Shown: piece after piece, positions 1-64,000 of the stretch | Position numbering within the stretch: the first letter of the stretch is position 1 | Layout: each line of letters opens with the position of its first letter | The notes under the pieces: model-generated | Database searches by the model: none | Told to the model about the DNA's origin: nothing | The model's input: only the letters and a program-made list of their open reading frames with translations | Made by a program: the position numbers and the translations under genes | Assembly: GCF_003986975.1 (NCBI RefSeq) | Contig: NZ_PIPO01000001.1 | Coordinates: forward strand, 496,001-560,000 | Source: Aliidiomarina soli | GTDB lineage: Bacteria > Pseudomonadota > Gammaproteobacteria > Enterobacterales > Alteromonadaceae | Length of the DNA stretch: 64,000 nucleotides | Direction of reading: 5' to 3'

Positions 1-12
1 ACAGAACAAGAA

Positions 13-558
13 TTGAAGATAGAAAATAGCCGCCAACTTACAAATGTGGCGCTTATCCTTCTTCCTGCAATAGGTGTAGTCGCAGGCCTAATTCTTCAAT
101 TTAGAAATGTTGGCAATGTGTTTTGGTGGCTCGCTGGAGCCTCGGCCATTTTATGCGCGATTAGTATATATCTAGGTGGTTTGGGCATCAGCCGACTGCG
201 AAGAGAGAAGCCAAGCCGTATTTCGCCATTTAATGGTCAAGCGGTATTGGTCACCATTGGGTTCCTTTTACTTTTATCTACGTATTTCTCAACTGGGGAC
301 GACAAACAGAACAATATACAAGAGCAACTGATTGTTATTTCCAGAGATATTGGGCTCCTACAGGGCAAGCTACAAACCTTCGAAGGGGAGGTTTCATCTA
401 TTAGCAGTGGACTAATGCAACTTGATTCTAAGTTTGCAAACTCAGAATTTATTGTCAAAGCCAGCCTAGATGACTTGGGTAGAGGTATGTGCGAGATTAC
501 AGAGCAAGTGGAGGAAATACAAACAGCATTAGATAAACTCACTCCTGCTGAGGAATGA
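13..558 (+). CDS. Membrane protein with C-terminal coiled coil, unknown function
   Basis: I do not recognise this family. The protein has three hydrophobic stretches (about residues 11-30, 35-59 and 74-92). A hydrophilic, heptad-like tail (about 97-180) follows, rich in Q, E, L and I, and probably forms a coiled coil. The reading frame is open to the left edge of the window, so the TTG at 13 may be the start or the gene may begin further upstream. The stop is followed within about 10 bases by an attC-like site, which makes it a plausible integron gene cassette. Base composition is AT-richer than the chromosome right of 4670. Function cannot be assigned. Confidence 0.55.
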   Translation: MKIENSRQLTNVALILLPAIGVVAGLILQFRNVGNVFWWLAGASAILCAISIYLGGLGISRLRREKPSRISPFNGQAVLVTIGFLLLLSTYFSTGDDKQNNIQEQLIVISRDIGLLQGKLQTFEGEVSSISSGLMQLDSKFANSEFIVKASLDDLGRGMCEITEQVEEIQTALDKLTPAEE

Positions 559-568
559 CTGAGAACAT

Positions 569-669
569 GTCTAACAATTGGATGCAACCGGACAAAGCTA
601 GGCTGTGGCCCTTACGCTGGCGCGAAGGCCGCGCGAGCTAGACACTTTCGCTGATCTGCGGCGTTATGT
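569..669. other. Integron attC-like recombination site
   Basis: The stretch begins GTCTAAC (569-575), which fits the R'' consensus RYYYAAC, and ends GCGTTATGT, whose GTT core sits where the R' crossover box should be (663-669). The left arm continues AATTGGATGCAACCGGAC, a form often seen in class 1 and environmental attC sites. The interior contains GC-rich, partly self-complementary sequence (GCTAG near 597 and again near 637; GGCGCG and CGCGC around 620-635). Length is about 100 bp, inside the usual attC range. Pairing between the outer arms is only moderate. It lies directly after a cassette-sized gene, where attC sites belong. No integrase is in the window. Confidence 0.55.
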
Positions 670-826
670 AGCAATAAGGAGAGAGTACATTGGCATAAAG
701 GTGATTCTAACGTACAGAAATGAAAACGTGACAGTAGAAGCTCGCCTATTTAAAGGTTGGAATCTTCCTGTTGAATTTGCGTTCCAGAAAACTACTAGGG
801 TTTATTCAGTCAGGCGTGGCTTTTAA
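605..826 (+). CDS. Small hypothetical ORF (up to 73 aa) after attC-like site
   Basis: The open frame runs from a GTG at 605, but its first 20 or so codons lie inside the attC-like site, so the true start is probably later. A ribosome-binding-like AAGGAGAG at about 676-683 is followed by an in-frame ATT at 689 and a GTG at 701, which would give a 42-46 residue basic protein containing TYRNENVTVEARLFKGWNLP. I do not recognise the product. It may be a short cassette gene or a fortuitous frame. There is no clear second attC site between it and the helicase. Confidence 0.3.
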   Translation: MALTLARRPRELDTFADLRRYVAIRREYIGIKVILTYRNENVTVEARLFKGWNLPVEFAFQKTTRVYSVRRGF

Positions 827-833
827 AGAGCCG

Positions 834-862
834 CTGCAACAAACTATGAGCGGGTGTTGCAG
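834..862. repeat. Perfect 8-bp inverted repeat between small ORF and helicase
   Basis: CTGCAACA (834-841) and TGTTGCAG (855-862) are perfect inverted copies separated by 13 bases. There is no T-run after either arm, so it is not a standard terminator. It lies about 75 bp upstream of the helicase start and could be a regulator site or part of an untypical recombination site. Confidence 0.4.
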
Positions 863-937
863 TTAATAGTTGAATTCGGGGCCTGTTAACTTTGTTAAGA
901 CTTGCCCAGACTCAGAAAATTAAAGTGGGAAACTAGT

Positions 938-3900
938 ATGAAAAGGACTCTTAAAAGCGTGTTGTCTGCATTATTTGGTAGAAAAAAGCAAATACATAAA
1001 GAAACCTACACCGTTATACATAATTCAGTACATAGAGATTCTAATTTAAAGGAACAGGCAACTCAAAAGTTAACACGCGACCAAGAAAATGAATTGAAAG
1101 ATAAATTGCGATGCGAGCAAATCCTGAATTACTGGTTAGACACAGAATTGTTTGATTTACCTGAATGTCCAATGGACTATAAAAAGCAAATAATCAGCGA
1201 GCCAGCTGATTATTTCTCTAACTCATGGGGGGTGGAAGCTCCCAAAAAAATTCATGCAGGTAAGCTACAATTTACCACAGATAGCCGCTTATTCGTAATG
1301 TTTCAGTGCCATATAGCTGGTTATATAGCTAAAAGCGAAGAAAAGCATCCAAATTACATAACGCCTAGAACTTATTTGGTCGGACAAGCTTTAATACCCA
1401 AATGGGACAACGAAAAAAAACAGGTAAAATGGACGCGTTCTGAAGATGATGAAGATCTTGTAATCAACTTGGCGACCATCAGGACACTATACCGACGTTG
1501 TAATAGTTCAATTCCCAATTCGATGAGTTTATCTGATTGGGTAGAAGCAAGGATGATAGAAATTGAGTCCATGCTTCATAAAGAACTAAGTCCAGAAGAT
1601 GAAGGTAACGGACTAGATACAGAAGAGCTTCAAAATAAGATAATACATCTTAATAGGAAAATTGCAGAACAGTTTTGGCCTGATGAAAGTGCAAGAAAAT
1701 TTATGCTGAATCAATGCCAGCCAATCGAAAGTCGATTTGCTGATAAATTGGATCAACCTAGTGAATTAAAAAGTGGGGCGGTTACATTCCGTTGGCGCTA
1801 TTGCTACTATCCGGAAGGCAGTGAAAATCAACAGCTAGGTCCATTTTTTGTTGATGATCTTGAGCGAGCTATATCTTCAGTAGGGAAGAAAGGTGTTGGT
1901 GGTCTATCTAGACCATTGCAAGACTATCTGCTCGGTAGGAAAAAACAAATTGAAATAGGCAATGCTGTCAATCAAGGTGATTTGTTTTTGTCACTGACTA
2001 ATAAGCTTATTAAAGGTCGCTGGCCAGATAACCCTGATTTTGGTCTCAGTTTACTTCAATGCGTTGCTGTTAATGTATCTACAGATCTTTCAGAGAACCC
2101 AATTGTGGCTGTAAATGGCCCACCCGGAACAGGGAAAACCACATTACTGAAAGACGTAATCGCAGATAGGTTTGTTACTCGCACTATAAAACTTAGTGAA
2201 CTTTGCGAAAAAGAGGAGTGGCTTTCTAGTAGCGAAAGTATTTCTTCAATTATGCAATATAGTATGGTTGTTGCATCAAGCAACAACAAAGCGGTTGAGA
2301 ATATATCAAAAGAGATCCCAGCATTAAGTAAGTTGCCGGAACAGTATAGTGACGTAGTAAAGCACTTTCAAAGCATCGCTCCGGAAGAAGATTGGGGACT
2401 GTTTTGTGCGGTATTAGGAAATTCTAGCAATCGTCGCTCTTTCAAAGAGCAATTGTCTAAACTGAAGGATCATTTTAGGAATATTAAAGATTATTTGCAC
2501 CTTCAGTTTCTCGTTAACTTACTAAAGAAAAAAGGACCTGAAAAAGCTGATGAGGTTTTTAAGAAATTCGTTACAGATTGGAAAGACAACAAGAGAATAT
2601 CAATAGTAATTGAAGACTTACAAGAGTGTCATGCAAATAAAAAGTACCAAGAGTTTTTTAAACCCTTTGCTTCAGCTTTGCAAAGAGTCCAAAACAACGA
2701 ACTAACTGTTGAACAATTCTCTGCGAGTTGGAAAGGTCTGGATGAGGAGCAATGGGAGTTATCGATAGAAGCATTGGAAGCTTTTAAAAAACAATGGTTC
2801 GGGAAAAAGCTTTACAGTAAGCACTTGACGAGAAATTTAGATGTTGCTCAAAGAAAATTTAATGAAAAGCTAGCTAGAGTTTCAAAAGTACTAACGAAAG
2901 ATAACCAAGAATTTAAATTGGATAAAAAGAAACATCTAGTAGGTACACAGTATTATTCAACAATTGGTGAAGAATCAGAAAACGATGCGGAAAAACGCCT
3001 TCAATTATCATCTCCCTTCAGTAGCTCCGAACTCAATGACTGTAGAAGCCAGTTATTTATAGCGGCATTAGCTTTAAATGAAGCGATACTAGAGTGTGCT
3101 GCAAGTCAACTCTCTAAGCATTGGGAGAAACTCGATGGGCTAATTGATGGGTACCTTGAAACAAATGAGAGCACTCCTGAGCATCAGCAACTTTGGTCCA
3201 TTTTGTTTTTGTTTTTCCCAGTGGTCAGCACGTCTTTATCATCGGTTGAAAATCAATTTAAGCTAATGCAAAAAAAGGAAGGATTCGGGTTGGTAATGTT
3301 TGATGAGTCCGGTCAGGCCGTAAACTATCACGTTACTGGTATGTTACAAAGAAGTCGGCAGGCAATTTTCGTCGGAGATCCCATACAATTGGAACCGGTT
3401 GTAACTATGCCTCCGTCAATTGATTTAGCAATTGCTGAAGATTTTTTTCCTATATCAAAAAAAGATGGTAATCACTGCTGGGGGGACGATTATTTAATCA
3501 GTTCTAATTCTGCCCAATCAATTGCTGATAAAGCTGGAAAATATATAGCAAAAATTGGGGAGCGAAAAGTTGGGATTCCACTGCTTGTACATCGACGCTG
3601 TACGGAACCAATGTTTTCGATATCAAATAGAATTGCTTATGATGATAAAATGGTTTTGGCTAGCAAGCCATTTGGCTGGAAAGCGATTCAAAGTGGTTGG
3701 ATCAACGTTGATGAAGATGCAGAAGAGATGAAAAAAACTGGGTATGCAAATTCACTTGAGGCGTGTACTGCTCTAGATTTAGTGAAATTTTTAGTAGAAG
3801 AGCATCCTGATATGGTTCAAGGTGGAGTATATATTATTACACCGTTTTCGATTATGAGACGGGAGCTGAAACATCAGTGGAAAGAGGTTTGTAAAGACTC

Positions 3901-4321
3901 TTCTAATCATAGTTGGATGCAAAGTGCTTTCGGCACCGATAAAGCTGGATTAGATGTAGAGTCTTTCTCTGAACATAATATTGGGACCGTTCATTCGTTT
4001 CAAGGTAAAGAGGCATCCACTGTTATTCTATGCACATCAGCCTCCAATATTCGTAAAAAACAAGGAGGTATCACGTGGGTAAATAGTAAGCCAAACTTAT
4101 TAAACGTTGCCGTCACACGTGCTCAACATCATCTATTTGTTATTGGTAATCAAAAGGATTGGTCCGAAGGCACATTATCGGCTGTTCTACAAAACGGTGA
4201 GATGCAATGCTATGCAAACTTAGAAGACTTTAAGAGGCAAGACGCCCGTTTAATTGATGATTATTTAACAGAGGTTAGAGTTGTAGAAAAAGCTAGCTCT
4301 ATTAACTTTGACTTTGGCTAA
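938..4321 (+). CDS. Large superfamily 1 (UPF1/DNA2-like) helicase, AAA_11/AAA_12 type
   Basis: ATP-dependent SF1 nucleic-acid helicase of about 1127 residues. Numbered from the ATG at 938, the motifs are: Walker A GPPGTGKT at 394-401; a motif Ia-like VVASSNNKAVENI shortly after; Walker B/DEAD-equivalent FDESGQA around 788-794; VGDPIQLEPV (motif III-like) near 812; SFQGKEAS near 1020; and VAVTRAQHHL (motif VI) near 1057. About 300 mostly helical residues separate motif Ia from Walker B, and about 390 N-terminal residues match nothing I recognise. A TTG at 902 in the same frame is possible, but the ATG has a GGGA ribosome site at good distance. No nuclease, PLD or kinase domain is visible. Low GC and the neighbouring attC-like site and IS remnant suggest transfer. 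A role in defence or mobile-element maintenance is possible but inferred. Confidence 0.8.
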   Translation: MKRTLKSVLSALFGRKKQIHKETYTVIHNSVHRDSNLKEQATQKLTRDQENELKDKLRCEQILNYWLDTELFDLPECPMDYKKQIISEPADYFSNSWGVEAPKKIHAGKLQFTTDSRLFVMFQCHIAGYIAKSEEKHPNYITPRTYLVGQALIPKWDNEKKQVKWTRSEDDEDLVINLATIRTLYRRCNSSIPNSMSLSDWVEARMIEIESMLHKELSPEDEGNGLDTEELQNKIIHLNRKIAEQFWPDESARKFMLNQCQPIESRFADKLDQPSELKSGAVTFRWRYCYYPEGSENQQLGPFFVDDLERAISSVGKKGVGGLSRPLQDYLLGRKKQIEIGNAVNQGDLFLSLTNKLIKGRWPDNPDFGLSLLQCVAVNVSTDLSENPIVAVNGPPGTGKTTLLKDVIADRFVTRTIKLSELCEKEEWLSSSESISSIMQYSMVVASSNNKAVENISKEIPALSKLPEQYSDVVKHFQSIAPEEDWGLFCAVLGNSSNRRSFKEQLSKLKDHFRNIKDYLHLQFLVNLLKKKGPEKADEVFKKFVTDWKDNKRISIVIEDLQECHANKKYQEFFKPFASALQRVQNNELTVEQFSASWKGLDEEQWELSIEALEAFKKQWFGKKLYSKHLTRNLDVAQRKFNEKLARVSKVLTKDNQEFKLDKKKHLVGTQYYSTIGEESENDAEKRLQLSSPFSSSELNDCRSQLFIAALALNEAILECAASQLSKHWEKLDGLIDGYLETNESTPEHQQLWSILFLFFPVVSTSLSSVENQFKLMQKKEGFGLVMFDESGQAVNYHVTGMLQRSRQAIFVGDPIQLEPVVTMPPSIDLAIAEDFFPISKKDGNHCWGDDYLISSNSAQSIADKAGKYIAKIGERKVGIPLLVHRRCTEPMFSISNRIAYDDKMVLASKPFGWKAIQSGWINVDEDAEEMKKTGYANSLEACTALDLVKFLVEEHPDMVQGGVYIITPFSIMRRELKHQWKEVCKDSSNHSWMQSAFGTDKAGLDVESFSEHNIGTVHSFQGKEASTVILCTSASNIRKKQGGITWVNSKPNLLNVAVTRAQHHLFVIGNQKDWSEGTLSAVLQNGEMQCYANLEDFKRQDARLIDDYLTEVRVVEKASSINFDFG

Positions 4322-4424
4322 CTAACGCTAGAAAGCATACGTGTGCGGATTTACCTTAACCAAGTTGTAACAAATGGTATTGGCTATTCCCTGAGAATAG
4401 AACCATGACATCGATGATACTTTC

Positions 4425-4655
4425 ATGAAAATGCGTCAAGTGGAGATCTCAAAACTTAAAAAACGTTACAGCGAAGAAGAAATCATTAAGGCCATCAAAG
4501 AGCATTGGGCCGGACCCAAGGTCTAATACATTTGACGTCGCCTGGGCATATCATCAAACCGGACGATCTATCATTGGCGTAATAGTAAATACGTCGGTCT
4601 GAAAGTTAACAGAGCGAAGCGCTCGCGCGAGCTTGAAGTTGAGCATCAATCCGAT
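4425..4655 (+). pseudogene. IS3-family orfA transposase remnant
   Basis: One frame read from the ATG at 4425 gives KLKKRYSEEEIIKAIKEHWAG, which I recognise as the N-terminal helix-turn-helix start of IS3-family OrfA proteins. After in-frame stops at 4524 and 4533 the same frame continues RRLGISS, then IYHWRNSKYVGLKVNRAKR and SRELEVEHQ. These match the later OrfA signature (GIS..TFYxWR.KYGG...AKRLRELEEEN). Two nonsense codons, a few missing residues and the absence of orfB show a dead fragment. Similarity ends about 15 bp before the 3' end of rlmI, so the fragment marks the right edge of the accessory segment. It fills the otherwise gene-free gap 4322-4669. The rest of that gap shows only a short inverted repeat (CTATTC/GAATAG near 4385-4401). 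Confidence 0.75.
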
Positions 4656-4669
4656 GCTCCGTTTCAATG

Positions 4670-5857
4670 TCACCCAACCAATCTAACCACCAACCCCTTC
4701 AAATACAACCCTTCAGGGTAGGGCAGCGACACTGGGTGGTCGGCAGCCTGGTAGGTGCGGTCGATGATTTGCATCTCGCGGCCTGCGTCGAGTACGCCGT
4801 CGGCGACGACTTTCTGGAATAGCTCGGTGCTAAGTAAGCCCGAGCATGAGAAGGTCATCAGTATGCCGCCTGGGTTTAGTAGTTTGGCGGCTAAACGGTT
4901 GATGTCTTTGTAGCCACGGCAGGCGCGGGTCAGGCTGGCTTTTGAGTCGACGAACTTGGGTGGGTCGAGCACGATGACGTCAAACTTCTCACCATTTTGA
5001 TATTCGCGCAGTAGTTGAAACACATCACCTTGCACATGCTCAACGTCAACGTCGTCCAGGCCGTTTAAGGTCAGGTTGCGCTTGGCGATATCGAGCGATG
5101 GCTGTGACATATCCAGGTTGCGCACATAGCTTGCGCCTGCGGCGGCTGCATACAAACCGAATCCGCCGGTGTAGCTAAAGCAGTTGAGGACGCGTTTGCC
5201 TTTGGCGTATTTCTTAATCGCCTGGCGGGCGTCGCGCTGGTCCAGGTAGTATCCGGTTTTGTGGCCTTTGACGATATCCACGTACAGCTTCAAACCGTTC
5301 TCTTCAATCACCAGCTCTTCAGGAACCTCAGCGCCGTGTAATACACCGGTAACCTGCTCTAAGCCTTCTTTTTTACGTACGTCGACGTCTGAGCGCTCAT
5401 ACACATTGTGCTCAGGGAACACGCTGCGTAATGCCTCGACAATCACGCCGCGCTGCAGCTCGGCACCGGCTGATAACAGCTGGCAGACAATCCAGTTGGC
5501 GTAAATATCGATGGTAATGCCCGGCAATGCGTCGGACTCACCTGCAATTAAGCGATAGCCGGTGGTGCCTTCAGGCAATACGGCCTGGCGCATGCGCAAT
5601 GCACGTTCAATGCGGCCTTTGAAGAACTCAAAGTCGACTTGCTCGTTGGCGTCAAAGGTCCAGATGCGCCCGCAAATTTGTGAGTGCGGCGAGTAGGCGG
5701 CGCGGCCTAAGAAGTTACCACGCGTGTCGAGCACCTCAACGGTGTCGCCAAGGCCTGGTTTGCCTTTAATTTTGGCCACAGCGCCGGTAAATACCCACGG
5801 GTGCTTGCGCAGCAGGGCTTTTTCTTTGCCCTGCTTAATAATCAGTTGTCCGGCCAT
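4670..5857 (-). CDS. rlmI: 23S rRNA m5C methyltransferase, RlmI family
   Basis: SAM-dependent methyltransferase expected to methylate C1962 of 23S rRNA; 395 residues, the same size as E. coli RlmI (about 396). An N-terminal PUA domain (LIIKQGKEKALLRKHPWVFTGAV, about residues 4-75) is followed by a RlmI-like central domain (SDVDVRKKEGL) and a class I Rossmann fold with SAM motif I (VLNCFSYTGGFGLYAAAAGA, about 225-244) and motif IV DPPK (VIVLDPPKFVDSK). The catalytic cysteine is in TFSCSG near the C terminus. The ATG overlaps the metG stop as TAATG, so translation is probably coupled to metG. Confidence 0.88.
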   Translation of the reverse strand: MAGQLIIKQGKEKALLRKHPWVFTGAVAKIKGKPGLGDTVEVLDTRGNFLGRAAYSPHSQICGRIWTFDANEQVDFEFFKGRIERALRMRQAVLPEGTTGYRLIAGESDALPGITIDIYANWIVCQLLSAGAELQRGVIVEALRSVFPEHNVYERSDVDVRKKEGLEQVTGVLHGAEVPEELVIEENGLKLYVDIVKGHKTGYYLDQRDARQAIKKYAKGKRVLNCFSYTGGFGLYAAAAGASYVRNLDMSQPSLDIAKRNLTLNGLDDVDVEHVQGDVFQLLREYQNGEKFDVIVLDPPKFVDSKASLTRACRGYKDINRLAAKLLNPGGILMTFSCSGLLSTELFQKVVADGVLDAGREMQIIDRTYQAADHPVSLPYPEGLYLKGLVVRLVG

Positions 5858-7881
5858 TAACTTACTCGCATCCCAGGCTCGGCACCGTCGTGCGGGTTCA
5901 TGATGTAAATCTCTTTACCGCCTGGGCCTGCTGCCAGCACCATGCCTTCAGACATGCCAAAGCGCATTTTGCGCGGCTTGAGGTTGGCGACCATTACGGT
6001 GTGCTGGCCAATCAAATCTTCCGGGTTGTAAGCTGACTTAATGCCGGCAAATACCTGACGGGTTTCGCCGCCTAAGTCTAAGGTCAGCTTTAACAGCTTG
6101 TCCGCGCCTTCAACGTGCTCGGCGTTGGCAATTTTGGCCACGCGCAGGTCGACTTTGGCGAAATCGTTGAACTCAATTTCCTCGCTGATCGGGTCATCAG
6201 CCATATGTGGGTTGGCCGGTGCCTGCTGGGCTTGCATCGCTTCTTTTGAGTCTTCGATCATCGCTTCAACCTTCTCCATTGGCACGCGTTGTAGCAGCGC
6301 CTTGAACTTACTGATTTTGTGGCCGGTCAGCACTTGTTTGGCGCTGTCCCAGGTAAAGTCGTCGTTTAAGAATTCCTGTGCCTGCTTGGACAGCTCTGGC
6401 ACCACAGGGGTCAGGTAAATCATCAGCGCACGGAACATATGAATGCCCATGGAGCAGACGTCCTGTACTTCCTGCTGTTTGGTCTCGTCTTTGGCTAGCT
6501 GCCATGGCTCTTTAATCGCAATGTATTCGTTGGCGCGGTCGGCGAGGGTCATGATATCGCGCATCGCACGGCTGAATTCGCGCTTTTCAAAGCTCTCGGC
6601 AATGCTGTCGGCGGCGTCGGTGAACTGTTTGAGCAGTTCCGGCTCGGCGACGGTGTCAGATAATTTGCCGTCGAACTTCTTGGCGATAAAGCCGGCACAG
6701 CGGCTGGCGATATTGACGACTTTGCCCACTAAGTCAGAGTTTACGCGCTGGGCGAAGTCGGTCAGGTTGAGATCGAGATCGTCAATGCGTGAGGTCAGTT
6801 TGGCGGCGAAGTAGTAGCGCAGGTACTCTGGGTTTAAGTGATCCAGGTAGGTGCGCGCCATAATGAAGGTGCCTTTGGACTTCGACATTTTGGTGCCGTT
6901 GACGGTGATAAAACCGTGCGCCCACACATTGGTCGGCTGGCGGAACTGCGCGCCTTTGAGCATCGCAGGCCAGAACAGGCTGTGGAAGTAGATAATGTCT
7001 TTGCCGATAAAGTGATAGACCTCGGCTTTGCTGTCTTCCTGCCAGTAGTCGTCAAAGTTCAGGCCGTTCTTCGCACAATAGGCTTTGAAGCTACTCATGT
7101 AGCCAATTGGCGCATCCAGCCATACGTAGAAGTATTTGCCCGGCGCGTCCGGGATTTCAAAACCAAAATACGGTGCGTCGCGGCTGATGTCCCACTGTTG
7201 CAGGCCTTGTTCGAACCACTCGTTAAGCTTGTTGGCCATTTCGTCCTGCAAGGACCCTGAACGGGTCCAGGCTTTGAGCATGTCGCCGAAAGCGGGCAGG
7301 TCGAAGAAATAGTGCTCGGATTCACGTAGTACCGGGGTCGCGCCTGACACTGCGGATACCGGGTTCTTGAGATCTGTTGGGCCATAGGTCGCGCCACAGA
7401 CATCGCAGTTGTCGCCGTACTGATCTTCGGCGCCGCAATCCGGGCAGGTGCCTTTAACGAAGCGATCCGGCAGGAACATTTCGCGCTCAGGGTCAAACAG
7501 CTGCTCGATGGTGCGGGTCTGGATATGCCCGTTGTCGCGCAGGCGGGTGTAGATAAGCGACGCCAGCTCGCGGTTCTCTTCCGAGTGAGTTGAATGATAG
7601 TGATCAAAACTCACTCCGAACTCGGCAAAATCGGCCTGATGTGCGTCGCTCATTTGCGCTATCATTGCTTCAGGGGTAATGCCAAGTTGCTGAGACTTCA
7701 GCATAATAGGCGTACCATGAGCGTCATCGGCACACACGAAGTGGCAGTCATGACCACGCATTTTCTGATAGCGAACCCAAATATCGGCCTGAATGTAGCC
7801 TAGCATGTGGCCAATATGGATCGGGCCGTTGGCGTAGGGAAGGGCGTTGGTCACCAGAATCTGTCGTTTTGTGTCTGCCAT
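5857..7881 (-). CDS. metG: Methionyl-tRNA synthetase
   Basis: Charges tRNA-Met with methionine in the cytoplasm; 674 residues, close to the E. coli enzyme. HIGH motif at residues 22-25 (GPIHIGH), a four-cysteine zinc knuckle (CPDCG then CDVCG), KMSKS near residue 335 ([10 protein letters not shown]), an alpha-helical anticodon-binding domain, and a C-terminal Trbp111-like tRNA-binding domain ([11 protein letters not shown]) used for dimerisation. I chose the ATG at 7881 (MADTKRQ) over an in-frame TTG at 7893 because AGAAG sits just upstream and homologues start here. It is divergent from mrp, as in E. coli, and runs into rlmI. Confidence 0.95.
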
Positions 7882-7907
7882 GAATCTTCTCAATCAGGTT
7901 AGGTTCG

Positions 7908-7933
7908 TTTCGATAGGCGACATCTTATCGAAA
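7908..7933. promoter_or_regulatory. Inverted repeat between divergent metG and mrp
   Basis: TTTCGATA (7908-7915) and TATCGAAA (7926-7933) are perfect inverted copies with a 10-base spacer in the 68-bp gap between the two start codons. It could be an operator or a hairpin in either leader. No known regulator was recognised. Confidence 0.4.
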
Positions 7934-7949
7934 TTCAGCAGGGGTTGCT

Positions 7950-8963
7950 ATGTCAGATGCACTGAAAGCGCACTGTGGCGCGTTACGCAGCGAAATATTT
8001 AGTCAGGGTTTCTTACCAGAGTGGTTGCAGGTCGACGGGGACAGCATTGCGCTGACCTTACCGTTTGCCGCAGAGCCTGAAGCGAGGCGCCTAATTGCGG
8101 ATGATACCGAGTTAAACCAGTATGACTGGACCATCACCACCGCGGTCGAAGCCTTGCCGCAAAGCAAAGGGGCTGGGCAGGCGTCGGCGGCAAGGAACGT
8201 AATTGCGATAGCCTCAGGTAAAGGCGGCGTGGGTAAATCCTCGGTTTGCGTTAACTTAGCACTGGCTCTGGCCCGTACTGGTGCCCGGGTGGGTATTCTG
8301 GATGCGGATATTTATGGTCCGTCGCTGCCAACCATGCTGGGGAACCAGGACGCGAAACTTACCTTTACCCCGAACCGTAAAATGCTGCCGCTGCAGCGCT
8401 TTGATATGCAGGTCAATTCGCTGGGGTATTTGGTGGATGCGAAAGACGCGACAGTATGGCGTGGGCCCATGGCAAGCGGTGCGCTGCAGCAGCTTTATAA
8501 CGACACCCAGTGGCAGGAACTTGATTACCTGCTGATTGATTTACCGCCGGGGACCGGCGACGTGCAGCTGACTCTGGCGCAAAAACTACCACTGACCGGC
8601 GCTGTGGTGGTGACCACACCGCAAACGGTGGCACTGAACGACGCGGAAAAGGGCATTGCGATGTTCCGCAAAGTGGATGTACCGATTCTTGGTGTGCTTG
8701 AGAACATGAGCGGCTTTGAGTGCAGTGCCTGCGGCAAGCTGGATGATATTTTTGGCCATGACGGCGGCGCCATGGTGGCCAGCGAACAGTCGGTGCCTTT
8801 GCTTGGCCAGTGGCCGTTGTTAAAGGCATTGCGCCTTAGTATGGATGAGGGCGAGCCGCTGGTGTACCATCAACCGGAGCATCCCTACAATGAACGTATT
8901 ATGCGCAGCGCACAGCTGATGGCGAGTAGCGCATGGGAGCTGTTGCACGAGGCGCCAGAGTAG
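7950..8963 (+). CDS. apbC: Iron-sulfur cluster carrier protein ApbC/Mrp
   Basis: P-loop ATPase of the Mrp/NBP35 family that binds and transfers Fe-S clusters in the cytosol; 337 residues. An N-terminal MIP18-like region (about 1-75) precedes the deviant Walker A GKGGVGKS at 90-97, LDADIYGPSLP, DLPPGTGDVQL (Walker B region) and the cluster-binding CSAC at 258-261. The ATG has GCAGGGG ahead of it. The gene is divergent from metG and is followed by dcd on the same strand. Confidence 0.93.
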   Translation: MSDALKAHCGALRSEIFSQGFLPEWLQVDGDSIALTLPFAAEPEARRLIADDTELNQYDWTITTAVEALPQSKGAGQASAARNVIAIASGKGGVGKSSVCVNLALALARTGARVGILDADIYGPSLPTMLGNQDAKLTFTPNRKMLPLQRFDMQVNSLGYLVDAKDATVWRGPMASGALQQLYNDTQWQELDYLLIDLPPGTGDVQLTLAQKLPLTGAVVVTTPQTVALNDAEKGIAMFRKVDVPILGVLENMSGFECSACGKLDDIFGHDGGAMVASEQSVPLLGQWPLLKALRLSMDEGEPLVYHQPEHPYNERIMRSAQLMASSAWELLHEAPE

Positions 8964-9037
8964 GGCGCATGCGCTGCTGCAACAGACAGCAAACAAAGAA
9001 CAATTAGAGTTTAAAACCACCGGAGAGCACTTCAGAT

Positions 9038-9625
9038 ATGCGATTAACCGATGCCCAAATAGAACAAGAACTTGCCAAGGGCACCATTGCCATTGAGCCT
9101 GTGCCCGAGAGCCGCAACATCAGTGGGGTGACGGTGGATATTCATCTCGGCAACGAGTTTCGGGTATTGCAGGATCATGCGGCGGCTTACATTGATTTAA
9201 GTGGCACGCGCGATGAAATTAATAACGCCATTGACCGGGTAACCGGCGACGAGATTATCCTCACTGAGAAAGACCAGTTCTTTATTCATCCGGGTGAGTT
9301 TGCCATCGCCGTGACCCATGAGTCGGTGACGCTGCCTGCGGATATGGTCGGCTGGCTCGACGGCCGCTCGTCATTGGCCCGTTTAGGCCTGATGGTGCAC
9401 GTAACCGCGCACCGCATTGATCCGGGCTGGTCAGGGCAAATCGTGCTCGAGCTGTTCAACAGCGGCAAACTGCCATTGGCATTGCGGCCGTTGATGAAAA
9501 TCGGCGCACTCAGCTTCGAAACCCTAAGCGAACCATGCGAACGCCCCTACAGCGCCCGCAAAGACGCCAAATACAAAGACCAGCGCGGCGCCGTCGCCAG
9601 CCGCATCAGCGCCGACGGCTCGTAG
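9038..9625 (+). CDS. dcd: dCTP deaminase
   Basis: Deaminates dCTP to dUTP, the main route to dTTP precursors in enterobacteria-like organisms; 195 residues against 193 in E. coli. Diagnostic stretches are [32 protein letters not shown] (with the conserved RSSLAR) and [17 protein letters not shown], which holds the catalytic glutamate. The C-terminal tail [15 protein letters not shown] is typical of the trimeric Dcd/Dut fold. The stop codon is part of the hairpin at 9624-9644. Confidence 0.95.
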
Positions 9626-9644
9626 GTCAGACTCCGCCTGACCT
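9624..9644. terminator. Palindrome at dcd stop; one of two repeated copies flanking the TA pair
   Basis: AGGTCAG (9624-9630) and CTGACCT (9638-9644) form a perfect 7-bp stem with a 7-base loop, overlapping the dcd stop and lying between convergent genes. There is no long T-run, so terminator function is uncertain. A close copy lies at 10303-10322 on the far side of the toxin-antitoxin pair. Confidence 0.45.
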
Positions 9645-9953
9645 TTGGGGTTTTCTGGCAATCCAATAAAACGGCTTACGGCGTGTGTGCGTAATGGCTA
9701 GTATTTCTATGTTATTTGGTGTGATTCGGTAGATAACTGAGGTAGGAAATATGCTCAAACTTGCCTTACGAATATCGGGCTTTAATATAATGGCATTTGA
9801 TTTTGGGAAGGTGGATATTCGCTGACCAACCGAGTCAAAAGCATTAAGAAATTTTGCTCCTAAACCTCGAACTTGAGAATCATAATATCTAATGCATTTA
9901 TAAAGCTCAGCTTCAGCATCAGGGTGGAGCTCAACATTGAGTTGAACTCTCAC
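9627..9953 (-). CDS. RelE/ParE-family toxin
   Basis: Likely toxin of a type II toxin-antitoxin pair; 108 residues. The ParE/RelE fold is suggested by the opening VELHPDAEAELYKCIRYYD, the helix GAKFLNAFDSVGQRI, and the strand pattern KASLSIFPTSVIYRI ... IEILAITHTRRKPFYW. ParE toxins usually act on gyrase and RelE toxins cut mRNA; which applies here cannot be read from the sequence. The start overlaps the antitoxin stop by four bases (ATGA). The C-terminal end lies against the dcd stop in convergent orientation. The pair is AT-richer than dcd, which fits acquisition. Confidence 0.75.
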   Translation of the reverse strand: MRVQLNVELHPDAEAELYKCIRYYDSQVRGLGAKFLNAFDSVGQRISTFPKSNAIILKPDIRKASLSIFPTSVIYRITPNNIEILAITHTRRKPFYWIARKPQRSGGV

Positions 9954-10174
9954 CGAATCATGGTCCGTGCTTTTTCCATAACACTCGAGTACGCCACAGT
10001 TTCAACCTCACCTGAATCAATCTGGTGAGCGCGAGATTGGGCTGTGGCCAATACGTCAGACCAAGCCTCATTTTGCTGTGAAGGAGTCAGGCTTGCGATT
10101 AAATGCCGCACTAACTGAGCTCGCTCCTCAGCGCTAAGCTGCAAAGCTTCTTTCTCTATTTGCTTAAGCTTCAT
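9950..10174 (-). CDS. Addiction-module antitoxin (TIGR02574-like)
   Basis: A 74-residue protein that resembles the addiction module component family which pairs with ParE-type toxins. Key features are the helical opening KQIEKEALQLSAEERAQLVRHLIASL and a downstream toxin-wrapping tail. It precedes and overlaps the toxin gene by four bases, the usual antitoxin-first order. No DNA-binding motif is obvious. The region upstream (10175-10302) has no gene on this strand and may hold its promoter. Confidence 0.72.
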   Translation of the reverse strand: MKLKQIEKEALQLSAEERAQLVRHLIASLTPSQQNEAWSDVLATAQSRAHQIDSGEVETVAYSSVMEKARTMIR

Positions 10175-10302
10175 GATTTTTCCTGATTTTGCATTGACAC
10201 TGTAATCTTGGCATTAATTCTATGACATGACCATATTCCTTATTGTGCGGTATTGCGGACTTTACTAGGAAAGATTTCACCTGCCCTTAACCATTGCATT
10301 GA

Positions 10303-10322
10303 GTCAGTGCTGCGCCTGACCT
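10303..10322. repeat. Second copy of the palindromic repeat flanking the TA pair
   Basis: GTCAGTGCTGCGCCTGACCT here matches GTCAGACTCCGCCTGACCT at 9626-9644 apart from the loop. The two copies lie just outside the ends of the toxin-antitoxin pair, in direct orientation. They may be a REP-like element or the scar of insertion. Confidence 0.45.
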
Positions 10323-10368
10323 ATGTGAGCGTGGGAGTTGCGTGGTATGTGCAATTTGATTTAGGATA

Positions 10369-10396
10369 ATGTTAATTTATAACCATAAATTAACAT
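10369..10396. promoter_or_regulatory. 28-bp perfect palindrome, candidate operator
   Basis: Arms ATGTTAATTTAT (10369-10380) and ATAAATTAACAT (10385-10396) are perfect inverted copies with a 4-base spacer, ending 13 bases before the ATG at 10410. Position over the transcription or translation start region suggests a repressor site for the peptidase gene. The regulator is unknown and none is encoded next to it. Confidence 0.6.
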
Positions 10397-10409
10397 CGGA
10401 ATGGATGCC

Positions 10410-11663
10410 ATGAACAACGCTTACCTCGGCGCCAATGCCACAGCTATTGCATTAGCCCTTGCCTCAGGCGTGCTTTACGCCCAAGAACCAGCCTACGTAA
10501 CTGATGTAAGTTTCAATCACACAACCAGTCAGGTGGATGTGGAGCTGTCGCTCACGATCCCTAAAGAAGTTATCGAGAACAATCAGATCACTTTGTTTCT
10601 CAATGGCAGCTTTGACGTTGCCTCTGTGGAAGGCGAAACGTTGTCCAGTCATTCAAGCGGGGCGTCCGCGCAGATTCCGCCCTGGAACGAGCATGTACTG
10701 GAATTCAAATCTGGTTACGACACGCACAGGGTTAACTTTACGTATTCAGGCGAGATCAATGTTGAAGATGGCCACGGCAATGAAGTGTCGGGTGAGCGAA
10801 TTCACCTGACGATTGATTCAGCCTGGCATCCTATATTTGCCAATTTGGCTACGCCAATGCAGGGCACAGTCAGTATTCAGCTGGACGATTCCTGGCGGGT
10901 GTATGCACCTGGATCGACAAGCAGAGAAGAAAGCCGGGTAGTATTGGAAAGTGCATCGCCTCAGCTTGATGTGGCTTTCTTTGCCACGCAGAACGACAAT
11001 GTGCTGGAAGAAAACGGGTTTTCGGTCATCTACGACGACGCCAATACGCAGCTGGCCTCCGAGCTTTCTTCGGTTGGGGCGACTTGTCTCGCCTCGCTGA
11101 ACGAGAAATTTGGTCAGAACAAGCCGTTAGATTCAGCCTCGCTGGTGCTTTTGCAGCGTCAGGGACCAAGTTTCGCCCGGGCTAACTTCTTATCGATTAA
11201 CAGCAACAATGTGCAGCGACCGCCTTTTGGCTATCAGTTGGTATGTCATGAACTGGCGCATAACTGGACCGCGATTGGTAACGTGATGTCGCATGACTAC
11301 TGGATACCGGAGTCATTTGCAGAGCTGATTGGCGCCCGTGAGATTCAATCTCAGTTTGGTGACGACGCCTATCAATCACTTAAGCAAAGCTGGCAGGAAA
11401 GAGCTGACGGCACCGAATTCGTCTGGCGTGAAGATGTGCAGCAACGCGCCTCGCATCGGGTGAACTACGGATTAGGGCCGTTGAAGCTGCTGCAGCTGGA
11501 AGATAGAGTGGGGGCGCAGACGTTCGATCAGTTTATTGCTAACTACATGACAAGCGACATTACAGAAACCACAGACTTACTTGATTTACTCACCTCATTA
11601 ACCAACTCAGAGACTGCAGCCTGGTTTGAGGACCAGCTGGCAACAGGAGATCTAAATGAATAA
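10410..11663 (+). CDS. Secreted M1-like (gluzincin) metallopeptidase
   Basis: Probable exported zinc peptidase of about 417 residues. The N terminus has a signal peptide (ALALASGVLYAQEP). The zinc motif HELAHNW lies near residue 280, and WIPESFAE follows with its glutamate 17 residues after the second histidine. This is two residues shorter than the standard M1 spacing (HExxH-x18-E), so the loop is trimmed. The N-terminal half is beta-rich and M1-like. I chose the ATG at 10410 because CGGA lies at good distance; an in-frame ATG at 10401 has no room for a ribosome site. It is preceded by a 28-bp palindrome and overlaps the next gene by eight bases. Confidence 0.65.
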   Translation: MNNAYLGANATAIALALASGVLYAQEPAYVTDVSFNHTTSQVDVELSLTIPKEVIENNQITLFLNGSFDVASVEGETLSSHSSGASAQIPPWNEHVLEFKSGYDTHRVNFTYSGEINVEDGHGNEVSGERIHLTIDSAWHPIFANLATPMQGTVSIQLDDSWRVYAPGSTSREESRVVLESASPQLDVAFFATQNDNVLEENGFSVIYDDANTQLASELSSVGATCLASLNEKFGQNKPLDSASLVLLQRQGPSFARANFLSINSNNVQRPPFGYQLVCHELAHNWTAIGNVMSHDYWIPESFAELIGAREIQSQFGDDAYQSLKQSWQERADGTEFVWREDVQQRASHRVNYGLGPLKLLQLEDRVGAQTFDQFIANYMTSDITETTDLLDLLTSLTNSETAAWFEDQLATGDLNE

Positions 11664-11859
11664 CTTTTTTCGCTGTTTGATAGCGGTCGTCGTCTACACC
11701 ATTATTTCGCAGGTGACGGGGGTTTATCATAATGTCCTGACTGACCCATTTGTTCTGAAGGATTTCCTTCTTGATTTGGCGCTTTTTGTTGCTGTTTTTT
11801 ATGTAGTTTGGTGGATAACAGGTAAGACTCGGTTAGGGCCACAAGCCTCGAAAACCTAA
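11656..11859 (+). CDS. Small two-helix membrane protein
   Basis: 67 residues with two hydrophobic segments (about 6-22 and 36-56), ending TGKTRLGPQASKT. It is not a family I recognise. The start lies inside the end of the peptidase gene (8-base overlap), so the two are translationally coupled and probably work together. A membrane partner or immunity-like role is only a guess. Confidence 0.6.
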   Translation: MNNFFRCLIAVVVYTIISQVTGVYHNVLTDPFVLKDFLLDLALFVAVFYVVWWITGKTRLGPQASKT

Positions 11860-11921
11860 GGCAGGCTAAACCTGACGTCATTCAGTTGGACTATCGCGGA
11901 TAGCTTATAGCTGGCCAAAGG

Positions 11922-12152
11922 TTAGCGCTTCAGTTCTGATTTGAATTCGGTAAGCATCTCATCGGCAGACTGCTCTACAAAGCCACTTTGTTCTGCCACC
12001 GTCAATTTTGCATTAATCGCTTCAGCACGTCGGGCACTGCGAATTAAGTCGTTAACTAATTCGCTCTTGTTCGCATAGTCGCCGACGTTCTCAACCTGCT
12101 CTTTTAGCCAAGTGTCATTTCCTGTGGTCAGAGTGATACTTTGTCGAGGCAT
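11922..12152 (-). CDS. ParD-family antitoxin, apparently orphan
   Basis: 76-residue ribbon-helix-helix antitoxin. The opening RQSITLTTGNDTWLKEQV, then DYANKSELVNDLIRSARRAE, matches the ParD DNA-binding domain, and the tail (VEQSADEMLTEFKSELKR) would bind a toxin. In ParDE pairs the toxin gene follows the antitoxin. Here the 62 bases downstream hold only intergenic sequence before the convergent small membrane protein gene, so the toxin is missing. A 14-bp palindrome upstream (12180-12193) is a likely self-regulated operator. Confidence 0.75.
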   Translation of the reverse strand: MPRQSITLTTGNDTWLKEQVENVGDYANKSELVNDLIRSARRAEAINAKLTVAEQSGFVEQSADEMLTEFKSELKR

Positions 12153-12179
12153 GATGACTCCACAATTTGTTGCATCCTA

Positions 12180-12193
12180 GTGTAATATTACAC
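12180..12193. promoter_or_regulatory. Palindromic operator candidate for the ParD-like gene
   Basis: GTGTAATATTACAC is a perfect 14-bp palindrome 27 bases upstream of the antitoxin start. Ribbon-helix-helix antitoxins commonly bind such sites to repress their own promoter. Confidence 0.55.
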
Positions 12194-12233
12194 CAGCTCT
12201 GGAGATTAGGCGAACATACTACCTGGAGCATAT

Positions 12234-12261
12234 AAAAACGGCCCCGAATGGGGCCGTTTTT
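12234..12261. terminator. Bidirectional intrinsic terminator
   Basis: AAAAACGGCCCC and GGGGCCGTTTTT form a 12-bp perfect stem with a 4-base loop (GAAT). It lies 15 bases after the stop of the S9 peptidase gene (minus strand). The A-run and T-run make it work on either strand. Confidence 0.9.
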
Positions 12262-12276
12262 GCATCTAAACTGCAA

Positions 12277-14298
12277 TCAATCGTCGTAGCGATCGAACCA
12301 GTCGATGATGCGGTTGAGGCGTTCAACCAGGTTGATTGGGGCCCCGTTGCGCGAGAGGCCGTGACCTTCGTTCTGGAATACTGCCATTTCGGTGTCGACG
12401 CCGTTGGCTTTAAGGGCATAGAACCATTCTTCGCCCTGGCCGATGGGGGTGATGTGGTCATCGGTGCTGTGAATAATTAGCGTAGGGGTGGTGACGCGGT
12501 CGGCATATTTTAATGGTGACCGATCCCAGTAATAGTCGTAGTTCTGCCAAATGGTGCCGCCAAACTCGACCTGCATGGAGGCCGGAGGGAACGCTTGTGT
12601 GCCAGCTTCTGACAGCCAGTTACTGACACTCCGTTGGGTCACTGCGGCCTTGAAACGGTCGGTCTGGGTGGTGATCCAGTTAGTAAGGAAGCCACCATGG
12701 CTGCCGCCGGTAACGAACAGGCGATCTGCGTCTATCCAGTCATAGGTGTCCAGCACGTGTTCTAACGCCAGCATATTGTCACGGTAGTCGGCGCCGCCAT
12801 AATCGAGGCGTACCTGGTCACTAAAGTCCTGGCCGTAGCCTGAGCTACCGCGGTAATTAACGAACACCACCGCATAGCCGCGCGCTGCCATGAGCTGCAT
12901 TTCCTGCATAAACTGATGGCCCCACATGCCACCCGGGCCACCTTTGATATTTAAGATCAGCGGGTATTGCTCGCCATCGGCACGGTTTAAGGGTTCGAGG
13001 AAAAAGCCCTGTGCTGAAAAGCCTGCATCGTCGCTGACATGAAAGCTTTGGTAAGCGCCCAATGCAAGTTCGTCCTGTAATGCCTGGTTAAAGGCGGTCA
13101 GGCGGGTGGCTGAAGCAGCGTCAGTCAGCGGATTAAAATACAGCTCAGGCAAGGTCTGCTCATTCTCTTTAACGTACGCTGCGCCGTGCTGATTGATACT
13201 CAACTGGCTGAGGCTGTAGCCTTCACCAGCAATGGTCGAAAACTCACCACTTTGCGGATCAAAACGGTGCAGGGTGGTAGAGCCATGGTTCATCGCGGTG
13301 AACCAGAGTTCGCCATTAACCACCTCAAGGTTGGACGGCATTAGCTCCAGCTGTTCAACTAACACCTCGCTGTTGCCATCAAGGGTAATGCTGCGCAACG
13401 AGGTCGGGGCGTAGGGCTCGGCGCTATGCAGGTAGACCAGCGTATTGGCATCCAGCCAGCGCGGTGAACGGGCAACGCCTGATGGGGTTTGCAGTTGTGC
13501 TTCTAAAGCCTCCGAGCCATCAGCAGCATCCAGCGCCAGCACAAACAGTGACTGCGAATACACACCTTCGCGGTGCTCCGGATCGCGGTTGGAGGTGAAG
13601 GCTATGTGTCCGCCGTCCGGTGAGAACTGCGCATCACCTTCGTCAAAACCGCTTTGCTGAGTGAGCGGACTCAGTTTGTCATCTGCAATACTATACAGCC
13701 ACAGACTTTGCTGGCTGTCATCGAGGTAGCGCCCCTGCGCTTTGTAAACTGCGTGGCGCGCTTCCTCAACATCCGCGGTGTCGTTATCAGTTTCGTCATC
13801 GGCTTCAGTACGCGGGCCGTCAACCTCAGGTTCAAGGCTGATGCTGAGTAGCACATGCTCACCGTCGGGTGCCCACTGGTAATCACCAATGCTGCCTTGC
13901 TCCAGGCTTAGCAGCGGGCGCGCTTCACCACCGGCGAGACGCAGGGTGTACAAGCCGCCGTTGTCGCCACGGCCACTATTAAGTAACAAGGTTCCGCCGT
14001 CTGGGCTCCAGCGCACGCCGTAGTCGACATTGCTGAAGGTAAACTGGCGTGGTGCTTCATCGCCACTGTTGTCGACCAGCCACAGGTTGGAGTGCCAGCC
14101 GCGCTTGTCGCCTTTAACCACACGCTGAATAAGCGCCGTATGGCGCCCGTCCGGTGACAATTGCGGACCACTTAGCTGGACCATATCGTAATAGTCGTCG
14201 GCGCTGATCGCGCGACCTTCAGCTTCGCTGCCCTGGACACAACTGGTGCTAAGTAGCGCCAGACCCGCAACCGAGAGACTTACCATGTATTTCATCAC
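12277..14298 (-). CDS. Prolyl oligopeptidase-family (S9) serine peptidase, lipoprotein
   Basis: Exported serine peptidase of 673 residues. The N terminus has a signal peptide ending in a lipobox-like LSTSC, so it may be lipid-anchored. A WD40/TolB-like beta-propeller of about 400 residues (repeats such as GPQLSPDGRHTALI, WSPDGGTLLLNSG, FSPDGGHIAFTSNRD) precedes an alpha/beta-hydrolase domain. Catalytic residues are Ser533 in GGSHGGF, Asp in HSTDDHITP and His in NEGHGLS. It lies 26 bases after the M14 peptidase gene in the same direction and ends at a strong terminator, so it is the last gene of the yvcK-M14-S9 operon. It probably cleaves short peptides. Confidence 0.9.
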   Translation of the reverse strand: MMKYMVSLSVAGLALLSTSCVQGSEAEGRAISADDYYDMVQLSGPQLSPDGRHTALIQRVVKGDKRGWHSNLWLVDNSGDEAPRQFTFSNVDYGVRWSPDGGTLLLNSGRGDNGGLYTLRLAGGEARPLLSLEQGSIGDYQWAPDGEHVLLSISLEPEVDGPRTEADDETDNDTADVEEARHAVYKAQGRYLDDSQQSLWLYSIADDKLSPLTQQSGFDEGDAQFSPDGGHIAFTSNRDPEHREGVYSQSLFVLALDAADGSEALEAQLQTPSGVARSPRWLDANTLVYLHSAEPYAPTSLRSITLDGNSEVLVEQLELMPSNLEVVNGELWFTAMNHGSTTLHRFDPQSGEFSTIAGEGYSLSQLSINQHGAAYVKENEQTLPELYFNPLTDAASATRLTAFNQALQDELALGAYQSFHVSDDAGFSAQGFFLEPLNRADGEQYPLILNIKGGPGGMWGHQFMQEMQLMAARGYAVVFVNYRGSSGYGQDFSDQVRLDYGGADYRDNMLALEHVLDTYDWIDADRLFVTGGSHGGFLTNWITTQTDRFKAAVTQRSVSNWLSEAGTQAFPPASMQVEFGGTIWQNYDYYWDRSPLKYADRVTTPTLIIHSTDDHITPIGQGEEWFYALKANGVDTEMAVFQNEGHGLSRNGAPINLVERLNRIIDWFDRYDD

Positions 14299-14324
14299 TA
14301 CTATCCTTGAGTTAGTTACAGCGT

Positions 14325-17060
14325 CTAACGCGTTGGCTGCGCGTGGGCGGCGCCGCGGAAAATGGCGTTAAACAGCAACACCTGCATACCGTCCATGTAA
14401 GCGCGATAGTTCGGTTCCTGCGTGAAACTGATGACCATTCCGCGGCCCTGAGGCTGCACCATTACTAAGGGTTTGTAGGCGATTTGTTCGCGGTTCTCTT
14501 GCCACAGGTAGCCACTGGCCAGGACCTCATCGGGGCCTGCAAAATAAGCCACGTTGCGGCCATGATTGATGGTTAGCGGGCTATAAATATCGCGGCCGAC
14601 AAACAAACTATGCACCTGTTCAGGCACTCCGGCGGTCAGCCAATGTTCTTGATCGACATTAACCCGGGCCAGTACCCCAGAGACCCAGTCTGGTGCTGCT
14701 TCGTGATCCTGAATGCGGTGGTTGAGCTGAGCGTCATTGGTAATCAGTTCGGCGGTATCACGATTGATTCGTGCCACTTCTTCCGGCTGAACTTTGTTTT
14801 CAACCGCCGAGTTGAGCATTGGGTTTTCACCGTCTACTACAAAGCGGGTGGCGTTACCCAGAGTGATAAGGACACCGCCGTTGTCTACCCAGCGGCGAAT
14901 GTGCTCACTGCCTTGTTCGCCAAATGCCTGGGTGTAGTCCCCTGAAGCAGTGGCCGGCAGGATCAGTACCTGATAGCGGCTTAAATCGGCGCTGCGCAGC
15001 TGGGCAGGGCGAATAGCGGTGACCGGGTAGTTGCCTTCACGCTCAATCACGAAACGGGTGCTACCGGCGCTGAGTACATTCGTAGGTTCGTCCCAGGCCA
15101 TGGCAATGTTGGGTGCGTGCATAGTTTTGACGTTGGCAGAGCCCACATTCGGGCCGCGCCGCATCCAGCTTGAATCAATGCCGGTGACTTCAGCGCCGGT
15201 GTCACTGGCCAGTTGAGTGACGACCTCAGTCAGATCATCCGGGTTACCAGCACGGCTCAGCACCAGGCTACCCGAGGGGAAGCGTGCCTTGCTGTCATGA
15301 ATAAACTCAAGATCACTGGAGCGTACGCGCAAGCCCTGCTGGATTGCTGCCGAGAGGAAACGAACAGCATTCATATCGCCCCAGGGCACGATATAGCCAT
15401 ATTCAGCATCCGGGTTTTCCACCGAGCCTGCGGCGATGCGTTCACCGCTAAAGGTGGTGCTGGCAACACGCGGTGCGCTTGCACAGGCTTCGACATCGAG
15501 GTTGAACATTAATGGCAGTGACCAGGCTGTGACATCGTAAATTTGGTCTGGCAGGTTGTTGGCCCGCAGTCGTTCCTGTTCTTCAATAAAGTCTTCATCC
15601 ATCGGCACATGCTCATCCAGCAGGGTGCGGATCAGATGGTAAGTAGGTTGCGCCGCATTGACGATATAAGCACCGGCCTGATAGTCAGTGCCGCAGGCGC
15701 TGAAACCTTCATCGGCAACCTGCACCTCAATGCCTTGTTCGCTTAATACAGCAGCCAGCTTTTGATGGCCGGCGGCATCGCGGGTAGCCGGGAATACATA
15801 GCTGCGTACGTCACCACGGCTGCCTTGTTCAATGGCATTTTTGCGATACTGATAGAAACGTTGTTGCAGTTCATCGCCGCGTTCAGCCGCCAGCTCGATG
15901 CTCGACATAAAGGCAACGAAGTTCTGTTGCACGCCATCGCCATAGGTCAGGACTTCGCCGTCACGGGTGCGGAAATGATGACCGCGGGCAGAGCCCATTT
16001 CATAGGTCATCGAAATAGCCCCCTGGTACAGCGGCCAGCTGGCTCCGTAACCGGGGTAAAAGGCATCGAAAATCTCGCGGGTGAAATAGTCGTAACCGAA
16101 ATCGTCAAACCAGCCCGCATTGCTGCGCCCAACCCACTCCAACACTTCGCGTTGAGGCTCGGTAATATGCGGATTGAACGGATGTGCTTCGGGGCTGAAA
16201 TAGTAAGGTAGATCGCCACCCATTTCGTGTGAATCAATAAAAATCAGCGGGTAGCTGTTTAACAGGGCGTCGATACGACCACGGGTTTCCGGCTGGGTTA
16301 ATGCCAGCCAGTCACGGTTCATATCGAACAGGTAATGGTTGGTACGGCCGTTCGGCCAGGGTTCGTTATGTTCTGCGGAAATACGGTCGGTCGACGGGTT
16401 CAGGCCAACGGTGGCGTAATAGCGGCTGACAAAGCGGGCACGGCCGTCGGGGTTCTGCATTGGGTCAATGTAAATCAGGGTCTCGTCAAGCAGCGAGGCG
16501 GTTCGCTCACTCTGATCGGCGAGTAAATGGTAGGCGGTTGCCATTGAGGCTTCGGCCGGGCTGATTTCATTGCCATGCACGCTGTTGGCGATCCAGATCG
16601 AGGCAGGGGTCTGCTCAATCAACGACTCTGCGTCGTTATCGTTTAACTGGCGTGGGTCGGCCAGTTGGCGCATATTGCTTTCAAACTGGTCAAGCTGACC
16701 CAGGTTTTCGGCGCTGGAAATTACCACATAGAACAACTGGCGACCTTCCCAGCTGGTCGCGTAGGGCAGTAGGCGAATGCGATCCGGATGCTGTTCGGCA
16801 AGGTGTTGATAATAGCGCTGAATGGCTTCAGGGGTGGAAACCTTACTGGCTAACGGGTAGCCGAGAATGTCTTCAACGGTGGCGACCTGATCGCTGTAAT
16901 CGGAGTCCGGAAATACCGGCAGGGTCTGCGCTGCCGCGCTGCTGATGGCGGCGGTGCCAGCCAGCAGACAGGTGCTTAGTAAAGTTTTTTTGAGCGGAGA
17001 AAGCGTTTGTTTCAGAGGGGATGCTAAGGGCTTTGAAGTGCAACGGGCACGAGGTGTCAT
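14325..17060 (-). CDS. Secreted M14-family zinc carboxypeptidase
   Basis: 911-residue exported metallocarboxypeptidase. The N-terminal hydrophobic segment (about 27-45) ends in SAAAQT, a likely signal peptidase site. The zinc ligands are HGNE (His162, Glu165) and the histidine of FIDSHEMGG. The catalytic glutamate is probably in the YEMGS segment. The C-terminal half (about 400-911) lacks known catalytic motifs and contains a glutamine-amidotransferase-like stretch (YQVLILPATASGDY...HIRRWVDNGGVLITLG). The ATG overlaps the yvcK stop by four bases (ATGA), which supports this start even though it gives a long, basic n-region. It is followed by the S9 peptidase gene. Confidence 0.88.
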   Translation of the reverse strand: MTPRARCTSKPLASPLKQTLSPLKKTLLSTCLLAGTAAISSAAAQTLPVFPDSDYSDQVATVEDILGYPLASKVSTPEAIQRYYQHLAEQHPDRIRLLPYATSWEGRQLFYVVISSAENLGQLDQFESNMRQLADPRQLNDNDAESLIEQTPASIWIANSVHGNEISPAEASMATAYHLLADQSERTASLLDETLIYIDPMQNPDGRARFVSRYYATVGLNPSTDRISAEHNEPWPNGRTNHYLFDMNRDWLALTQPETRGRIDALLNSYPLIFIDSHEMGGDLPYYFSPEAHPFNPHITEPQREVLEWVGRSNAGWFDDFGYDYFTREIFDAFYPGYGASWPLYQGAISMTYEMGSARGHHFRTRDGEVLTYGDGVQQNFVAFMSSIELAAERGDELQQRFYQYRKNAIEQGSRGDVRSYVFPATRDAAGHQKLAAVLSEQGIEVQVADEGFSACGTDYQAGAYIVNAAQPTYHLIRTLLDEHVPMDEDFIEEQERLRANNLPDQIYDVTAWSLPLMFNLDVEACASAPRVASTTFSGERIAAGSVENPDAEYGYIVPWGDMNAVRFLSAAIQQGLRVRSSDLEFIHDSKARFPSGSLVLSRAGNPDDLTEVVTQLASDTGAEVTGIDSSWMRRGPNVGSANVKTMHAPNIAMAWDEPTNVLSAGSTRFVIEREGNYPVTAIRPAQLRSADLSRYQVLILPATASGDYTQAFGEQGSEHIRRWVDNGGVLITLGNATRFVVDGENPMLNSAVENKVQPEEVARINRDTAELITNDAQLNHRIQDHEAAPDWVSGVLARVNVDQEHWLTAGVPEQVHSLFVGRDIYSPLTINHGRNVAYFAGPDEVLASGYLWQENREQIAYKPLVMVQPQGRGMVISFTQEPNYRAYMDGMQVLLFNAIFRGAAHAQPTR

Positions 17061-17965
17061 ACGGCTGTCCTTTTTAATTTTGATAATTGGGCTAATGCCT
17101 TTTCAAGTGCTTGCAGTAAACTGTCTGGCTGATGCCGATGTGGCATACCTGGTTCGGCTTCAACCCCGGTAATAATTGGAAGCATGCCATGGTAGCCCTG
17201 CGGCTTGTTACTGATAATTAAATCGACCGGGTTGAGCCCCAGTTGATTGCTCATCCACTGCAATTTGTCGTCGAGGCTGAGTTGACCAGCCGGACTGTAC
17301 TCTGCCAGCAGATTATCAATAAAAATCACCTTTGCGGGGGTTTCAGCGATAGCTCGCGTAATTTCTCCGACCAGCAGCGGTGGCATCACCGAGGTTAAAA
17401 AGCTGCCGGGGCCAATGATAATCAGGTCGCTGTGCAGAATATGGCGCAGTACTTCGGGGGTTGCTTTAACCTGAGGCGAGAGTTGCAACCGGGTTGGCAT
17501 GCGCGGCAGATCATCGACGCTGATCTCACCATGGCAGTCAAACTGCTCGTTGGTGGCGGCAATTAAATCGGTGGGTGCTTCGCTCATTGGCAACACCCGG
17601 CAGTCGACTTTTAATAGGCGGCTGAGTAGCTGAATACCGTCTAACGGGCGCGCACTCAGTTCGTCCAGGGTATAAAGCAGCAGGTTGCCAAAGTTATGGC
17701 CATGCAGTGAGGAGTCTGAATTAAAGCGATAACTCAGTACCTCGGCGGCCAGCGGTTGATTGGAGAGCTGCGATAAGCAGTTACGGATATCACCCCAGGC
17801 AATACATTTATGTGCCTGACGTAATAAACCCGTGGCGCCACCGTTGTCGGTGGTCGCGACCACGCCGATAAGGCGGTGGCGAAGAAAGGACAGCGTTGAC
17901 ATCAAACGGCCAAGCCCGTGGCCACCACCAATCGCTGTTACTTTTCGAAGTTGTTGAATATGCAT
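17057..17965 (-). CDS. yvcK: Gluconeogenesis factor YvcK/CofD-like, UDP-sugar binding
   Basis: YvcK family (E. coli YbhK), a cytosolic Rossmann-like protein that binds UDP-GlcNAc and affects cell-wall/carbon balance in other bacteria. Visible motifs are AIGGGHGLGRLMS near the N terminus, TTDNGGATGLLRQ, DIRNCLSQLS, DLIIIGPGSFLTSVMPPLL and FIDNLLAEYS. The ATG at 17965 (MHIQQLRKV) best matches family N termini. An in-frame ATG at 17995 would add 10 residues. The stop overlaps the start of the M14 peptidase gene, so this cytosolic protein is translationally coupled to two exported peptidases. That is an unusual neighbourhood. Confidence 0.85.
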   Translation of the reverse strand: MHIQQLRKVTAIGGGHGLGRLMSTLSFLRHRLIGVVATTDNGGATGLLRQAHKCIAWGDIRNCLSQLSNQPLAAEVLSYRFNSDSSLHGHNFGNLLLYTLDELSARPLDGIQLLSRLLKVDCRVLPMSEAPTDLIAATNEQFDCHGEISVDDLPRMPTRLQLSPQVKATPEVLRHILHSDLIIIGPGSFLTSVMPPLLVGEITRAIAETPAKVIFIDNLLAEYSPAGQLSLDDKLQWMSNQLGLNPVDLIISNKPQGYHGMLPIITGVEAEPGMPHRHQPDSLLQALEKALAQLSKLKRTAV

Positions 17966-18088
17966 AATGTCATTGTACTTTTTTCCGGGGCCCATGCATA
18001 GAATTGCGCGGCGGCCTTTGGCATCATAGGCAGTTAACGAGGTGTATCGGCAGCAGCCGGCCTTTTATCAATAAAAAGAGAGTTGTTA

Positions 18089-19438
18089 GTGAAGTCACAA
18101 CCCAGATCAGGACGTATCCCAGGCGGATGGCTACGCGCCCTGTACAGCATCCTGCTTAGCTTTGCCTTACCTTTTATCTACCTGTATTTGTGGTGGCACG
18201 GGCGCAATAACCCGGGCTACCGTCAACGTTGGTCAGAGCGCGGATGCTGGCAAAAGGTTCCGCAAAGCGCTCGTGGCAGTTGGGTTTTCCATTGTGTTTC
18301 GGTGGGCGAGTTAATGGCGGCAAAGCCATTGATTGACCTCTGCCTGAGTCTGAATCCACAGCAACCTGTAACCGTGACCTGCACCACGCCGACGGGCTCG
18401 GAGCTGGTGCAACGTTGGTATGGCGAGCGGGTTTACCATTGCTACCTGCCGTTTGACACACCCTTAGCGGTGCGCCGCTTTCTGTCGCGGGTACAACCGC
18501 GCGGCTTTGTTATTCTGGAAACTGAGTTGTGGCCTAATCTGGTCGTGCAATGCCATCAGCATGGGATTCCGCTAGCGCTGGCCAATGCACGAATGTCGGA
18601 GCGTTCAGCGCGCGGCTACCACAAAGCGCGGGTACTGATGAAACCTGTGTGGCAGGCATTGAGCCTGGTCATAGCGCAGAATGAAGACAGCAGCGAACGC
18701 TTTAAAGCATTGGGTTGTCAGCCGGAGCGGGTACAGACACTGGGCAATATTAAGTTTGATGTGCAGATCAGTCAGGCGGTACAGGCCGCTGTTGCCGAAT
18801 TCAAACCACAACTTGGCGGGCGTCAGGTGATTACCGTGGGCAGTACTCACGAAGGTGAAGAGCGCATGGCGCTGGATGCCTTTAAGCAAACGCTGCAGGC
18901 ACGGCCTGATAGCTTGCTGATTCTGGTTCCACGGCATCAGGAACGTTTTGATGAGGTGGCGCGACTGGTTGCCGACAGTGGCCTGCGTATGCAGCGACGT
19001 AGCGACCAGCAACCACTGGCCGCCGATACTCAGGTACTGCTGGCCGATAGCATGGGCGAAATGCTGCTCTGGTTTGGAGTTTCGACCATTGCCACCATTG
19101 GCGGCAGCTTGATTGAACGCGGCGGACATAACCCGCTCGAGGCAATGGCCTTTGGTTTACCCATTGTTTCGGGGCGACATGTGTTTAATTTTGCCGACGT
19201 CTATAGTCAACTCGATGCGCGTCAGGCTGTACGTTGGGTCGATGACACCCAAAGCCTGCACGACACATGGTTAGGTTTACTGGTGGAACCGGCCACGGCG
19301 CAGCGTTTGGGCGCGCAGGCACAACAACTGTTTGCCCGCCATCGTGGGGCCACCGAGCGCAGCCTGGCGGCGTTAACCGAGCTGTTAGCGCGGTCTGAGC
19401 CAGGTAAGAAACGCGCGCAAAAGGACCCTGCACAATGA
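18089..19438 (+). CDS. waaA: 3-deoxy-D-manno-octulosonic acid transferase
   Basis: Adds Kdo to lipid A at the inner face of the cytoplasmic membrane, an essential step of lipopolysaccharide core synthesis; 449 residues. It has an N-terminal membrane anchor (LLSFALPFIYLYLWWHG), the GT30 N-domain (FHCVSVGELMAAKPLI, TCTTPTGSELV, YLPFDTP, ETELWPNL) and a GT-B C-domain (VTVGSTHEGEE, VPRHQERFDEV, GGSLIERGGHNPLEA). I chose the GTG at 18089 because AAAGAGAG lies seven bases ahead; a TTG at 18083 is the alternative. It overlaps kdkA by four bases. Confidence 0.93.
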   Translation: MKSQPRSGRIPGGWLRALYSILLSFALPFIYLYLWWHGRNNPGYRQRWSERGCWQKVPQSARGSWVFHCVSVGELMAAKPLIDLCLSLNPQQPVTVTCTTPTGSELVQRWYGERVYHCYLPFDTPLAVRRFLSRVQPRGFVILETELWPNLVVQCHQHGIPLALANARMSERSARGYHKARVLMKPVWQALSLVIAQNEDSSERFKALGCQPERVQTLGNIKFDVQISQAVQAAVAEFKPQLGGRQVITVGSTHEGEERMALDAFKQTLQARPDSLLILVPRHQERFDEVARLVADSGLRMQRRSDQQPLAADTQVLLADSMGEMLLWFGVSTIATIGGSLIERGGHNPLEAMAFGLPIVSGRHVFNFADVYSQLDARQAVRWVDDTQSLHDTWLGLLVEPATAQRLGAQAQQLFARHRGATERSLAALTELLARSEPGKKRAQKDPAQ

Positions 19439-20187
19439 GTATCGTTGAGAACAAGACATTGCTAAAAGCGCCGGCCAAAGCAGCGCACTTTGAGATGACA
19501 TACTGGCAACAGCAGGGCATGCTCAGCGGCTCGGCTGGTGGTCGTAACCTGGCCTACTTTATTGCCGCTGACAACGAGTTAAGTGACTTACCTATGGTGT
19601 TGCGCCATTATTACCGTGGTGGCATGGTCGGTAAGGTGAATCGCGACTGGTTTCTGCGCACTGGTGTAAAACGCAGTGTGGCTGAGTTTGAACTGCTAGA
19701 CTGGATGCACGGGCAGGGGTTGCCGGTGCCACGTCCGATTGCGGCGCTGGTGCAGAGCAAAGGGTTGTTTTACCGCGCCGATATTCTGATCGAGCGTTTG
19801 CCCTGTGACTCTGATCTGTTTGCTTATCTGTCGCAAAAGCCTTTGTCTGAAGCTGGCTGGGCGCAGGTTGGACGCGCTGTTGCCGCGCTTCACCGGCAGC
19901 AGGTTTTTCACTCTGATCTGAATTGCCATAATATTTTGCTGGCAGATCCGGCTGACAACGACACAGAGGTGCGGGTGTGGTTGATTGATTTTGATAAGTG
20001 CCACCGGGTGACAGAGTCTAAGCAACAGAACACGACATATAACGAGCAGTGGAAAAGCCAGAACCTGCAACGGTTACTCCGCTCGCTGCATAAAGAACAG
20101 CAACGCATTGAAAACTTTGCGTTTACTGAAACTGACTGGCAGGCGCTGATGAGCGGCTATCAGCAAGCTGGGGAGACAGCACAGTGA
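19435..20187 (+). CDS. kdkA: Kdo kinase
   Basis: 3-deoxy-D-manno-octulosonic acid kinase, which phosphorylates the single Kdo of the core in Gram-negatives such as Haemophilus and Vibrio; 250 residues. The small eukaryotic-like kinase fold has a GGR nucleotide loop (SGSAGGRNLAYF), RGGMVGKV, the catalytic HSDLNCHNILL and the metal site LIDFDKC. The ATG overlaps the waaA stop (ATGA), so Kdo transfer and phosphorylation are coupled. Presence of kdkA suggests a monofunctional WaaA and a single phosphorylated Kdo, which is a family-based inference. Confidence 0.92.
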   Translation: MSIVENKTLLKAPAKAAHFEMTYWQQQGMLSGSAGGRNLAYFIAADNELSDLPMVLRHYYRGGMVGKVNRDWFLRTGVKRSVAEFELLDWMHGQGLPVPRPIAALVQSKGLFYRADILIERLPCDSDLFAYLSQKPLSEAGWAQVGRAVAALHRQQVFHSDLNCHNILLADPADNDTEVRVWLIDFDKCHRVTESKQQNTTYNEQWKSQNLQRLLRSLHKEQQRIENFAFTETDWQALMSGYQQAGETAQ

Positions 20188-20708
20188 ATTCGACACAACG
20201 TATAAGCCTGGCGAGTGTAATAGTGTTGGGCCTGGGCGGTAGTCTGGCCTGTTCAGCCAGCCCGGAAACCGACTCTGTACAAGAGATTGATCTGTGCCTT
20301 TATAGTCCGGAACAGGGCCCCGATCAGGAGCAGACAGAAATGGTTAAGGTTGAACTGGCGCGTGATTTTGCAAGCCGCGCCCGTGGCCTGATGCAGCGCA
20401 CAGAGTTAGACGAGCGGGGCGGTATGTTGTTTTATTACCTGTTTAGCGAACGTCGCGCGTTCTGGATGTATCAGACTCTGCTGCCGCTGGATATTGCGTA
20501 TCTGGCAGCGGACGGCGAGATCCTGCAGATTGAAACCATGGAACCTTGTGGCAGTGGCGACCCTGCACAGTGTCGCAGTTACCCATCCGAGCAACCGGCA
20601 CGTGCGGCGCTTGAATTAAACGCCGGGGCCTTCGCTGATTTTGGTATTGCGGTCGGTGATTATGTCTATGACCAGGAATGCCAGCAGTCGCCGTGGGATA
20701 GCTGGTGA
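20184..20708 (+). CDS. DUF192-family lipoprotein
   Basis: 174-residue protein starting at a GTG that overlaps the kdkA stop by four bases. The N terminus has a signal sequence and a lipobox-like GGSLACS. The DUF192 core is visible: VELARDFASRARGLMQRTELDERGGMLF, then RRAFWMYQTLLPLDIAYLAADGEI, and YVLELNAG-like ARAALELNAGAFADFGIAVGD. The family has no settled function; some members sit near envelope genes. It is in the waaA-kdkA operon. Confidence 0.85.
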   Translation: MNSTQRISLASVIVLGLGGSLACSASPETDSVQEIDLCLYSPEQGPDQEQTEMVKVELARDFASRARGLMQRTELDERGGMLFYYLFSERRAFWMYQTLLPLDIAYLAADGEILQIETMEPCGSGDPAQCRSYPSEQPARAALELNAGAFADFGIAVGDYVYDQECQQSPWDSW

Positions 20709-20718
20709 GGAGGATGCG

Positions 20719-21135
20719 ATGAACACCCTACAGTCGGGTCTGATTTTTACAGTATGCTTGTTGCTTGCGGCCTGTACGACGACAACGCGCTCGGTGAATG
20801 AGTCACCGACTGACCCGGCTACCAGCCAGATCCCTGGCCAGCGGGACTCAGCCCGGGGCTCCACCGGGCAACGGCAATCCTTTGATACTCTGCAACAGGA
20901 CGATGTGGATCGGCTTATTATTCGCGGACGAACTCACAGCGGGCAAATCGTCAACTGGTTTGGGCGGCCCCATTCGGTAACCCGCAGTGGTGAAGAGGTT
21001 TACTGGAACTATTCGCATCAGTTTCGTAACGAGCGCCGCGGGGAGGCAGGGCTGAAGGCTCTTAATGTGCTCTTTAATCAGTCCGGACTGGTGGTTGACT
21101 ACGAGTTTCAAAACAATACCTACGCCATAGAGTAA
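20719..21135 (+). CDS. SmpA/OmlA (BamE-like) domain lipoprotein
   Basis: 138-residue lipoprotein with lipobox LLLAACT and a Ser/Thr-rich linker. A short BamE-like fold follows (SGQIVNWFGRPHSVTRSGEEVYWNYSH, then GLVVDYEFQN). The ATG at 20719 is chosen because a strong GGAGG lies 7-10 bases upstream. It is not the core bamE gene by size and sequence; its role is unknown. Four upstream genes are in the same direction with small gaps. Confidence 0.8.
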   Translation: MNTLQSGLIFTVCLLLAACTTTTRSVNESPTDPATSQIPGQRDSARGSTGQRQSFDTLQQDDVDRLIIRGRTHSGQIVNWFGRPHSVTRSGEEVYWNYSHQFRNERRGEAGLKALNVLFNQSGLVVDYEFQNNTYAIE

Positions 21136-21147
21136 GGGCAAACACCT

Positions 21148-21672
21148 TTGGATTACGCACTGCATTTGTTCGGTGCACTGGCACTGATCGTTAACTTCAT
21201 TGGCTACCGCCAGAATACCGTTAATCGATATCGCTTGGTGTCGGCGCTGGCACTGCTGTTTTTAAGCTGGCATTTTTTTCTGCTCGGGGCGATGGCCGCG
21301 GGCATAACGCTGTTGTTAGGCGCGGTGCGCAATATCGTTGCGATGAAATACCGTCAGCGCTGGATTCTGTATTTGTTCGTGCTGCTCAATGTGGTGTTTT
21401 GCCTGTGGGAGTGGTTTATTGTCGGCAATAGCGCGTTACTTTTTATCGCCTACGCCTCTTCGCTGGTCTTTACGGTCGGCTCGATCGTGCTGGAAAGTGC
21501 GCAGAGTATCCGTCGCTGGTTTATTCTCGCCGAAGGTCTAGGGCTTATCTACGGCGTAGCGGTGGGCAGTGTTTTTGGGGTGTTGTTTAATATCAGTAAC
21601 TTCACCAGTATTTTTAGCAAGATGTATCAAGAGCGTCGGCACAAGGCCATAGAAAGCGCTCGTAAATTATAG
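21148..21672 (+). CDS. YgjV-family inner membrane protein
   Basis: 174 residues with about six hydrophobic helices, opening LHLFGALALIVNFIGYRQNTVNRYRL. It matches the YgjV/DUF-type inner membrane family by overall pattern (short N-terminal helix, GYRQ motif, RNIVAMKYRQRW). The TTG at 21148 has only a weak ribosome site; no better start is seen. Function is unknown. It lies between the lipoprotein and the M13 peptidase in the same direction. Confidence 0.75.
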   Translation: MDYALHLFGALALIVNFIGYRQNTVNRYRLVSALALLFLSWHFFLLGAMAAGITLLLGAVRNIVAMKYRQRWILYLFVLLNVVFCLWEWFIVGNSALLFIAYASSLVFTVGSIVLESAQSIRRWFILAEGLGLIYGVAVGSVFGVLFNISNFTSIFSKMYQERRHKAIESARKL

Positions 21673-21682
21673 GGGACTCATT

Positions 21683-23755
21683 TTGATCAAACGCACATCT
21701 TTACTGGCACTTAGTGTAGCAATGGCGCTGGGAACAGCCGCCTGTTCGGAGCCGGCTTCGACGGACAACGACGAGCAGAGCAGCACAGTTAGCAGTGAAT
21801 ACGGTGAACTGACCTCCGGGGTTGAACTGGAGAATATGGATACCAGTGTTCGCCCGCAGGACAATTTCTTTCGCTATATCAATGGCCAGTGGCTGGAGCG
21901 TACAGAAATTCCGGCGGATCGGGCACGGTGGGGAAGTTTCGATGAACTACGCGAACGTGCTGAACAGCAGGTTCTGACGATCGTGAAAGAGTTTGCTGAG
22001 CAGGACGCAGAAGAAGGCAGCGATGCGCAAAAAATTGGCGATCTGTATCGCTCATTCCTGAATGAAGAACAAATTGAAGAGCGTGGTTTAAGCCCGTTGG
22101 ATGACGCCCTGGCGCGTATTAACGAACTTGAAAACCATGACCAGTTGGCATCGTTCTGGGGCCAGCAGCAACGCAGCCGCGCTGGTATTCCGGTGGCGCT
22201 GTTTGTGGGCCAGGATCAGATGCAGTCTGATCAGTATATTACGGGTATCAGTCAGGCCGGTCTCGGTTTGCCGGACCGCGATTACTACGTCAACGACAGC
22301 GAAAGCAATCAGCAACTGCTGCAACAGTATAAGGAGTTCATAGCGGCATTGTACGAGGCAGCTGAGTGGGAAGGCGGCGAGCAGGCTGCTGAGACCATTG
22401 TTGCGCTGGAAAGCAAGCTAGCGCAGTCACAATGGAGCCGGGTACAAAACCGTGACCGCCAGGCGACCTACAACAAACTGACTCTGGATGAACTGGCAGA
22501 GCAGGCGCCAGGCTTTGACTGGAGCGCTTTCTTTGTTGCCGCTGAGGTCGAGATTAACGAGGTAGTGATGCGTCAGCCTACCTATTTTGCTGATTTCGCG
22601 GCGATGTATGACGACGTAGACCTGGCCGACTGGCAAACCTATCTGCGTTTTCATACCTTGCGTCAGTCTGCCGAGATCCTGCCGGCTGCAATTGCAGACA
22701 CCAGTTTCGACTTTTATGGCCGGGTGTTACAAGGCTTAGAAGAGCAGCGTGACCGCGAGAAACGCGGTGTTTCAATGGTCGAGAACGCGCTTGGTTTTAT
22801 GGTCGGTGAAGAGTATGTCGCTCGCCACTATCAGGAAGCCTCCGCCGAACGTATGCAGGACATGATCGATAACCTGATGGTGGCGTTTGAAGGTGCCATT
22901 AATGACCTTGAGTGGATGACCGACGAGACCAAGCAGGAAGCGCAGGCCAAGCTGTCGACCTTTACTGCTAAAATTGGTTACCCGAGCAAGTGGCGTGACT
23001 ATGACTGCCTCAACATTGTAGCCGACGATCTGTACGGCAACATGCAACGCAGCAGTCAGTGTGAATATCAGCGCATGATTGACCGTCTGGGTGAAGAGGT
23101 TGACCCGGATGATTGGGGGATGACGCCACAAACGGTGAACGCCTATTATCGCTCCACCATGAACGAGATAGTGTTTCCGGCCGCTATTCTGCAGCCGCCG
23201 TTTTTCAATGTCGAAGCCGATGACGCGGTTAACTATGGTGCCATTGGCGGCGTTATTGGCCACGAAATCACTCATGGTTTCGATGACCAGGGTCGTCGTT
23301 CAGATGGCGAGGGCAACCTGCGTGACTGGTGGAGTGCGGAAGACGAGAGCCAGTTTACCGAGCGTGCTCAGCAGATGATCGATCAGTACAGTGCCTTTAA
23401 CCCTATCGACGACCTGCAACTGCAGGGTGCTCTGGGACTGGGTGAGAACATTGCTGATTTGGGTGGCTTAACGGTTTCCTATCGCGCTTACCAGAACTCA
23501 CTGAATGGTGAAGCCGGACCTGAGATTGATGGCATGACTGCCGAGCAGCGGTTCTTTGCTGGCTGGGGTCAGATCTGGCGGATTAAATTCCGCGATGAAG
23601 CCCTCCGTCGTCAGGTGGTGCAGGGCCCTCATTCGCCAGGTAAGTACCGCGTGTTAGGGGTCTTGTCTAATATGCCGGAATTCTATGAAGCCTATGATGT
23701 CAGCGAAGACGATGACATGTACCGTGGTGAAGAGGTGCGGGTAAAAATCTGGTAG
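21683..23755 (+). CDS. M13-family (neprilysin-like) metallopeptidase lipoprotein
   Basis: 690-residue exported zinc endopeptidase of the PepO/neprilysin family. The signal ends in a lipobox-like LGTAACS. The N-terminal domain (NMDTSVRPQDNFFRYINGQWLERTEIP) is typical of M13. Zinc motif HEITH is at 527-531 in VIGHEITHGFDDQG, and the third ligand is in ENIADLGGL. NAYYRSTMNEIVFPAAILQPPFF is the substrate strand (NAY/F motif). A TTG start at 21683 follows AGGGG. It is the last gene of this plus-strand run and is followed by a terminator. Confidence 0.92.
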   Translation: MIKRTSLLALSVAMALGTAACSEPASTDNDEQSSTVSSEYGELTSGVELENMDTSVRPQDNFFRYINGQWLERTEIPADRARWGSFDELRERAEQQVLTIVKEFAEQDAEEGSDAQKIGDLYRSFLNEEQIEERGLSPLDDALARINELENHDQLASFWGQQQRSRAGIPVALFVGQDQMQSDQYITGISQAGLGLPDRDYYVNDSESNQQLLQQYKEFIAALYEAAEWEGGEQAAETIVALESKLAQSQWSRVQNRDRQATYNKLTLDELAEQAPGFDWSAFFVAAEVEINEVVMRQPTYFADFAAMYDDVDLADWQTYLRFHTLRQSAEILPAAIADTSFDFYGRVLQGLEEQRDREKRGVSMVENALGFMVGEEYVARHYQEASAERMQDMIDNLMVAFEGAINDLEWMTDETKQEAQAKLSTFTAKIGYPSKWRDYDCLNIVADDLYGNMQRSSQCEYQRMIDRLGEEVDPDDWGMTPQTVNAYYRSTMNEIVFPAAILQPPFFNVEADDAVNYGAIGGVIGHEITHGFDDQGRRSDGEGNLRDWWSAEDESQFTERAQQMIDQYSAFNPIDDLQLQGALGLGENIADLGGLTVSYRAYQNSLNGEAGPEIDGMTAEQRFFAGWGQIWRIKFRDEALRRQVVQGPHSPGKYRVLGVLSNMPEFYEAYDVSEDDDMYRGEEVRVKIW

Positions 23756-23814
23756 TCTTAGTGCAGGTACTCAAGTTAGACACCCAGGTTAGACACTTGG
23801 GTGGGTAACAGCAA

Positions 23815-23848
23815 AACGCCGGCGTTTTTCCCAAGCGCCGGCGTTTTT
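23815..23848 (+). terminator. Intrinsic terminator after M13 peptidase gene
   Basis: AACGCCGGCG (23815-23824) pairs with CGCCGGCGTT (23836-23845) around an 11-base loop and is followed by TTT. It ends the waaA-to-M13 transcription unit. The T-run at the loop could make it act weakly on the other strand. Confidence 0.85.
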
Positions 23849-23918
23849 GTTAAGAGATATTTTGTTTAGAAATACGTTGTTTAAAAAAGTTATTTAGAAA
23901 AATTATCACGCTCTTAAA

Positions 23919-24089
23919 TCAGGTGTTTTTATCAACGTAATGCTTGTTGACTGAGAAGGCAGCCCAGATAGCGGCTGGAGCCCAACCGATCAAAGTGAGC
24001 TGAAGGATAAGACAAATAATACCTGCGAATGGACGCCCTATGGTGAAAAATGCCAGCCAGGGTAATAAGATCGCGATAAGAATTCGCAT
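23919..24089 (-). CDS. yqaE: YqaE/Pmp3-family small membrane protein
   Basis: 56-residue protein read on the minus strand, beginning MRILIAILLPWLAFFTIGRP. It has two hydrophobic helices (about 3-17 and 22-46), with the family pattern PxxAxF..GRP.AGIICLILQLT.IGW.PA.IWA and a short charged tail (VNKHYVDKNT). Pmp3/YqaE proteins are plasma-membrane proteolipids linked to salt or membrane stress. AAGGAG lies eight bases ahead of the ATG, which supports this being a real gene. It is divergent from ltaE. Confidence 0.85.
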   Translation of the reverse strand: MRILIAILLPWLAFFTIGRPFAGIICLILQLTLIGWAPAAIWAAFSVNKHYVDKNT

Positions 24090-24184
24090 AGTAAAAAACT
24101 CCTTGTGTACAACAGTGTACTAGTAAGCGTCGTTAAAATACGTGTAGTCGAAATAAGTGTAGTTAAAATTTCAGGAGATGCTGA

Positions 24185-25219
24185 ATGCAGCCGGAAACCA
24201 TGATTGATTTACGCAGCGATACCCTAACTAAACCGACCCCGGCGATGCGCGATGCGATGGCTTCAGCGCTAGTCGGTGACGATGTTTACGGGGAAGACCC
24301 TACGGTGAATGCCCTTGAGCAACGTGTCGCCACATTGCTTGGCAAAGAGGCGGCCTTGTTCTGTAGCAGCGGCACCCAGAGTAACCTGCTCGGCATTATG
24401 AGCCAGTGTCAGCGCGGTGAGGAGTATCTGGTCGGTGCGCCATACCACACCTACAAATACGAAGCGGGTGGCGCGGCGGTGCTGGGCGGTATTGTGCCGC
24501 AAACGCTTCCGCTACAGGCCGATGGCAGTGTACAGATCAGCGATATTGAAGGCGCGATTAAGGCCGATGACCCACATTTCCCGATTTCGCGGCTGATAGC
24601 GCTGGAAAATACCCACGTTGGCAAAGTGGTGCCACAGCAAGCGATGCTGGATGCACGCGAGCTGGCGGATAAGTACGGCCTGAATTTGCATCTTGACGGT
24701 GCCCGTTTATTCAATGCGAGCATAGCAACTGGTTTGTCGGTGGCTGAATTAGCGGCCCCGTTTGACAGTGTGTCGGTGTGCTTTTCGAAAGGTCTGGGTG
24801 CGCCTGTTGGGTCGATGCTATGTGAGTCTGCAGCGATTGTCGGGCGCGCCCGGCGTTGGCGGAAAATGCTGGGCGGCGGTATGCGTCAGGCCGGAGTGCT
24901 TGCCGCAGCGGTCGACTATGCGTTGGATAATCATGTTCAGCGCCTGGCGGAAGACCATCACCACGCGCAGCGTCTGGCTGAGGGACTAAGTGAAATTGCT
25001 TCAAAGCACGGCCAGTTTAGCGTCGAGCCGGTGCAAACTAATATGGTGTATCTGAATTTTGGGGATCCGGAGCAGGCCAGGCAGTTGTCGGCTGGATTAC
25101 GCGAGCAGGGCATTCTGGTACCGCCGCAACAGGCAATGCGCCTGGTGACCCACCTTGATGTCAGCAGTGCTCAGGTTGAACAGGTGATTCGCACGATGAA
25201 TCAATTACTTGTTCCATAG
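24185..25219 (+). CDS. ltaE: Low-specificity L-threonine aldolase
   Basis: PLP-dependent enzyme that splits L-threonine or L-allo-threonine to glycine and acetaldehyde; 344 residues. The fold-type I motifs include DLRSDTLTKPTPAMRDAMASALVGDDVYGEDP, LFCSSGTQSNLLGIM, HTYKYEAGG, LHLDGARLFNA and SVCFSKGLGAPVGS, where the lysine binds PLP. The ATG is eight bases after AGGAG. It stands alone; no clear operon partner. It fits amino-acid-based metabolism. Confidence 0.92.
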   Translation: MQPETMIDLRSDTLTKPTPAMRDAMASALVGDDVYGEDPTVNALEQRVATLLGKEAALFCSSGTQSNLLGIMSQCQRGEEYLVGAPYHTYKYEAGGAAVLGGIVPQTLPLQADGSVQISDIEGAIKADDPHFPISRLIALENTHVGKVVPQQAMLDARELADKYGLNLHLDGARLFNASIATGLSVAELAAPFDSVSVCFSKGLGAPVGSMLCESAAIVGRARRWRKMLGGGMRQAGVLAAAVDYALDNHVQRLAEDHHHAQRLAEGLSEIASKHGQFSVEPVQTNMVYLNFGDPEQARQLSAGLREQGILVPPQQAMRLVTHLDVSSAQVEQVIRTMNQLLVP

Positions 25220-25326
25220 CAAACTAAACGGGCGGTGAACTGGCGGCAAATCAGCTCTGTGATATGTTTATGACTTAAGGATTATAGAAAATTTTGTCAG
25301 TCACCGTAAATTAAAAGGATCGCAAC

Positions 25327-26463
25327 GTGTCGCATCGACCGCATATCGAGCACGCTGAGCAGAGCGAAAATCAGGACTCCCCGGAACAGCAACTTCGCTT
25401 ATGCGGTGACTGGACATTGCAGCAGTATGAGCAAGCAAAAGCCGCATTGAGTGCTCTGAGCGATGGGCAAATGACCGCGGTCAGCACACTGGATGGGCGC
25501 GATATCAGTCGCCTTGATAGCGCAGGGGTATTTCTCCTGCAGCAGTATTTTGGTACTGAGCTGATTGAAAATGCGCAGTTAGCCGGGCAACAGCAGAAGC
25601 TGGCGACACTGGTATTACAGGCCTGTAAAGACGAGCAAGCACCGCAGCACGGCGGGGACAACCCGCTACGGCAATGGCTGGAACAGATTGGCCGGGTAAC
25701 CTGCAGTGTCCTGCAGCAACAAAAGCAGCTATTGGCCTTTCTTGGGCTGGCACTGGATAACCTGAGCAGAACTCTTTTTCGCCCCTCACGCTGGCGTTAT
25801 ACCGCAACCGCGGCGCAGGTCGAACAGATTGGCATCAACGCTATTCCAATTGTTGCCCTGCTGACTTTTTTGGTCGGTGCGGTGATTGCGTTTCTCGGCG
25901 CCCGGGTACTGGATGAATTTGGCGCCGCCGTTTACACCGTAAACCTGGTTGGGTTTGCGTTCTTACGTGAATTTGCAGTCCTGCTGGCAGCAATACTGCT
26001 GGCGGGGCGGACTGCCAGTGCCTTTACCGCTCAGCTTGGCTCGATGAAAGCCAATGTGGAAATTGATGCATTGCGCGCGCAAGGGCTTAACCCGGTTGAA
26101 GTGCTGGTGTTGCCGCGCTTACTGGCGATGTTGATTAGCCTGCCGGTACTAACCTTAATTGCGATGCTATGCGGGGTGTTGGGGGGAATGCTGGTCTGCT
26201 GGCTGGCACTGGATATTTCACCGGCGCTGTTTATGCATATTTTTTCGCGCGACATTGAACCCGTTCATTTCTGGGTCGGTTTGGGTAAAGCGCCGGTGTT
26301 TGCCTTTGTGATTGCCCTGATAGGCTGTCTGGAAGGCTTTAAAGTGGCGGGTAGCGCGCAGTCAGTGGGTGAACATACAACTTCCAGCGTGGTGCAGTCG
26401 ATATTTATGGTGATTCTGTTGGATGCTTTATTTGCTTTGTTTTTCCTGGAGATGGGATGGTGA
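25327..26463 (+). CDS. MlaE-family ABC permease with N-terminal STAS-like domain
   Basis: Membrane permease of an MCE-type lipid transport system; 378 residues. An N-terminal region (about 20-115) looks like a fused MlaB-type STAS domain (LRLCGDWTLQQYEQA, STLDGRDISRLDSAGVFLLQQ). The MlaE permease follows (about 155-378), with signatures IPIVALLTFLVGAVIAFLGARVL, FLREFAVLLAAILLAGRTASAFTAQLGSM and MKANVEIDALRAQGLNPVEVLVLPRL. A GTG start is used. It overlaps the ATPase gene. In E. coli Mla these two parts are separate proteins. Confidence 0.88.
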   Translation: MSHRPHIEHAEQSENQDSPEQQLRLCGDWTLQQYEQAKAALSALSDGQMTAVSTLDGRDISRLDSAGVFLLQQYFGTELIENAQLAGQQQKLATLVLQACKDEQAPQHGGDNPLRQWLEQIGRVTCSVLQQQKQLLAFLGLALDNLSRTLFRPSRWRYTATAAQVEQIGINAIPIVALLTFLVGAVIAFLGARVLDEFGAAVYTVNLVGFAFLREFAVLLAAILLAGRTASAFTAQLGSMKANVEIDALRAQGLNPVEVLVLPRLLAMLISLPVLTLIAMLCGVLGGMLVCWLALDISPALFMHIFSRDIEPVHFWVGLGKAPVFAFVIALIGCLEGFKVAGSAQSVGEHTTSSVVQSIFMVILLDALFALFFLEMGW

Positions 26464-27254
26464 GCAAAGGAATTATCAGCGTTCGTGGATTACACAACCA
26501 ATTTGGTGACAACCTGGTTCACGAGCAGCTGGATCTTGATGTCGCGCAGGGTGAGATACTGACCGTGGTGGGCGGTTCGGGGTCCGGTAAGTCGGTGCTG
26601 ATGCGCAGTATTCTTGGGCTGCATAGGCCGAGTGCAGGGCAGATTGAGGTTGACGGCGTTGACCTGTTGCGCGCCGACAGCGAGCAACGCGTGCAGCTGG
26701 AGCGACGAATGGGAGTTCTATTCCAGCGTGGCGCATTGTATTCGTCGCTGACTGTACTGGAAAACGTATTGCTGCCGTTGCAAGAGCATTTGTCGTTGCC
26801 AGCAGAGGATGCGGAAGCACTGGCGCTGATGAAGTTGCGTCTGGTTGGTCTGTCGTCTGCAGTCGCTGACAACAGTGTGCAGTCATTATCAGGAGGCATG
26901 ATCAAACGGGTCGCGCTGGCCAGAGCCTTGATACTGGAACCGGATTTTCTGTTTCTGGATGAACCCACCGCCGGGCTGGACCCGATTGGCGCCAATGACT
27001 TTGATGAGCTATTAGTCACGGTGCAACGCGCGCTCGGATTAACCGTATTCCTGGTCACCCACGATGTAGATAGTATTTTTAAGGTCAGTGACCGGGTCGC
27101 GGTACTGGCTGAACGCAAAGTGCTGGTGGTGGATACCCCAGAACGTGTAGCGACGCATCCGGATCAATGGATTCAGGCGTACTTTCAGGGTCCGCGAGGT
27201 CGCGCCGCGCAACAGGGAAAACGCCACCCAGTCAATGCAGAAGAGGACGCTTAA
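26457..27254 (+). CDS. MlaF-family ABC transporter ATPase
   Basis: ATPase of the same MCE transporter; 265 residues. Walker A GGSGSGKS (near residue 38), Q-loop LFQRGALYSSLTV, signature LSGGMIKRVALARAL, Walker B FLFLDEPTAGLDP and the H-loop VTHDVDS. The ATG lies inside the end of the permease gene. It should work at the inner membrane with the upstream permease. Confidence 0.92.
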   Translation: MVSKGIISVRGLHNQFGDNLVHEQLDLDVAQGEILTVVGGSGSGKSVLMRSILGLHRPSAGQIEVDGVDLLRADSEQRVQLERRMGVLFQRGALYSSLTVLENVLLPLQEHLSLPAEDAEALALMKLRLVGLSSAVADNSVQSLSGGMIKRVALARALILEPDFLFLDEPTAGLDPIGANDFDELLVTVQRALGLTVFLVTHDVDSIFKVSDRVAVLAERKVLVVDTPERVATHPDQWIQAYFQGPRGRAAQQGKRHPVNAEEDA

Positions 27255-28172
27255 ATGGAAACAAATGCACGCCATGTGTTAGTCGGTAGTTTTGTCCTGC
27301 TCGCGATTGCGCTGATGGTGGCGGTCGCGCTGTGGTTAGGTAAAAGCAATATTGATCGCGACCTGCATTACTACGAGGTGGTCTTTAGCGATGAAGTCAG
27401 TGGCCTGACCCCTGGCAGTCCGGTGGAATACAGCGGAATTACCGTGGGCGATGTGCAAAACCTGCGCCTCGATGACAAGGACCCGCGGGTCGTTCGGGTA
27501 CGTATCCGGGTCAATGCTGATACCCCGGTGCGCGAAGATACCGGCGCCCGGTTGGGTCTGGCTAATATCACGGGGAGTGCGCTGATCCGTTTGTATGGCG
27601 GTACTCCGGAGAGCCCGCGTCTTACCGGCAGCGCAGAGAACCCGGCGGTGATTCATGCTGAACAGTCGGGTCTGAACCGTTTACTGGCGAACAGTGAGAG
27701 CCTGCTGGGCGACATCAACAACCTGGTGCAGAATGTGAATGCAATGTTTTCTGATGACAACTCGCAGCGGGTGGCGGGAATTCTCGATAACGTCGAGCAA
27801 ATGACGGCGATGTTGACTGAACAGCGCGATGAACTTGGCGAGACCCTGGCCGAGATACGGGTCAGTATTAATGCCTTTGGCGCCCTGGCGACGCAGAGTG
27901 CGCGCTTGTTAGAGGAAGAAGGAAACGCATCGCTGCAGTCGCTGCAACGGGCGATGGATTCGATTGCCCAGAGCAGCACGGAGATCCAGCACTTACTGCA
28001 GGATAACGACGAAGCCCTGCAACGCACGCTGCAGGGAATGCAACAAACTGGTCCGGCGATTGAAGATGTCAGCCGTACCATGCGCTCGTTACAGCGTTTA
28101 ATTCGTGAGATAGAGCAGAATCCGCAAGGGTTCTTACTGCAACGTCAGCGAGTGGAGGAAGTGAACCCATGA
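27255..28172 (+). CDS. MCE-domain (MlaD-like) lipid-binding protein
   Basis: 305 residues: one N-terminal transmembrane helix (about 9-28), a single MCE domain (VVFSDEVSGLTPGSPVEYSGITVGDVQNL ... LANITGSALIRLYGG), then a long helical tail (about 140-300) with coiled-coil character (SLQRAMDSIAQSSTEIQHLLQDND). In this family MCE rings or tubes form a lipid path across the periplasm. The ATG directly follows the ATPase stop. Confidence 0.9.
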   Translation: METNARHVLVGSFVLLAIALMVAVALWLGKSNIDRDLHYYEVVFSDEVSGLTPGSPVEYSGITVGDVQNLRLDDKDPRVVRVRIRVNADTPVREDTGARLGLANITGSALIRLYGGTPESPRLTGSAENPAVIHAEQSGLNRLLANSESLLGDINNLVQNVNAMFSDDNSQRVAGILDNVEQMTAMLTEQRDELGETLAEIRVSINAFGALATQSARLLEEEGNASLQSLQRAMDSIAQSSTEIQHLLQDNDEALQRTLQGMQQTGPAIEDVSRTMRSLQRLIREIEQNPQGFLLQRQRVEEVNP

Positions 28173-28768
28173 GACAGATCATACTACTTGTGGTTGGGCT
28201 CGGCCTTGTCACTGCCTGCAGCATTCTACCCGAACCAGAACGGGTGCGTATTTACCACTTACCAGCGCCGTCAGAGGTGTCTGTCGTTGAAGCTAAGCAA
28301 CGCCTGCCATACAGCCTTGAAGTGCGTCTGCCGGAAACCGTGCAGGCTTTTGACAGCGCACGGGTTAGCGTATTTCAAACTGCTCAGGGCCAGGCCTACT
28401 GGCAGAATTTGCGCCTCGCGGACCGGGCACCGATTCTGGTTGCGAGCCGAATAGTGCAGGAGCTGCGGGCAAGCGGCGCATTTGAATCGGTCACCCATGA
28501 ACGGGATGGCGCGTCGGGTGAACTGATTTTGCTGACCGAACTGGGTGATTTTTCGGTGCGCCAGCAAAGCGGACAAGCGGTGGCGCGGATTGAATTGCAT
28601 GTTGGCGTAATGCAACGCTCAAACCGCCAGTCACTGGCCGCAGAAAGTTTTAGTGCTGAGGTTGAATTCAGATCGGGCAACGCCGATGAAGCCGTGGTGG
28701 CAATGAGCAGTGCCTTAAGTGAGGTGAATCGGCAGCTGCTGAATTGGTTGCTGCAGCTGCCTGACTAA
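28169..28768 (+). CDS. ABC-type transport auxiliary lipoprotein (PqiC/YmbA-like)
   Basis: 199-residue outer-membrane-type lipoprotein with lipobox LVTACSILP. The core resembles PqiC/YmbA proteins (VRIYHLPAPSEV, LEVRLPETVQAFDSARVSVFQ, WQNLRLADRAPILVASRIVQELRASGAFESV). It overlaps the MCE gene by four bases (ATGA) and completes a four-gene MCE operon. This looks like a PqiC-type outer membrane partner instead of MlaA/MlaC. Confidence 0.85.
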   Translation: MRQIILLVVGLGLVTACSILPEPERVRIYHLPAPSEVSVVEAKQRLPYSLEVRLPETVQAFDSARVSVFQTAQGQAYWQNLRLADRAPILVASRIVQELRASGAFESVTHERDGASGELILLTELGDFSVRQQSGQAVARIELHVGVMQRSNRQSLAAESFSAEVEFRSGNADEAVVAMSSALSEVNRQLLNWLLQLPD

Positions 28769-28780
28769 AAGCATGGTGAA

Positions 28781-29242
28781 TTAGAGCGCGTCGAGTACCA
28801 CCTGATGGTGTTCTTTGGTTTTAAATTTATCGAAAACCTGGCTGATAGTGCCGTCCTGCTCAATTAGAAAGCTGATCCGGTGGATTCCATCGTATTCTTT
28901 GCCCATGAATTTCTTTAAACCCCAGACACCAAATTGTTCAGCCACCTGATGATCTTCATCACCCAGCAGAACGAAATTCAGTTCATCGCGTTCAGTAAAT
29001 TTAGCCAGCCGTTTTGGAGCGTCCGGGCTAATACCAACTGCAATGGTATTTTTTTCCGCTAACTGGTCTTTGTGATCGCGCAGTTGTTGAGCCTGGACGG
29101 TGCAGCCCGGGGTCATCGCTTTGGGGTAAAAGTAGACCAGAACACGGTTCGACTTTAATAAGTCACTGAGTGCAACCTGGTTGCCTTGCTGATCCGGTAG
29201 TTCAAATTTTGGGGCTTGATCGCCCGCTTGCAGGGTCTTCAT
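28781..29242 (-). CDS. bcp: Bacterioferritin comigratory protein (Bcp-type peroxiredoxin), 1-Cys form
   Basis: Thiol peroxidase of 153 residues. The peroxidatic cysteine is Cys47 in MTPGCTVQAQQLRD, and GDEDHQVAEQFGVWG and YDGIHRISFLIEQDG match Bcp. Many Bcps have a resolving cysteine five residues after the peroxidatic one; here residue 52 is Gln, and Cys47 is the only cysteine in the protein. It should therefore need an outside thiol (a 1-Cys mechanism). It is divergent from dapA, as in many gammaproteobacteria. Confidence 0.92.
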   Translation of the reverse strand: MKTLQAGDQAPKFELPDQQGNQVALSDLLKSNRVLVYFYPKAMTPGCTVQAQQLRDHKDQLAEKNTIAVGISPDAPKRLAKFTERDELNFVLLGDEDHQVAEQFGVWGLKKFMGKEYDGIHRISFLIEQDGTISQVFDKFKTKEHHQVVLDAL

Positions 29243-29319
29243 GGGGGAACTCCTTTTGGTTATCTTGTTTGCTGCGATCTATCTAAACATAGGGTAAAGC
29301 ATTCCGCCAGTCGTTGTTT

Positions 29320-29340
29320 ACACCCTTGTGTTTAGGGTGT
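29320..29340. promoter_or_regulatory. Inverted repeat between bcp and dapA
   Basis: ACACCCT (29320-29326) and AGGGTGT (29334-29340) are perfect inverted copies with a 7-base spacer, in the 141-bp gap between the divergent genes. It could be an operator; the regulator is unknown. Confidence 0.35.
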
Positions 29341-29383
29341 CGCGCAAGTAAGATTGAGCACTTAAACAACGCTGGGAGAAATT

Positions 29384-30262
29384 ATGCTGACAGGTAGTAT
29401 GGTCGCGTTGGTGACGCCGTTCACCAAGCAGGGGAATGTTGATTACACTTTGCTCGCCGAACTGATTGAAATGCACATTAAACAGGGCACCGACGCTATT
29501 GTTGCGGTTGGTACCACGGGCGAGTCACCAACCCTGAGCCATGACGAGCATGTCGATGTAGTGCGGGCCACCGTTGAGATAGCCAATGGCCGCATTCAGG
29601 TTATTGCCGGTAACGGCTCCAATGCCACTGCTGAGTCAGTACAACTGACTGAACGTATGGCCAACCTCGGCGTTGATGCCTTCCTGAACGTGACTCCTTA
29701 TTACAACAAGCCAAGCCGTGCCGGTTTGCTTGCCCATTATCGCGCTGCAGCCGAAGCCGCTGACATTCCACAGATTCTATACAATGTTCCGGGCCGCACA
29801 TGCTGTGATCTGTCGACGGAGATGGTCGCAGAGCTGGCGAAAATACCCAATGTGGTAGGTATTAAGGAAGCAACCGGTGATGTGTCCCGGGTAAAAGCAC
29901 TAAAAGACGCCTGTGGTGACGAGTTTATTTTGCTTAGTGGCGATGACCCCACTGCGTGTGAGTTTTTATTACAGGGCGGGGATGGTGTTATCAGCGTCAC
30001 TGCCAACCTGGCACCAAAAACGATCAAAGCATTGGTCGACTCTGCACGCCGCGGTGAGCGAAATCAGGCTGAAGCACTGGACGCGCCATTGCGCGAATTG
30101 CATGACAAACTTTTCATTGAAGCGAACCCGATTCCGGTGAAGTGGGCGATGGCACGGTTAGGCTGGATTAACGAGTTTTACCGCTTACCGCTGACATCTC
30201 CGGAACTTGAGAGCCAGAAAGCTATCGAAGCAGCGTTACATAATGCTGGATTACTAAAATAA
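29384..30262 (+). CDS. dapA: 4-hydroxy-tetrahydrodipicolinate synthase
   Basis: Condenses pyruvate with aspartate semialdehyde, the first committed step of lysine and diaminopimelate synthesis; 292 residues, as in E. coli. Motifs: [30 protein letters not shown] (with the catalytic tyrosine), [12 protein letters not shown] and GIKEATGD, where the Schiff-base lysine lies. A GGGAGAA ribosome site precedes the ATG. It runs with bamC and purC. Confidence 0.96.
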
Positions 30263-30272
30263 CGGAGTTTGC

Positions 30273-31373
30273 ATGAAGTTCTGGCGAGGTTTAGCCGTTA
30301 CAACAACGGTCATCGCACTGGCAGGGTGCACATCACAGCGTGACCAGGCCCAAGGTGGATTTGAGTACGTCGATATTGATCAACGGGGAGCATTACTGGT
30401 ACCGGAAGGTATGCAGAACGTTGCCCAGAATCCGGATTTTAGTATTCCTAATCTGGACACCGCTCGGGGGCCGGTTGGCGCTGAGCAGAGCATTCGCTCA
30501 CCGCGGCAGGTTATGCCATTGGTGCCAGGTAGCCGGGTTGAAGAGGGTAGCCGGGAAGCACGGATCTGGTTTGATGCGATCGAAGATATGGACGACGTGG
30601 CCGGATGGGTTTGGGAAGAGATGCAGGCCCTGCTGGCTGAACGCGATATCGAAATTACTGAGCAAAACGAATTAGAATATATCCAGACTGGCACCATTGA
30701 AACGGTTGAAGGCAGTCGTTCACGTGAAGGTTTCTGGGCTCGTTTACGCCGCGACCGGATAGAACTGACCTCTGAGTATAACCTGCGCATCGAAATGCAA
30801 GCACCAAGTCATGGTCGCTCTGCACGCCTGGATGTGACGGCGGCTGATGTCAGCTGGCTGGAAGATGGTGAACCGCAGGCGGTTCCTGTCAGTTTGCAAC
30901 GTGAAGTAGAAGCGGGTTTCCTGAATGATTTATCGTTACGTATGCAGCGTAACTTTGAAGACCAACGGGTTGCTCAGGTTCGTGCCACGCGCGCTTTACG
31001 CCATGCTGAAAGCCCACAGGGTGAGCCTGCATATGCGCTGGATGTAAACTTTGAAGCTGGCTGGGTTCTGATGCCTGGCGCGCTTGAATACCTTGGTTTT
31101 GAAGTTGAAGACCTTAACCAGCGCGACGGTGTTTACTACGCCAATTACCAGCCGGGTGGACGCCCGGGTTTCTGGAGTCGCCTGGCGTTCTGGAGTTCTG
31201 AAGATCGTGGGTTACTTGGTTTACCCCGAGGCAGTGGGTATGAGTTCCAGGTCGATGCAGTCAATGATGTATTTTACATCGTGATCCGCCACGACGATGA
31301 AGTACTGGATGAAGAAACCATCGATAAATTGTTCCCAGTGTTTGCTGAAGCTTTCAGTGAGCATGCTGATTAA
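30273..31373 (+). CDS. bamC: Outer membrane assembly lipoprotein BamC
   Basis: Lipoprotein subunit of the BAM complex; 366 residues. Lipobox LAGCTSQ, an unstructured N-terminal region (YVDIDQRGALLVPEGMQNVAQNPDFSIP), and two helix-grip BamC domains (EARIWFDAIEDMDDVAGWVWEEM; ALDVNFEAGWVLMPGALEYLGFEVEDLNQRDGVYYANY). The dapA-bamC-purC order is typical of gammaproteobacteria. It lies 10 bases after dapA. Confidence 0.92.
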   Translation: MKFWRGLAVTTTVIALAGCTSQRDQAQGGFEYVDIDQRGALLVPEGMQNVAQNPDFSIPNLDTARGPVGAEQSIRSPRQVMPLVPGSRVEEGSREARIWFDAIEDMDDVAGWVWEEMQALLAERDIEITEQNELEYIQTGTIETVEGSRSREGFWARLRRDRIELTSEYNLRIEMQAPSHGRSARLDVTAADVSWLEDGEPQAVPVSLQREVEAGFLNDLSLRMQRNFEDQRVAQVRATRALRHAESPQGEPAYALDVNFEAGWVLMPGALEYLGFEVEDLNQRDGVYYANYQPGGRPGFWSRLAFWSSEDRGLLGLPRGSGYEFQVDAVNDVFYIVIRHDDEVLDEETIDKLFPVFAEAFSEHAD

Positions 31374-31399
31374 CCAACGCTGTGAGATAAGAAACAATC

Positions 31400-32110
31400 A
31401 TGGAAAAACGAGAAGAGCTGTACCGCGGTAAAGCAAAAACTGTATACACCACAGACGACGCTGACCGCCTGATCCTGCAGTTTCGTAATGACACCTCTGC
31501 GTTTGATGGTGAGAAGATTGACCAGCTTGACCGCAAAGGTATGGTGAATAACAAGTTCAATCATTTTATTATGCAGCAGTTGGAAGCGGCTGGTGTGCCT
31601 ACTCAGGTAGATGCACTGCTGTCTGATACTGAGTCGTTGGTTAAAAAGCTGGAGATGATCCCGGTTGAATGCGTGGTGCGTAATCGTGCCGCGGGTTCTT
31701 TGGTCCGCCGTCTGGGTGTGACCGAAGGGCAGGCGCTGAATCCGCCGACGTTTGAGTTTTTCCTCAAAAACGACGCGCTGCATGATCCTATGATCAACGA
31801 GTCTCATATCATTACCTTCGGTTGGGCCACAGAGGCACAAATCGAGCAGATGAAAGCGCTGACCTTCAAGGTCAACCAGGTGCTGACCTCGCTGTTTGAA
31901 AAAGCAGGTTTGCTGCTGGTGGATTACAAGCTTGAGTTTGGCCTGTTTGGCGACCAGATCGTTCTGGGTGATGAGTTTACCCCGGACGGATGCCGCCTGT
32001 GGGACGCAGAAACTCTGGATAAAATGGACAAAGACCGTTTCCGCCAGGGCCTTGGTGGGGTGGTTGAAGCCTATGAAGCCGTCGCCAAACGGATTGGTGT
32101 AGAGCTTTAA
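31400..32110 (+). CDS. purC: SAICAR synthase
   Basis: Phosphoribosylaminoimidazole-succinocarboxamide synthase of purine synthesis; 236 residues, E. coli type. Motifs: [18 protein letters not shown] (ATP site), [35 protein letters not shown], and [11 protein letters not shown]...[12 protein letters not shown]. It follows bamC and ends before a strong stem-loop that lies inside the convergent M15 gene. Confidence 0.96.
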
Positions 32111-32123
32111 GGCAACCGATTCG

Positions 32124-32777
32124 CTAACCTGAATCGCGAGGCGCCTCAGCAACCCGTTGCACATAACGGGCAAATAGCTGAGGCGCTTTTTGTTGCAGCC
32201 AGTCAAAAGCGGCCGGCGGCTGTTCTAGCCAGGCGGCTTGCAGGTGTTCGAGCGTGAATGCTTGTTGAAACGGCTGCGAAACCGGGGCGTAGCTTAAATG
32301 CCAGGGTTCCGGCGCTACACCGCCGCGGTCTGCATCATACGGCCAGTAAAAGCTAAAACGATGGGCGTGCTGTTGCAGCCAGTCATACAAGGGGGCACAA
32401 GGGCCTCCTGCTACGTATTCCCAGGGTTCCAGTTGTAGCCTTTGTTCTCCCAATGCTGTTTTGTCGAAGACATCCAAATCGCTCCCCCAGTGGTGACGAC
32501 TGGCACCGGGCATCGCTGACCAATGTAAAATGCTCAGTAAATCCTCGTCAGCCGGGTTGGTACCCAGAGCGTCAACTTTGCGTTGCCAGATTGCCAGCTG
32601 ACGCTGATAACTGCGAAAGCCACTGGCAACGCGCAGATCGTGCCCAGCGCTTGCTGCTGCCTGCTGCATGCGGGTAAAGGCAGCGACCGTCTGAGGGTGG
32701 AGCGGACAGCCGTCAATCTCTGCCGCTACATGGGTCGCAGTGAGTCCGGTCAGCGTCTGGTAGTCCGGGTTTGTCAT
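32124..32777 (-). CDS. M15/VanY-family D-alanyl-D-alanine carboxypeptidase
   Basis: 217-residue protein with the M15 zinc-site pattern: [26 protein letters not shown] (HxxxxxxD) and EPWHLSY (ExxH with catalytic Glu). No signal peptide is visible, so export is uncertain or uses another route. It overlaps dapE by four bases and is the last gene of the EIIA-like/ArsC/dapE operon. Its 3' end also carries the purC terminator on the opposite strand. Confidence 0.85.
32141..32191 (+). terminator. purC intrinsic terminator inside the M15 coding region
   Basis: GCGCCTCAGC (32141-32150) pairs perfectly with GCTGAGGCGC (32177-32186), followed by TTTTT. Inside the loop CCCGTT and AACGGG form a second stem. 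It reads as a plus-strand terminator 31 bases after purC and lies wholly within the C-terminal codons of the convergent M15 gene. Confidence 0.8.
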
Positions 32778-33931
32778 TCTTTGTTGTTCACCAATAGGTT
32801 GATTAGAGTCCGCTCATACATATCAGTCAGCTCGATCAGATCTTTATGACTGACATATTCATTGACCTTATGAATCGATGCATTAACCGGCCCGAGTTCC
32901 AGCACTTCAGCGCCGGTTGGCGCAATAAAGCGGCCATCCGAGGTGCCACCCGCGGTGGACAGTTTGGGCAGATGACCGGTCACCGATTTAACAGCCTCGC
33001 GGGTGGCCTGAACCAGTTCGCCACTGTCGGTGGTCAAAAACGGCTGCCCGTTGTGGGTCCAGTGGATAGCATAGTCTAGGCCGTACCCGTCAAAAATACG
33101 CAAAATGCGGTCTTTTAGCTGCTCAGCGGTATTCTCGGTACTGTAGCGCAGATTAAACGAGACATGCAGCGTGCCGGGAATGACGTTGCCTGCACCAGTT
33201 CCCGCATGCAGGTTGGAGATCTGGAAACTGGTCGGCGGGAAGTAGTCGTTGCCCTCGTCCCAGACTGTTTCCGCCAGTTCGTGCAATGCGGGTGCCGCCT
33301 GATGGACCGGGTTGCGGGCCAGGTGAGGGTAGGCGACATGACCCTGAATGCCCCAGACCTGGAGGTCACCGGTTAAACTGCCGCGGCGCCCATTTTTGAT
33401 GATATCGCCACAATAACTGGTACTGGAAGGTTCGCCGACAATACACCAGCGTATTTTTTCGTTACGTGCTTCCAGCGTATCGATAACCCGTGTGGTGCCA
33501 TTGATAAACGGGCCTTCTTCGTCGCTGGTGATCAGAAAACTGACCGAGCCTTTGTGTTCTGGGTGCTTTTCGATAAAACGTTCGCAGGCCACTACCATAG
33601 CCGCCAGGCTACCTTTCATATCGGCAGCCCCGCGACCAAACAGAACACCGTCAATGTCAGTTGGTTCAAAGGGCGGGGTGTTCCATTTGTCGAGATCACC
33701 AGCCGGCACCACATCGGTGTGACCGGCAAAACAAAACAGGCCGCCGGGCTGACTGTCGCGCCGAGCCCAAAGGTTGGTGGTATCTTCAAAGACCATGCTT
33801 TCAAGTTGAAAACCGAGTGCCTGCAGACGTTTACCAATGATTTGCTGGCAACCAGCGTCCTCTGGGGTGACCGAGGGTCGGGCGATGAGCTCGCGGGCCA
33901 GTTGCAGGGTTGGGTGCGTCTGTTCAGACAT
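32774..33931 (-). CDS. dapE: Succinyl-diaminopimelate desuccinylase
   Basis: Zn-dependent M20 hydrolase of the succinylase DAP/lysine pathway; 385 residues from the ATG at 33931 ([13 protein letters not shown]). Metal ligands and catalytic residues sit in [36 protein letters not shown] and [17 protein letters not shown] is the C-terminal signature, with the last His in [10 protein letters not shown]. The start overlaps the ArsC-like gene by eight bases (ATGTCTGA), which supports it over the longer in-frame start at 33967. An ArsC-like gene before dapE is also found in E. coli (yffB). Confidence 0.95.
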
Positions 33932-34274
33932 GGAAAATTTCCTGATATTTTTTATCGCTGAAGCCACAATACAGGCTACCGTCGTGCTTTAACAACGGGC
34001 GTTTGATAAGGGTTGGCTGTTGCTGAATAAGCTCAACCCAACGTTTGGCGTCGTTGCTTTGCTTAGCGTCGTCGTCAAGCTGGCGAAAGGTGGTGCTGCG
34101 TTTATTAACCAGGGTTTCCAGGCCGAGGATGGCTATCCAGCTCTGGATTTGTTCAGCCGTCGGTTGCTCGTCGCGAAAATCGGAAAATTCAAACGGGATA
34201 TCATGAGTGGTAAGAAAACGCTGAGCCTTCTTCACCGTATCGCAGTTTTTTATACCAAATAGGACTGTGCTCAT
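33924..34274 (-). CDS. yffB: ArsC/Spx-family protein (YffB-like)
   Basis: 116-residue thioredoxin-fold protein: [29 protein letters not shown], with a single cysteine in NCDTVKK, and [14 protein letters not shown]. It belongs to the ArsC-like family but lacks the arsenate-reductase cysteine set, so arsenate reduction is not expected. It overlaps both its neighbours (EIIA-like upstream, dapE downstream). Confidence 0.88.
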
Positions 34275-34774
34275 AAGTCGTGTTCTAAAACCTCTTGTGA
34301 AAGCTCAATTAAACTGAATAAAACATCTTCGCCGGCACGGTGTTGCCCGCTGTGGACAAAAAGGCCGAGCTTAGTCTGTTCGCTGAGAAGATTGAGGGTT
34401 AATACCGGGTCCTGACGCAATGCCTCAGGGGTTAATGTAAACAGGGTTGCTTTGGGGGTTACAATATCGCCCGGCTGACAGGGACTGTTTGCCAGTGGCA
34501 AGGCTGCACTGCTGCTTAGCAGAAGACGTAACTGGAGTGATTTGTTGAGCGCTAAGCGCCACTCACAGCGGTCCGCAGACACACTCAATATTTTACAGCG
34601 GGCCGGTGCCAGGATACGTTGTGTGCGCAGTTTAATTCGCGCCCCTGGTCCTGGAATCGCCAGACGGTCGAGTGCTAACGGGCTCTCGCTAAGCGCTGAA
34701 GCAACGCCGTTGGCAGGTGACAGAATCCGCTGTTGCAGCGTGCCATATTGAGTCGGATGGTCTAATAAATACAC
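34271..34774 (-). CDS. Degenerate EIIA-Glc-like domain protein
   Basis: 167 residues. The segment ILSPANGVASALSESP, then GPGARIKLRTQRILAPARCKIL, follows the Crr (EIIA-Glc) pattern of IIAPLSGEIV ... GDGIAIKP ... VAPVDGTI. Downstream, CQPGDIVTPKATLF matches the Crr segment with GDTVIEF. Where Crr has its active-site histidines (FSIES and LFVHFG regions), this protein reads WRLALNKSLQLRLLLSS, with no histidine. Phosphotransfer is therefore unlikely; a binding or regulatory role is inferred. It heads an overlapping operon with yffB, dapE and an M15 peptidase. The alignment was done by eye. Confidence 0.55.
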   Translation of the reverse strand: MYLLDHPTQYGTLQQRILSPANGVASALSESPLALDRLAIPGPGARIKLRTQRILAPARCKILSVSADRCEWRLALNKSLQLRLLLSSSAALPLANSPCQPGDIVTPKATLFTLTPEALRQDPVLTLNLLSEQTKLGLFVHSGQHRAGEDVLFSLIELSQEVLEHDL

Positions 34775-34983
34775 AGTGTCAGCTTATCCTTGTGAGCAGA
34801 AGCCTGAGTGTGACAAATCGCTGGCCATTTGGCAATTTGCAGGCTATCCCCATTTTCTGTGGATAACTTTGTTAGTTACCTGACCGCAAGATTGCAAGTT
34901 GCTGATAATTAAGCAGTAATACCACTGGTTGATATCTGTCCGCTACGCTCAGATTGTGAACGTAGTGATGCTAAAAACGGCCA

Positions 34984-35012
34984 TTGGTGGTTGCGTGGAA
35001 AAGGATTACACT
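34984..35012 (+). promoter_or_regulatory. Candidate sigma-70 promoter for yfbV
   Basis: TTGGTG (34984-34989) and TACACT (35007-35012) are separated by 17 bases and lie about 47 bases ahead of the yfbV start. Fit to consensus is moderate. The rest of the 34775-35059 gap shows no gene except a possible 13-codon leader. Confidence 0.4.
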
Positions 35013-35059
35013 AAGCCCATGAGGGCTAGCTCAGTGATTCGTAAAGAGGCAGGTAGGTG

Positions 35060-35482
35060 ATGAAGGTGTTTGCAAACGGCTGGCGGTATATGAAACTGTG
35101 GCCAAACCATGCGGTTGTTGGTGCGTTACCCGAAGCGCAAATTATTCCGTTAACCCGCTTGGTAAGCTGGATGTTGCCGGCTGCGGCGGTCACAAATTTT
35201 GGCGTGCAGTGGTTCTGGCTCGGTACTGACCATTTACCGATGATTATTATGGCGTCTATGTTTTTATTGCTGCTGCCGTTGCAAGGGTATTACTGGCTGG
35301 GAAAGCGGGCTTATAGTGAGCTGCCATTGAATCTTCGCGGCTGGTATTTTGAATTGCAAAGTAAGCTGCAGGTCGCCGGGCAGGATGTGCGTCTGCCGTC
35401 ACATCGCCCGGGGCCCTGTTATATCGATTTGGCGCTGATCCTGCGTAAAGCGCTTAGCGAGTTACCACCTGATCAGTACTGA
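35060..35482 (+). CDS. yfbV: YfbV-family (DUF412) membrane protein
   Basis: 140-residue membrane protein of the family that in E. coli insulates the Ter macrodomain. It has the family core KLWPNHAVVGALPEAQIIPLTRLVSWMLPAAAV, two membrane helices (about 40-58 and 65-85) and the tail LPLNLRGWYFELQSKLQ. A GTG at 35057 just before the ATG could also be used. A 13-codon ORF (35019-35060) ends with TGATG at this start and could be a leader or chance. It converges with xthA. Confidence 0.85.
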   Translation: MKVFANGWRYMKLWPNHAVVGALPEAQIIPLTRLVSWMLPAAAVTNFGVQWFWLGTDHLPMIIMASMFLLLLPLQGYYWLGKRAYSELPLNLRGWYFELQSKLQVAGQDVRLPSHRPGPCYIDLALILRKALSELPPDQY

Positions 35483-35486
35483 GTTG

Positions 35487-36305
35487 TTACGAGTCGCTTA
35501 GCTTAAAGGTTGACCAGATCGGCGCATGATCCGATGGCTTTTCGATACCGCGCAGTTCGTAATCGATACCCGTCTCGACACACTTGGGTGCCAAGGGGGC
35601 GGTGGCCAGGATCAGGTCAATCCGCAGTCCGCGGTTGTCGAGAAAGCCTTTTGAGCGGTAATCAAACCAGCTGAACTGGTCGGTTACATCTGGGTTTGCA
35701 TCACGGAAGGTGTCACTAAAACCCCAATCCATCAACCGTTGCATCCACTCTCGCTCTTCCGGTAAGAAACTGCACTTACCGGTACGCAACCAGCGTTTGG
35801 CATTGGCATCGCCGATTCCAATATCGCAATCTTTGGATGAAATATTCATATCGCCCATCAGCACGACAGGCTGTTGCGGGCTTAAGTCCTGCTCAAGATA
35901 ATTCATCAGGTCGGCGTAGAATTTCTCCTTGGCAGGGAATTTGACCGGGTGGTCACGGCTTTCGCCCTGCGGGAAATAGCCATTCATAACGCGCACCAGT
36001 TCACCGTTGGCAGCGGTCACCGTTGCCATGATCATACGCCGCTGCGCATCGTCATCATCGGTGGGGAAACCGTAGCTCACGTCCTGTATCGGCAATTTGC
36101 TCATTAAAGCGACGCCGTAGTGACCTTTCTGGCCGTGAAAAACGACCTGGTAACCCATGGCTTCAACGTCCTGCAACGGAAAAGCATCGTCATGTACTTT
36201 GGTTTCCTGCAGCCCGATGACATCTGGCTGATGTTTCTCGATAAGTGCCTGAAGCTGGTGAAGCCGGGCTCGCAGGCCGTTGATATTAAAACTAATGACT
36301 TTCAT
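35487..36305 (-). CDS. xthA: Exodeoxyribonuclease III
   Basis: AP endonuclease and 3'-5' exonuclease of base-excision repair; 272 residues against 268 in E. coli. Motifs: [24 protein letters not shown] (catalytic Glu), [34 protein letters not shown] and SDHAPIW (catalytic Asp-His). It is divergent from the DUF3392 gene and convergent with yfbV. Confidence 0.95.
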
Positions 36306-36437
36306 GAAAACGAATCCAATTGTGTTAGCGAACGGGGTTCAGAAGAGCTCATGATAGCACTCTCAGACGCTATGCGTTAGCCCGCAAAGCGCGTTATACT
36401 GCCCCCTTTTGTGAACCGGAAACAGGGTAGTAGAAAC

Positions 36438-36764
36438 ATGTTTGAGAGCTGGATTGTTCAAGCCAGTCAGTGGGTTAGACCGCACCTTATGGCGGTTTCG
36501 CTGATGGTCGTTGCCACCTTATTGGTGTTGTATGGCAATAACATTAATGCTGCAGTGCGGCGACAGATTCATCATTATCATTTTGTCCTGCGGACGACGC
36601 TTTTCATTCTGTTATGTGCCTTCGGGTATGGCTTGTTAACCAGTTTACTGACCCCGTTTCTTGCTCGTCAGTTGGCACAGTTGCCCAATTACTATCTGGC
36701 GCCGGTGGTACTGATTGTTACTATTACGCTGGGTGTACTGGCTGAACGCAAAGGTCAGGCTTAA
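36438..36764 (+). CDS. DUF3392-family membrane protein
   Basis: 108 residues from the ATG at 36438 (MFESWIVQASQWVRPHL), which has AGGGTAG ahead. Three hydrophobic helices; the family core NNINAAVRRQIHHYHFVLRTTLFILLCAFGYGLL is clear. Members are found in marine gammaproteobacteria and have no known function. It lies 9 bases before the patatin gene. Confidence 0.8.
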   Translation: MFESWIVQASQWVRPHLMAVSLMVVATLLVLYGNNINAAVRRQIHHYHFVLRTTLFILLCAFGYGLLTSLLTPFLARQLAQLPNYYLAPVVLIVTITLGVLAERKGQA

Positions 36765-36773
36765 GGATTTGCA

Positions 36774-37844
36774 ATGACAAAGTGGTTAAACATTAAAGCC
36801 GGTGCGGAGGCGTACTTACATATTCAGGAGAAAGGGCTGCAGCAGGAAGATATCAATTTGTTGCTGGGTGCCTCAGGCGGACCGAAATGGTTTGTGTTGC
36901 AGGGGCTGGATAACTATCTGTTTGGAGAGTTTTTTGCCCAGCGCAAAACGCCATTGCAGTTACTCGGCACCTCGGCCGGGGCGTGGCGCTTTGCCAGTCT
37001 TGGTCGCGCGCATGCGGCGAAAGCCAGCGAACTGTTCTGCGAGCTTTATCGGGCACAAACCTACAGTGCCAAACCGACCGCCGCAGAAATAACCGACAAC
37101 GCCAAAGCCTTACTTGAGCATTACGTCAGCGATGCGGATATCAGTGAAATGCTGAACCAGCAGACTTTTCTCCACCATATGATTGTTGCCCGCTGCAATG
37201 GCTGGGCAGCGCTTGAGTCGCGTCGCCGTCAGGCGATAGGATTGGCCCGGGCGGCGGCGGGCAATTTACTCAGCCGACGAGCCCTCAAGTCTGCATTTGA
37301 ACGGGTTATTTTCCATCACCCTCAGGCGGGAACGGATCTGGGCGAGCACTGGGACGATCTGCCAACCAGTCGGGTTGCGTTAAGCACCGAGAATTTTCGC
37401 CAGACACTACTGGCAACGGGCTCTATCCCCATGGTGTTGCAAGGGGTACGGGATATTCCGGGCGCGCCCCCAGGGGTTTATCGAGACGGTGGCATTACCG
37501 ACTACCATTTCGATGTCGATCTGTCACGACAGTCGGGCCTGGTGCTCTATCCGCATTTCCACTCACAGGTGATCCCAGGCTGGTTTGATAAAAAGCTGAG
37601 TTGGCGCCGGACCTCGGGTAAGCAATGGCCGAATGTGATTTTTATGCATCCCAGTCAGGCCTTCCTCGACGCTTTGCCCTACGGCAAAATCCCGGACCGC
37701 AATGACTTCGTTAAACTGGATGCCGAGACGCGGCAGAAATACTGGAAAAAAGCGGTCGAGGTAGGTTACCGCATGGCGGATCAATTTGCTGAATGGCAGC
37801 AAAAAGGGACCCTGGGCGAGCATGTGGAGCTCTGGCAGCGCTGA
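36774..37844 (+). CDS. Patatin-like phospholipase
   Basis: 356-residue predicted lipid acyl hydrolase. The oxyanion-like GASGGPKW (about residue 32), nucleophile elbow LGTSAGAW (GxSxG, about residue 64) and catalytic YRDGGITDYH (DGG) fit the Ser-Asp dyad of patatins. No signal peptide is visible. Its stop overlaps the start of the hybrid kinase gene (TGATG), so the two are translationally coupled; a link between lipid hydrolysis and signalling is inferred only. Confidence 0.85.
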   Translation: MTKWLNIKAGAEAYLHIQEKGLQQEDINLLLGASGGPKWFVLQGLDNYLFGEFFAQRKTPLQLLGTSAGAWRFASLGRAHAAKASELFCELYRAQTYSAKPTAAEITDNAKALLEHYVSDADISEMLNQQTFLHHMIVARCNGWAALESRRRQAIGLARAAAGNLLSRRALKSAFERVIFHHPQAGTDLGEHWDDLPTSRVALSTENFRQTLLATGSIPMVLQGVRDIPGAPPGVYRDGGITDYHFDVDLSRQSGLVLYPHFHSQVIPGWFDKKLSWRRTSGKQWPNVIFMHPSQAFLDALPYGKIPDRNDFVKLDAETRQKYWKKAVEVGYRMADQFAEWQQKGTLGEHVELWQR

Positions 37845-39736
37845 TGATTATTGCCCGTGAGCTGGCTGAACTGTTTTCGGCGAATGACGACATTACCCTG
37901 TTCGTTTGGGACCATTCCCCGGGTTGGCCTGTGCTGCATTGCACTGACAATGTCCGAGAACTGATCGGCTACAGTAAAGAGGATTTTTACAGCCGCCGGG
38001 TGGCGTTCATTGATATCGTCCACCCGGACGATGTCGAGCGGGTCAGTGAGGAAGTACTGGCCGGACTGCAGGATCAGACGTCGAGTTCGTTTTCCCACGA
38101 GGACTATCGGCTGCTGCGTGCCGACGGACGCGAAGTATGGGTGGCTGATACCACCATGGTTGAGCGGGACGAGCAGGGGGTCGTGCGTTACATGATCGGC
38201 TATCTGCTGGATATAACCACGCGTAAAAACCTGGAACTGGCACTACTGGCGGAACGTAGCCAGCTACAGATGGTTCTTGACGGGACCCGGCTCGGCAGCT
38301 GGGACTGGGCACCGCAACACAACACGCTGCAGGTTAATCAACGCTGGCTGACCATGTACGGGCTCGATGACAATCCACCGCAGGTGTCTGTGGCCCTATG
38401 GGAAAGCCTGATCCACCCTGAAGATCGGGAGGGCTGGCATCGGGCATTGCAAATGCATTTGTCCGCTAATACGCCATTTTATGAACATGTTTATCGTATT
38501 CGTCACACCCGCGGCCACTACCTGCATGTACTTGACCGCGGTAAAGTTGTGGAGTGGAATAGCGCTGAACCGGTGCGCGTTGCCGGAACCCACACTGATA
38601 TCTCTAAGCAACGGCAGGCGGAACTGGACGCACGCGAAGCAGCTCGGTCGCGCACCTTGTTTCTGGCCAATATGTCGCATGAAATCCGTACCCCATTGCA
38701 CGGTATTCTCGGCCTGGCATCTGTCTTGGCGAGCACTGAACTGGATGACTACCAGCGGCAATTGCTGGAGACCATTCAGGAGAGTGGCGATTATCTTCTC
38801 AACACGCTGAACGATGCGATTGATATCAGCCGCGCCGATCAGGGCAAGCTGGAGATTAAACCAAGCGTACAAAGTTGCGATAGTTTGCTTACCCATTTGC
38901 AGTCATTGTTCGGTGAACAGGCGCGTCGGCGTAGCATTGACTATCAGGTTGAACGGGGGGACGGGGTACCCGAATGGGTATTGCTGGATAAGTCACGCTT
39001 TTTACAGATCGCGGTGAATTTGGTGAATAACGCATTCAAATTCACCAAAATCGGCTTTATTCGGGTGACCTTAAGCTGGCACAACGATGTCCTGACCTTG
39101 CAGGTAGCCGACTCAGGGATGGGCATTGAAGACACTGAAAAAGTCTGGAATGTATTTGAGCAGGAAAGCGAGGAGTCCATGCACCCTAAGCCAGGTGGCG
39201 GGCTTGGCCTGGGTATAGTGCGTAGCCTGGTGCAGTTAATGGGAGGGCTAGCAGAGGTGCAAAGCGAACCCGGCTTCGGCAGTACCTTTACCATCACCTT
39301 ACCGGTTGCGGCAACTGAGCCTGCTATGGCGGCCAGTAAAGGTCTGACACGATTGCCTGTGTATCGGATTCTGGTGATTGACGACAATGACGTCAACCAG
39401 CTGATTCTTGGTGAAATGCTGAGCAGCCTGGAGCAGGTGTACGTGGCCACATCCTCAGCGGAAATGGGGCTACAGGTGTTGCAAAGCCAGGAATTTGATG
39501 TCGTCTTTATGGATATCCATATGCCTGATCTGGATGGTGTTGAAGCAACAATCCGCATCCGCCAGCAAGCGTTAAAGCAACCTTACATTGTCGGTCTGAC
39601 CGCAAATGCAATGCCGACCATGCGCCAACGTGCGATGGCGGCGGGTATGAATGCCTACCTGACCAAACCCTTTCGTCTGACCGAAATTCGTCAAGCTTTG
39701 ACCCATGTTCATGAGTTAACCTATCGAAAATCTTAG
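37844..39736 (+). CDS. PAS-domain hybrid histidine kinase
   Basis: 630-residue signalling protein. It has two PAS domains (about 15-135 and 140-265, the first with DNVRELIGYSKEDFY, the second with GSWDWAPQHNTLQVNQRWL). HisKA follows with phospho-acceptor His279 in ANMSHEIRTPLHG, then HATPase (NLVNNAFKFT, DSGMGIED, GGGLGLGI). The C-terminal receiver has phospho-acceptor Asp557 in VFMDIHMPD. No membrane segment is seen, so it is probably cytosolic. The ATG at 37844 overlaps the patatin stop; a longer frame from 37793 is unlikely. No paired regulator gene is nearby. Confidence 0.9.
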   Translation: MIIARELAELFSANDDITLFVWDHSPGWPVLHCTDNVRELIGYSKEDFYSRRVAFIDIVHPDDVERVSEEVLAGLQDQTSSSFSHEDYRLLRADGREVWVADTTMVERDEQGVVRYMIGYLLDITTRKNLELALLAERSQLQMVLDGTRLGSWDWAPQHNTLQVNQRWLTMYGLDDNPPQVSVALWESLIHPEDREGWHRALQMHLSANTPFYEHVYRIRHTRGHYLHVLDRGKVVEWNSAEPVRVAGTHTDISKQRQAELDAREAARSRTLFLANMSHEIRTPLHGILGLASVLASTELDDYQRQLLETIQESGDYLLNTLNDAIDISRADQGKLEIKPSVQSCDSLLTHLQSLFGEQARRRSIDYQVERGDGVPEWVLLDKSRFLQIAVNLVNNAFKFTKIGFIRVTLSWHNDVLTLQVADSGMGIEDTEKVWNVFEQESEESMHPKPGGGLGLGIVRSLVQLMGGLAEVQSEPGFGSTFTITLPVAATEPAMAASKGLTRLPVYRILVIDDNDVNQLILGEMLSSLEQVYVATSSAEMGLQVLQSQEFDVVFMDIHMPDLDGVEATIRIRQQALKQPYIVGLTANAMPTMRQRAMAAGMNAYLTKPFRLTEIRQALTHVHELTYRKS

Positions 39737-39804
39737 CTATTAAGTTGGCGTTCCCTAAGGTCTTGTTCTACGGTTGTTTATGACAACAATACAGGAGTCA
39801 ATTT

Positions 39805-40014
39805 ATGGATAAGTTTATTTCACTCGCCATTCTCATTGCTGGTTTAATTTTATTGTACTTCGGTTACCAGGAGTCACAGTCTATTGCATCTGAGGTAAGC
39901 GAAACATTCCAGGGGCAACCGACCGATAACTCCATCTGGTTTCTGATTTCCGGCGCTGTGCTGGCAATTATCGGCATTGGTGGCGTCATTCGCGGCTTTG
40001 TACGCGGCAAATAA
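39805..40014 (+). CDS. DUF3185-family small membrane protein
   Basis: 69 residues with two hydrophobic helices (about 4-22 and 44-62) joined by a polar loop (QESQSIASEVSETFQGQPTDN). I recognise the DUF3185 pattern. A CAGGAGTC ribosome site precedes the ATG. A terminator lies downstream. The role is unknown. Confidence 0.8.
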   Translation: MDKFISLAILIAGLILLYFGYQESQSIASEVSETFQGQPTDNSIWFLISGAVLAIIGIGGVIRGFVRGK

Positions 40015-40070
40015 TCACCCAACGCCAAGGTTAACGGCTTAACGTAGCTATTGACCGTCACTAGCAAACG

Positions 40071-40104
40071 AAAAACACCGGCTGCGTTAGCACCGGTGTT
40101 TTTT
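40071..40104 (+). terminator. Intrinsic terminator after the DUF3185 gene
   Basis: AAAAACACCGG and CCGGTGTTTTTT form a stem of 8 or more pairs around a 10-base loop, with A and T runs that could serve both strands. Confidence 0.85.
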
Positions 40105-40168
40105 GTACTTGGGGTAACGTAGTGAGGTGGGTATGATGGGTGCCCAATTTAGTTAGACAGGTGGTTAT

Positions 40169-41017
40169 GTGACATCCTTCAGCAGTACCGATAATTACAT
40201 TGTTTCTGATGAACTGGCGCTGGCTGTAAACGCGGCCGTAACGCTGGAAAAACCATTATTATTAAAAGGTGAGCCTGGTACCGGTAAGACCCGGCTTGCA
40301 GAAGAACTGGCAGCAGCGCTGGATACCCCGCTGCTGCAGTGGCAGATTAAGTCGACTACGAAAGCTCAGCAAGGCCTCTATGAATATGATGCGGTGTCGC
40401 GTTTGCGTGACAGCCAGCTGGGCAGCGACAAAGTGCATGACATCGCCAATTACATTCGCCCGGGTAAACTATGGCAGGCGTTTACCGCCGCGCAGCGGCC
40501 GGTGCTTCTGATCGATGAAATCGATAAAGCGGATATTGAATTCCCCAATGACTTGCTGCACGAGCTCGACCAGATGTCGTTTCATGTGTATGAAACCGGT
40601 GAGCAGGTCAGTGCCGAGCAACGGCCCATTGTTATTATCACCTCAAATAACGAAAAAGAACTGCCGGATGCATTTTTGCGCCGCTGTTTCTTCCACTATA
40701 TTCGTTTCCCTGATGAAGCGACATTGCGTTCAATCGTGGGAGTTCATTTCCCTGATATTCAGAAAAACTTATTGAGTACAGCGCTGGATATTTTCTTCGA
40801 TGTACGACAAATGCCAAACCTGAAGAAAAAGCCGTCGACCTCTGAGTTATTGGACTGGCTTAAGCTGTTGCTGGCTGAGCAAATCGATGCGCCAGCCTTA
40901 CAGGCAGAACAGAAACAAGGCGGACTGATGCCGATGTTTGGCGCCTTGTTGAAAAACGAGCAGGACATTGAACTGGTTGAAAAGCTGGCGTTCATGAGCC
41001 GCCGTCAGGGGCGCTAA
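40169..41017 (+). CDS. MoxR-type AAA+ ATPase
   Basis: 282 residues. Walker A KGEPGTGKTRLAEELA (about residue 34), Walker B VLLIDEIDKADIEFPNDLL and the sensor/arginine region ITSNNEKELPDAFLRRCFF. MoxR proteins act as chaperones or maturation factors with VWA partners. A GTG start is used. The stop overlaps the ATG of the VWA gene (TAATG). No gene for the classical MoxR targets (methanol dehydrogenase) is near. Confidence 0.9.
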   Translation: MTSFSSTDNYIVSDELALAVNAAVTLEKPLLLKGEPGTGKTRLAEELAAALDTPLLQWQIKSTTKAQQGLYEYDAVSRLRDSQLGSDKVHDIANYIRPGKLWQAFTAAQRPVLLIDEIDKADIEFPNDLLHELDQMSFHVYETGEQVSAEQRPIVIITSNNEKELPDAFLRRCFFHYIRFPDEATLRSIVGVHFPDIQKNLLSTALDIFFDVRQMPNLKKKPSTSELLDWLKLLLAEQIDAPALQAEQKQGGLMPMFGALLKNEQDIELVEKLAFMSRRQGR

Positions 41018-42186
41018 TGCTGGTTGGATTCTTTTTATGTCTGCGTAAACACGGTCTGCCGGCCAGCTTAACTGAGCTGCTCGACCTGTTGAATGCGCTG
41101 GACCAGCAACTGGTGTTTGCCGATATTGAAGCCTTTTATACCCTGTCACGACTGGTGATGGTGAAGGACGAGCGGCATTATGATCGCTTTGATCGCGCTT
41201 TTGCTGAGTATTTTGAGGGTGTACATGAAGTCGATCTGGCCAGTGCCATACCCGACGAGTGGTTGCAACGCACTATGCAGCGCCAGCTTAGTGAGGCAGA
41301 CAAAGCCGCGCTTGAAGGCGAGGGCGATTTGCAGTCGTTACTGGATAAGTTTCGTGAACGACTGGACGAGCAACAGAAGCGCCATGCCGGAGGAAACAAA
41401 TGGATTGGAACTGGTGGTAGTTCGCCATTTGGCGCCTATGGGTATCATCCGGAAGGGATCCGTATTGGTCAGGAAGGTTCCAATGCCCGGCGTGCGGTAA
41501 AAGTATGGGACAAGCGGGAGTTTCGTGATCTCGATGACGAAGCGGCGTTGAACAACCGCACCATGAAGCTGGCTCTGCGCAAGTTACGGCGCTTCGCGCG
41601 CAGCGGTGCTGCCAACGAGCTTGATTTAGAGAACACGGTTCGCGCAACCTCGCGCCAGGGTGGTCTGTTAGATCTGCAATGGCAGGCTGAACGTCATAAT
41701 GCAGTGAAAGTGTTGCTGTTTTTTGATGTTGGCGGCTCGATGGATGACTATATTTATGAATGCGAACAGTTATTTAGCGCTGCTCGCAGTGAGTTTAAAC
41801 ATCTTGAGTTCTTTTATTTTCATAACTGCATTTATGAAGGGGTATGGAAAGACAACAAACGTCGCTTTAATCAGCAAATACCATTGAACGACGTTTTGCA
41901 TACCTACGGCAGTGATTATAAGGTGTTGATTATTGGCGACGCGACCATGGGGCCGTATGAAATTGCATACCCGGGTGGTAGCGTTGAGCACTGGAACGAA
42001 GAGTCGGGTGAAGTCTGGTTACGTCGTTTGCTGGATGTCTACCCGAAAGCTGTCTGGTTAAACCCTCAGGACGCTGCACGATGGCCGTATTACCAGTCCA
42101 TTGAGTTGATCCAGCACATTATGGAGGGTCGCATGTACGGGTTAACCTTGGACGGCATTTCCGCAGCAATTGACGAACTACAATAG
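41017..42186 (+). CDS. VWA domain (CoxE-like) protein
   Basis: 389-residue partner of the MoxR ATPase. An N-terminal helical region (LPASLTELLDLLNALDQQL) is followed by a VWA domain starting with FFDVGGSMDDY at Asp237. The MIDAS motif is normally DxSxS; here it reads D-V-G-G-S, so one metal ligand may be altered. YGSDYKVLIIGDATMGPYE continues the domain. The ATG overlaps the moxR stop, so they are coupled. The target is unknown. Confidence 0.85.
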   Translation: MLVGFFLCLRKHGLPASLTELLDLLNALDQQLVFADIEAFYTLSRLVMVKDERHYDRFDRAFAEYFEGVHEVDLASAIPDEWLQRTMQRQLSEADKAALEGEGDLQSLLDKFRERLDEQQKRHAGGNKWIGTGGSSPFGAYGYHPEGIRIGQEGSNARRAVKVWDKREFRDLDDEAALNNRTMKLALRKLRRFARSGAANELDLENTVRATSRQGGLLDLQWQAERHNAVKVLLFFDVGGSMDDYIYECEQLFSAARSEFKHLEFFYFHNCIYEGVWKDNKRRFNQQIPLNDVLHTYGSDYKVLIIGDATMGPYEIAYPGGSVEHWNEESGEVWLRRLLDVYPKAVWLNPQDAARWPYYQSIELIQHIMEGRMYGLTLDGISAAIDELQ

Positions 42187-42196
42187 GACTATCGGC

Positions 42197-43570
42197 ATGG
42201 CAGATCAGCATGACTTACGTATTACGTTTTTAGGCGGCACAGAAACCGTTACCGGTTCGCGTTTTTTACTGGAAACAAAAACTACCAGGGTGCTGGTCGA
42301 TTGTGGTCTGTTTCAGGGCTATAAATGGTTGCGCCGACGCAACCGGCAACCCTTACCTTTAGGGATCAACCATGTAGATGGGGTGGTCCTGACCCATGCC
42401 CACCTTGATCATTCTGGTTATCTCCCGGTGTTGTATAAGCATGGTTACCGGGGGCAGGTATGGACCCATTCCGCCACGGCAGCGCTTTGTTCAGTGCTCT
42501 GGCCAGACAGCGGACGGATTCAGGAAGAAGACGCTAAGTATCTGAAAAAACATAAGCTAAGCCGTCACGAAGACCCAGAACCGTTGTATGACGAAGACAC
42601 CGCGAAGAAGGCGCTGAAGTTATTGCAGCCGGTTGATTTCAAACAGCGCTTTAGCATTGGCGACATCGAGTTTGAATTGCAGTCGGCCGGGCATATTCTG
42701 GGAGCAGCCAGCGTCATTGCATCGCATGGCGGTAAGCGGGTTGGCTTCTCCGGCGATGTCGGACGACCCAATGATATTATGATGTACCCACCGGAACCAC
42801 TGCCAGAGGTTGATTGCCTGTTGTTGGAGTCGACCTACGGTGACCGTAAACACGCAGAGTATGACCCCTTTGCTGAGCTGGCTGACGTGGTTAACGAAAC
42901 GGCCAAAGCGGGTGGGGTGCTGATGATTCCAAGCTTCGCCGTCGGTCGTGCTCAATTGCTGCAGCACATGCTGGTCACCTTGATGGATGAAAATAAGATC
43001 CCGCGTTTGCCTATTTTCCTCGACAGCCCAATGGCAATACGGGTATCGGATATGTATGGTGACTACCATGAACATCTTCGTTTAACGGGTGCTCAATGCA
43101 GCCATGCCGAAGATGTGGTGACCTATACGCACAGCGTTGATGAGTCCAAGGCGATTGGCAAGCAGACAGGCCCGCATATTATTATTGCGGGTAGTGGCAT
43201 GGCCACCGGCGGACGTATTTTGCACCACTTTAAACATTGGCTGGCTGATCATCGCAGCACCGTATTGTTTGCCGGGTATCAGGCAGGAGGTACGCGAGGT
43301 GCTAAAATGATCAACGGCACTGAGCGAATTAAATTGCATGGCGAGTGGATAGAAGTTCGGGCATCCATTCGTAATCTTGAGGGACTCTCCGGCCATGCCG
43401 ATTACCAGGAGATCGGGCAATGGCTGCAGCAATCCAAGCTTCGTCCCGGAACCAATATTCAATTGGTTCATGGTGAACCTGATGCGCTGGAAGCCATGCG
43501 CGATTATTTGTCCCAAACCACCAGTTTTGATGTCGACATTCCGGATCACATGAGTATTTTGAGGATTTAA
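42197..43570 (+). CDS. Beta-CASP metallo-beta-lactamase fold hydrolase (RNA-type)
   Basis: 457 residues. MBL motifs: FLGGTETVTGSRFLLE, LTHAHLDHSGYLP (HxHxDH), SAGHILGAASVI (H), FSGDVGR (D), and ESTYGDRKH. A beta-CASP region follows (VLMIPSFAVGRAQLL, IFLDSPMA, IIIAGSGMATGGRILHHF) with the terminal HADYQEI and LVHGE. It resembles the CPSF73/YSH1-like bacterial enzymes that cut RNA. I chose the ATG at 42197 (MADQHDLRI), just after the VWA stop. Three genes in a row (MoxR, VWA, beta-CASP) make a likely operon. Confidence 0.9.
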   Translation: MADQHDLRITFLGGTETVTGSRFLLETKTTRVLVDCGLFQGYKWLRRRNRQPLPLGINHVDGVVLTHAHLDHSGYLPVLYKHGYRGQVWTHSATAALCSVLWPDSGRIQEEDAKYLKKHKLSRHEDPEPLYDEDTAKKALKLLQPVDFKQRFSIGDIEFELQSAGHILGAASVIASHGGKRVGFSGDVGRPNDIMMYPPEPLPEVDCLLLESTYGDRKHAEYDPFAELADVVNETAKAGGVLMIPSFAVGRAQLLQHMLVTLMDENKIPRLPIFLDSPMAIRVSDMYGDYHEHLRLTGAQCSHAEDVVTYTHSVDESKAIGKQTGPHIIIAGSGMATGGRILHHFKHWLADHRSTVLFAGYQAGGTRGAKMINGTERIKLHGEWIEVRASIRNLEGLSGHADYQEIGQWLQQSKLRPGTNIQLVHGEPDALEAMRDYLSQTTSFDVDIPDHMSILRI

Positions 43571-43575
43571 TTAGT

Positions 43576-43680
43576 ATGGGCGTATTTATGTTAGTTGCTT
43601 TTCCAGTGGTGTTTATTGCCCTGCTTGCATGGTTTCTGATTGCGACAGTTATTAAGGGCGAAAAAGAGCGCAACAAATAA
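43576..43680 (+). CDS. 34-residue single-helix membrane protein
   Basis: MGVFMLVAFPVVFIALLAWF then LIATVIKGEKERNK: one hydrophobic helix and a basic tail. Its stop overlaps the ATG of the next gene (TAATG), and it lies five bases after the beta-CASP gene stop. Coupling to both sides and the clean membrane-helix pattern support a real small gene. The function is unknown. Confidence 0.6.
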   Translation: MGVFMLVAFPVVFIALLAWFLIATVIKGEKERNK

Positions 43681-45224
43681 TGAGACCAATTCGCTGGCTA
43701 GGGCTTGGGGTGGTTACCCTGATAGTGCTTATAGCATGCTCAAGTCTGCCAGCGCTTGATGATCGTAGTGATAGTTTTGCTTACCCGGTGTCGGTTACGC
43801 AGAGTACTGCCATCGGGCAGTCGATAGCGGATGAGGTTGCCGCGCATCCGCAGCAAAGTGGCATTTTAACCCTACCGCAGGCGCAGGACGCCTTTGCGGC
43901 CCGGCTATTACTGGCAAGCGCCGCAGAGCGCAGCCTGGATGTGCAGTACTACATCTGGCGCAATGACAAGACCGGTCAGCTGTTAATGCAGTCTCTGTAT
44001 GATGCCGCACAGCGTGGTGTTCGGGTACGACTGTTAATTGATGATCTGAATAGCGGGCCAATTGAAGACAAGCTGGTTGCACTCAACCAGCATGCCAGTA
44101 TTGAAGTCCGTTTATTCAACCCGTTCGCTATCCGTGGCCCTCGTAGTTTAGGCTTTATTACCGACTTTGCGCGGGCCAACCGGCGCATGCACAACAAATC
44201 ATTCACTGCTGATAACCAGGTCACTATTATCGGTGGTCGTAACGTCGGCGATGACTATTTCAGCGGCGCCGACGGAGTCCTTTTTGCTGACCTCGATGCG
44301 CTGGCAATCGGTGAAGTCGTAACCGACGTTTCCACCGATTTTGATGGGTTCTGGAACAGTCAGTCGGCTTACCCTCTGGAACTGCTGACGTCACCGGTCT
44401 CCTCTGCGCAGAAAGCGAGCACTATTGCGACGTTATTTGAAAATGAAGAAGCCGCTACGCTGTTTATGCAAAGCATTCAGGATCGTGAGCTTTTTAATCA
44501 AATGCTGGATGGCGAGGTGCCGCTGGAATGGGCACAGACCCGAATGGTCAGCGATGATCCGCGAAAAGCCCTGGGTACAGTCGACGAAGACCAGCTGTTG
44601 ACCTATGCCTTACGCGACATTATGGGCAAACCCGAAGCGAGTATTTATCTGGTTTCACCATACTTCGTACCAACCCTAACGGGGGTTGAAACCCTTGAGG
44701 AAATGGCCGCTCGTGGGGTTGAGATCCATATTCTGACCAACTCATTTGCCGCCACCGATGTCGCGATTGTGCACTCCGGATACGCTAAATGGCGTCAACG
44801 TTTGCTGCAATCAGGCATCCGTATTTATGAAATGCGCCCCAGTGTGGTTGAACCTGACAATGGCAATCCTGATATACCTCGTTTTGCCAGCTCTGCGTCC
44901 AGTTTACATGCGAAAACCTTCGCCATTGACGGGGAGCGGGTATTTATTGGCTCGTTTAACTTTGACCCCCGTTCCGCCGCGCTGAATACTGAACTTGGCT
45001 TTGTTATTGAAAGCGAGACGCTGGCTCAGCAGACTGCTGATATTTTTGCCAGTGAAGTACCTTTTAACGCCTACGAGCTTCGTCTCGCGCCATCGGGTCG
45101 TATGTACTGGCTGGAACGTAACCCGGGGCACCACCAACGGCATGATACAGAACCCGATAGCACGTTGTTGCAACGCGCGTCGGTGCGTTTTTTTTCCTGG
45201 CTGCCAATTGACTGGTTGCTATAA
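43680..45224 (+). CDS. Phospholipase D-family lipoprotein
   Basis: 514 residues. The signal ends in lipobox LIACSSLP. Two HKD motifs are present: HNKSFTAD at His171 and HAKTFAID at His410, followed by IGGRNVGDDYF and IGSFNFDPRS. The pattern fits the PLD/cardiolipin-synthase superfamily, with an exported or lipid-anchored location. The exact substrate is unknown. It is coupled to the 34-aa gene upstream. Confidence 0.9.
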   Translation: MRPIRWLGLGVVTLIVLIACSSLPALDDRSDSFAYPVSVTQSTAIGQSIADEVAAHPQQSGILTLPQAQDAFAARLLLASAAERSLDVQYYIWRNDKTGQLLMQSLYDAAQRGVRVRLLIDDLNSGPIEDKLVALNQHASIEVRLFNPFAIRGPRSLGFITDFARANRRMHNKSFTADNQVTIIGGRNVGDDYFSGADGVLFADLDALAIGEVVTDVSTDFDGFWNSQSAYPLELLTSPVSSAQKASTIATLFENEEAATLFMQSIQDRELFNQMLDGEVPLEWAQTRMVSDDPRKALGTVDEDQLLTYALRDIMGKPEASIYLVSPYFVPTLTGVETLEEMAARGVEIHILTNSFAATDVAIVHSGYAKWRQRLLQSGIRIYEMRPSVVEPDNGNPDIPRFASSASSLHAKTFAIDGERVFIGSFNFDPRSAALNTELGFVIESETLAQQTADIFASEVPFNAYELRLAPSGRMYWLERNPGHHQRHDTEPDSTLLQRASVRFFSWLPIDWLL

Positions 45225-45315
45225 AGCTTTGATGTGGGTCAGCCTGAAGCCCTCAACGACTGTGCTAGGCTTGCGGTAGTTTTCAGGCAACCAGTGGTTT
45301 ATCAGGGAGATCAGT

Positions 45316-46593
45316 ATGCAGGCAAACTCAGTGCAACAGGCTTTGGAGCTTATTCAGGACAATGACATTATTTGGTGTCATTCGATGGCGGCCACGCCTT
45401 ATTTGTTGTTGCACGGGCTGGCAGATATTGCGTTGCAACGGCGTGATTTGACCTTGCTACAACTGCATACCGAGGGTAGTGAAAGGTTAGCAGACCCCGC
45501 GTTGCAGGGGCACCTGCGTCAGCGTGCTTTCTTTGTCGGTGGGTCGACCCGCCAGGCGGTGGCGTCGGGGCTGGCTGACTACGTACCAATTTTCCTGTCT
45601 GAAATTCCCAAACTGATGCGCAGTGGCGAACAACCTGTTGATACGGTTTTATGCCAGGTTTCTCCACCTGACAAACATGGGTTCTGTAGTCTGGGTATTT
45701 CAGTCGAAGCAACCCGTGCTGCGTTACAGGTCGCGAAACGTAAGATTGCCTGGATCAATCCGTCAATGCCGCGAACGCACGGTGATTCCTTTGTGCACCT
45801 GAGTGATTTTGACCGTACCTTTGAGTATCAGGCGCCCTTGCACGAACACCGGCCGGCCCGACAAAATGAGATTACCCGCCAAATTGGTGCCAATGTGGCC
45901 AGCCTGATCGACGATGGTGACTGTCTGCAACTTGGCATTGGCGCGATTCCAGATGCAACCCTGAGTTGCCTGCAGCAACATCAGAATCTCGGCATTCATA
46001 CCGAGATGTTTTCAGACGGTGTGCTGCCGCTGGTGCAGTCCGGGGTGATTAACAATAGCAATAAGCGCAAGCATCGAGGCCGCATAGTCACCACCTTTGC
46101 AATGGGGACTCAGGCCTTGTATGACTTTGTCGACGACAATCCGGATGTGGCTTTCCTTGATGTTGAGTACACCAACGATACCAGTGTTATTCGCAAAAAC
46201 CCGCAAGTGGTTTCGATTAACAGTGCATTGCAGGTGGACTTAAGTGGCCAGGTTTGTGCCGATTCGATGGGAACCTCAATTTACTCCGGCGTGGGTGGTC
46301 AAATGGACTTTGTCCGTGGCGCGGCACTTGCCGAAGGCGGCAAAGCCATTATTGCATTGCCCTCGACCGCCAAAGGCGGCCAGGTGTCCAGAATTAGTAG
46401 CATGTTGTCGCCTGGCGCCGGCGTCGTTACCACACGCGCACATGTGCACTATATTGTCACTGAATACGGGATTGCGAATTTACGCGCGCGCAGTATTAAA
46501 GAGCGTGCAAAGGCATTAATTGAGATCGCACACCCGAACTTTCGCGAGACACTGGAACAGGCGTTCTGGCAGGACTGGGGACTTTCGCTATGA
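45316..46593 (+). CDS. Acetyl-CoA hydrolase/transferase family (4-hydroxybutyrate CoA-transferase-like)
   Basis: 425 residues. Motifs: GIGAIPDATLSCL, LGIHTEMFSDGVLPL (with the Glu that forms the CoA thioester), TFAMGTQALYDFVDDNPDV, SINSALQVDLSGQVCADSMG and GVGGQMDFVRGA...TTRAHVHYIVTEYGIANLR. The family moves CoA between carboxylic acids; which ones is not visible. A GGGAGATC ribosome site precedes the ATG. It stands alone. Confidence 0.9.
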   Translation: MQANSVQQALELIQDNDIIWCHSMAATPYLLLHGLADIALQRRDLTLLQLHTEGSERLADPALQGHLRQRAFFVGGSTRQAVASGLADYVPIFLSEIPKLMRSGEQPVDTVLCQVSPPDKHGFCSLGISVEATRAALQVAKRKIAWINPSMPRTHGDSFVHLSDFDRTFEYQAPLHEHRPARQNEITRQIGANVASLIDDGDCLQLGIGAIPDATLSCLQQHQNLGIHTEMFSDGVLPLVQSGVINNSNKRKHRGRIVTTFAMGTQALYDFVDDNPDVAFLDVEYTNDTSVIRKNPQVVSINSALQVDLSGQVCADSMGTSIYSGVGGQMDFVRGAALAEGGKAIIALPSTAKGGQVSRISSMLSPGAGVVTTRAHVHYIVTEYGIANLRARSIKERAKALIEIAHPNFRETLEQAFWQDWGLSL

Positions 46594-46640
46594 TGTTACT
46601 GGCGTAACCCACTAACGTTCAGCTAATAGGAAATGGGTAG

Positions 46641-49343
46641 ATGGCGAACAAGGATTCGGATTCAGCACAGCGGGCACAAACGGCCTGGTACCAGACGACC
46701 ATCGATCAGGTAAGCAAAGCCTTTGCTACCGATCATAAACACGGGCTCACGGACGCCCAAGCTGGCCAACTGAGAGAGCAGTATGGTGACAACCGCTTGC
46801 CAGATAAAAAGCGTGACCCGGCCTGGAAACGCTTACTTAAGCAACTGAATAACCTCCTCATTGTGGTGCTGCTGGTCGCGGCGGCCCTGGCTGCTGTTTT
46901 AGCTGAGTGGCTCGAAGTCATGGTCATTCTGGCTGTGGTGATGGTCAACGTGTTGATCGGTTTTTTTCAGGAAGGTAAAGCGGAAAAGGCGTTACAAGCC
47001 ATTCAAGGGATGCTGGCAGAATACAGTCAGGTTATTCGCCAGGGGCACAAGCAGCAGATTGAAAGCACTCAGTTGGTACCCGGCGACCTGTTGTTGCTTG
47101 AGGCGGGCGACAAGGTCGCGGCGGATGTGCGTCTGGTCAAGGTCAACAATCTGGCGCTGCAGGAGGCGGCGTTAACGGGAGAGTCGGTTGCGGTAGAGAA
47201 ACACAGCAGCACATTAGACCACACTATGCCGTTGGCCGAGCGCAGCAACATGGCGTTCGCTGGCACTCTGGTTACCCAGGGCCAGGGGCAGGGCATCGTG
47301 GTTGCTACCGGGGCCAATACCGAACTCGGTCATGTCAATCAAATGCTCGCCAGTGTCGAACAGCTCACTACACCGCTATTGCGCCAGATGGCCCAGTTTG
47401 CCCGCTACCTGACCATGGCTATTTTGCTGGTTGGAGTGCTGGTATTTGCGCTGGGTATGCTGCGTGGTAACGACGCCAGTTATATGTTTATGGCGGTGGT
47501 GAGTCTGGTGGTTGCAGCTATCCCGGAAGGATTACCAACCATTCTGACCGTGGCGCTGGCCATAGGCGTGACCAGGATGGCGTCCCGGCATGCCATTATC
47601 AGGCGCTTGCCTGCTGTCGAAACCATTGGTGCGGTGTCGATTATATGCTCAGACAAAACCGGCACCCTGACCCGCAACGAGATGACCGCGACCGCACTGG
47701 TGTCACCCCAGGGCCGATTTGAGGTAAGCGGTGTAGGCTATGCGCCGCATGGGGATATTCAGGGCGACAGTGGGGTTCGTGCAGAACAACGAATTTTTGA
47801 GATCGCCTTACTCTGCAATGAAGCTCATCTGGTGGAGGATGAAAACGGCTTTCAGGTGCGCGGGGACCCAATGGAAGGTGCTTTGCTTGCGTTGGCGGGC
47901 AAAGCTGGCCTGGATACAAAAAGCATTCGTCAGCAATGGCCGCGTAGCGACGAGATCCCGTTCGATAGTGGCTATAAATACATGGCAACTCTGCATCGTG
48001 ATACCGCGCATGATTCAGCTGACAGTGGCGTTGCACTGGCCTTGGTGAAGGGCGCACCGGAAGCCATTTTGCAGCGTTGCAGTAGTCTCTATAACAGCGC
48101 AGCGCCGTTTGAGATCGATACCTGGCATGCGCATATTGATGCTTTGGCCGGGCAGGGCAACCGGGTACTGGCGCTGGCCTGTAAACCTTTCGCAGCAGAC
48201 GCGACGCTAAGCCACGAGAGTATCGCCAGTGATTTGCAGCTGGTTGCCCTGGTTGCGATCATGGACCCGCCGCGTGATGAAGCTATTAGCGCGATTGAAG
48301 AGTGCCATCAGGCTGGCATTGCGGTGAAAATGATCACCGGCGATCATGTACAGACCGCTGCAGCCATTGGTCGCATGCTGCACCTGAAACACCCGCATAA
48401 TGCGTTGACCGGCAGTGAAATTGACCAGATGGACGATGAAGCGCTGTCACAGGCTTTGCAGGACACGGACATATTCGCACGTACCACGCCGGCGCATAAG
48501 CTGCGCCTGGTGACGTTGCTGCAGGCCGGGAACAGGGCAGTGGCCATGACCGGGGACGGGGTGAACGACGCGCCTGCTTTGAAACGGGCCGATATCGGGA
48601 TTGCAATGGGCAAGGGCGGTACCGCGGCGGCTCGTGAAGCGAGTGAGATGGTGCTGACAGATGATAATTTCGCCACCATTGTTAAAGCCGTCCACGAAGG
48701 ACGCACAGTTTACGATAATCTGAAGAAAGCGATCACCTTTTTGCTCCCGGTCAACGGCGGTGAGTCGCTGGCTATTATTCTGGCGCTGCTGATAGGGCTA
48801 ACCCTGCCGATTATGCCGTTGCAGATCCTCTGGGTGAATATGGTGAGCTCAATCGCGCTGGCTCTGGCGCTGGCGTTTGAGGCCAGTGAGGACGACGTCA
48901 TGCGTCGTCCTCCGCGTGCGCCCACTGAACCCTGGTTATCGGGGTTTATTATCTGGCGTATTGGGTTGGTATCGGTACTTTTTACCGCAGGCATTTTTGC
49001 GGTGTTTGAATGGGCGCAATGGCAAGGTTATAGCGATGAGTACGCCCGCACGATGGCGGTCAATACGCTGGTGGCGATGGAAGTCTGGTACCTGTTTAGT
49101 GTGCGTTACCTGCGCCGCGCGTCGTTCTCAATACCCGATCTGAAAGGTACGCCACCTGTTCTGCTGGCGGTGATGGCAGTATTTGTGCTGCAACTTTTGT
49201 TTACTTATAGCCCCTGGTTACAAACACTGTTTGCCAGCGAACCTTTAAGCATGCAGCATGGTCTGCTATGCGTTGCGGTCGGCATTATTCTGTTCGCTAT
49301 TCTTGAGCTGGAAAAATGGCTGCAACGACGCTTTAAACCGTGA
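46641..49343 (+). CDS. P2-type cation-transporting ATPase
   Basis: 900-residue membrane ATPase. An N-terminal cation-ATPase domain (AKAFATDHKHGLTDAQAGQL), actuator LTGESVAVEK, phosphorylated Asp338 in DKTGTLTRNEM, KGAPE, TGDHVQTA and TGDGVNDAPALK. Membrane helices include VAAIPEGLPTILTVALAIG (M4), NGGESLAIILALLIG (M5) and LWVNMVSSIALALALAFE (M6). The M4 PEGLP motif fits Ca2+- or Na+/K+-type pumps, but ion choice cannot be settled by eye. Convergent with, and overlapping by 11 bp, the LysR gene. Confidence 0.9.
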   Translation: MANKDSDSAQRAQTAWYQTTIDQVSKAFATDHKHGLTDAQAGQLREQYGDNRLPDKKRDPAWKRLLKQLNNLLIVVLLVAAALAAVLAEWLEVMVILAVVMVNVLIGFFQEGKAEKALQAIQGMLAEYSQVIRQGHKQQIESTQLVPGDLLLLEAGDKVAADVRLVKVNNLALQEAALTGESVAVEKHSSTLDHTMPLAERSNMAFAGTLVTQGQGQGIVVATGANTELGHVNQMLASVEQLTTPLLRQMAQFARYLTMAILLVGVLVFALGMLRGNDASYMFMAVVSLVVAAIPEGLPTILTVALAIGVTRMASRHAIIRRLPAVETIGAVSIICSDKTGTLTRNEMTATALVSPQGRFEVSGVGYAPHGDIQGDSGVRAEQRIFEIALLCNEAHLVEDENGFQVRGDPMEGALLALAGKAGLDTKSIRQQWPRSDEIPFDSGYKYMATLHRDTAHDSADSGVALALVKGAPEAILQRCSSLYNSAAPFEIDTWHAHIDALAGQGNRVLALACKPFAADATLSHESIASDLQLVALVAIMDPPRDEAISAIEECHQAGIAVKMITGDHVQTAAAIGRMLHLKHPHNALTGSEIDQMDDEALSQALQDTDIFARTTPAHKLRLVTLLQAGNRAVAMTGDGVNDAPALKRADIGIAMGKGGTAAAREASEMVLTDDNFATIVKAVHEGRTVYDNLKKAITFLLPVNGGESLAIILALLIGLTLPIMPLQILWVNMVSSIALALALAFEASEDDVMRRPPRAPTEPWLSGFIIWRIGLVSVLFTAGIFAVFEWAQWQGYSDEYARTMAVNTLVAMEVWYLFSVRYLRRASFSIPDLKGTPPVLLAVMAVFVLQLLFTYSPWLQTLFASEPLSMQHGLLCVAVGIILFAILELEKWLQRRFKP

Positions 49344-50211
49344 CCACATGGCGCAGCCAGTTGGTAAATGCGACCACCGCCAGTTCATTTTCTTTATGTC
49401 GCGCATGAAAGGTTTGCAACATGCCCGGTGCATCCACAGTCAGTTCCTGTGCGGGTAAATCGACCGCGAGACGCTGCCCCTGACGTGGCTGGGAATAATG
49501 GCTGGGCATCAGCAGCTGACCATGTTGCAACTGCGCCAGGGTCAGTGCCATGCCGGTGTTTGCCACTTCCTGCACACCGCGATAGGTCAGCGTGGTGCCG
49601 GCTTTACGCTGCTGTTGGGTCAGGTTGCTTAAGTCGCCACTGCCGATGACCGAAAACAGGGGGCCTTTAGCGTCGCCGTGGAGTTGCCAGTGAAACTCCT
49701 GCACCGGGGTCATCACCACGCCTTTGCCGCGCATCTGGCCACAACTCAGCACCACATCCACTTCATTGCGTTCCAGCGCGTTACGCCAGTAGTCGGCGGA
49801 TGCTTCGCTGAGGTATTCATCCGCCTGCTGAATTTGCAGTTTGAGATGAGGGTATAGCGAGTGGAAGTCATCCAGCCAGGGGGCGAGAAACCATTGCAGG
49901 CAATTTTCATGCACTGCCAGACGCAAGGTACGGATATCAGCCGCTTTGCTTTGGGTTAAGGTATTGATAAGCTCGTCGAGTTGCGAAAAAATGCGCTGCA
50001 ACTCCGGGGCGAGCAGACTGCCGGCGTCGGTTAATGCGTGCATCCGGTTATCGCGTTGTACTAAACGCAGGCCGAGTTGCTCTTCGAGCGTCTGAATTTG
50101 TCGGCTCACGGCCGATTGAGTGACCCCGAGTTTGTCGGCGGCACCTTTAAAACTGCGGGTTTCGGCGACAGCGGCAAGGACACGCAGAGCATTGAGTGAG
50201 GCGCGTTTCAT
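49333..50211 (-). CDS. LysR-family transcriptional regulator
   Basis: 292 residues. N-terminal HTH: LNALRVLAAVAETRSFKGAADKLGVTQSAVSRQIQTLEEQLG, then a typical effector-binding domain. It is divergent from a LysE-type exporter, so it probably controls it. An ATTC-N6-GAAT box lies in the gap. Confidence 0.92.
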   Translation of the reverse strand: MKRASLNALRVLAAVAETRSFKGAADKLGVTQSAVSRQIQTLEEQLGLRLVQRDNRMHALTDAGSLLAPELQRIFSQLDELINTLTQSKAADIRTLRLAVHENCLQWFLAPWLDDFHSLYPHLKLQIQQADEYLSEASADYWRNALERNEVDVVLSCGQMRGKGVVMTPVQEFHWQLHGDAKGPLFSVIGSGDLSNLTQQQRKAGTTLTYRGVQEVANTGMALTLAQLQHGQLLMPSHYSQPRQGQRLAVDLPAQELTVDAPGMLQTFHARHKENELAVVAFTNWLRHVVTV

Positions 50212-50225
50212 TGTGAGTTTTTCTC

Positions 50226-50239
50226 ATTCTGGTATGAAT
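50226..50239. promoter_or_regulatory. LysR-type binding-site candidate
   Basis: ATTC (50226-50229) and GAAT (50236-50239) are inverted copies six bases apart, in the gap between the divergent lysR and lysE-like genes. The dyad resembles T-N11-A sites; the fit is by eye. Confidence 0.4.
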
Positions 50240-50280
50240 TACAGTTAATTTTAGCTGGCTAATTAAGGGGACACAAGCCG

Positions 50281-50913
50281 TTGTCTGAGTATCTTTTCGA
50301 GTTTACCACCATAGCCGTTGCGCACTTACTGGCCGTGATGAGCCCGGGTCCGGACTTCGCCGTCGTCAGTCGTTACGCGGTGCGTTATGGGATCCGGCTT
50401 GGCTGCATTATTGCTATCGGTGTGGGGACCGGCATTCTGGTTCATATTGCCTACTCGCTGCTCGGTGTGGCGCTGGTCATCCATCGCACCCCCTGGCTTT
50501 ACCAAGCCCTCCTGCTGGCAGCCAGTGGCTACTTTATCTGGCTCGGCTGGAACGCGATGCGGGCGCCAGCGATGACTCAGACTATTGATATCGAGCAAGC
50601 GGATCGACTGAGTGCAGGCAAGGCGTTTGTACTGGGCTTTATCACCAATGCACTGAACCCTAAAGCGACGTTGTTTTTTCTGGCACTATTCACCACCCTG
50701 ATAGCGCCACAGACGCCAATGCTGGTGAAAGCGGGCTATGGTCTGTATATGGCGTTGGCTACCATGGCCTGGTTTTGTTTGTTGGCGTTGATGCTCGGCA
50801 ATGACTGGATGCGTCGCTTATTGTTGGCGAAGGGCTATTGGTTTGATCGGGTAATGGGGGCGTTTCTGTGGTTACTTGCAGCGCACTTGCTGTGGCAATG
50901 GTGGCAGAGTTGA
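50281..50913 (+). CDS. LysE/RhtB-family amino-acid exporter
   Basis: 210 residues with about six membrane helices. The opening LLAVMSPGPDFAVVSRYAVRYGIRLGCIIAIGVGTG and FITNALNPKATLFFLALFTTLI are the RhtB family signature. A TTG start is used after AAGGGG. Probably regulated by the divergent LysR protein. The amino acid exported is unknown. Confidence 0.9.
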   Translation: MSEYLFEFTTIAVAHLLAVMSPGPDFAVVSRYAVRYGIRLGCIIAIGVGTGILVHIAYSLLGVALVIHRTPWLYQALLLAASGYFIWLGWNAMRAPAMTQTIDIEQADRLSAGKAFVLGFITNALNPKATLFFLALFTTLIAPQTPMLVKAGYGLYMALATMAWFCLLALMLGNDWMRRLLLAKGYWFDRVMGAFLWLLAAHLLWQWWQS

Positions 50914-50967
50914 ACTTCCGTTATACTAACGCCTTTGTAGTAACGCGAATCAAGGACCGCCATCGGC

Positions 50968-51849
50968 ATGCAATTATTTGTAAATGATCTGACTGTTATC
51001 GACTTTTCTTACCTTTGTCCCCAGCGGGGTATAGTCGGCGAAAGCTGGATCGTCGATATCACTTTAGACGGGTCGTTGAATGACCAGTCGATGGTGCTGG
51101 ATTTCGGCCGCGTTAAGAAGCAAATTAAAGCGATTATTGACGACTCCGTCGACCATAAGCTGGCAGTTCCCGCTGAACATCCCTTTACCAAAGTCAGCCG
51201 CAACCAGGATGAAAGTGGTTACTGGGTCGATTTCATGCGCCCGGATAATGGCTCCATTCATTTATTCTGTCCTGCGGACGCTTATGCCTTTGTCGATGCC
51301 GATGAAGTGACAATGGACACCGTTAAAGCCTATCTGCATGGGGTAATCAAGCGTCAGCTGCCAACTAACGTTGAAGGTCTGCAATTGACATTGCGAGCTG
51401 AACAAATCAACGGATTTTATTATCACTACACCCATGGCCTGAAGAAACATGACGGCAACTGCCAACGAATTGCCCACGGCCACCGCTCAGCGATTCAGGT
51501 CTATTTGAATGGCATGCGTACCCCGCGACTGGAGCAACAATGGGCACGTAAGTGGCAGGATATCTATGTTGGCTCCGTCGAGGATGTGGTGATGCCGAAC
51601 TCGATGCAGCTGTCTGAGTATGGCCGCGAGAGCGTGGGCAACGATCACGTCTGCTATAGTTATCAAGCTGATCAGGGGCTATTTGAGCTGGCTGTGCCAC
51701 GAACTGAGAATACGGTAATTGATACCGATTCAACCGTTGAATGCATTTCTAACTACCTGGCGGCGACGATTAAAATGGCGGAACCTGAGGCGGACGTTAA
51801 GGTCATCGCTTATGAAGGTGTTGGCAAAGGAGCTATTGGCTATGCGTAA
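50968..51849 (+). CDS. Two-domain 6-carboxytetrahydropterin synthase-like protein
   Basis: 293 residues, about twice the length of QueD. The N-terminal half has MQLFVNDLTVIDFSYLCPQRGIVGESWIVD and VLDFGRVKKQIKAIIDDSVDHKLAVP, which follow the PTPS fold (DFG.vk..... DH..L). The C-terminal half has FYYHYTHGLKKHDGNCQRIAHGHRSAIQVYLNG, with the zinc-binding histidine pattern (H and HGH) seen in PTPS enzymes. Two tandem PTPS-like domains are thus likely. The pathway (queuosine precursor or other pterin) cannot be fixed. It overlaps the M23 gene by eight bases. Confidence 0.75.
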   Translation: MQLFVNDLTVIDFSYLCPQRGIVGESWIVDITLDGSLNDQSMVLDFGRVKKQIKAIIDDSVDHKLAVPAEHPFTKVSRNQDESGYWVDFMRPDNGSIHLFCPADAYAFVDADEVTMDTVKAYLHGVIKRQLPTNVEGLQLTLRAEQINGFYYHYTHGLKKHDGNCQRIAHGHRSAIQVYLNGMRTPRLEQQWARKWQDIYVGSVEDVVMPNSMQLSEYGRESVGNDHVCYSYQADQGLFELAVPRTENTVIDTDSTVECISNYLAATIKMAEPEADVKVIAYEGVGKGAIGYA

Positions 51850-52687
51850 ATGGTACGGTTTACCGGGAATACTACTACTCGCCGGGCTTGGCTCGGTGCA
51901 GGCGGACGAGCACGTGAGCGAGCATCGCCTCAACGACTATGTTCAGTTGCAAGGGCAGTTGACCCAGGGGGCGCTGGTTGTCGGTAAAACCGAGCCGGGC
52001 TTTAAGGTGCGCCTGAACGGCGAAGAACTAACGGTCGGTGAGTATGGCTATTTTGTTTTTGGTTTGCCACGCGAAGCGGATGCTGAACAAACGCTCACAG
52101 TAACGGATGCAGAGGGGAGTGAACATAGCTCGACACTGGATGTGGCGTCACGTGAATTTAATATTCAACGAATAGAAGGGTTACCGCAACAGACAGTAAC
52201 TCCGGATCCTGCGGCTCAGGAGCGAATTCGGGCTGAAAATCAGCAGGTTGCGCAGGCCCGTCAGGTTCGTAGCAAGATGACGTATTTTACCGGCCCGTAC
52301 GCCTGGCCGGCAGAAGGGCGTATTAGTGGTGTGTACGGTTCGCAACGTATTCTTAATGGCGAGCCACGGGCACCGCACTGGGGCATCGATATTGCCGCAC
52401 CTACCGGCACCCCTGTGTATGCGCCGATAGGTGGTATCGTGGTATTGGCCCACCCGGATATGCTGATGTCCGGCGGCACCTTGATTGTTGACCACGGCCA
52501 TGGGGTATTTTCGAGCTTTTTGCACCTGCATCGTATTTACGTTGATGTCGGCGATTATCTGCAACAAGGCGATCCTATTGCTGAAATAGGTGCCACAGGG
52601 CGCGCGACAGGGCCTCATCTTGACTGGCGCATGAACTGGGAATCAACACGAGTCGATCCCCAGCTTTTGTTACCCCCGCGGGATTGA
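51842..52687 (+). CDS. M23-family metallopeptidase
   Basis: 281 residues from the ATG at 51842 (MRKWYGLPGILLLAGLGSVQADEH), which has a signal peptide. The C-terminal LytM domain has HWGIDIAAPTGTPVYAP (H, D ligands), DHGHGVFSSFLHLHRI (HxH) and GPHLDWRMNWE. It probably cuts cell-wall peptides in the periplasm. The start overlaps the PTPS-like gene stop by eight bases. Its 3' end overlaps the convergent M61 gene by 18 bp. Confidence 0.9.
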   Translation: MRKWYGLPGILLLAGLGSVQADEHVSEHRLNDYVQLQGQLTQGALVVGKTEPGFKVRLNGEELTVGEYGYFVFGLPREADAEQTLTVTDAEGSEHSSTLDVASREFNIQRIEGLPQQTVTPDPAAQERIRAENQQVAQARQVRSKMTYFTGPYAWPAEGRISGVYGSQRILNGEPRAPHWGIDIAAPTGTPVYAPIGGIVVLAHPDMLMSGGTLIVDHGHGVFSSFLHLHRIYVDVGDYLQQGDPIAEIGATGRATGPHLDWRMNWESTRVDPQLLLPPRD

Positions 52688-54460
52688 TAACCAGGGGCTG
52701 GCCTTTGCCGGGTCAGCCAGGGTTAACACCCAGTTGATGCGCTCTGGTGCCTGCCACTGCAACTCACGTTGCTTCAGTTCGTCACGCCGAAATGCATGCA
52801 CCACTACCTTGTCTCCGGCCTGATAGCGGCTGAAAAACTCCAGTTGATTGGTTGCATTAATTTGCAGATTATCAATCGCAATCAGCAGGTCACCGGCGCT
52901 AAGGCCAGCCTCATAGGCACTGCCACCTTCATAGACCTGAACTAACTCAAGCCCGTGGTCGCGCGCCGTAAAACGAGCCCCTAAGCTAACCTGGAATTCA
53001 ACCCGGGGCGCTTTGCCAAAGGGGCCGTTGTCGCTTTCAAGGGCCAAAGTCTGCGCCTCAACACCAACAAAACTAAGCAGTTCTTTGAGCGGCAGCGGAT
53101 GCGTAGTGTGCAGGGCACGCTGCAACAGACTGCGCATTTCGGCTCCGCCGGCATCAATGAGGCAGTCAATCAGGCTGTCCATGGTGGTGCCGCGCTCGTC
53201 TTTGCCATACTCCAGCCACAGTTGGCGCATCACGTCGTCGAGGGTAAAGCTATGATTGCTTTGCTTTCGAATCAACAGATCGGCGCAAAGCGCAACAATG
53301 GCGCCTTTGCTGTAATAACTGACAATTGCGTTCGGCGCGTTCTCGTTTTGCTGGTAGAAGGTGGTCCAGGCGAGCTGACTGGACTCGGTCAGCGTCTGCC
53401 GCTGTGAACCCTTGCCCATCAGCGCACGGGTGAGGGTTGTCGCCAAGGTATCCAGATACTGCTGGGGGCTGCTTAAACCAGCCCTGTGAACCATGTAGTC
53501 GTCGTAATAACTGGTCACCCCTTCGTAGAACCAAAGTTGCTCTGTGTACTGCTCTTTGTCGAGGTGAAAGGGAATAAATTCGCGTGGGCGTAAACGTTTT
53601 ATATTCCACGAATGAAAGTACTCATGGGAGCAGAGGCTGAGGAAGGTGCGATAGCTATCCGTCATTCCAGCCTGCTGTGGATGGATCAGGTCTTTACGGC
53701 TGCACAGCAGAGCGGTGGAATTGCGGTGTTCAAGCCCGCCAAAGCCTTGCCCGGTGACCATGACCAGAAAGGTATAATCGTCGAACGGCGCCGCGCCTTC
53801 AAACATATCAAGCTGGTTCTCGCAGATATTCGCAAGATCAGCGCTGATTCTGTCCATATCGGCGAAGTGGCGGCCCGCAATAGCGATTCGGTGACGGGTA
53901 CCATGGACGATGAAGTCATCCAGCGTTAACTCGCCCATCAGCACCGGAAAATCAATCAGCTGTTGGTAATCGTCAGCACGGAAACGACCATTACCGAAGG
54001 CATCCCCACGCAGTCGCGGCATCCCTGTTGCCAGATACCAATTGTCATATCCCTGAGGCAGCTCTATATCGACTTCGCAAGGTTGCCGACTCTGCCCAAC
54101 AACCTCGAGGCAAAGGGCACTATGGTTGTAAAAACCAAAGGTGTCATCAAGGAAAGCCGTACGCACGGATAAGTCATTGGCGTAGACCCGGTAACGTACC
54201 TCAATCGGACCGTCACTTGCCTGCAGCAACCAGGTCTGCTTGTCGACCCGATGATAGTGCAGGATCTGGTTGTTATGGTTGGCACTGAACTCAACCACAT
54301 GTTTAGCAAAATCACGGATCATATAACTGCCGGGTAGCCAGGCAGGAAGACGTAGCGTTTGCCCTTCCGGGTCGGGGTTTTCTATGCGCAGACACACGTC
54401 GAAATAGTGTCCCGAGCAGTCCGCTGCTTTGATATGATAGTGCAATGCGCAAGCCGACAT
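52670..54460 (-). CDS. M61-family glycyl aminopeptidase-like metallopeptidase
   Basis: 596 residues from the ATG at 54460 (MSACALHYHIKAADCSG), which has GGAGA ahead. A beta-rich N-terminal domain is followed by the catalytic domain with CSHEYFHSWNIKRLRP (HExxH) and LWFYEGVTSYY, whose Glu is the third ligand. A C-terminal PDZ domain (GLELVQVYEGGSAYEAGLSAGDLLIAIDNLQI) ends the protein. No signal peptide is seen. Convergent with the M23 gene. Confidence 0.9.
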   Translation of the reverse strand: MSACALHYHIKAADCSGHYFDVCLRIENPDPEGQTLRLPAWLPGSYMIRDFAKHVVEFSANHNNQILHYHRVDKQTWLLQASDGPIEVRYRVYANDLSVRTAFLDDTFGFYNHSALCLEVVGQSRQPCEVDIELPQGYDNWYLATGMPRLRGDAFGNGRFRADDYQQLIDFPVLMGELTLDDFIVHGTRHRIAIAGRHFADMDRISADLANICENQLDMFEGAAPFDDYTFLVMVTGQGFGGLEHRNSTALLCSRKDLIHPQQAGMTDSYRTFLSLCSHEYFHSWNIKRLRPREFIPFHLDKEQYTEQLWFYEGVTSYYDDYMVHRAGLSSPQQYLDTLATTLTRALMGKGSQRQTLTESSQLAWTTFYQQNENAPNAIVSYYSKGAIVALCADLLIRKQSNHSFTLDDVMRQLWLEYGKDERGTTMDSLIDCLIDAGGAEMRSLLQRALHTTHPLPLKELLSFVGVEAQTLALESDNGPFGKAPRVEFQVSLGARFTARDHGLELVQVYEGGSAYEAGLSAGDLLIAIDNLQINATNQLEFFSRYQAGDKVVVHAFRRDELKQRELQWQAPERINWVLTLADPAKASPWLSIPRG

Positions 54461-54600
54461 GGGTTCTCCTGATCGTCCGTTTAAGCTAGTCAGTGTAACG
54501 AATGCGACCAAGCGCGACAATCGCGAGATAAAGAGGGTCGGAGCTTTACGCTGATTTCTGTATACTTTGTTAAAATTTTGTATTGGTGCAGTAACACATC

Positions 54601-55668
54601 TTGAACTGGCGACAACTTTTCGACGACCGCAATAAATTTTTCTGGGTATTGCAGCTAACTGGCTGGATCGGCTACGGACTGATTCAGTACCTTGGCTCTT
54701 TTACCCAGGAGATGCGTGACATTTACATGGTAATTGTCGCGTTGGGCGCCTATGCCGGTTTTTTGCTGACAATTCCGTTACGTTACCTCTATCGGCGCAT
54801 CTGGAACCGACGTCCGGCGTGGCTTTTCTTTGTGGTGCTGGTGGCATCTTTCGTCACTGCCGCACTGTGGGCGGTTATCGACAACGCCACCAACTGGGAG
54901 ATCTACCGTTTCGGCTATCGTCCGATCAACCCCTTGTTCTACTTCAATTACACCATCGCTAAGTGGTATATCATTCTTAGCTGGAGCGGGCTGTATTTCG
55001 TTATTAAATACTACCAGATGCTCCAGGATGAAAAGCAAAAAGCACTCACGGCCGCGTCGATGGCGCATCAGTCACAGCTGAAAATGCTGCGTTACCAGTT
55101 GAATCCACACTTTCTGTTCAATACCCTGAATGCTATTTCCACCCTGATCCTGGTCGAAGAGAACAAGGCCGCCAATAAAATGATGTCACGGCTCAGTGAC
55201 TTCCTGCGTTTTTCGCTGGATAACGAACCCATTAAACGGATCACCTTAGCGCGCGAAGTTGAGGTCCTGATGCTGTATCTGGATATTGAGAAAGTCCGTT
55301 TCGAAGAACGACTGCAGGTATTCACCGCCATAACCGAAGATGCAGCGCGTGCTCTGGTTCCCAGTATGTTTTTGCAGCCACTTATCGAAAATTCTATAAA
55401 GTACGCCATTGCGCGGCTGGAAGAGCAGGGCACCATCGAGATTAATGCCCGGGTTGAGGTGGAGACTCTGGTTATCGAAGTTAAAGACAACGGGCCGGTC
55501 GCGGTGCATGAGATACCGAAGCGGAGCAATAAAGGCGGGGGCGTCGGACTGAGCAATACCGCTGAACGATTAAAGGCCTTGTACGGAAAGCAGTACTCCT
55601 TTAATCTGTTTGCAAATGATCCAACAGGTTGCATTGTTGAGATTCGGATTCCGTGGCAAGTTGTGTGA
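54601..55668 (+). CDS. LytS-like sensor histidine kinase
   Basis: 355 residues. About four membrane helices (residues 12-135) precede a His_kinase domain with phospho-acceptor His170 in QLNPHFLFNTLNAIS. The ATP-binding end has PLIENSIKYAI and GGGVGLSNTAERL. A TTG start is used; no better start is visible. It is followed after four bases by its response regulator. Confidence 0.9.
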   Translation: MNWRQLFDDRNKFFWVLQLTGWIGYGLIQYLGSFTQEMRDIYMVIVALGAYAGFLLTIPLRYLYRRIWNRRPAWLFFVVLVASFVTAALWAVIDNATNWEIYRFGYRPINPLFYFNYTIAKWYIILSWSGLYFVIKYYQMLQDEKQKALTAASMAHQSQLKMLRYQLNPHFLFNTLNAISTLILVEENKAANKMMSRLSDFLRFSLDNEPIKRITLAREVEVLMLYLDIEKVRFEERLQVFTAITEDAARALVPSMFLQPLIENSIKYAIARLEEQGTIEINARVEVETLVIEVKDNGPVAVHEIPKRSNKGGGVGLSNTAERLKALYGKQYSFNLFANDPTGCIVEIRIPWQVV

Positions 55669-55672
55669 AGAC

Positions 55673-56500
55673 ATGAGTAAGAAAATTCGAACAGTTGTAG
55701 TGGATGATGAGCCTTTGGCACGACGCGGTTTACTGGTGCGTCTTGATCAGTTCGAGCAGGTTGAAGTGGTCGCTGAATGCAGTAATGGCCGTGATGCGGT
55801 GACACGTATCACCGAGACGGCGCCTGATCTGGTCTTTCTGGATATTCAGATGCCTGGTTTAAACGGCTTTGAAGTATTACGGGCGCTTAGTCAGTCAATG
55901 AGCCAGATGCCATTGATTGTGTTTGTTACCGCCTATGACCAGTATGCAATTCGAGCGTTCGATGTGCGGGCGCTGGATTATTTGCTCAAGCCAGTCGATG
56001 AAGAGCGTTTAGCGGCAGCGCTTGAGCGTATTGAGCTGGCTATGGTCAACGTGTCGGAAAAAGAACAGCAGCACAAGCTGGTTGACCTTGTCGCAGAAAT
56101 GACCGGCGAAGACGGCGAAGATATTCTACGGCGGCTGGCGGATGGCGAGTCGTTGCGGGTAGATGACTATCCCGAGCATATTGCGATTAAGGAAAGTGGT
56201 GAGATTACCCGGGTCGCTATCAGCGCGATTGAATGGGTAGACGCCGCAGGCGATTACATGTGTATCCATGCTGACAATGAAACCCATATTCTTCGCCGCA
56301 CCATGAAAGAGCTGGAAAAAGAGCTGAACCCGAAAAGTTTTCAGCGCATTCACCGCTCCGCTATTGTTAACCTGAACCAGGTACAGAAACTCTGTAGCAG
56401 GCAAAATGGGGAGTACCATCTTATTTTACATAATGGTGAAGAGTTAAAGGTTAGTCGTAGTTATAAAGACAAAATCAAACAATTAATTTTGGGCCGCTAG
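55673..56500 (+). CDS. LytTR-type response regulator
   Basis: 275 residues from the ATG at 55673 (MSKKIRTVVVDDEPLAR). The receiver domain has phospho-acceptor Asp57 in VFLDIQMPGLNG and the conserved Lys in YLLKPV. The C-terminal LytTR DNA-binding domain has AIKESGEITRVAISAIEWVDAAGDYMCIH and FQRIHRSAIVNLNQV. It pairs with the upstream LytS-like kinase. Its stop codon lies inside a terminator stem. The target genes are unknown. Confidence 0.92.
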   Translation: MSKKIRTVVVDDEPLARRGLLVRLDQFEQVEVVAECSNGRDAVTRITETAPDLVFLDIQMPGLNGFEVLRALSQSMSQMPLIVFVTAYDQYAIRAFDVRALDYLLKPVDEERLAAALERIELAMVNVSEKEQQHKLVDLVAEMTGEDGEDILRRLADGESLRVDDYPEHIAIKESGEITRVAISAIEWVDAAGDYMCIHADNETHILRRTMKELEKELNPKSFQRIHRSAIVNLNQVQKLCSRQNGEYHLILHNGEELKVSRSYKDKIKQLILGR

Positions 56501-56516
56501 AACAGCGGCCCTTTTT
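56491..56516 (+). terminator. Intrinsic terminator overlapping the response-regulator stop
   Basis: GGGCCGCT and AGCGGCCC form a perfect 8-bp stem with a five-base loop, followed by TTTTT. The stop codon TAG is at the end of the left arm, so the stem overlaps coding sequence. Confidence 0.85.
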
Positions 56517-56529
56517 GCCTGTGAAGCCT

Positions 56530-57408
56530 ATGCAAAGATTACTTAAACTGATTATCGTAGCGCTGATTATTGTTGGGCTGGGTGCCTGTTCGCGAAGTTT
56601 TGCTTACCGTTTTGCGGATACGTATATTGTCTGGCAGGCGCGCGATTACGTGAGCCTGCAACGCGAGCAGCGTGAGGCATTAAGCGACGAGGTTGAAGCC
56701 TTTTTACAATGGCACGCAGAGACGCAGATACCACGTTATCACCTGACACTTGAAACCCTGGAAGCGGATATCACAGAGGCCACTCTCGACCCTGAGGCGG
56801 TGCGCCAGTATAGCGATTTAGCAGCGGACTTCTGGTTTCAGGTGCGTTCAGGGGCGTTGCCAGCGGCATTGCGTCTATTGCCTGACTTAAGTGATGCTCA
56901 GGTGGACGAGCTCATTCAGAGTGTGGCCGATTCAATTCAGCAACGTCTCGATGAGTATCAGGACTCAACCGCCGATGAGCGTGTTGCAGAACGTCGGGAT
57001 ATGTTTCAGCAACAGGCTCAGCGTTGGCTGGGAGCAGTCACCGAGGAGCAGCAGGCGTTGTTTGATGAGTGGGCTGACAGCATCGATGACAGCAATATGC
57101 TGTGGATTGAGTATCGGCTGGAATGGGCTGAACAGTTTGCCTCAGCCCTTGAACAGCGCAATCACTCGGATCTTTTCAGTGAGCAGCTGGACGGGCTTTT
57201 CTTAGAACCGGAGAACCTGCGCAGCGATATGTTGATAACCCAGGCGAGCGCAGCGAAAGAAGTCAGTCAAGAGCACTTAATGACCCTGCATGGCCTGCTA
57301 ACCGACGATCAACGTCTGCATTTTGCGGCAGAGTTGCAAGAGTTGCGCCGCGACTTACGCAGTATGTTGCGCAGCCGCGACCTCGATATAGCAACAATGA
57401 CCTTTTAA
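56530..57408 (+). CDS. DUF6279-family lipoprotein
   Basis: 292 residues from the ATG at 56530 ([21 protein letters not shown], with a lipobox GLGACS). A mostly helical, acidic body ([44 protein letters not shown]) matches DUF6279. In-frame TTG 56515 and GTG 56521 are alternatives. The role is unknown. It overlaps the convergent pyk gene by four bases. Confidence 0.8.
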
Positions 57409-58838
57409 ACCTGCATGATTTTAACGGTGTTACTGGATCCGATGGTACCCATTAAATCACCGTAGGTAATAATCACATAGTCGCCTTTCTGTAAATGCCC
57501 ACGCGATTCCACCACGGCCATTGCATCCGCAATCAGCGTATCCAGTGCTGACTCACGAGTATCGAAATAGACCGGATAAACCCCACGGTACAGCGCCGTT
57601 TTTGCCAGCGTGCTGTGGTGACGGGTGAGGGCGAAAATCGGTAGTGCGGTGCTGATCCGTGACATCAACTTGGCGGTATGCCCAGATTCTGTCAGCGCAA
57701 TAATCGCACTGACGCCACTGAGGTGGTTTGCAGCGTACATCGCCGACATCGCGGTTGATTCCGCAATCGAGGTGAAGGTTTCATCCGCGCGGTGATAGGA
57801 CATGGTGACGCTGGGGTGAGTTTCGGCGCCCTTACAGATGTCTGCCATGGCCAGTACGGTTTCAACCGGGAACTTGCCTGCTGCGGTTTCCGCAGAGAGC
57901 ATGACTGCATCTGTACCGTCAAGCACGGCGTTGGCTACGTCCATGACTTCGGCCCGTGTTGGCATCGAATTATCGATCATCGACTCCATCATCTGGGTGG
58001 CAGTAATGACGACTTTGTTGAGTGCCCGCGAACGTTGAATAATCTGTTTTTGTTTACCGACCAGTTGCGCATCGCCAATTTCAACACCGAGATCGCCACG
58101 CGCAACCATGACCACGTCAGAGGCATGGATAATATCATCCAGTGCCGCTTCGGTGGCGACCGCTTCAGCACGTTCAATCTTGGCGCAAATACCGCCTTTA
58201 CCACCTGCTTCCCGAAGCAGGGCACGGGCGCGGTTTATATCGTCACTGGAGCGGGGAAAAGAGACCGCGAGAAAATCAACATTGATATCAGCGGCAGTCT
58301 GGATGTCACGTAAATCTTTATCAGTCAGTGCGGCCGCTGACAGGCCACCGCCTAAACGGTTAATCCCTTTATTGTTGCTTAGGGTACCGCCGACCAGAAC
58401 GCTGGTAATGACCTGGCTGCCACTCACTGAATCGACCTGCAAGCGCAGCCGACCATCGTCGAGCAGTAACACATCGCCGGTATTTACATCCTGGGGTAAG
58501 TCAGCGTAATCAAGGCCTACCTGATTCGAATCACCGGCGTCTTTATCCAGACTGGCGTCAAGAACGAAGGTCTGACCCTGCTGCAGCTCTACGGAGCCTT
58601 CACTGAAGCGGGCCACACGTATTTTTGGACCTTGCAGATCACCTAAGATAGCAACATGACGACCATGTTTCGCGGCTTGTTCACGAACCATAGCGGCCCG
58701 TTTCACATGGTCTTCCGCGGTGCCGTGGGAAAAGTTTAAGCGTACCGTATTAGCGCCTGCAGCAATAAGCCTGGAAAGCACATCCGGATTGTCGGTGGCA
58801 GGGCCTAGGGTAGTAACTATTTTTGTACGTCTTAACAT
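57405..58838 (-). CDS. pyk: Pyruvate kinase
   Basis: Last step of glycolysis; 477 residues from the ATG at 58838 ([18 protein letters not shown]), with GGAG ahead. Motifs: [68 protein letters not shown] and [11 protein letters not shown]. The domain that binds allosteric effectors follows ([19 protein letters not shown]). The longer frame to 58898 lacks a good start. In a peptide-using organism it is still needed for carbon flow. Confidence 0.95.
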
Positions 58839-58943
58839 GCGGTGCTCCTTGAGTCCTGACGAGATGATTCTTGCTAGGCATGGGGTTAATGCTACCATAA
58901 AGCCAGACTCTACAGGTATGACATTACGATGAAGGGGATGTAA

Positions 58944-59327
58944 ATGAGCGACCAGGCAGAATGGCGCAAGCGACTGACACCAGAGGCCTACCGGGTTTTG
59001 CGTGAGAAGGGCACGGAACGACCATTCAGCGGCGCCTTACTGGATGAAAACCGCCCGGGTATTTATGTCTGCGCGGGCTGTGGACAAGAACTCTTTTCTG
59101 CACAAACTAAGTTTGATGCAGGCTGCGGCTGGCCTAGCTTTTACGCGTCGCTGGGCGAGCAGGTGGAATACAATGAAGATACCAGCCATGGCATGCAGCG
59201 AATCGAGATTACGTGCAAACAATGTGGTGGTCATTTAGGCCATGTCTTTCCTGATGGGCCGGCACCGACGGGCCAGCGCTACTGTGTAAATTCGGTTGCG
59301 CTTGAGTTCAAAGCGGACGAAGGTTGA
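58944..59327 (+). CDS. msrB: Peptide-methionine (R)-S-oxide reductase
   Basis: 127 residues; reduces methionine-R-sulfoxide in proteins. Zinc cysteines are in [11 protein letters not shown] and [13 protein letters not shown]; the catalytic cysteine is in [22 protein letters not shown] is the substrate motif. A GGGGATG ribosome site precedes the ATG. It is divergent from pyk. Confidence 0.95.
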
Positions 59328-59402
59328 TTTTTAAGTGGTGGGCGGAGGCGAAATTCAGTACAATGCCCGGCGAAATTTTTGCAACGGAAAGGGTTTTTTG
59401 GA

Positions 59403-60848
59403 ATGACTGAAGCGCAAAACGATCGTACGTTATCCAGCTGGGAAGAACGGCAGGAATATGCAGAGCTGATGCAGCCACTGGTGGGTCGCCTGTATCGCAC
59501 CAAAGGCGTTGAGATTCTGGTTTATGGCCGTTCATTACTGAATGGTTCCACCATCGATATTATCAAAGCGCATCGCCTGGTTCGTCAGCACGAAGGCAAT
59601 AAACTGCGTTTGCGCGAAAGCTACCCGTTGTTAAAAGCAATTTCAGAGATGGAACTGGCCCCGGCACGAATTGATATCGGTAAGCTGGCGTTCAACTTCC
59701 TATTCAGAAACGACAACGACGGTCAGACTGTGGAAGATTACCTGCAGCAGGAACTGGCCGACGTGGTTGGTAAGCCAGACGATATCGAGCCTCAGGACGT
59801 CGTTTTATATGGCTTTGGTCGCATTGGCCGGTTACTGGCCCGGTTGCTGATCGAGAAAAACGGTAAAAATAACAAGCTTCGTTTACGTGCCATTGTGGTT
59901 CGTGGCGGGCGTGAAGGTGATCTCGAAAAACGCGCCAGTCTGTTGCGTCGTGATTCTGTGCATGGTCCTTTCAATGGTTCTATTACCGTTGACCACGAAG
60001 CCCAGGCAATTAAAGCCAACGGCACCAAAATTCAGGTGATTTACTCGGACGGTCCGGATCTGGTTGATTACACCAAGTATGGTATTAACAACGCGATTAT
60101 CGTTGATAACACCGGTATCTGGAAAGACGAAGACGGCCTTGGTCTGCACCTGAAAGCGAAAGGCGCGAAGAAAGTGCTGCTGACGGCCCCGGCCAAAGGC
60201 GACATCAAAAATATCGTGCATGGCGTCAACGACCAGGATATTACCGCTGATGATCTGATTTTATCAGCTGCCAGCTGCACCACCAACGCGATCACCCCGG
60301 TGTTAAAAGCAGTTCATGACAAATATGAAATTGAAAGCGGTCACGTCGAGACCGTGCACGCGTACACCAATGATCAGAACCTGATTGATAACTATCACAA
60401 GGCAGACCGTCGTGGTCGCTCAGCACCACTGAACATGGTTCTGACCGAAACTGGCGCAGCCAAAGCCGTCGCGAAAGCCTTCCCGCAATTGAAAGGGAAG
60501 TTGACTGGTAACGCCATTCGTGTACCGACACCGAATGTGTCGATGGCGATTATGAACCTGAATATGGCGAAGTCGTCCGACAAAGAAGAAATGAACAAGT
60601 ACCTGCGTGAAGTGGCGTTGTTCTCTGACTTACAAAACCAGGTGGATTACACAGCGTCGACTGAAATTGTTTCCTCGGATCTGGTCGGTAGCCGCTACGC
60701 CGGTATTGTTGATTCACAAGCGACTATTGTAGAAGGCAATCGCGCGGTGCTCTATATCTGGTACGACAATGAATTTGGCTACAGCTGCCAGGTACTGCGC
60801 GTGGTGCAGGACATGGCTGGTCAAAAAATGATTAGTTTACCTAAATAA
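59403..60848 (+). CDS. gap: Glyceraldehyde-3-phosphate dehydrogenase, N-terminally extended
   Basis: 481 residues, about 130-140 more than the standard enzyme. The extra N terminus (TEAQNDRTLSSWEERQEYAELM ... TIDIIKAHRLVRQHEG) is not a known domain to me. The NAD-binding YGFGRIGRLLARLL starts near residue 136, and the catalytic Cys292 lies in SAASCTTNAITPV. ATG 59403 is chosen over a TTG at 59379 (RBS GGAAAGGG). Long GAPDHs like this are found in several gammaproteobacteria and are thought to favour gluconeogenic use; that is family knowledge. Confidence 0.9.
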   Translation: MTEAQNDRTLSSWEERQEYAELMQPLVGRLYRTKGVEILVYGRSLLNGSTIDIIKAHRLVRQHEGNKLRLRESYPLLKAISEMELAPARIDIGKLAFNFLFRNDNDGQTVEDYLQQELADVVGKPDDIEPQDVVLYGFGRIGRLLARLLIEKNGKNNKLRLRAIVVRGGREGDLEKRASLLRRDSVHGPFNGSITVDHEAQAIKANGTKIQVIYSDGPDLVDYTKYGINNAIIVDNTGIWKDEDGLGLHLKAKGAKKVLLTAPAKGDIKNIVHGVNDQDITADDLILSAASCTTNAITPVLKAVHDKYEIESGHVETVHAYTNDQNLIDNYHKADRRGRSAPLNMVLTETGAAKAVAKAFPQLKGKLTGNAIRVPTPNVSMAIMNLNMAKSSDKEEMNKYLREVALFSDLQNQVDYTASTEIVSSDLVGSRYAGIVDSQATIVEGNRAVLYIWYDNEFGYSCQVLRVVQDMAGQKMISLPK

Positions 60849-60862
60849 ACTAAACCTATCGC

Positions 60863-60892
60863 AAAGCGCCCTCAGAGGGCGCTTTATTTTTT
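60863..60892 (+). terminator. Intrinsic terminator after gap
   Basis: AAAGCGCCCT and AGGGCGCTTT form a 10-bp perfect stem with a three-base loop, followed by ATTTTTT, 15 bases after the gap stop. Confidence 0.92.
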
Positions 60893-60950
60893 GCTTTCCA
60901 CTTATGGCAAGGGCAGGGCGCCGTAAGTTTGAACCTGGAGTGATACATCT

Positions 60951-62078
60951 ATGTTTATTACCAGTCAGTTTGACAGTGGCAACATTGAAGTCGTTAAGGC
61001 TGAAGATGCCAGCGACATTCGTTTACGTATTCGCAAAGACGCGGAGTCTGATTTCTTTCAGTGGTTTCATTTTAAACTGTATAGCGAAGCAGAACGCGCC
61101 CACCGCCTGACCATTGAAGGGGTTGATACCGCAGCGTACCCGGATGGCTGGAAAGACTACCGGGCAATGGCCAGCTATGACCGTGAACACTGGTTCCGTG
61201 TCGATACCACGTTTGACGGTAAAAACCTGATCATCGAGCACACCCCCGAACAGGAAACCGTGTTCTATGCCTACTTCGTGCCGTATAGCTATGAACGTCA
61301 TCTGGATTTACTGCAAGCCGCACAGCAGTCGAGCTGGGTTGAACAGCGCGTGCTGGGGCAGACACTGGATGGGCGTGATATGACGCTGCTGCAAATCGGA
61401 GAGCCGGCTGAAGGAAAGAAAAAAATCTGGGTTACTGCACGCCAACACCCCGGCGAGAGCATGGCTGAATGGTTCATCGAGGGTCTGCTGCACCGTCTGT
61501 TAGACGAGGACGATGGGGTCGCCCGTTTGTTGCTTGATAAAGCGGTCTTTTATGTGGTGCCGAATATGAACCCGGATGGCAGTGTTCGCGGTCATCTGCG
61601 GACCAATGCCAAAGGGGTTAATCTGAATCGTGAATGGCAGACCCCGAGCATGGAAAAGAGCCCGGAGGTGTACCTGGTTCGCGAGGAAATGGTTCGCATC
61701 GGGGTCGATATGTACCTTGATATCCACGGCGATGAAGCCATTCCGTACAACTTTGTCGCCGGTTGTGAAGGCAACCCCTCGTACGACCAGCGATTGCAGG
61801 GCTTAGAAGGCGACTTCAAACAGGCGCTGCTGAACGCAACACCTGAGTTTCAGGTTACCCACGGCTATGAGCTGGATGCACCAGGCCAGGCGAACCTGAC
61901 GGTGGCTGCAGCCAATGTGGGTGAAACCTTCAACTGCCTCTCATTTACGGTAGAAATGCCATTTAAAGATAATAACGACATTGCCAATCCTGCAACGGGT
62001 TGGTCAGACGTACGCAGCCAGCAGTTTGGCTACGATACGCTGGCTGCAGTTCTCGCAGTTGCAGACAAGTTGCGCTAG
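60951..62078 (+). CDS. M14-family carboxypeptidase (cytosolic CCP/AGBL-like)
   Basis: 375 residues. The N-terminal beta domain (FFQWFHFKLYSEAERAHRLTIEG) and the catalytic domain fit the CCP/Nna1-like M14 group: zinc ligands in ARQHPGESMAEW (HxxE) and LDIHGDEAIPYN, with VVPNMNPDGSVRG, KGVNLNREW and catalytic Glu in FTVEMPF. No signal peptide is seen, so it is probably cytosolic. Its substrate is unknown. It lies between gap and the AGCS symporter. Confidence 0.9.
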   Translation: MFITSQFDSGNIEVVKAEDASDIRLRIRKDAESDFFQWFHFKLYSEAERAHRLTIEGVDTAAYPDGWKDYRAMASYDREHWFRVDTTFDGKNLIIEHTPEQETVFYAYFVPYSYERHLDLLQAAQQSSWVEQRVLGQTLDGRDMTLLQIGEPAEGKKKIWVTARQHPGESMAEWFIEGLLHRLLDEDDGVARLLLDKAVFYVVPNMNPDGSVRGHLRTNAKGVNLNREWQTPSMEKSPEVYLVREEMVRIGVDMYLDIHGDEAIPYNFVAGCEGNPSYDQRLQGLEGDFKQALLNATPEFQVTHGYELDAPGQANLTVAAANVGETFNCLSFTVEMPFKDNNDIANPATGWSDVRSQQFGYDTLAAVLAVADKLR

Positions 62079-62204
62079 TATGTCTGGGCACTACTTTTTA
62101 GGTCGGCGCAAATCGCCTGGCCTTCACTGGTAGTGCCCTTGGCTTAATGACGTAAACCAGTTTATACAAACAATAAATAACGATAATAACAGCAGGGGGC
62201 TACC

Positions 62205-63881
62205 TTGAACTTTATCAACAATATGCTGGACTGGATGGACAGCATTCTCGGCGGAGCGGTCTACTTCCCGTTTCTGCTGCTGGGTGTAGGTCTGTTCTTC
62301 ACGATTTATCTGAAATTCCCTCAGATCCGTTTCTTTGCCCATGGTTGGCGCGTTATTACCGGTAAATTTGATCGCAGCCGTGATCCGGGCGACACCACTC
62401 ACTTTCAGGCATTGACCACAGCCCTGTCAGGCACCATTGGTACGGGTAACATCGGTGGCGTAGCCCTGGCCTTGTTCCTCGGTGGCCCGGCGGCGTTATT
62501 CTGGATGTGGATGACGGCATTTTTTGGCATGACGACCAAGTTCGTTGAGGTCACGCTGTCGCACAAATACCGAGTGAAGACCGAAGATGGCACCATGGCT
62601 GGTGGCCCTATGTATTACATGTCCCGTGGCCTGAATATGAAATGGCTAGCGGTGATTTTTGCACTTGCGACGGTATTAAGTTCATTTGGTACCGGCAACA
62701 TGCCGCAAAGTAACAATATTGCCCAGGCCATGGAAGCCACCTTTGGTGTTCCAACCATTTGGGTCGGTGGCGTTTTATCTGTCTTGCTGGCACTGGTTAT
62801 CCTGGGCGGCATTCGCCGTATTGCGGCGGTAACCTCACGCATCGTGCCGTTGATGTCAGTGCTGTACGTGCTGGGTGCGTTTGCGGTTATTTTTTATAAT
62901 ATCGAGAATATTATTCCCTCGTTTATCGCCATTTTCGCTGGTGCCTTTACCGGGACAGCGGCAATTGGGGGTTTCGTCGGTGCCAGTTTCGCCTACGCCT
63001 TTAATATGGGTGTTGCGCGGGGACTTTATTCCAACGAAGCCGGTCAGGGCTCGGCGGCGATTGCGCATGCTTCGGCACGAACTAAAGAACCTGCTGAAGA
63101 GGGTATGGTCTCAATTCTTGAACCTTTTATCGACACCATTCTTATCTGTACGCTGACCGGTCTGGTTATTCTGGCTTCCGGTGTGTGGCACGAAAAGCAC
63201 CAGAACCACTTTGATCGCTCCGATATGAGGATTATTTCAGGTGTTTACGACGACCAGATTGACACTGACCGTGCACAATTGTCGCGTTATCTGAATAACC
63301 AGGACCACAACATCGAAGTGTTCGAGGGACAAATAGATGTCGTTGCTGGCGAGCCTGAGCCTGGTAACTACACTATATTGAATGCGCGCTCAGTGGCTGA
63401 AAATGTCAGCATTCTGATCGGTGGTGATACGCCGTACAATGGTACGCTAGATGTCGCCAACGGACGTTTTACCCGCGATAACGTGCAGGTGTTTGGAGAG
63501 TCATTAATTCACTCAGCTGCATTAACCACGGTTGCTTTCACCCGAGGCTTCTTTGGTGACTTTGGTCAGTACATTGTCGCCGTAGCTCTGCTGATGTTCG
63601 CCTTCTCGACCGCGATTGCGTGGTCATACTATGGCGACAGAGCGATGATTTACCTGGCTGGTCCACGGTCGGTGATGCCATACCGGGTGATTTATGTGGC
63701 AGGCTTTTTCATTGCCGCGATTGCCGACACCACGTTGATCTGGAAGATTGCGGCGGTGGCCATTGTCCTTATGACGTTGCCTAACCTGCTCGGGATTATG
63801 CTGATGCGTCGCGAAATGAAAGAGACAGTGAATAAGTACTGGGCTGAAAACCAGCACAAACTGCCTGATTCGAAAGACTAG
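62205..63881 (+). CDS. Alanine/glycine:cation symporter (AGCS family) with soluble insert
   Basis: 558 residues; typical AGCS members are about 450-480. Family motifs: [64 protein letters not shown], and [23 protein letters not shown]. After the helix ending [12 protein letters not shown] there is a polar block of about 105 residues (about 328-433, including [18 protein letters not shown]) before the last helices resume at [17 protein letters not shown] start is used after AGGGGG. It should import alanine or glycine with sodium. Confidence 0.92.
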
Positions 63882-63899
63882 GCAAGCGTACTGTGATAG

Positions 63900-63940
63900 A
63901 ACAGCAACAGGTTGAAGCGCTGACTTGTTGCTGTTTTTTT
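63900..63940 (+). terminator. Intrinsic terminator after AGCS symporter gene
   Basis: AACAGCAAC (63900-63908) pairs with GTTGCTGTT (63927-63935), followed by a run of T. The last 60 bases of the window show no gene. Confidence 0.85.
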
Positions 63941-64000
63941 GTTTTTCCGCCTGTTCACGTTAATGGCTACCTTGATATTGTGGCTTATGGCACAATGTAA

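Follow-up and report, generated by a model that had tools for sequence, protein, structure and literature searches.

Several known anti-phage systems pair a helicase with a nuclease, among them Mokosh (PMC11672841), Hna (PMC13381803) and Hachiman. Mokosh type II is defined by a C-terminal PLD nuclease in the same protein as the helicase (PMC11672841), and Hna is an SF2 helicase with a PD-(D/E)XK nuclease (PMC13381803). In CoCoNuT systems, the UPF1-like helicase CnuH acts together with CnuE effectors and homologues of McrB and McrC, and an SmpB-like OB fold and an RTL domain are found at the N-terminus in types II and III-A (PMC11090510). No description of the PLD-less family treated here was found among the matches listed in the open PMC literature or in passages of PMC10952713, PMC11090510, PMC10013915, PMC11672841 and PMC13381803; subscription papers and bioRxiv were outside the scope of this search.

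Here we describe a helicase gene of Aliidiomarina soli, lying near the start of the 64,000-nucleotide stretch of DNA that was analysed as a whole (the window). How does it compare with these systems? Like Mokosh type II, it has a UPF1/COG1112-type helicase core in one large protein; unlike it, it has no C-terminal PLD nuclease, carries the signature ILxxWxxxE near its N-terminus and is separated from the PLD-bearing sequences in the core tree. It shares with CnuH the UPF1-like helicase, the defence loci and a large helical insertion after Walker A, but, measured against the published description of CnuH, has no partner gene common to its loci. Like Hna it would be a single-protein helicase-type defence, but it belongs to SF1 and has no recognisable nuclease; that Hna does carry one is a point against the explanation we favour. 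With the eukaryotic SF1B helicases UPF1, IGHMBP2, SETX and DNA2 it shares the RecA1-RecA2 core and a probable stalk (Z 18-20). From UPF1, the human RNA motor, it differs in a larger alpha/beta domain that seems to replace domain 1B, in a helical insertion about five times the size of 1C, and in its bacterial defence context.

Probably, then, the helicase is related to a known anti-phage system but has itself not been described before. As to its function, the explanation we favour, at about even odds, is a single-gene system directed against phages or mobile elements, in which an ATP-driven UPF1-type SF1B translocase is the only machinery that can be recognised. The features are collected in Table 1.

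Table 1. Features of the helicase gene and its surroundings, in window positions
Feature	Position	Strand	Basis
Right-hand part of the variable island next to rlmI (about 26 kb in all)	1-4669		Comparison with congener G010
attC-like stretch, not supported	570-672		Folding test, integron-integrase search
CDS, UPF1-like SF1 helicase of a sister family to MkoC that lacks the PLD	938-4321	+	ORF, Pfam, PADLOC, homologues, tree
Residues 47-72, first stalk-like helix with signature ILNYWLDTE	1076-1153	+	W66 and E70 identical in 30/30 sequences
Residues 80-295, alpha/beta domain, putatively in place of UPF1 domain 1B	1175-1822	+	Model
Residues 302-322, second stalk-like helix; F303, D307, L308 conserved	1841-1903	+	Model, conservation
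Residues 360-495, RecA1 first part, motifs Q, I, Ia	2015-2422	+	Pfam, model, motifs
Residues 394-402, Walker A	2117-2143	+	Motif
Residues 496-737, helical throughout, inserted between motifs Ia and II where UPF1 has domain 1C	2423-3148	+	Model
Residues 750-830, RecA1 second part, motifs II (3302-3316) and III	3185-3427	+	Model, motifs
Residues 855-1080, RecA2, motifs IV-VI	3500-4177	+	Pfam, model, motifs
Residues 1081-1127, short C-terminal tail in the position of the MkoC PLD nuclease	4178-4318	+	PADLOC, model, Pfam of relatives
33-aa remnant, similar to an IS3-family OrfA start (by eye; family presumed)	4425-4526	+	ORF frame

The helicase gene and its core

The gene is a single intact ORF, open from position 902 and encoding 1127 residues from ATG 938. 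This start is supported by the homologues, which align a methionine and an LKxxxxxLFxRQ-like pattern at the equivalent place. The SF1 motifs I, Ia, II, III, V and VI of UPF1/DNA2-like SF1B helicases are all present. We take GLSLLQ (residue 369) to be the Q-side motif, GPPGTGKT (394) motif I, SSNNKAVEN (447) Ia, DESGQ (789) II, GDPIQLEP (813) III, GTVHSFQGKEA (1016) V and NVAVTRA (1056) VI. Three Pfam models score above cut-off, AAA_11 (382-822), AAA_12 (918-1073) and Viral_helicase1 (1011-1068), the last likewise a helicase model; the remaining matches are below cut-off and include no nuclease or kinase domain. No NCBIfam model passes its cut-off (best TIGR00376, 48.7 bits against 348.9), and the best PHROGs match is phrog_25411, of function unknown (E 1.1e-14). 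Close orthologues occur in seven named genera, two MAGs and one plasmid, and since identity between genera is 45-58%, chance is excluded for this ORF. The original prediction, an intact SF1 helicase of this length with no visible nuclease or kinase partner domain, is confirmed by the uninterrupted frame, the motifs, Pfam and the conservation across genera.

Predicted structure and the regions outside the core

The single structural model predicts a UPF1/IGHMBP2-like fold with a helical insertion of about 240 residues. It matches IGHMBP2 (4b3g; Z 19.9, rmsd 5.8, 447 aligned), UPF1 (2xzp; Z 19.0, rmsd 6.2, 452 aligned), SETX (8ftm; Z 18.8, rmsd 6.0, 470 aligned) and DNA2 (5eax; Z 18.4, rmsd 8.7, 449 aligned). 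The whole-model alignment to UPF1 begins at residue 55 of the helicase and 295 of UPF1, and the two helices flanking the alpha/beta domain likely resemble the UPF1 stalk. The earlier statement that about 390 N-terminal residues match nothing thus has to be divided: it fails for these helices, if they are indeed stalk elements, and stands for residues 80-295. Searched alone by fold comparison, this domain (pLDDT 68.7 when modelled alone) gave no convincing match, every one being under Z 5, a level that according to the tool's note possibly reflects only a common arrangement. The best score was that of VIA (Z 4.5), and there were weak echoes of YopQ (Z 4.5, rmsd 3.5, 84 aligned), Cif (Z 3.1, rmsd 4.5, 104 aligned) and SpvD (Z 2.9, rmsd 3.8, 89 aligned). 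A papain-like or T3SS-effector-like domain was not adopted on matches of this level. With regard to the SmpB-like OB fold and the RTL domain of CnuH, too, all matches of this domain are under Z 5.

Conservation was counted over 30 sequences (without L047, L048, L079 and L081), taking as outside the core the residues before 362 and 466-749. At least 85% identity is found at M1, W66, E70, W97, F303, D307, L308, L327 and Y330 before 362, and at F477, W486, G487, L493, G494, N498, R499, F502, R703, F707 and A710 within 466-749. We know of no nuclease signature that these positions match. HEPN was rejected, as no R-x4-6-H pair is seen by eye around the near-invariant R703.

Could an enzyme nevertheless be concealed here? 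That there is no effector was judged from Pfam, motif patterns and a single model, and the N-terminal domain or the helical insertion could be hiding one. In that case residues 80-295 or 496-737 of a defence protein would form an enzyme (RNase, nuclease, NTP- or protein-modifying) switched on by the helicase. C77, C124, H125, C188 and C289, in or just before the alpha/beta domain, are identical in all 11 close members, which together with the echoes of YopQ, Cif and SpvD speaks for such an effector. Across the wider group, however, these five residues do not count among the conserved positions, and the echoes are all of low score. We consider a cryptic effector unlikely, but a serious alternative.

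Genomic context in the host and in relatives

The original prediction placed the gene in an AT-rich segment between an attC-like site and an IS fragment. The AT-rich segment is evident, with a G+C content of 38-41% over positions 1-4000 against 48-56% in the other 2-kb blocks. The attC-like site could not be upheld: its fold has a z of +0.76, a fold no worse was reached by 153 of 200 shuffles, and no protein of the genome passes the TIGR02249 cut-off for integron integrases (best 80.7 bits against 265). With no long hairpin and no integron-integrase match, an origin as an integron gene cassette was rejected. Of the IS fragment, the resemblance to an IS3-type OrfA start holds by eye, but it amounts to one 33-aa frame. 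A dispersed repeat of about 90-150 bp at the island edges was rejected as an att site, having 7 copies across the genome. The island itself reaches upstream as far as about 21.8 kb to the left of the first base of the window. Congener G010 (93-95% identical in aligned DNA) has about 5.2 kb of mostly unrelated DNA in place of this span, and the site next to rlmI is a variable hotspot, occupied in sister species by other defence genes. AbiEii lies about 12 kb upstream, in the same island.

Clear defence genes occur in the fetched stretch at 7 of 12 loci, or 8 if this AbiEii is counted, and comprise retron I-A, SspABCD, Cas3-type and Csm6-type CRISPR, type I RM, GmrSD and AbiE genes. No clear one is seen at L062 (a weak candidate only), L066 (contig too short to judge), L068 and L069. 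The PADLOC test set came from nine loci (without L040, L066 and L071) and the controls from eight stretches of the same genomes, whose 115 proteins gave 0 matches to the retron, Ssp, RM, GmrSD, AbiE, Cas1 and Cas3 models (1e-20) and matched TnpB-type, ShosA, PsyrA and mad3 models only. The Pseudoalteromonas copy has a tRNA-Ser and an integrase remnant alongside. A comparison of the 583 ORFs surrounding 11 loci found no neighbour gene within 5 kb that the loci share, in agreement with the gene having been called an orphan. The homologues are not mainly in conserved chromosomal contexts, and the defence reading is supported by the defence-island and mobile context, the controls and the variable host hotspot.

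A different reading of the same context is that the helicase serves the mobile elements themselves, in plasmid or prophage maintenance, replication or transfer, and is island cargo only. A match at E 1e-5 or better, counting any UPF1-like relative, is found in 692 plasmid records; a Klebsiella copy adjoins conjugation genes, and copies on viral contigs lie beside recombinase or integrase genes (named by eye; L072 and L073 are one viral-contig stretch matching L067 and were excluded from counts). But the loci examined show no constant link to replication or transfer genes, and the close members are mostly on chromosomal contigs beside defence systems. This reading seems rather improbable to us. 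Phage records hold no close relative and five distant matches. A scan of genome contigs with the single protein gave 18 stretches that matched a pattern and 0 relatives; with an alignment as query it gave 10.

Relation to Mokosh type II

The helicase core matches PADLOC MkoC with 241 bits (E 6.3e-72) over residues 365-1073 and model positions 244-945 of 1136, and all 9 members scanned score 220-265 bits within model positions 191-969. The COG1112-type RNA-helicase core of Mokosh type II is therefore present. Since this core is both MkoC-type and UPF1-like, the view of the helicase as unlike anything known is to be corrected. The nuclease is what is missing: the protein has no Pfam PLD match and no HxK(x)4D, and only 54 residues follow AAA_12. 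None of the 34 sequences of the helicase's own kind, of which 11 are close and 23 mid relatives (L048, unplaced in the tree, among them), has HxK(x)4D; of the PLD-bearing relatives, those carrying PLDc_2, 5 of 5 have it. Conversely, an N-terminal ILxxWxxxE-type signature, its expression drawn up after the alignment had been seen, occurs in 33 of the 34 against 0 of 10 others (the five PLD-bearing sequences, L049, L050, L051, L084 and L086). In the midpoint-rooted core tree of 43 sequences (44 relatives less L048, dropped for gaps; L076, L088 and short partial matches left out), the PLD-bearing relatives, five sequences only, are separated from 33 of the helicase's own kind by a branch of 0.97 with SH-like support of 1.00. 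L063 and L079 have long C-terminal extensions, with repeats Sel1-like by eye in L063 and no Pfam match in L079, so some members may have an added part.

Might the protein still be a Mokosh type II helicase, decayed or with its PLD nuclease in trans? The MkoC match and the five PLDc_2-bearing relatives point that way, and 10 of the 11 genomes or records that contain the helicase encode PLDc_2 proteins somewhere, as do 12 of 14 control genomes. The motif counts and the tree argue against it. So do the neighbourhoods, which have no gene in common and, up to 40 kb from the helicase, show no PLDc_2 match in any of the 11 genomes or records (a separate PLD gene being a feature of Mokosh type I); the P. 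toruni plasmid has none. Full-length copies keep an open frame and are conserved from genus to genus, although one remnant (L071) exists. We regard this explanation as very unlikely. Nor does the protein match the serine-threonine kinase domain of Mokosh type I (Pfam). Least probable of all is an ordinary repair or RNA-processing helicase, horizontally acquired: the UPF1/IGHMBP2/DNA2-type core would suit it, but close full-length copies occur in only 2 of 96 genomes in the relatives search, the host's included, and among 369 genomes of the class, with no more than two candidates scored in each, the host alone has one; moreover, the gene sits in a variable hotspot.

Proposed function

How would a single-gene defence system of this kind work? 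The substrate on which the protein loads may be single-stranded RNA of the phage, or else ssDNA or an R-loop intermediate, with the stalk-borne N-terminal domain and the helical arm as sensing or clamping part. ATP-driven translocation, 5'-to-3' in UPF1/DNA2-like SF1B helicases, would then strip or block phage transcripts or replication intermediates, and any destruction of nucleic acid would be left to host nucleases. RNA is slightly preferred over DNA as the target because of the relationship to UPF1, IGHMBP2 and SETX, though DNA2 scores nearly as well. More tentatively, the relatives sharing ILxxWxxxE might form an undescribed "W-E" family in Proteobacteria and Bacillota, residing on plasmids, prophages and defence hotspots, in which a nuclease-free motor is itself the effector on phage RNA or replication intermediates. 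Such a family, if real, would separate the role of the motor from that of the nuclease, and would be a bacterial parallel to the UPF1-type antiviral surveillance of eukaryotes. There is also a point for annotation: a match to the MkoC core alone may be reported as Mokosh type II in proteins without the defining nuclease.

The helicase and its family

The helicase gene is a single unbroken ORF of 1127 aa counted from the ATG at 938, and the host genome has one match of its kind. The best reading is that it encodes a stand-alone immune helicase, a variant of the UPF1-like defence helicases typified by MkoC and CnuH; from its genomic context, a role in defence is judged quite probable. The original prediction of intact core UPF1/DNA2-like motifs in an AT-rich segment, without a nuclease or kinase domain, agrees with what was found: G+C is 38-41% at the gene against 48-56% in the remaining 2-kb blocks of the window, the SF1 motifs are all placed as expected, and AAA_11, AAA_12 and Viral_helicase1 exceed the Pfam cut-off in the protein, with no nuclease or kinase match.

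Is the helicase a Mokosh type II protein? Its best PADLOC model is indeed MkoC (Mokosh type II), with a core match of 241 bits at model positions 244-945 of 1136, and eight relatives score 220-265 bits inside positions 191-969. Mokosh II is defined as one protein consisting of a helicase with a C-terminal PLD nuclease (PMC11672841), whereas the window's kind is without the PLD motif. PLDc_2 stands at the C-terminal place in five more distant relatives (L052, L053, L082, L085, L087). In a FastTree core tree (43 sequences, 347 columns; L048 dropped for gaps) these five fall with L049, L050, L051, L084 and L086; the other side, across a branch of length 0.97 with support 1.00, holds 33 sequences of the window's kind, 11 close members and 22 mid relatives. 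The motif HxK(x)4D is absent from all 34 of this kind (these 33 and L048) and present in 5/5 PLD-bearing relatives. An N-terminal signature, approximately [IV]LxxWxxxE and searched in a slightly looser form composed after inspection of the data, occurs in 33/34 against 0/10 others; the sole exception, L081, has no N-terminus. Only 34-77 residues follow motif VI in 30 of the 34. The Ferrimonas orthologue has 257, with repeats that look Sel1-like by eye, and L079 has 305 without a Pfam match there; the motif VI pattern has no match in L048 and L065. The missing motif, the tree split and the short tail set it outside Mokosh II. Together with the signature, these features argue that the helicase is, as judged from sequence, a PLD-less sister family of MkoC.

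The AlphaFold2 model, built from 17 sequences (pLDDT 79.2, pTM 0.73), has IGHMBP2, UPF1, SETX and DNA2 as its closest PDB matches (Z 18-20), with the alignment beginning at about residue 55 against UPF1 295; a helical insertion occupies residues 496-737. Where named, the best 50 matches in the viral structure library are helicases or viral replicases/polyproteins. The N-terminal 390 or so residues had been described as matching nothing. This holds for residues 1-387 taken alone (pLDDT 68.7), whose fold matches are all at Z 4.5 or lower, but not for helices 47-72 and 302-322, which the predicted secondary structure and alignment range suggest to be the UPF1 stalk; residues 80-295 would stand in for UPF1 domain 1B.

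Does the helicase have a partner? No protein was common to more than one locus at 1e-4 among 583 ORFs (at least 35 aa, within 5 kb) around 11 loci, and the gene deserves the name of orphan it had been given. PLDc_2 proteins occur in 10/11 helicase-bearing genomes or records versus 12/14 control genomes; in those 11, no such protein is found less than 40 kb from the helicase, and the P. toruni plasmid has no PLDc_2 match. Among the non-core positions that are at least 85% identical over 30 sequences, hydrophobic and aromatic residues and glycines predominate; E70, D307, N498, R499 and R703 complete the list, which matches no catalytic set known to us. The motor may serve as its own effector.

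Distribution and genomic context

Searches with tblastn and of genomes gave full-length relatives on a Photobacterium toruni plasmid (52% identity) and in a congener (47%). Using an alignment of these two and the window protein as query, ten loci were found in a species-level genome collection: one remnant (L071) and nine full-length orthologues (45-58% identity), from Paenalcaligenes, Ferrimonas, Vibrio, Psychrobacter, a Marinospirillum MAG, Photobacterium indicum, Pseudoalteromonas, a gammaproteobacterial MAG and Aliidiomarina. Close full-length copies occur in 2 of 96 genomes in the relatives search, the host's own counted, and in the host only among 369 genomes of the class, with no more than two candidates scored in each; the gene is thus rare and scattered. 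The wider group, at 23-27% identity over the alignment, is found on plasmids of Proteobacteria and Bacillota and also on viral contigs, and 692 plasmid records have a match at E 1e-5 or better.

The neighbours at 12 loci (the window, L040 and L062-L071) bear out the proposed defence-island setting. Clear defence genes lie within the fetched stretch at seven (L040, L063, L064, L065, L067, L070, L071), or at eight when the window's AbiEii, about 12 kb upstream in the same island, is included; L069 has none among its fetched neighbours. For nine homologue loci, 90 neighbour proteins matched 222 PADLOC models, a number swollen by redundant models. As a control, eight stretches of 20 kb were taken at set positions on the contigs that carry eight of the loci, and their 115 proteins of at least 150 aa matched 12 models at 1e-20: mad3 with four members, and the Cas12f/Cas12u models, Csx1, ShosA and PsyrA with one each. 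The control Csx1 and Cas12 matches are read as TnpB-type transposon proteins, because the Csx1 model (PDLC01039), with 11 places in the Paenalcaligenes genome, also matches a TnpB-like fragment there; this model may pick up transposon proteins.

Coordinates and neighbours at the loci discussed
Place	Setting	Feature	Basis
938-4321 (+)	window; G000:C1:496938-500318	helicase gene
9627-10174 (-)	window	ParE-type toxin, Unstab_antitox partner
L040:804-11693	P. toruni plasmid	Csm6, Cas1, Cas2 amid GTPase and dynamin-like gene cluster	annotation
L062	Paenalcaligenes	single weak candidate, PDC-M26A	107 bits
L062:64-384	G461:C3	TnpB-like fragment	PDLC01039
L063	Ferrimonas	Cas3; Fic gene	partial SoFic match (Fic)
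L063:9920-13756	Ferrimonas	helicase orthologue
L064		retron I-A with its ATPase and HNH
L065		SspA, SspB, SspC, SspD
L066		contig of 4.8 kb
L067		GmrSD/DUF262 proteins; type I RM genes	RM by eye; REase_I, MTase_I models matched
L068	Pseudoalteromonas	tRNA-Ser, integrase N-terminus, helicase, in this order
L070	Aliidiomarina	HsdS, AbiEi, AbiEii, HsdR
L070:1348-4527	Aliidiomarina	type IV restriction-type protein	mREase_IV
L071		HsdR
L071:9989-10510	near type I RM locus	decayed helicase gene copy	matches residues 5-157
G462:C22:36446-37504	control L100	Csx1 model match
L082:2144-8673	distant relative; integrase nearby	PP2C-like phosphatase, 720-aa kinase-like protein, PLD-bearing helicase, in a row	phosphatase, kinase, integrase by eye
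L086:4582-9681	viral contig	1699-aa ORF, possible helicase-topoisomerase fusion	UPF1-like SF1 helicase, Toprim, weak Topoisom_bac match
L123:5710-18070	G011, beside rlmI	RdrA/RdrB-like genes (RADAR type); PDC-S06 gene	Rdr matches partial, 57-89 bits

The host locus beside rlmI

What occupies the host locus in congeners? In G010, whose aligned DNA is 93-95% identical, synteny spans window 9604 to 4670 (rlmI) and restarts some 21.8 kb to the left of the window; the 26 kb in between, helicase included, gives way to roughly 5.2 kb of DNA that is mostly unrelated and includes a TIR-domain protein. At the same spot G005 carries AIPR/AbiU and PD-Lambda-1, and G011, besides the genes tabulated, a 1256-aa STAND NTPase without a PADLOC match. 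G008 has no match past rlmI. The spot beside rlmI is a defence hotspot. Seven places in the host genome (for example L003:18082-18230) carry a dispersed repeat, about 90-150 bp long, which contains a TTTCCC-AA-GGGAAA hairpin; in congeners, too, copies stand at the corresponding edge of the island.
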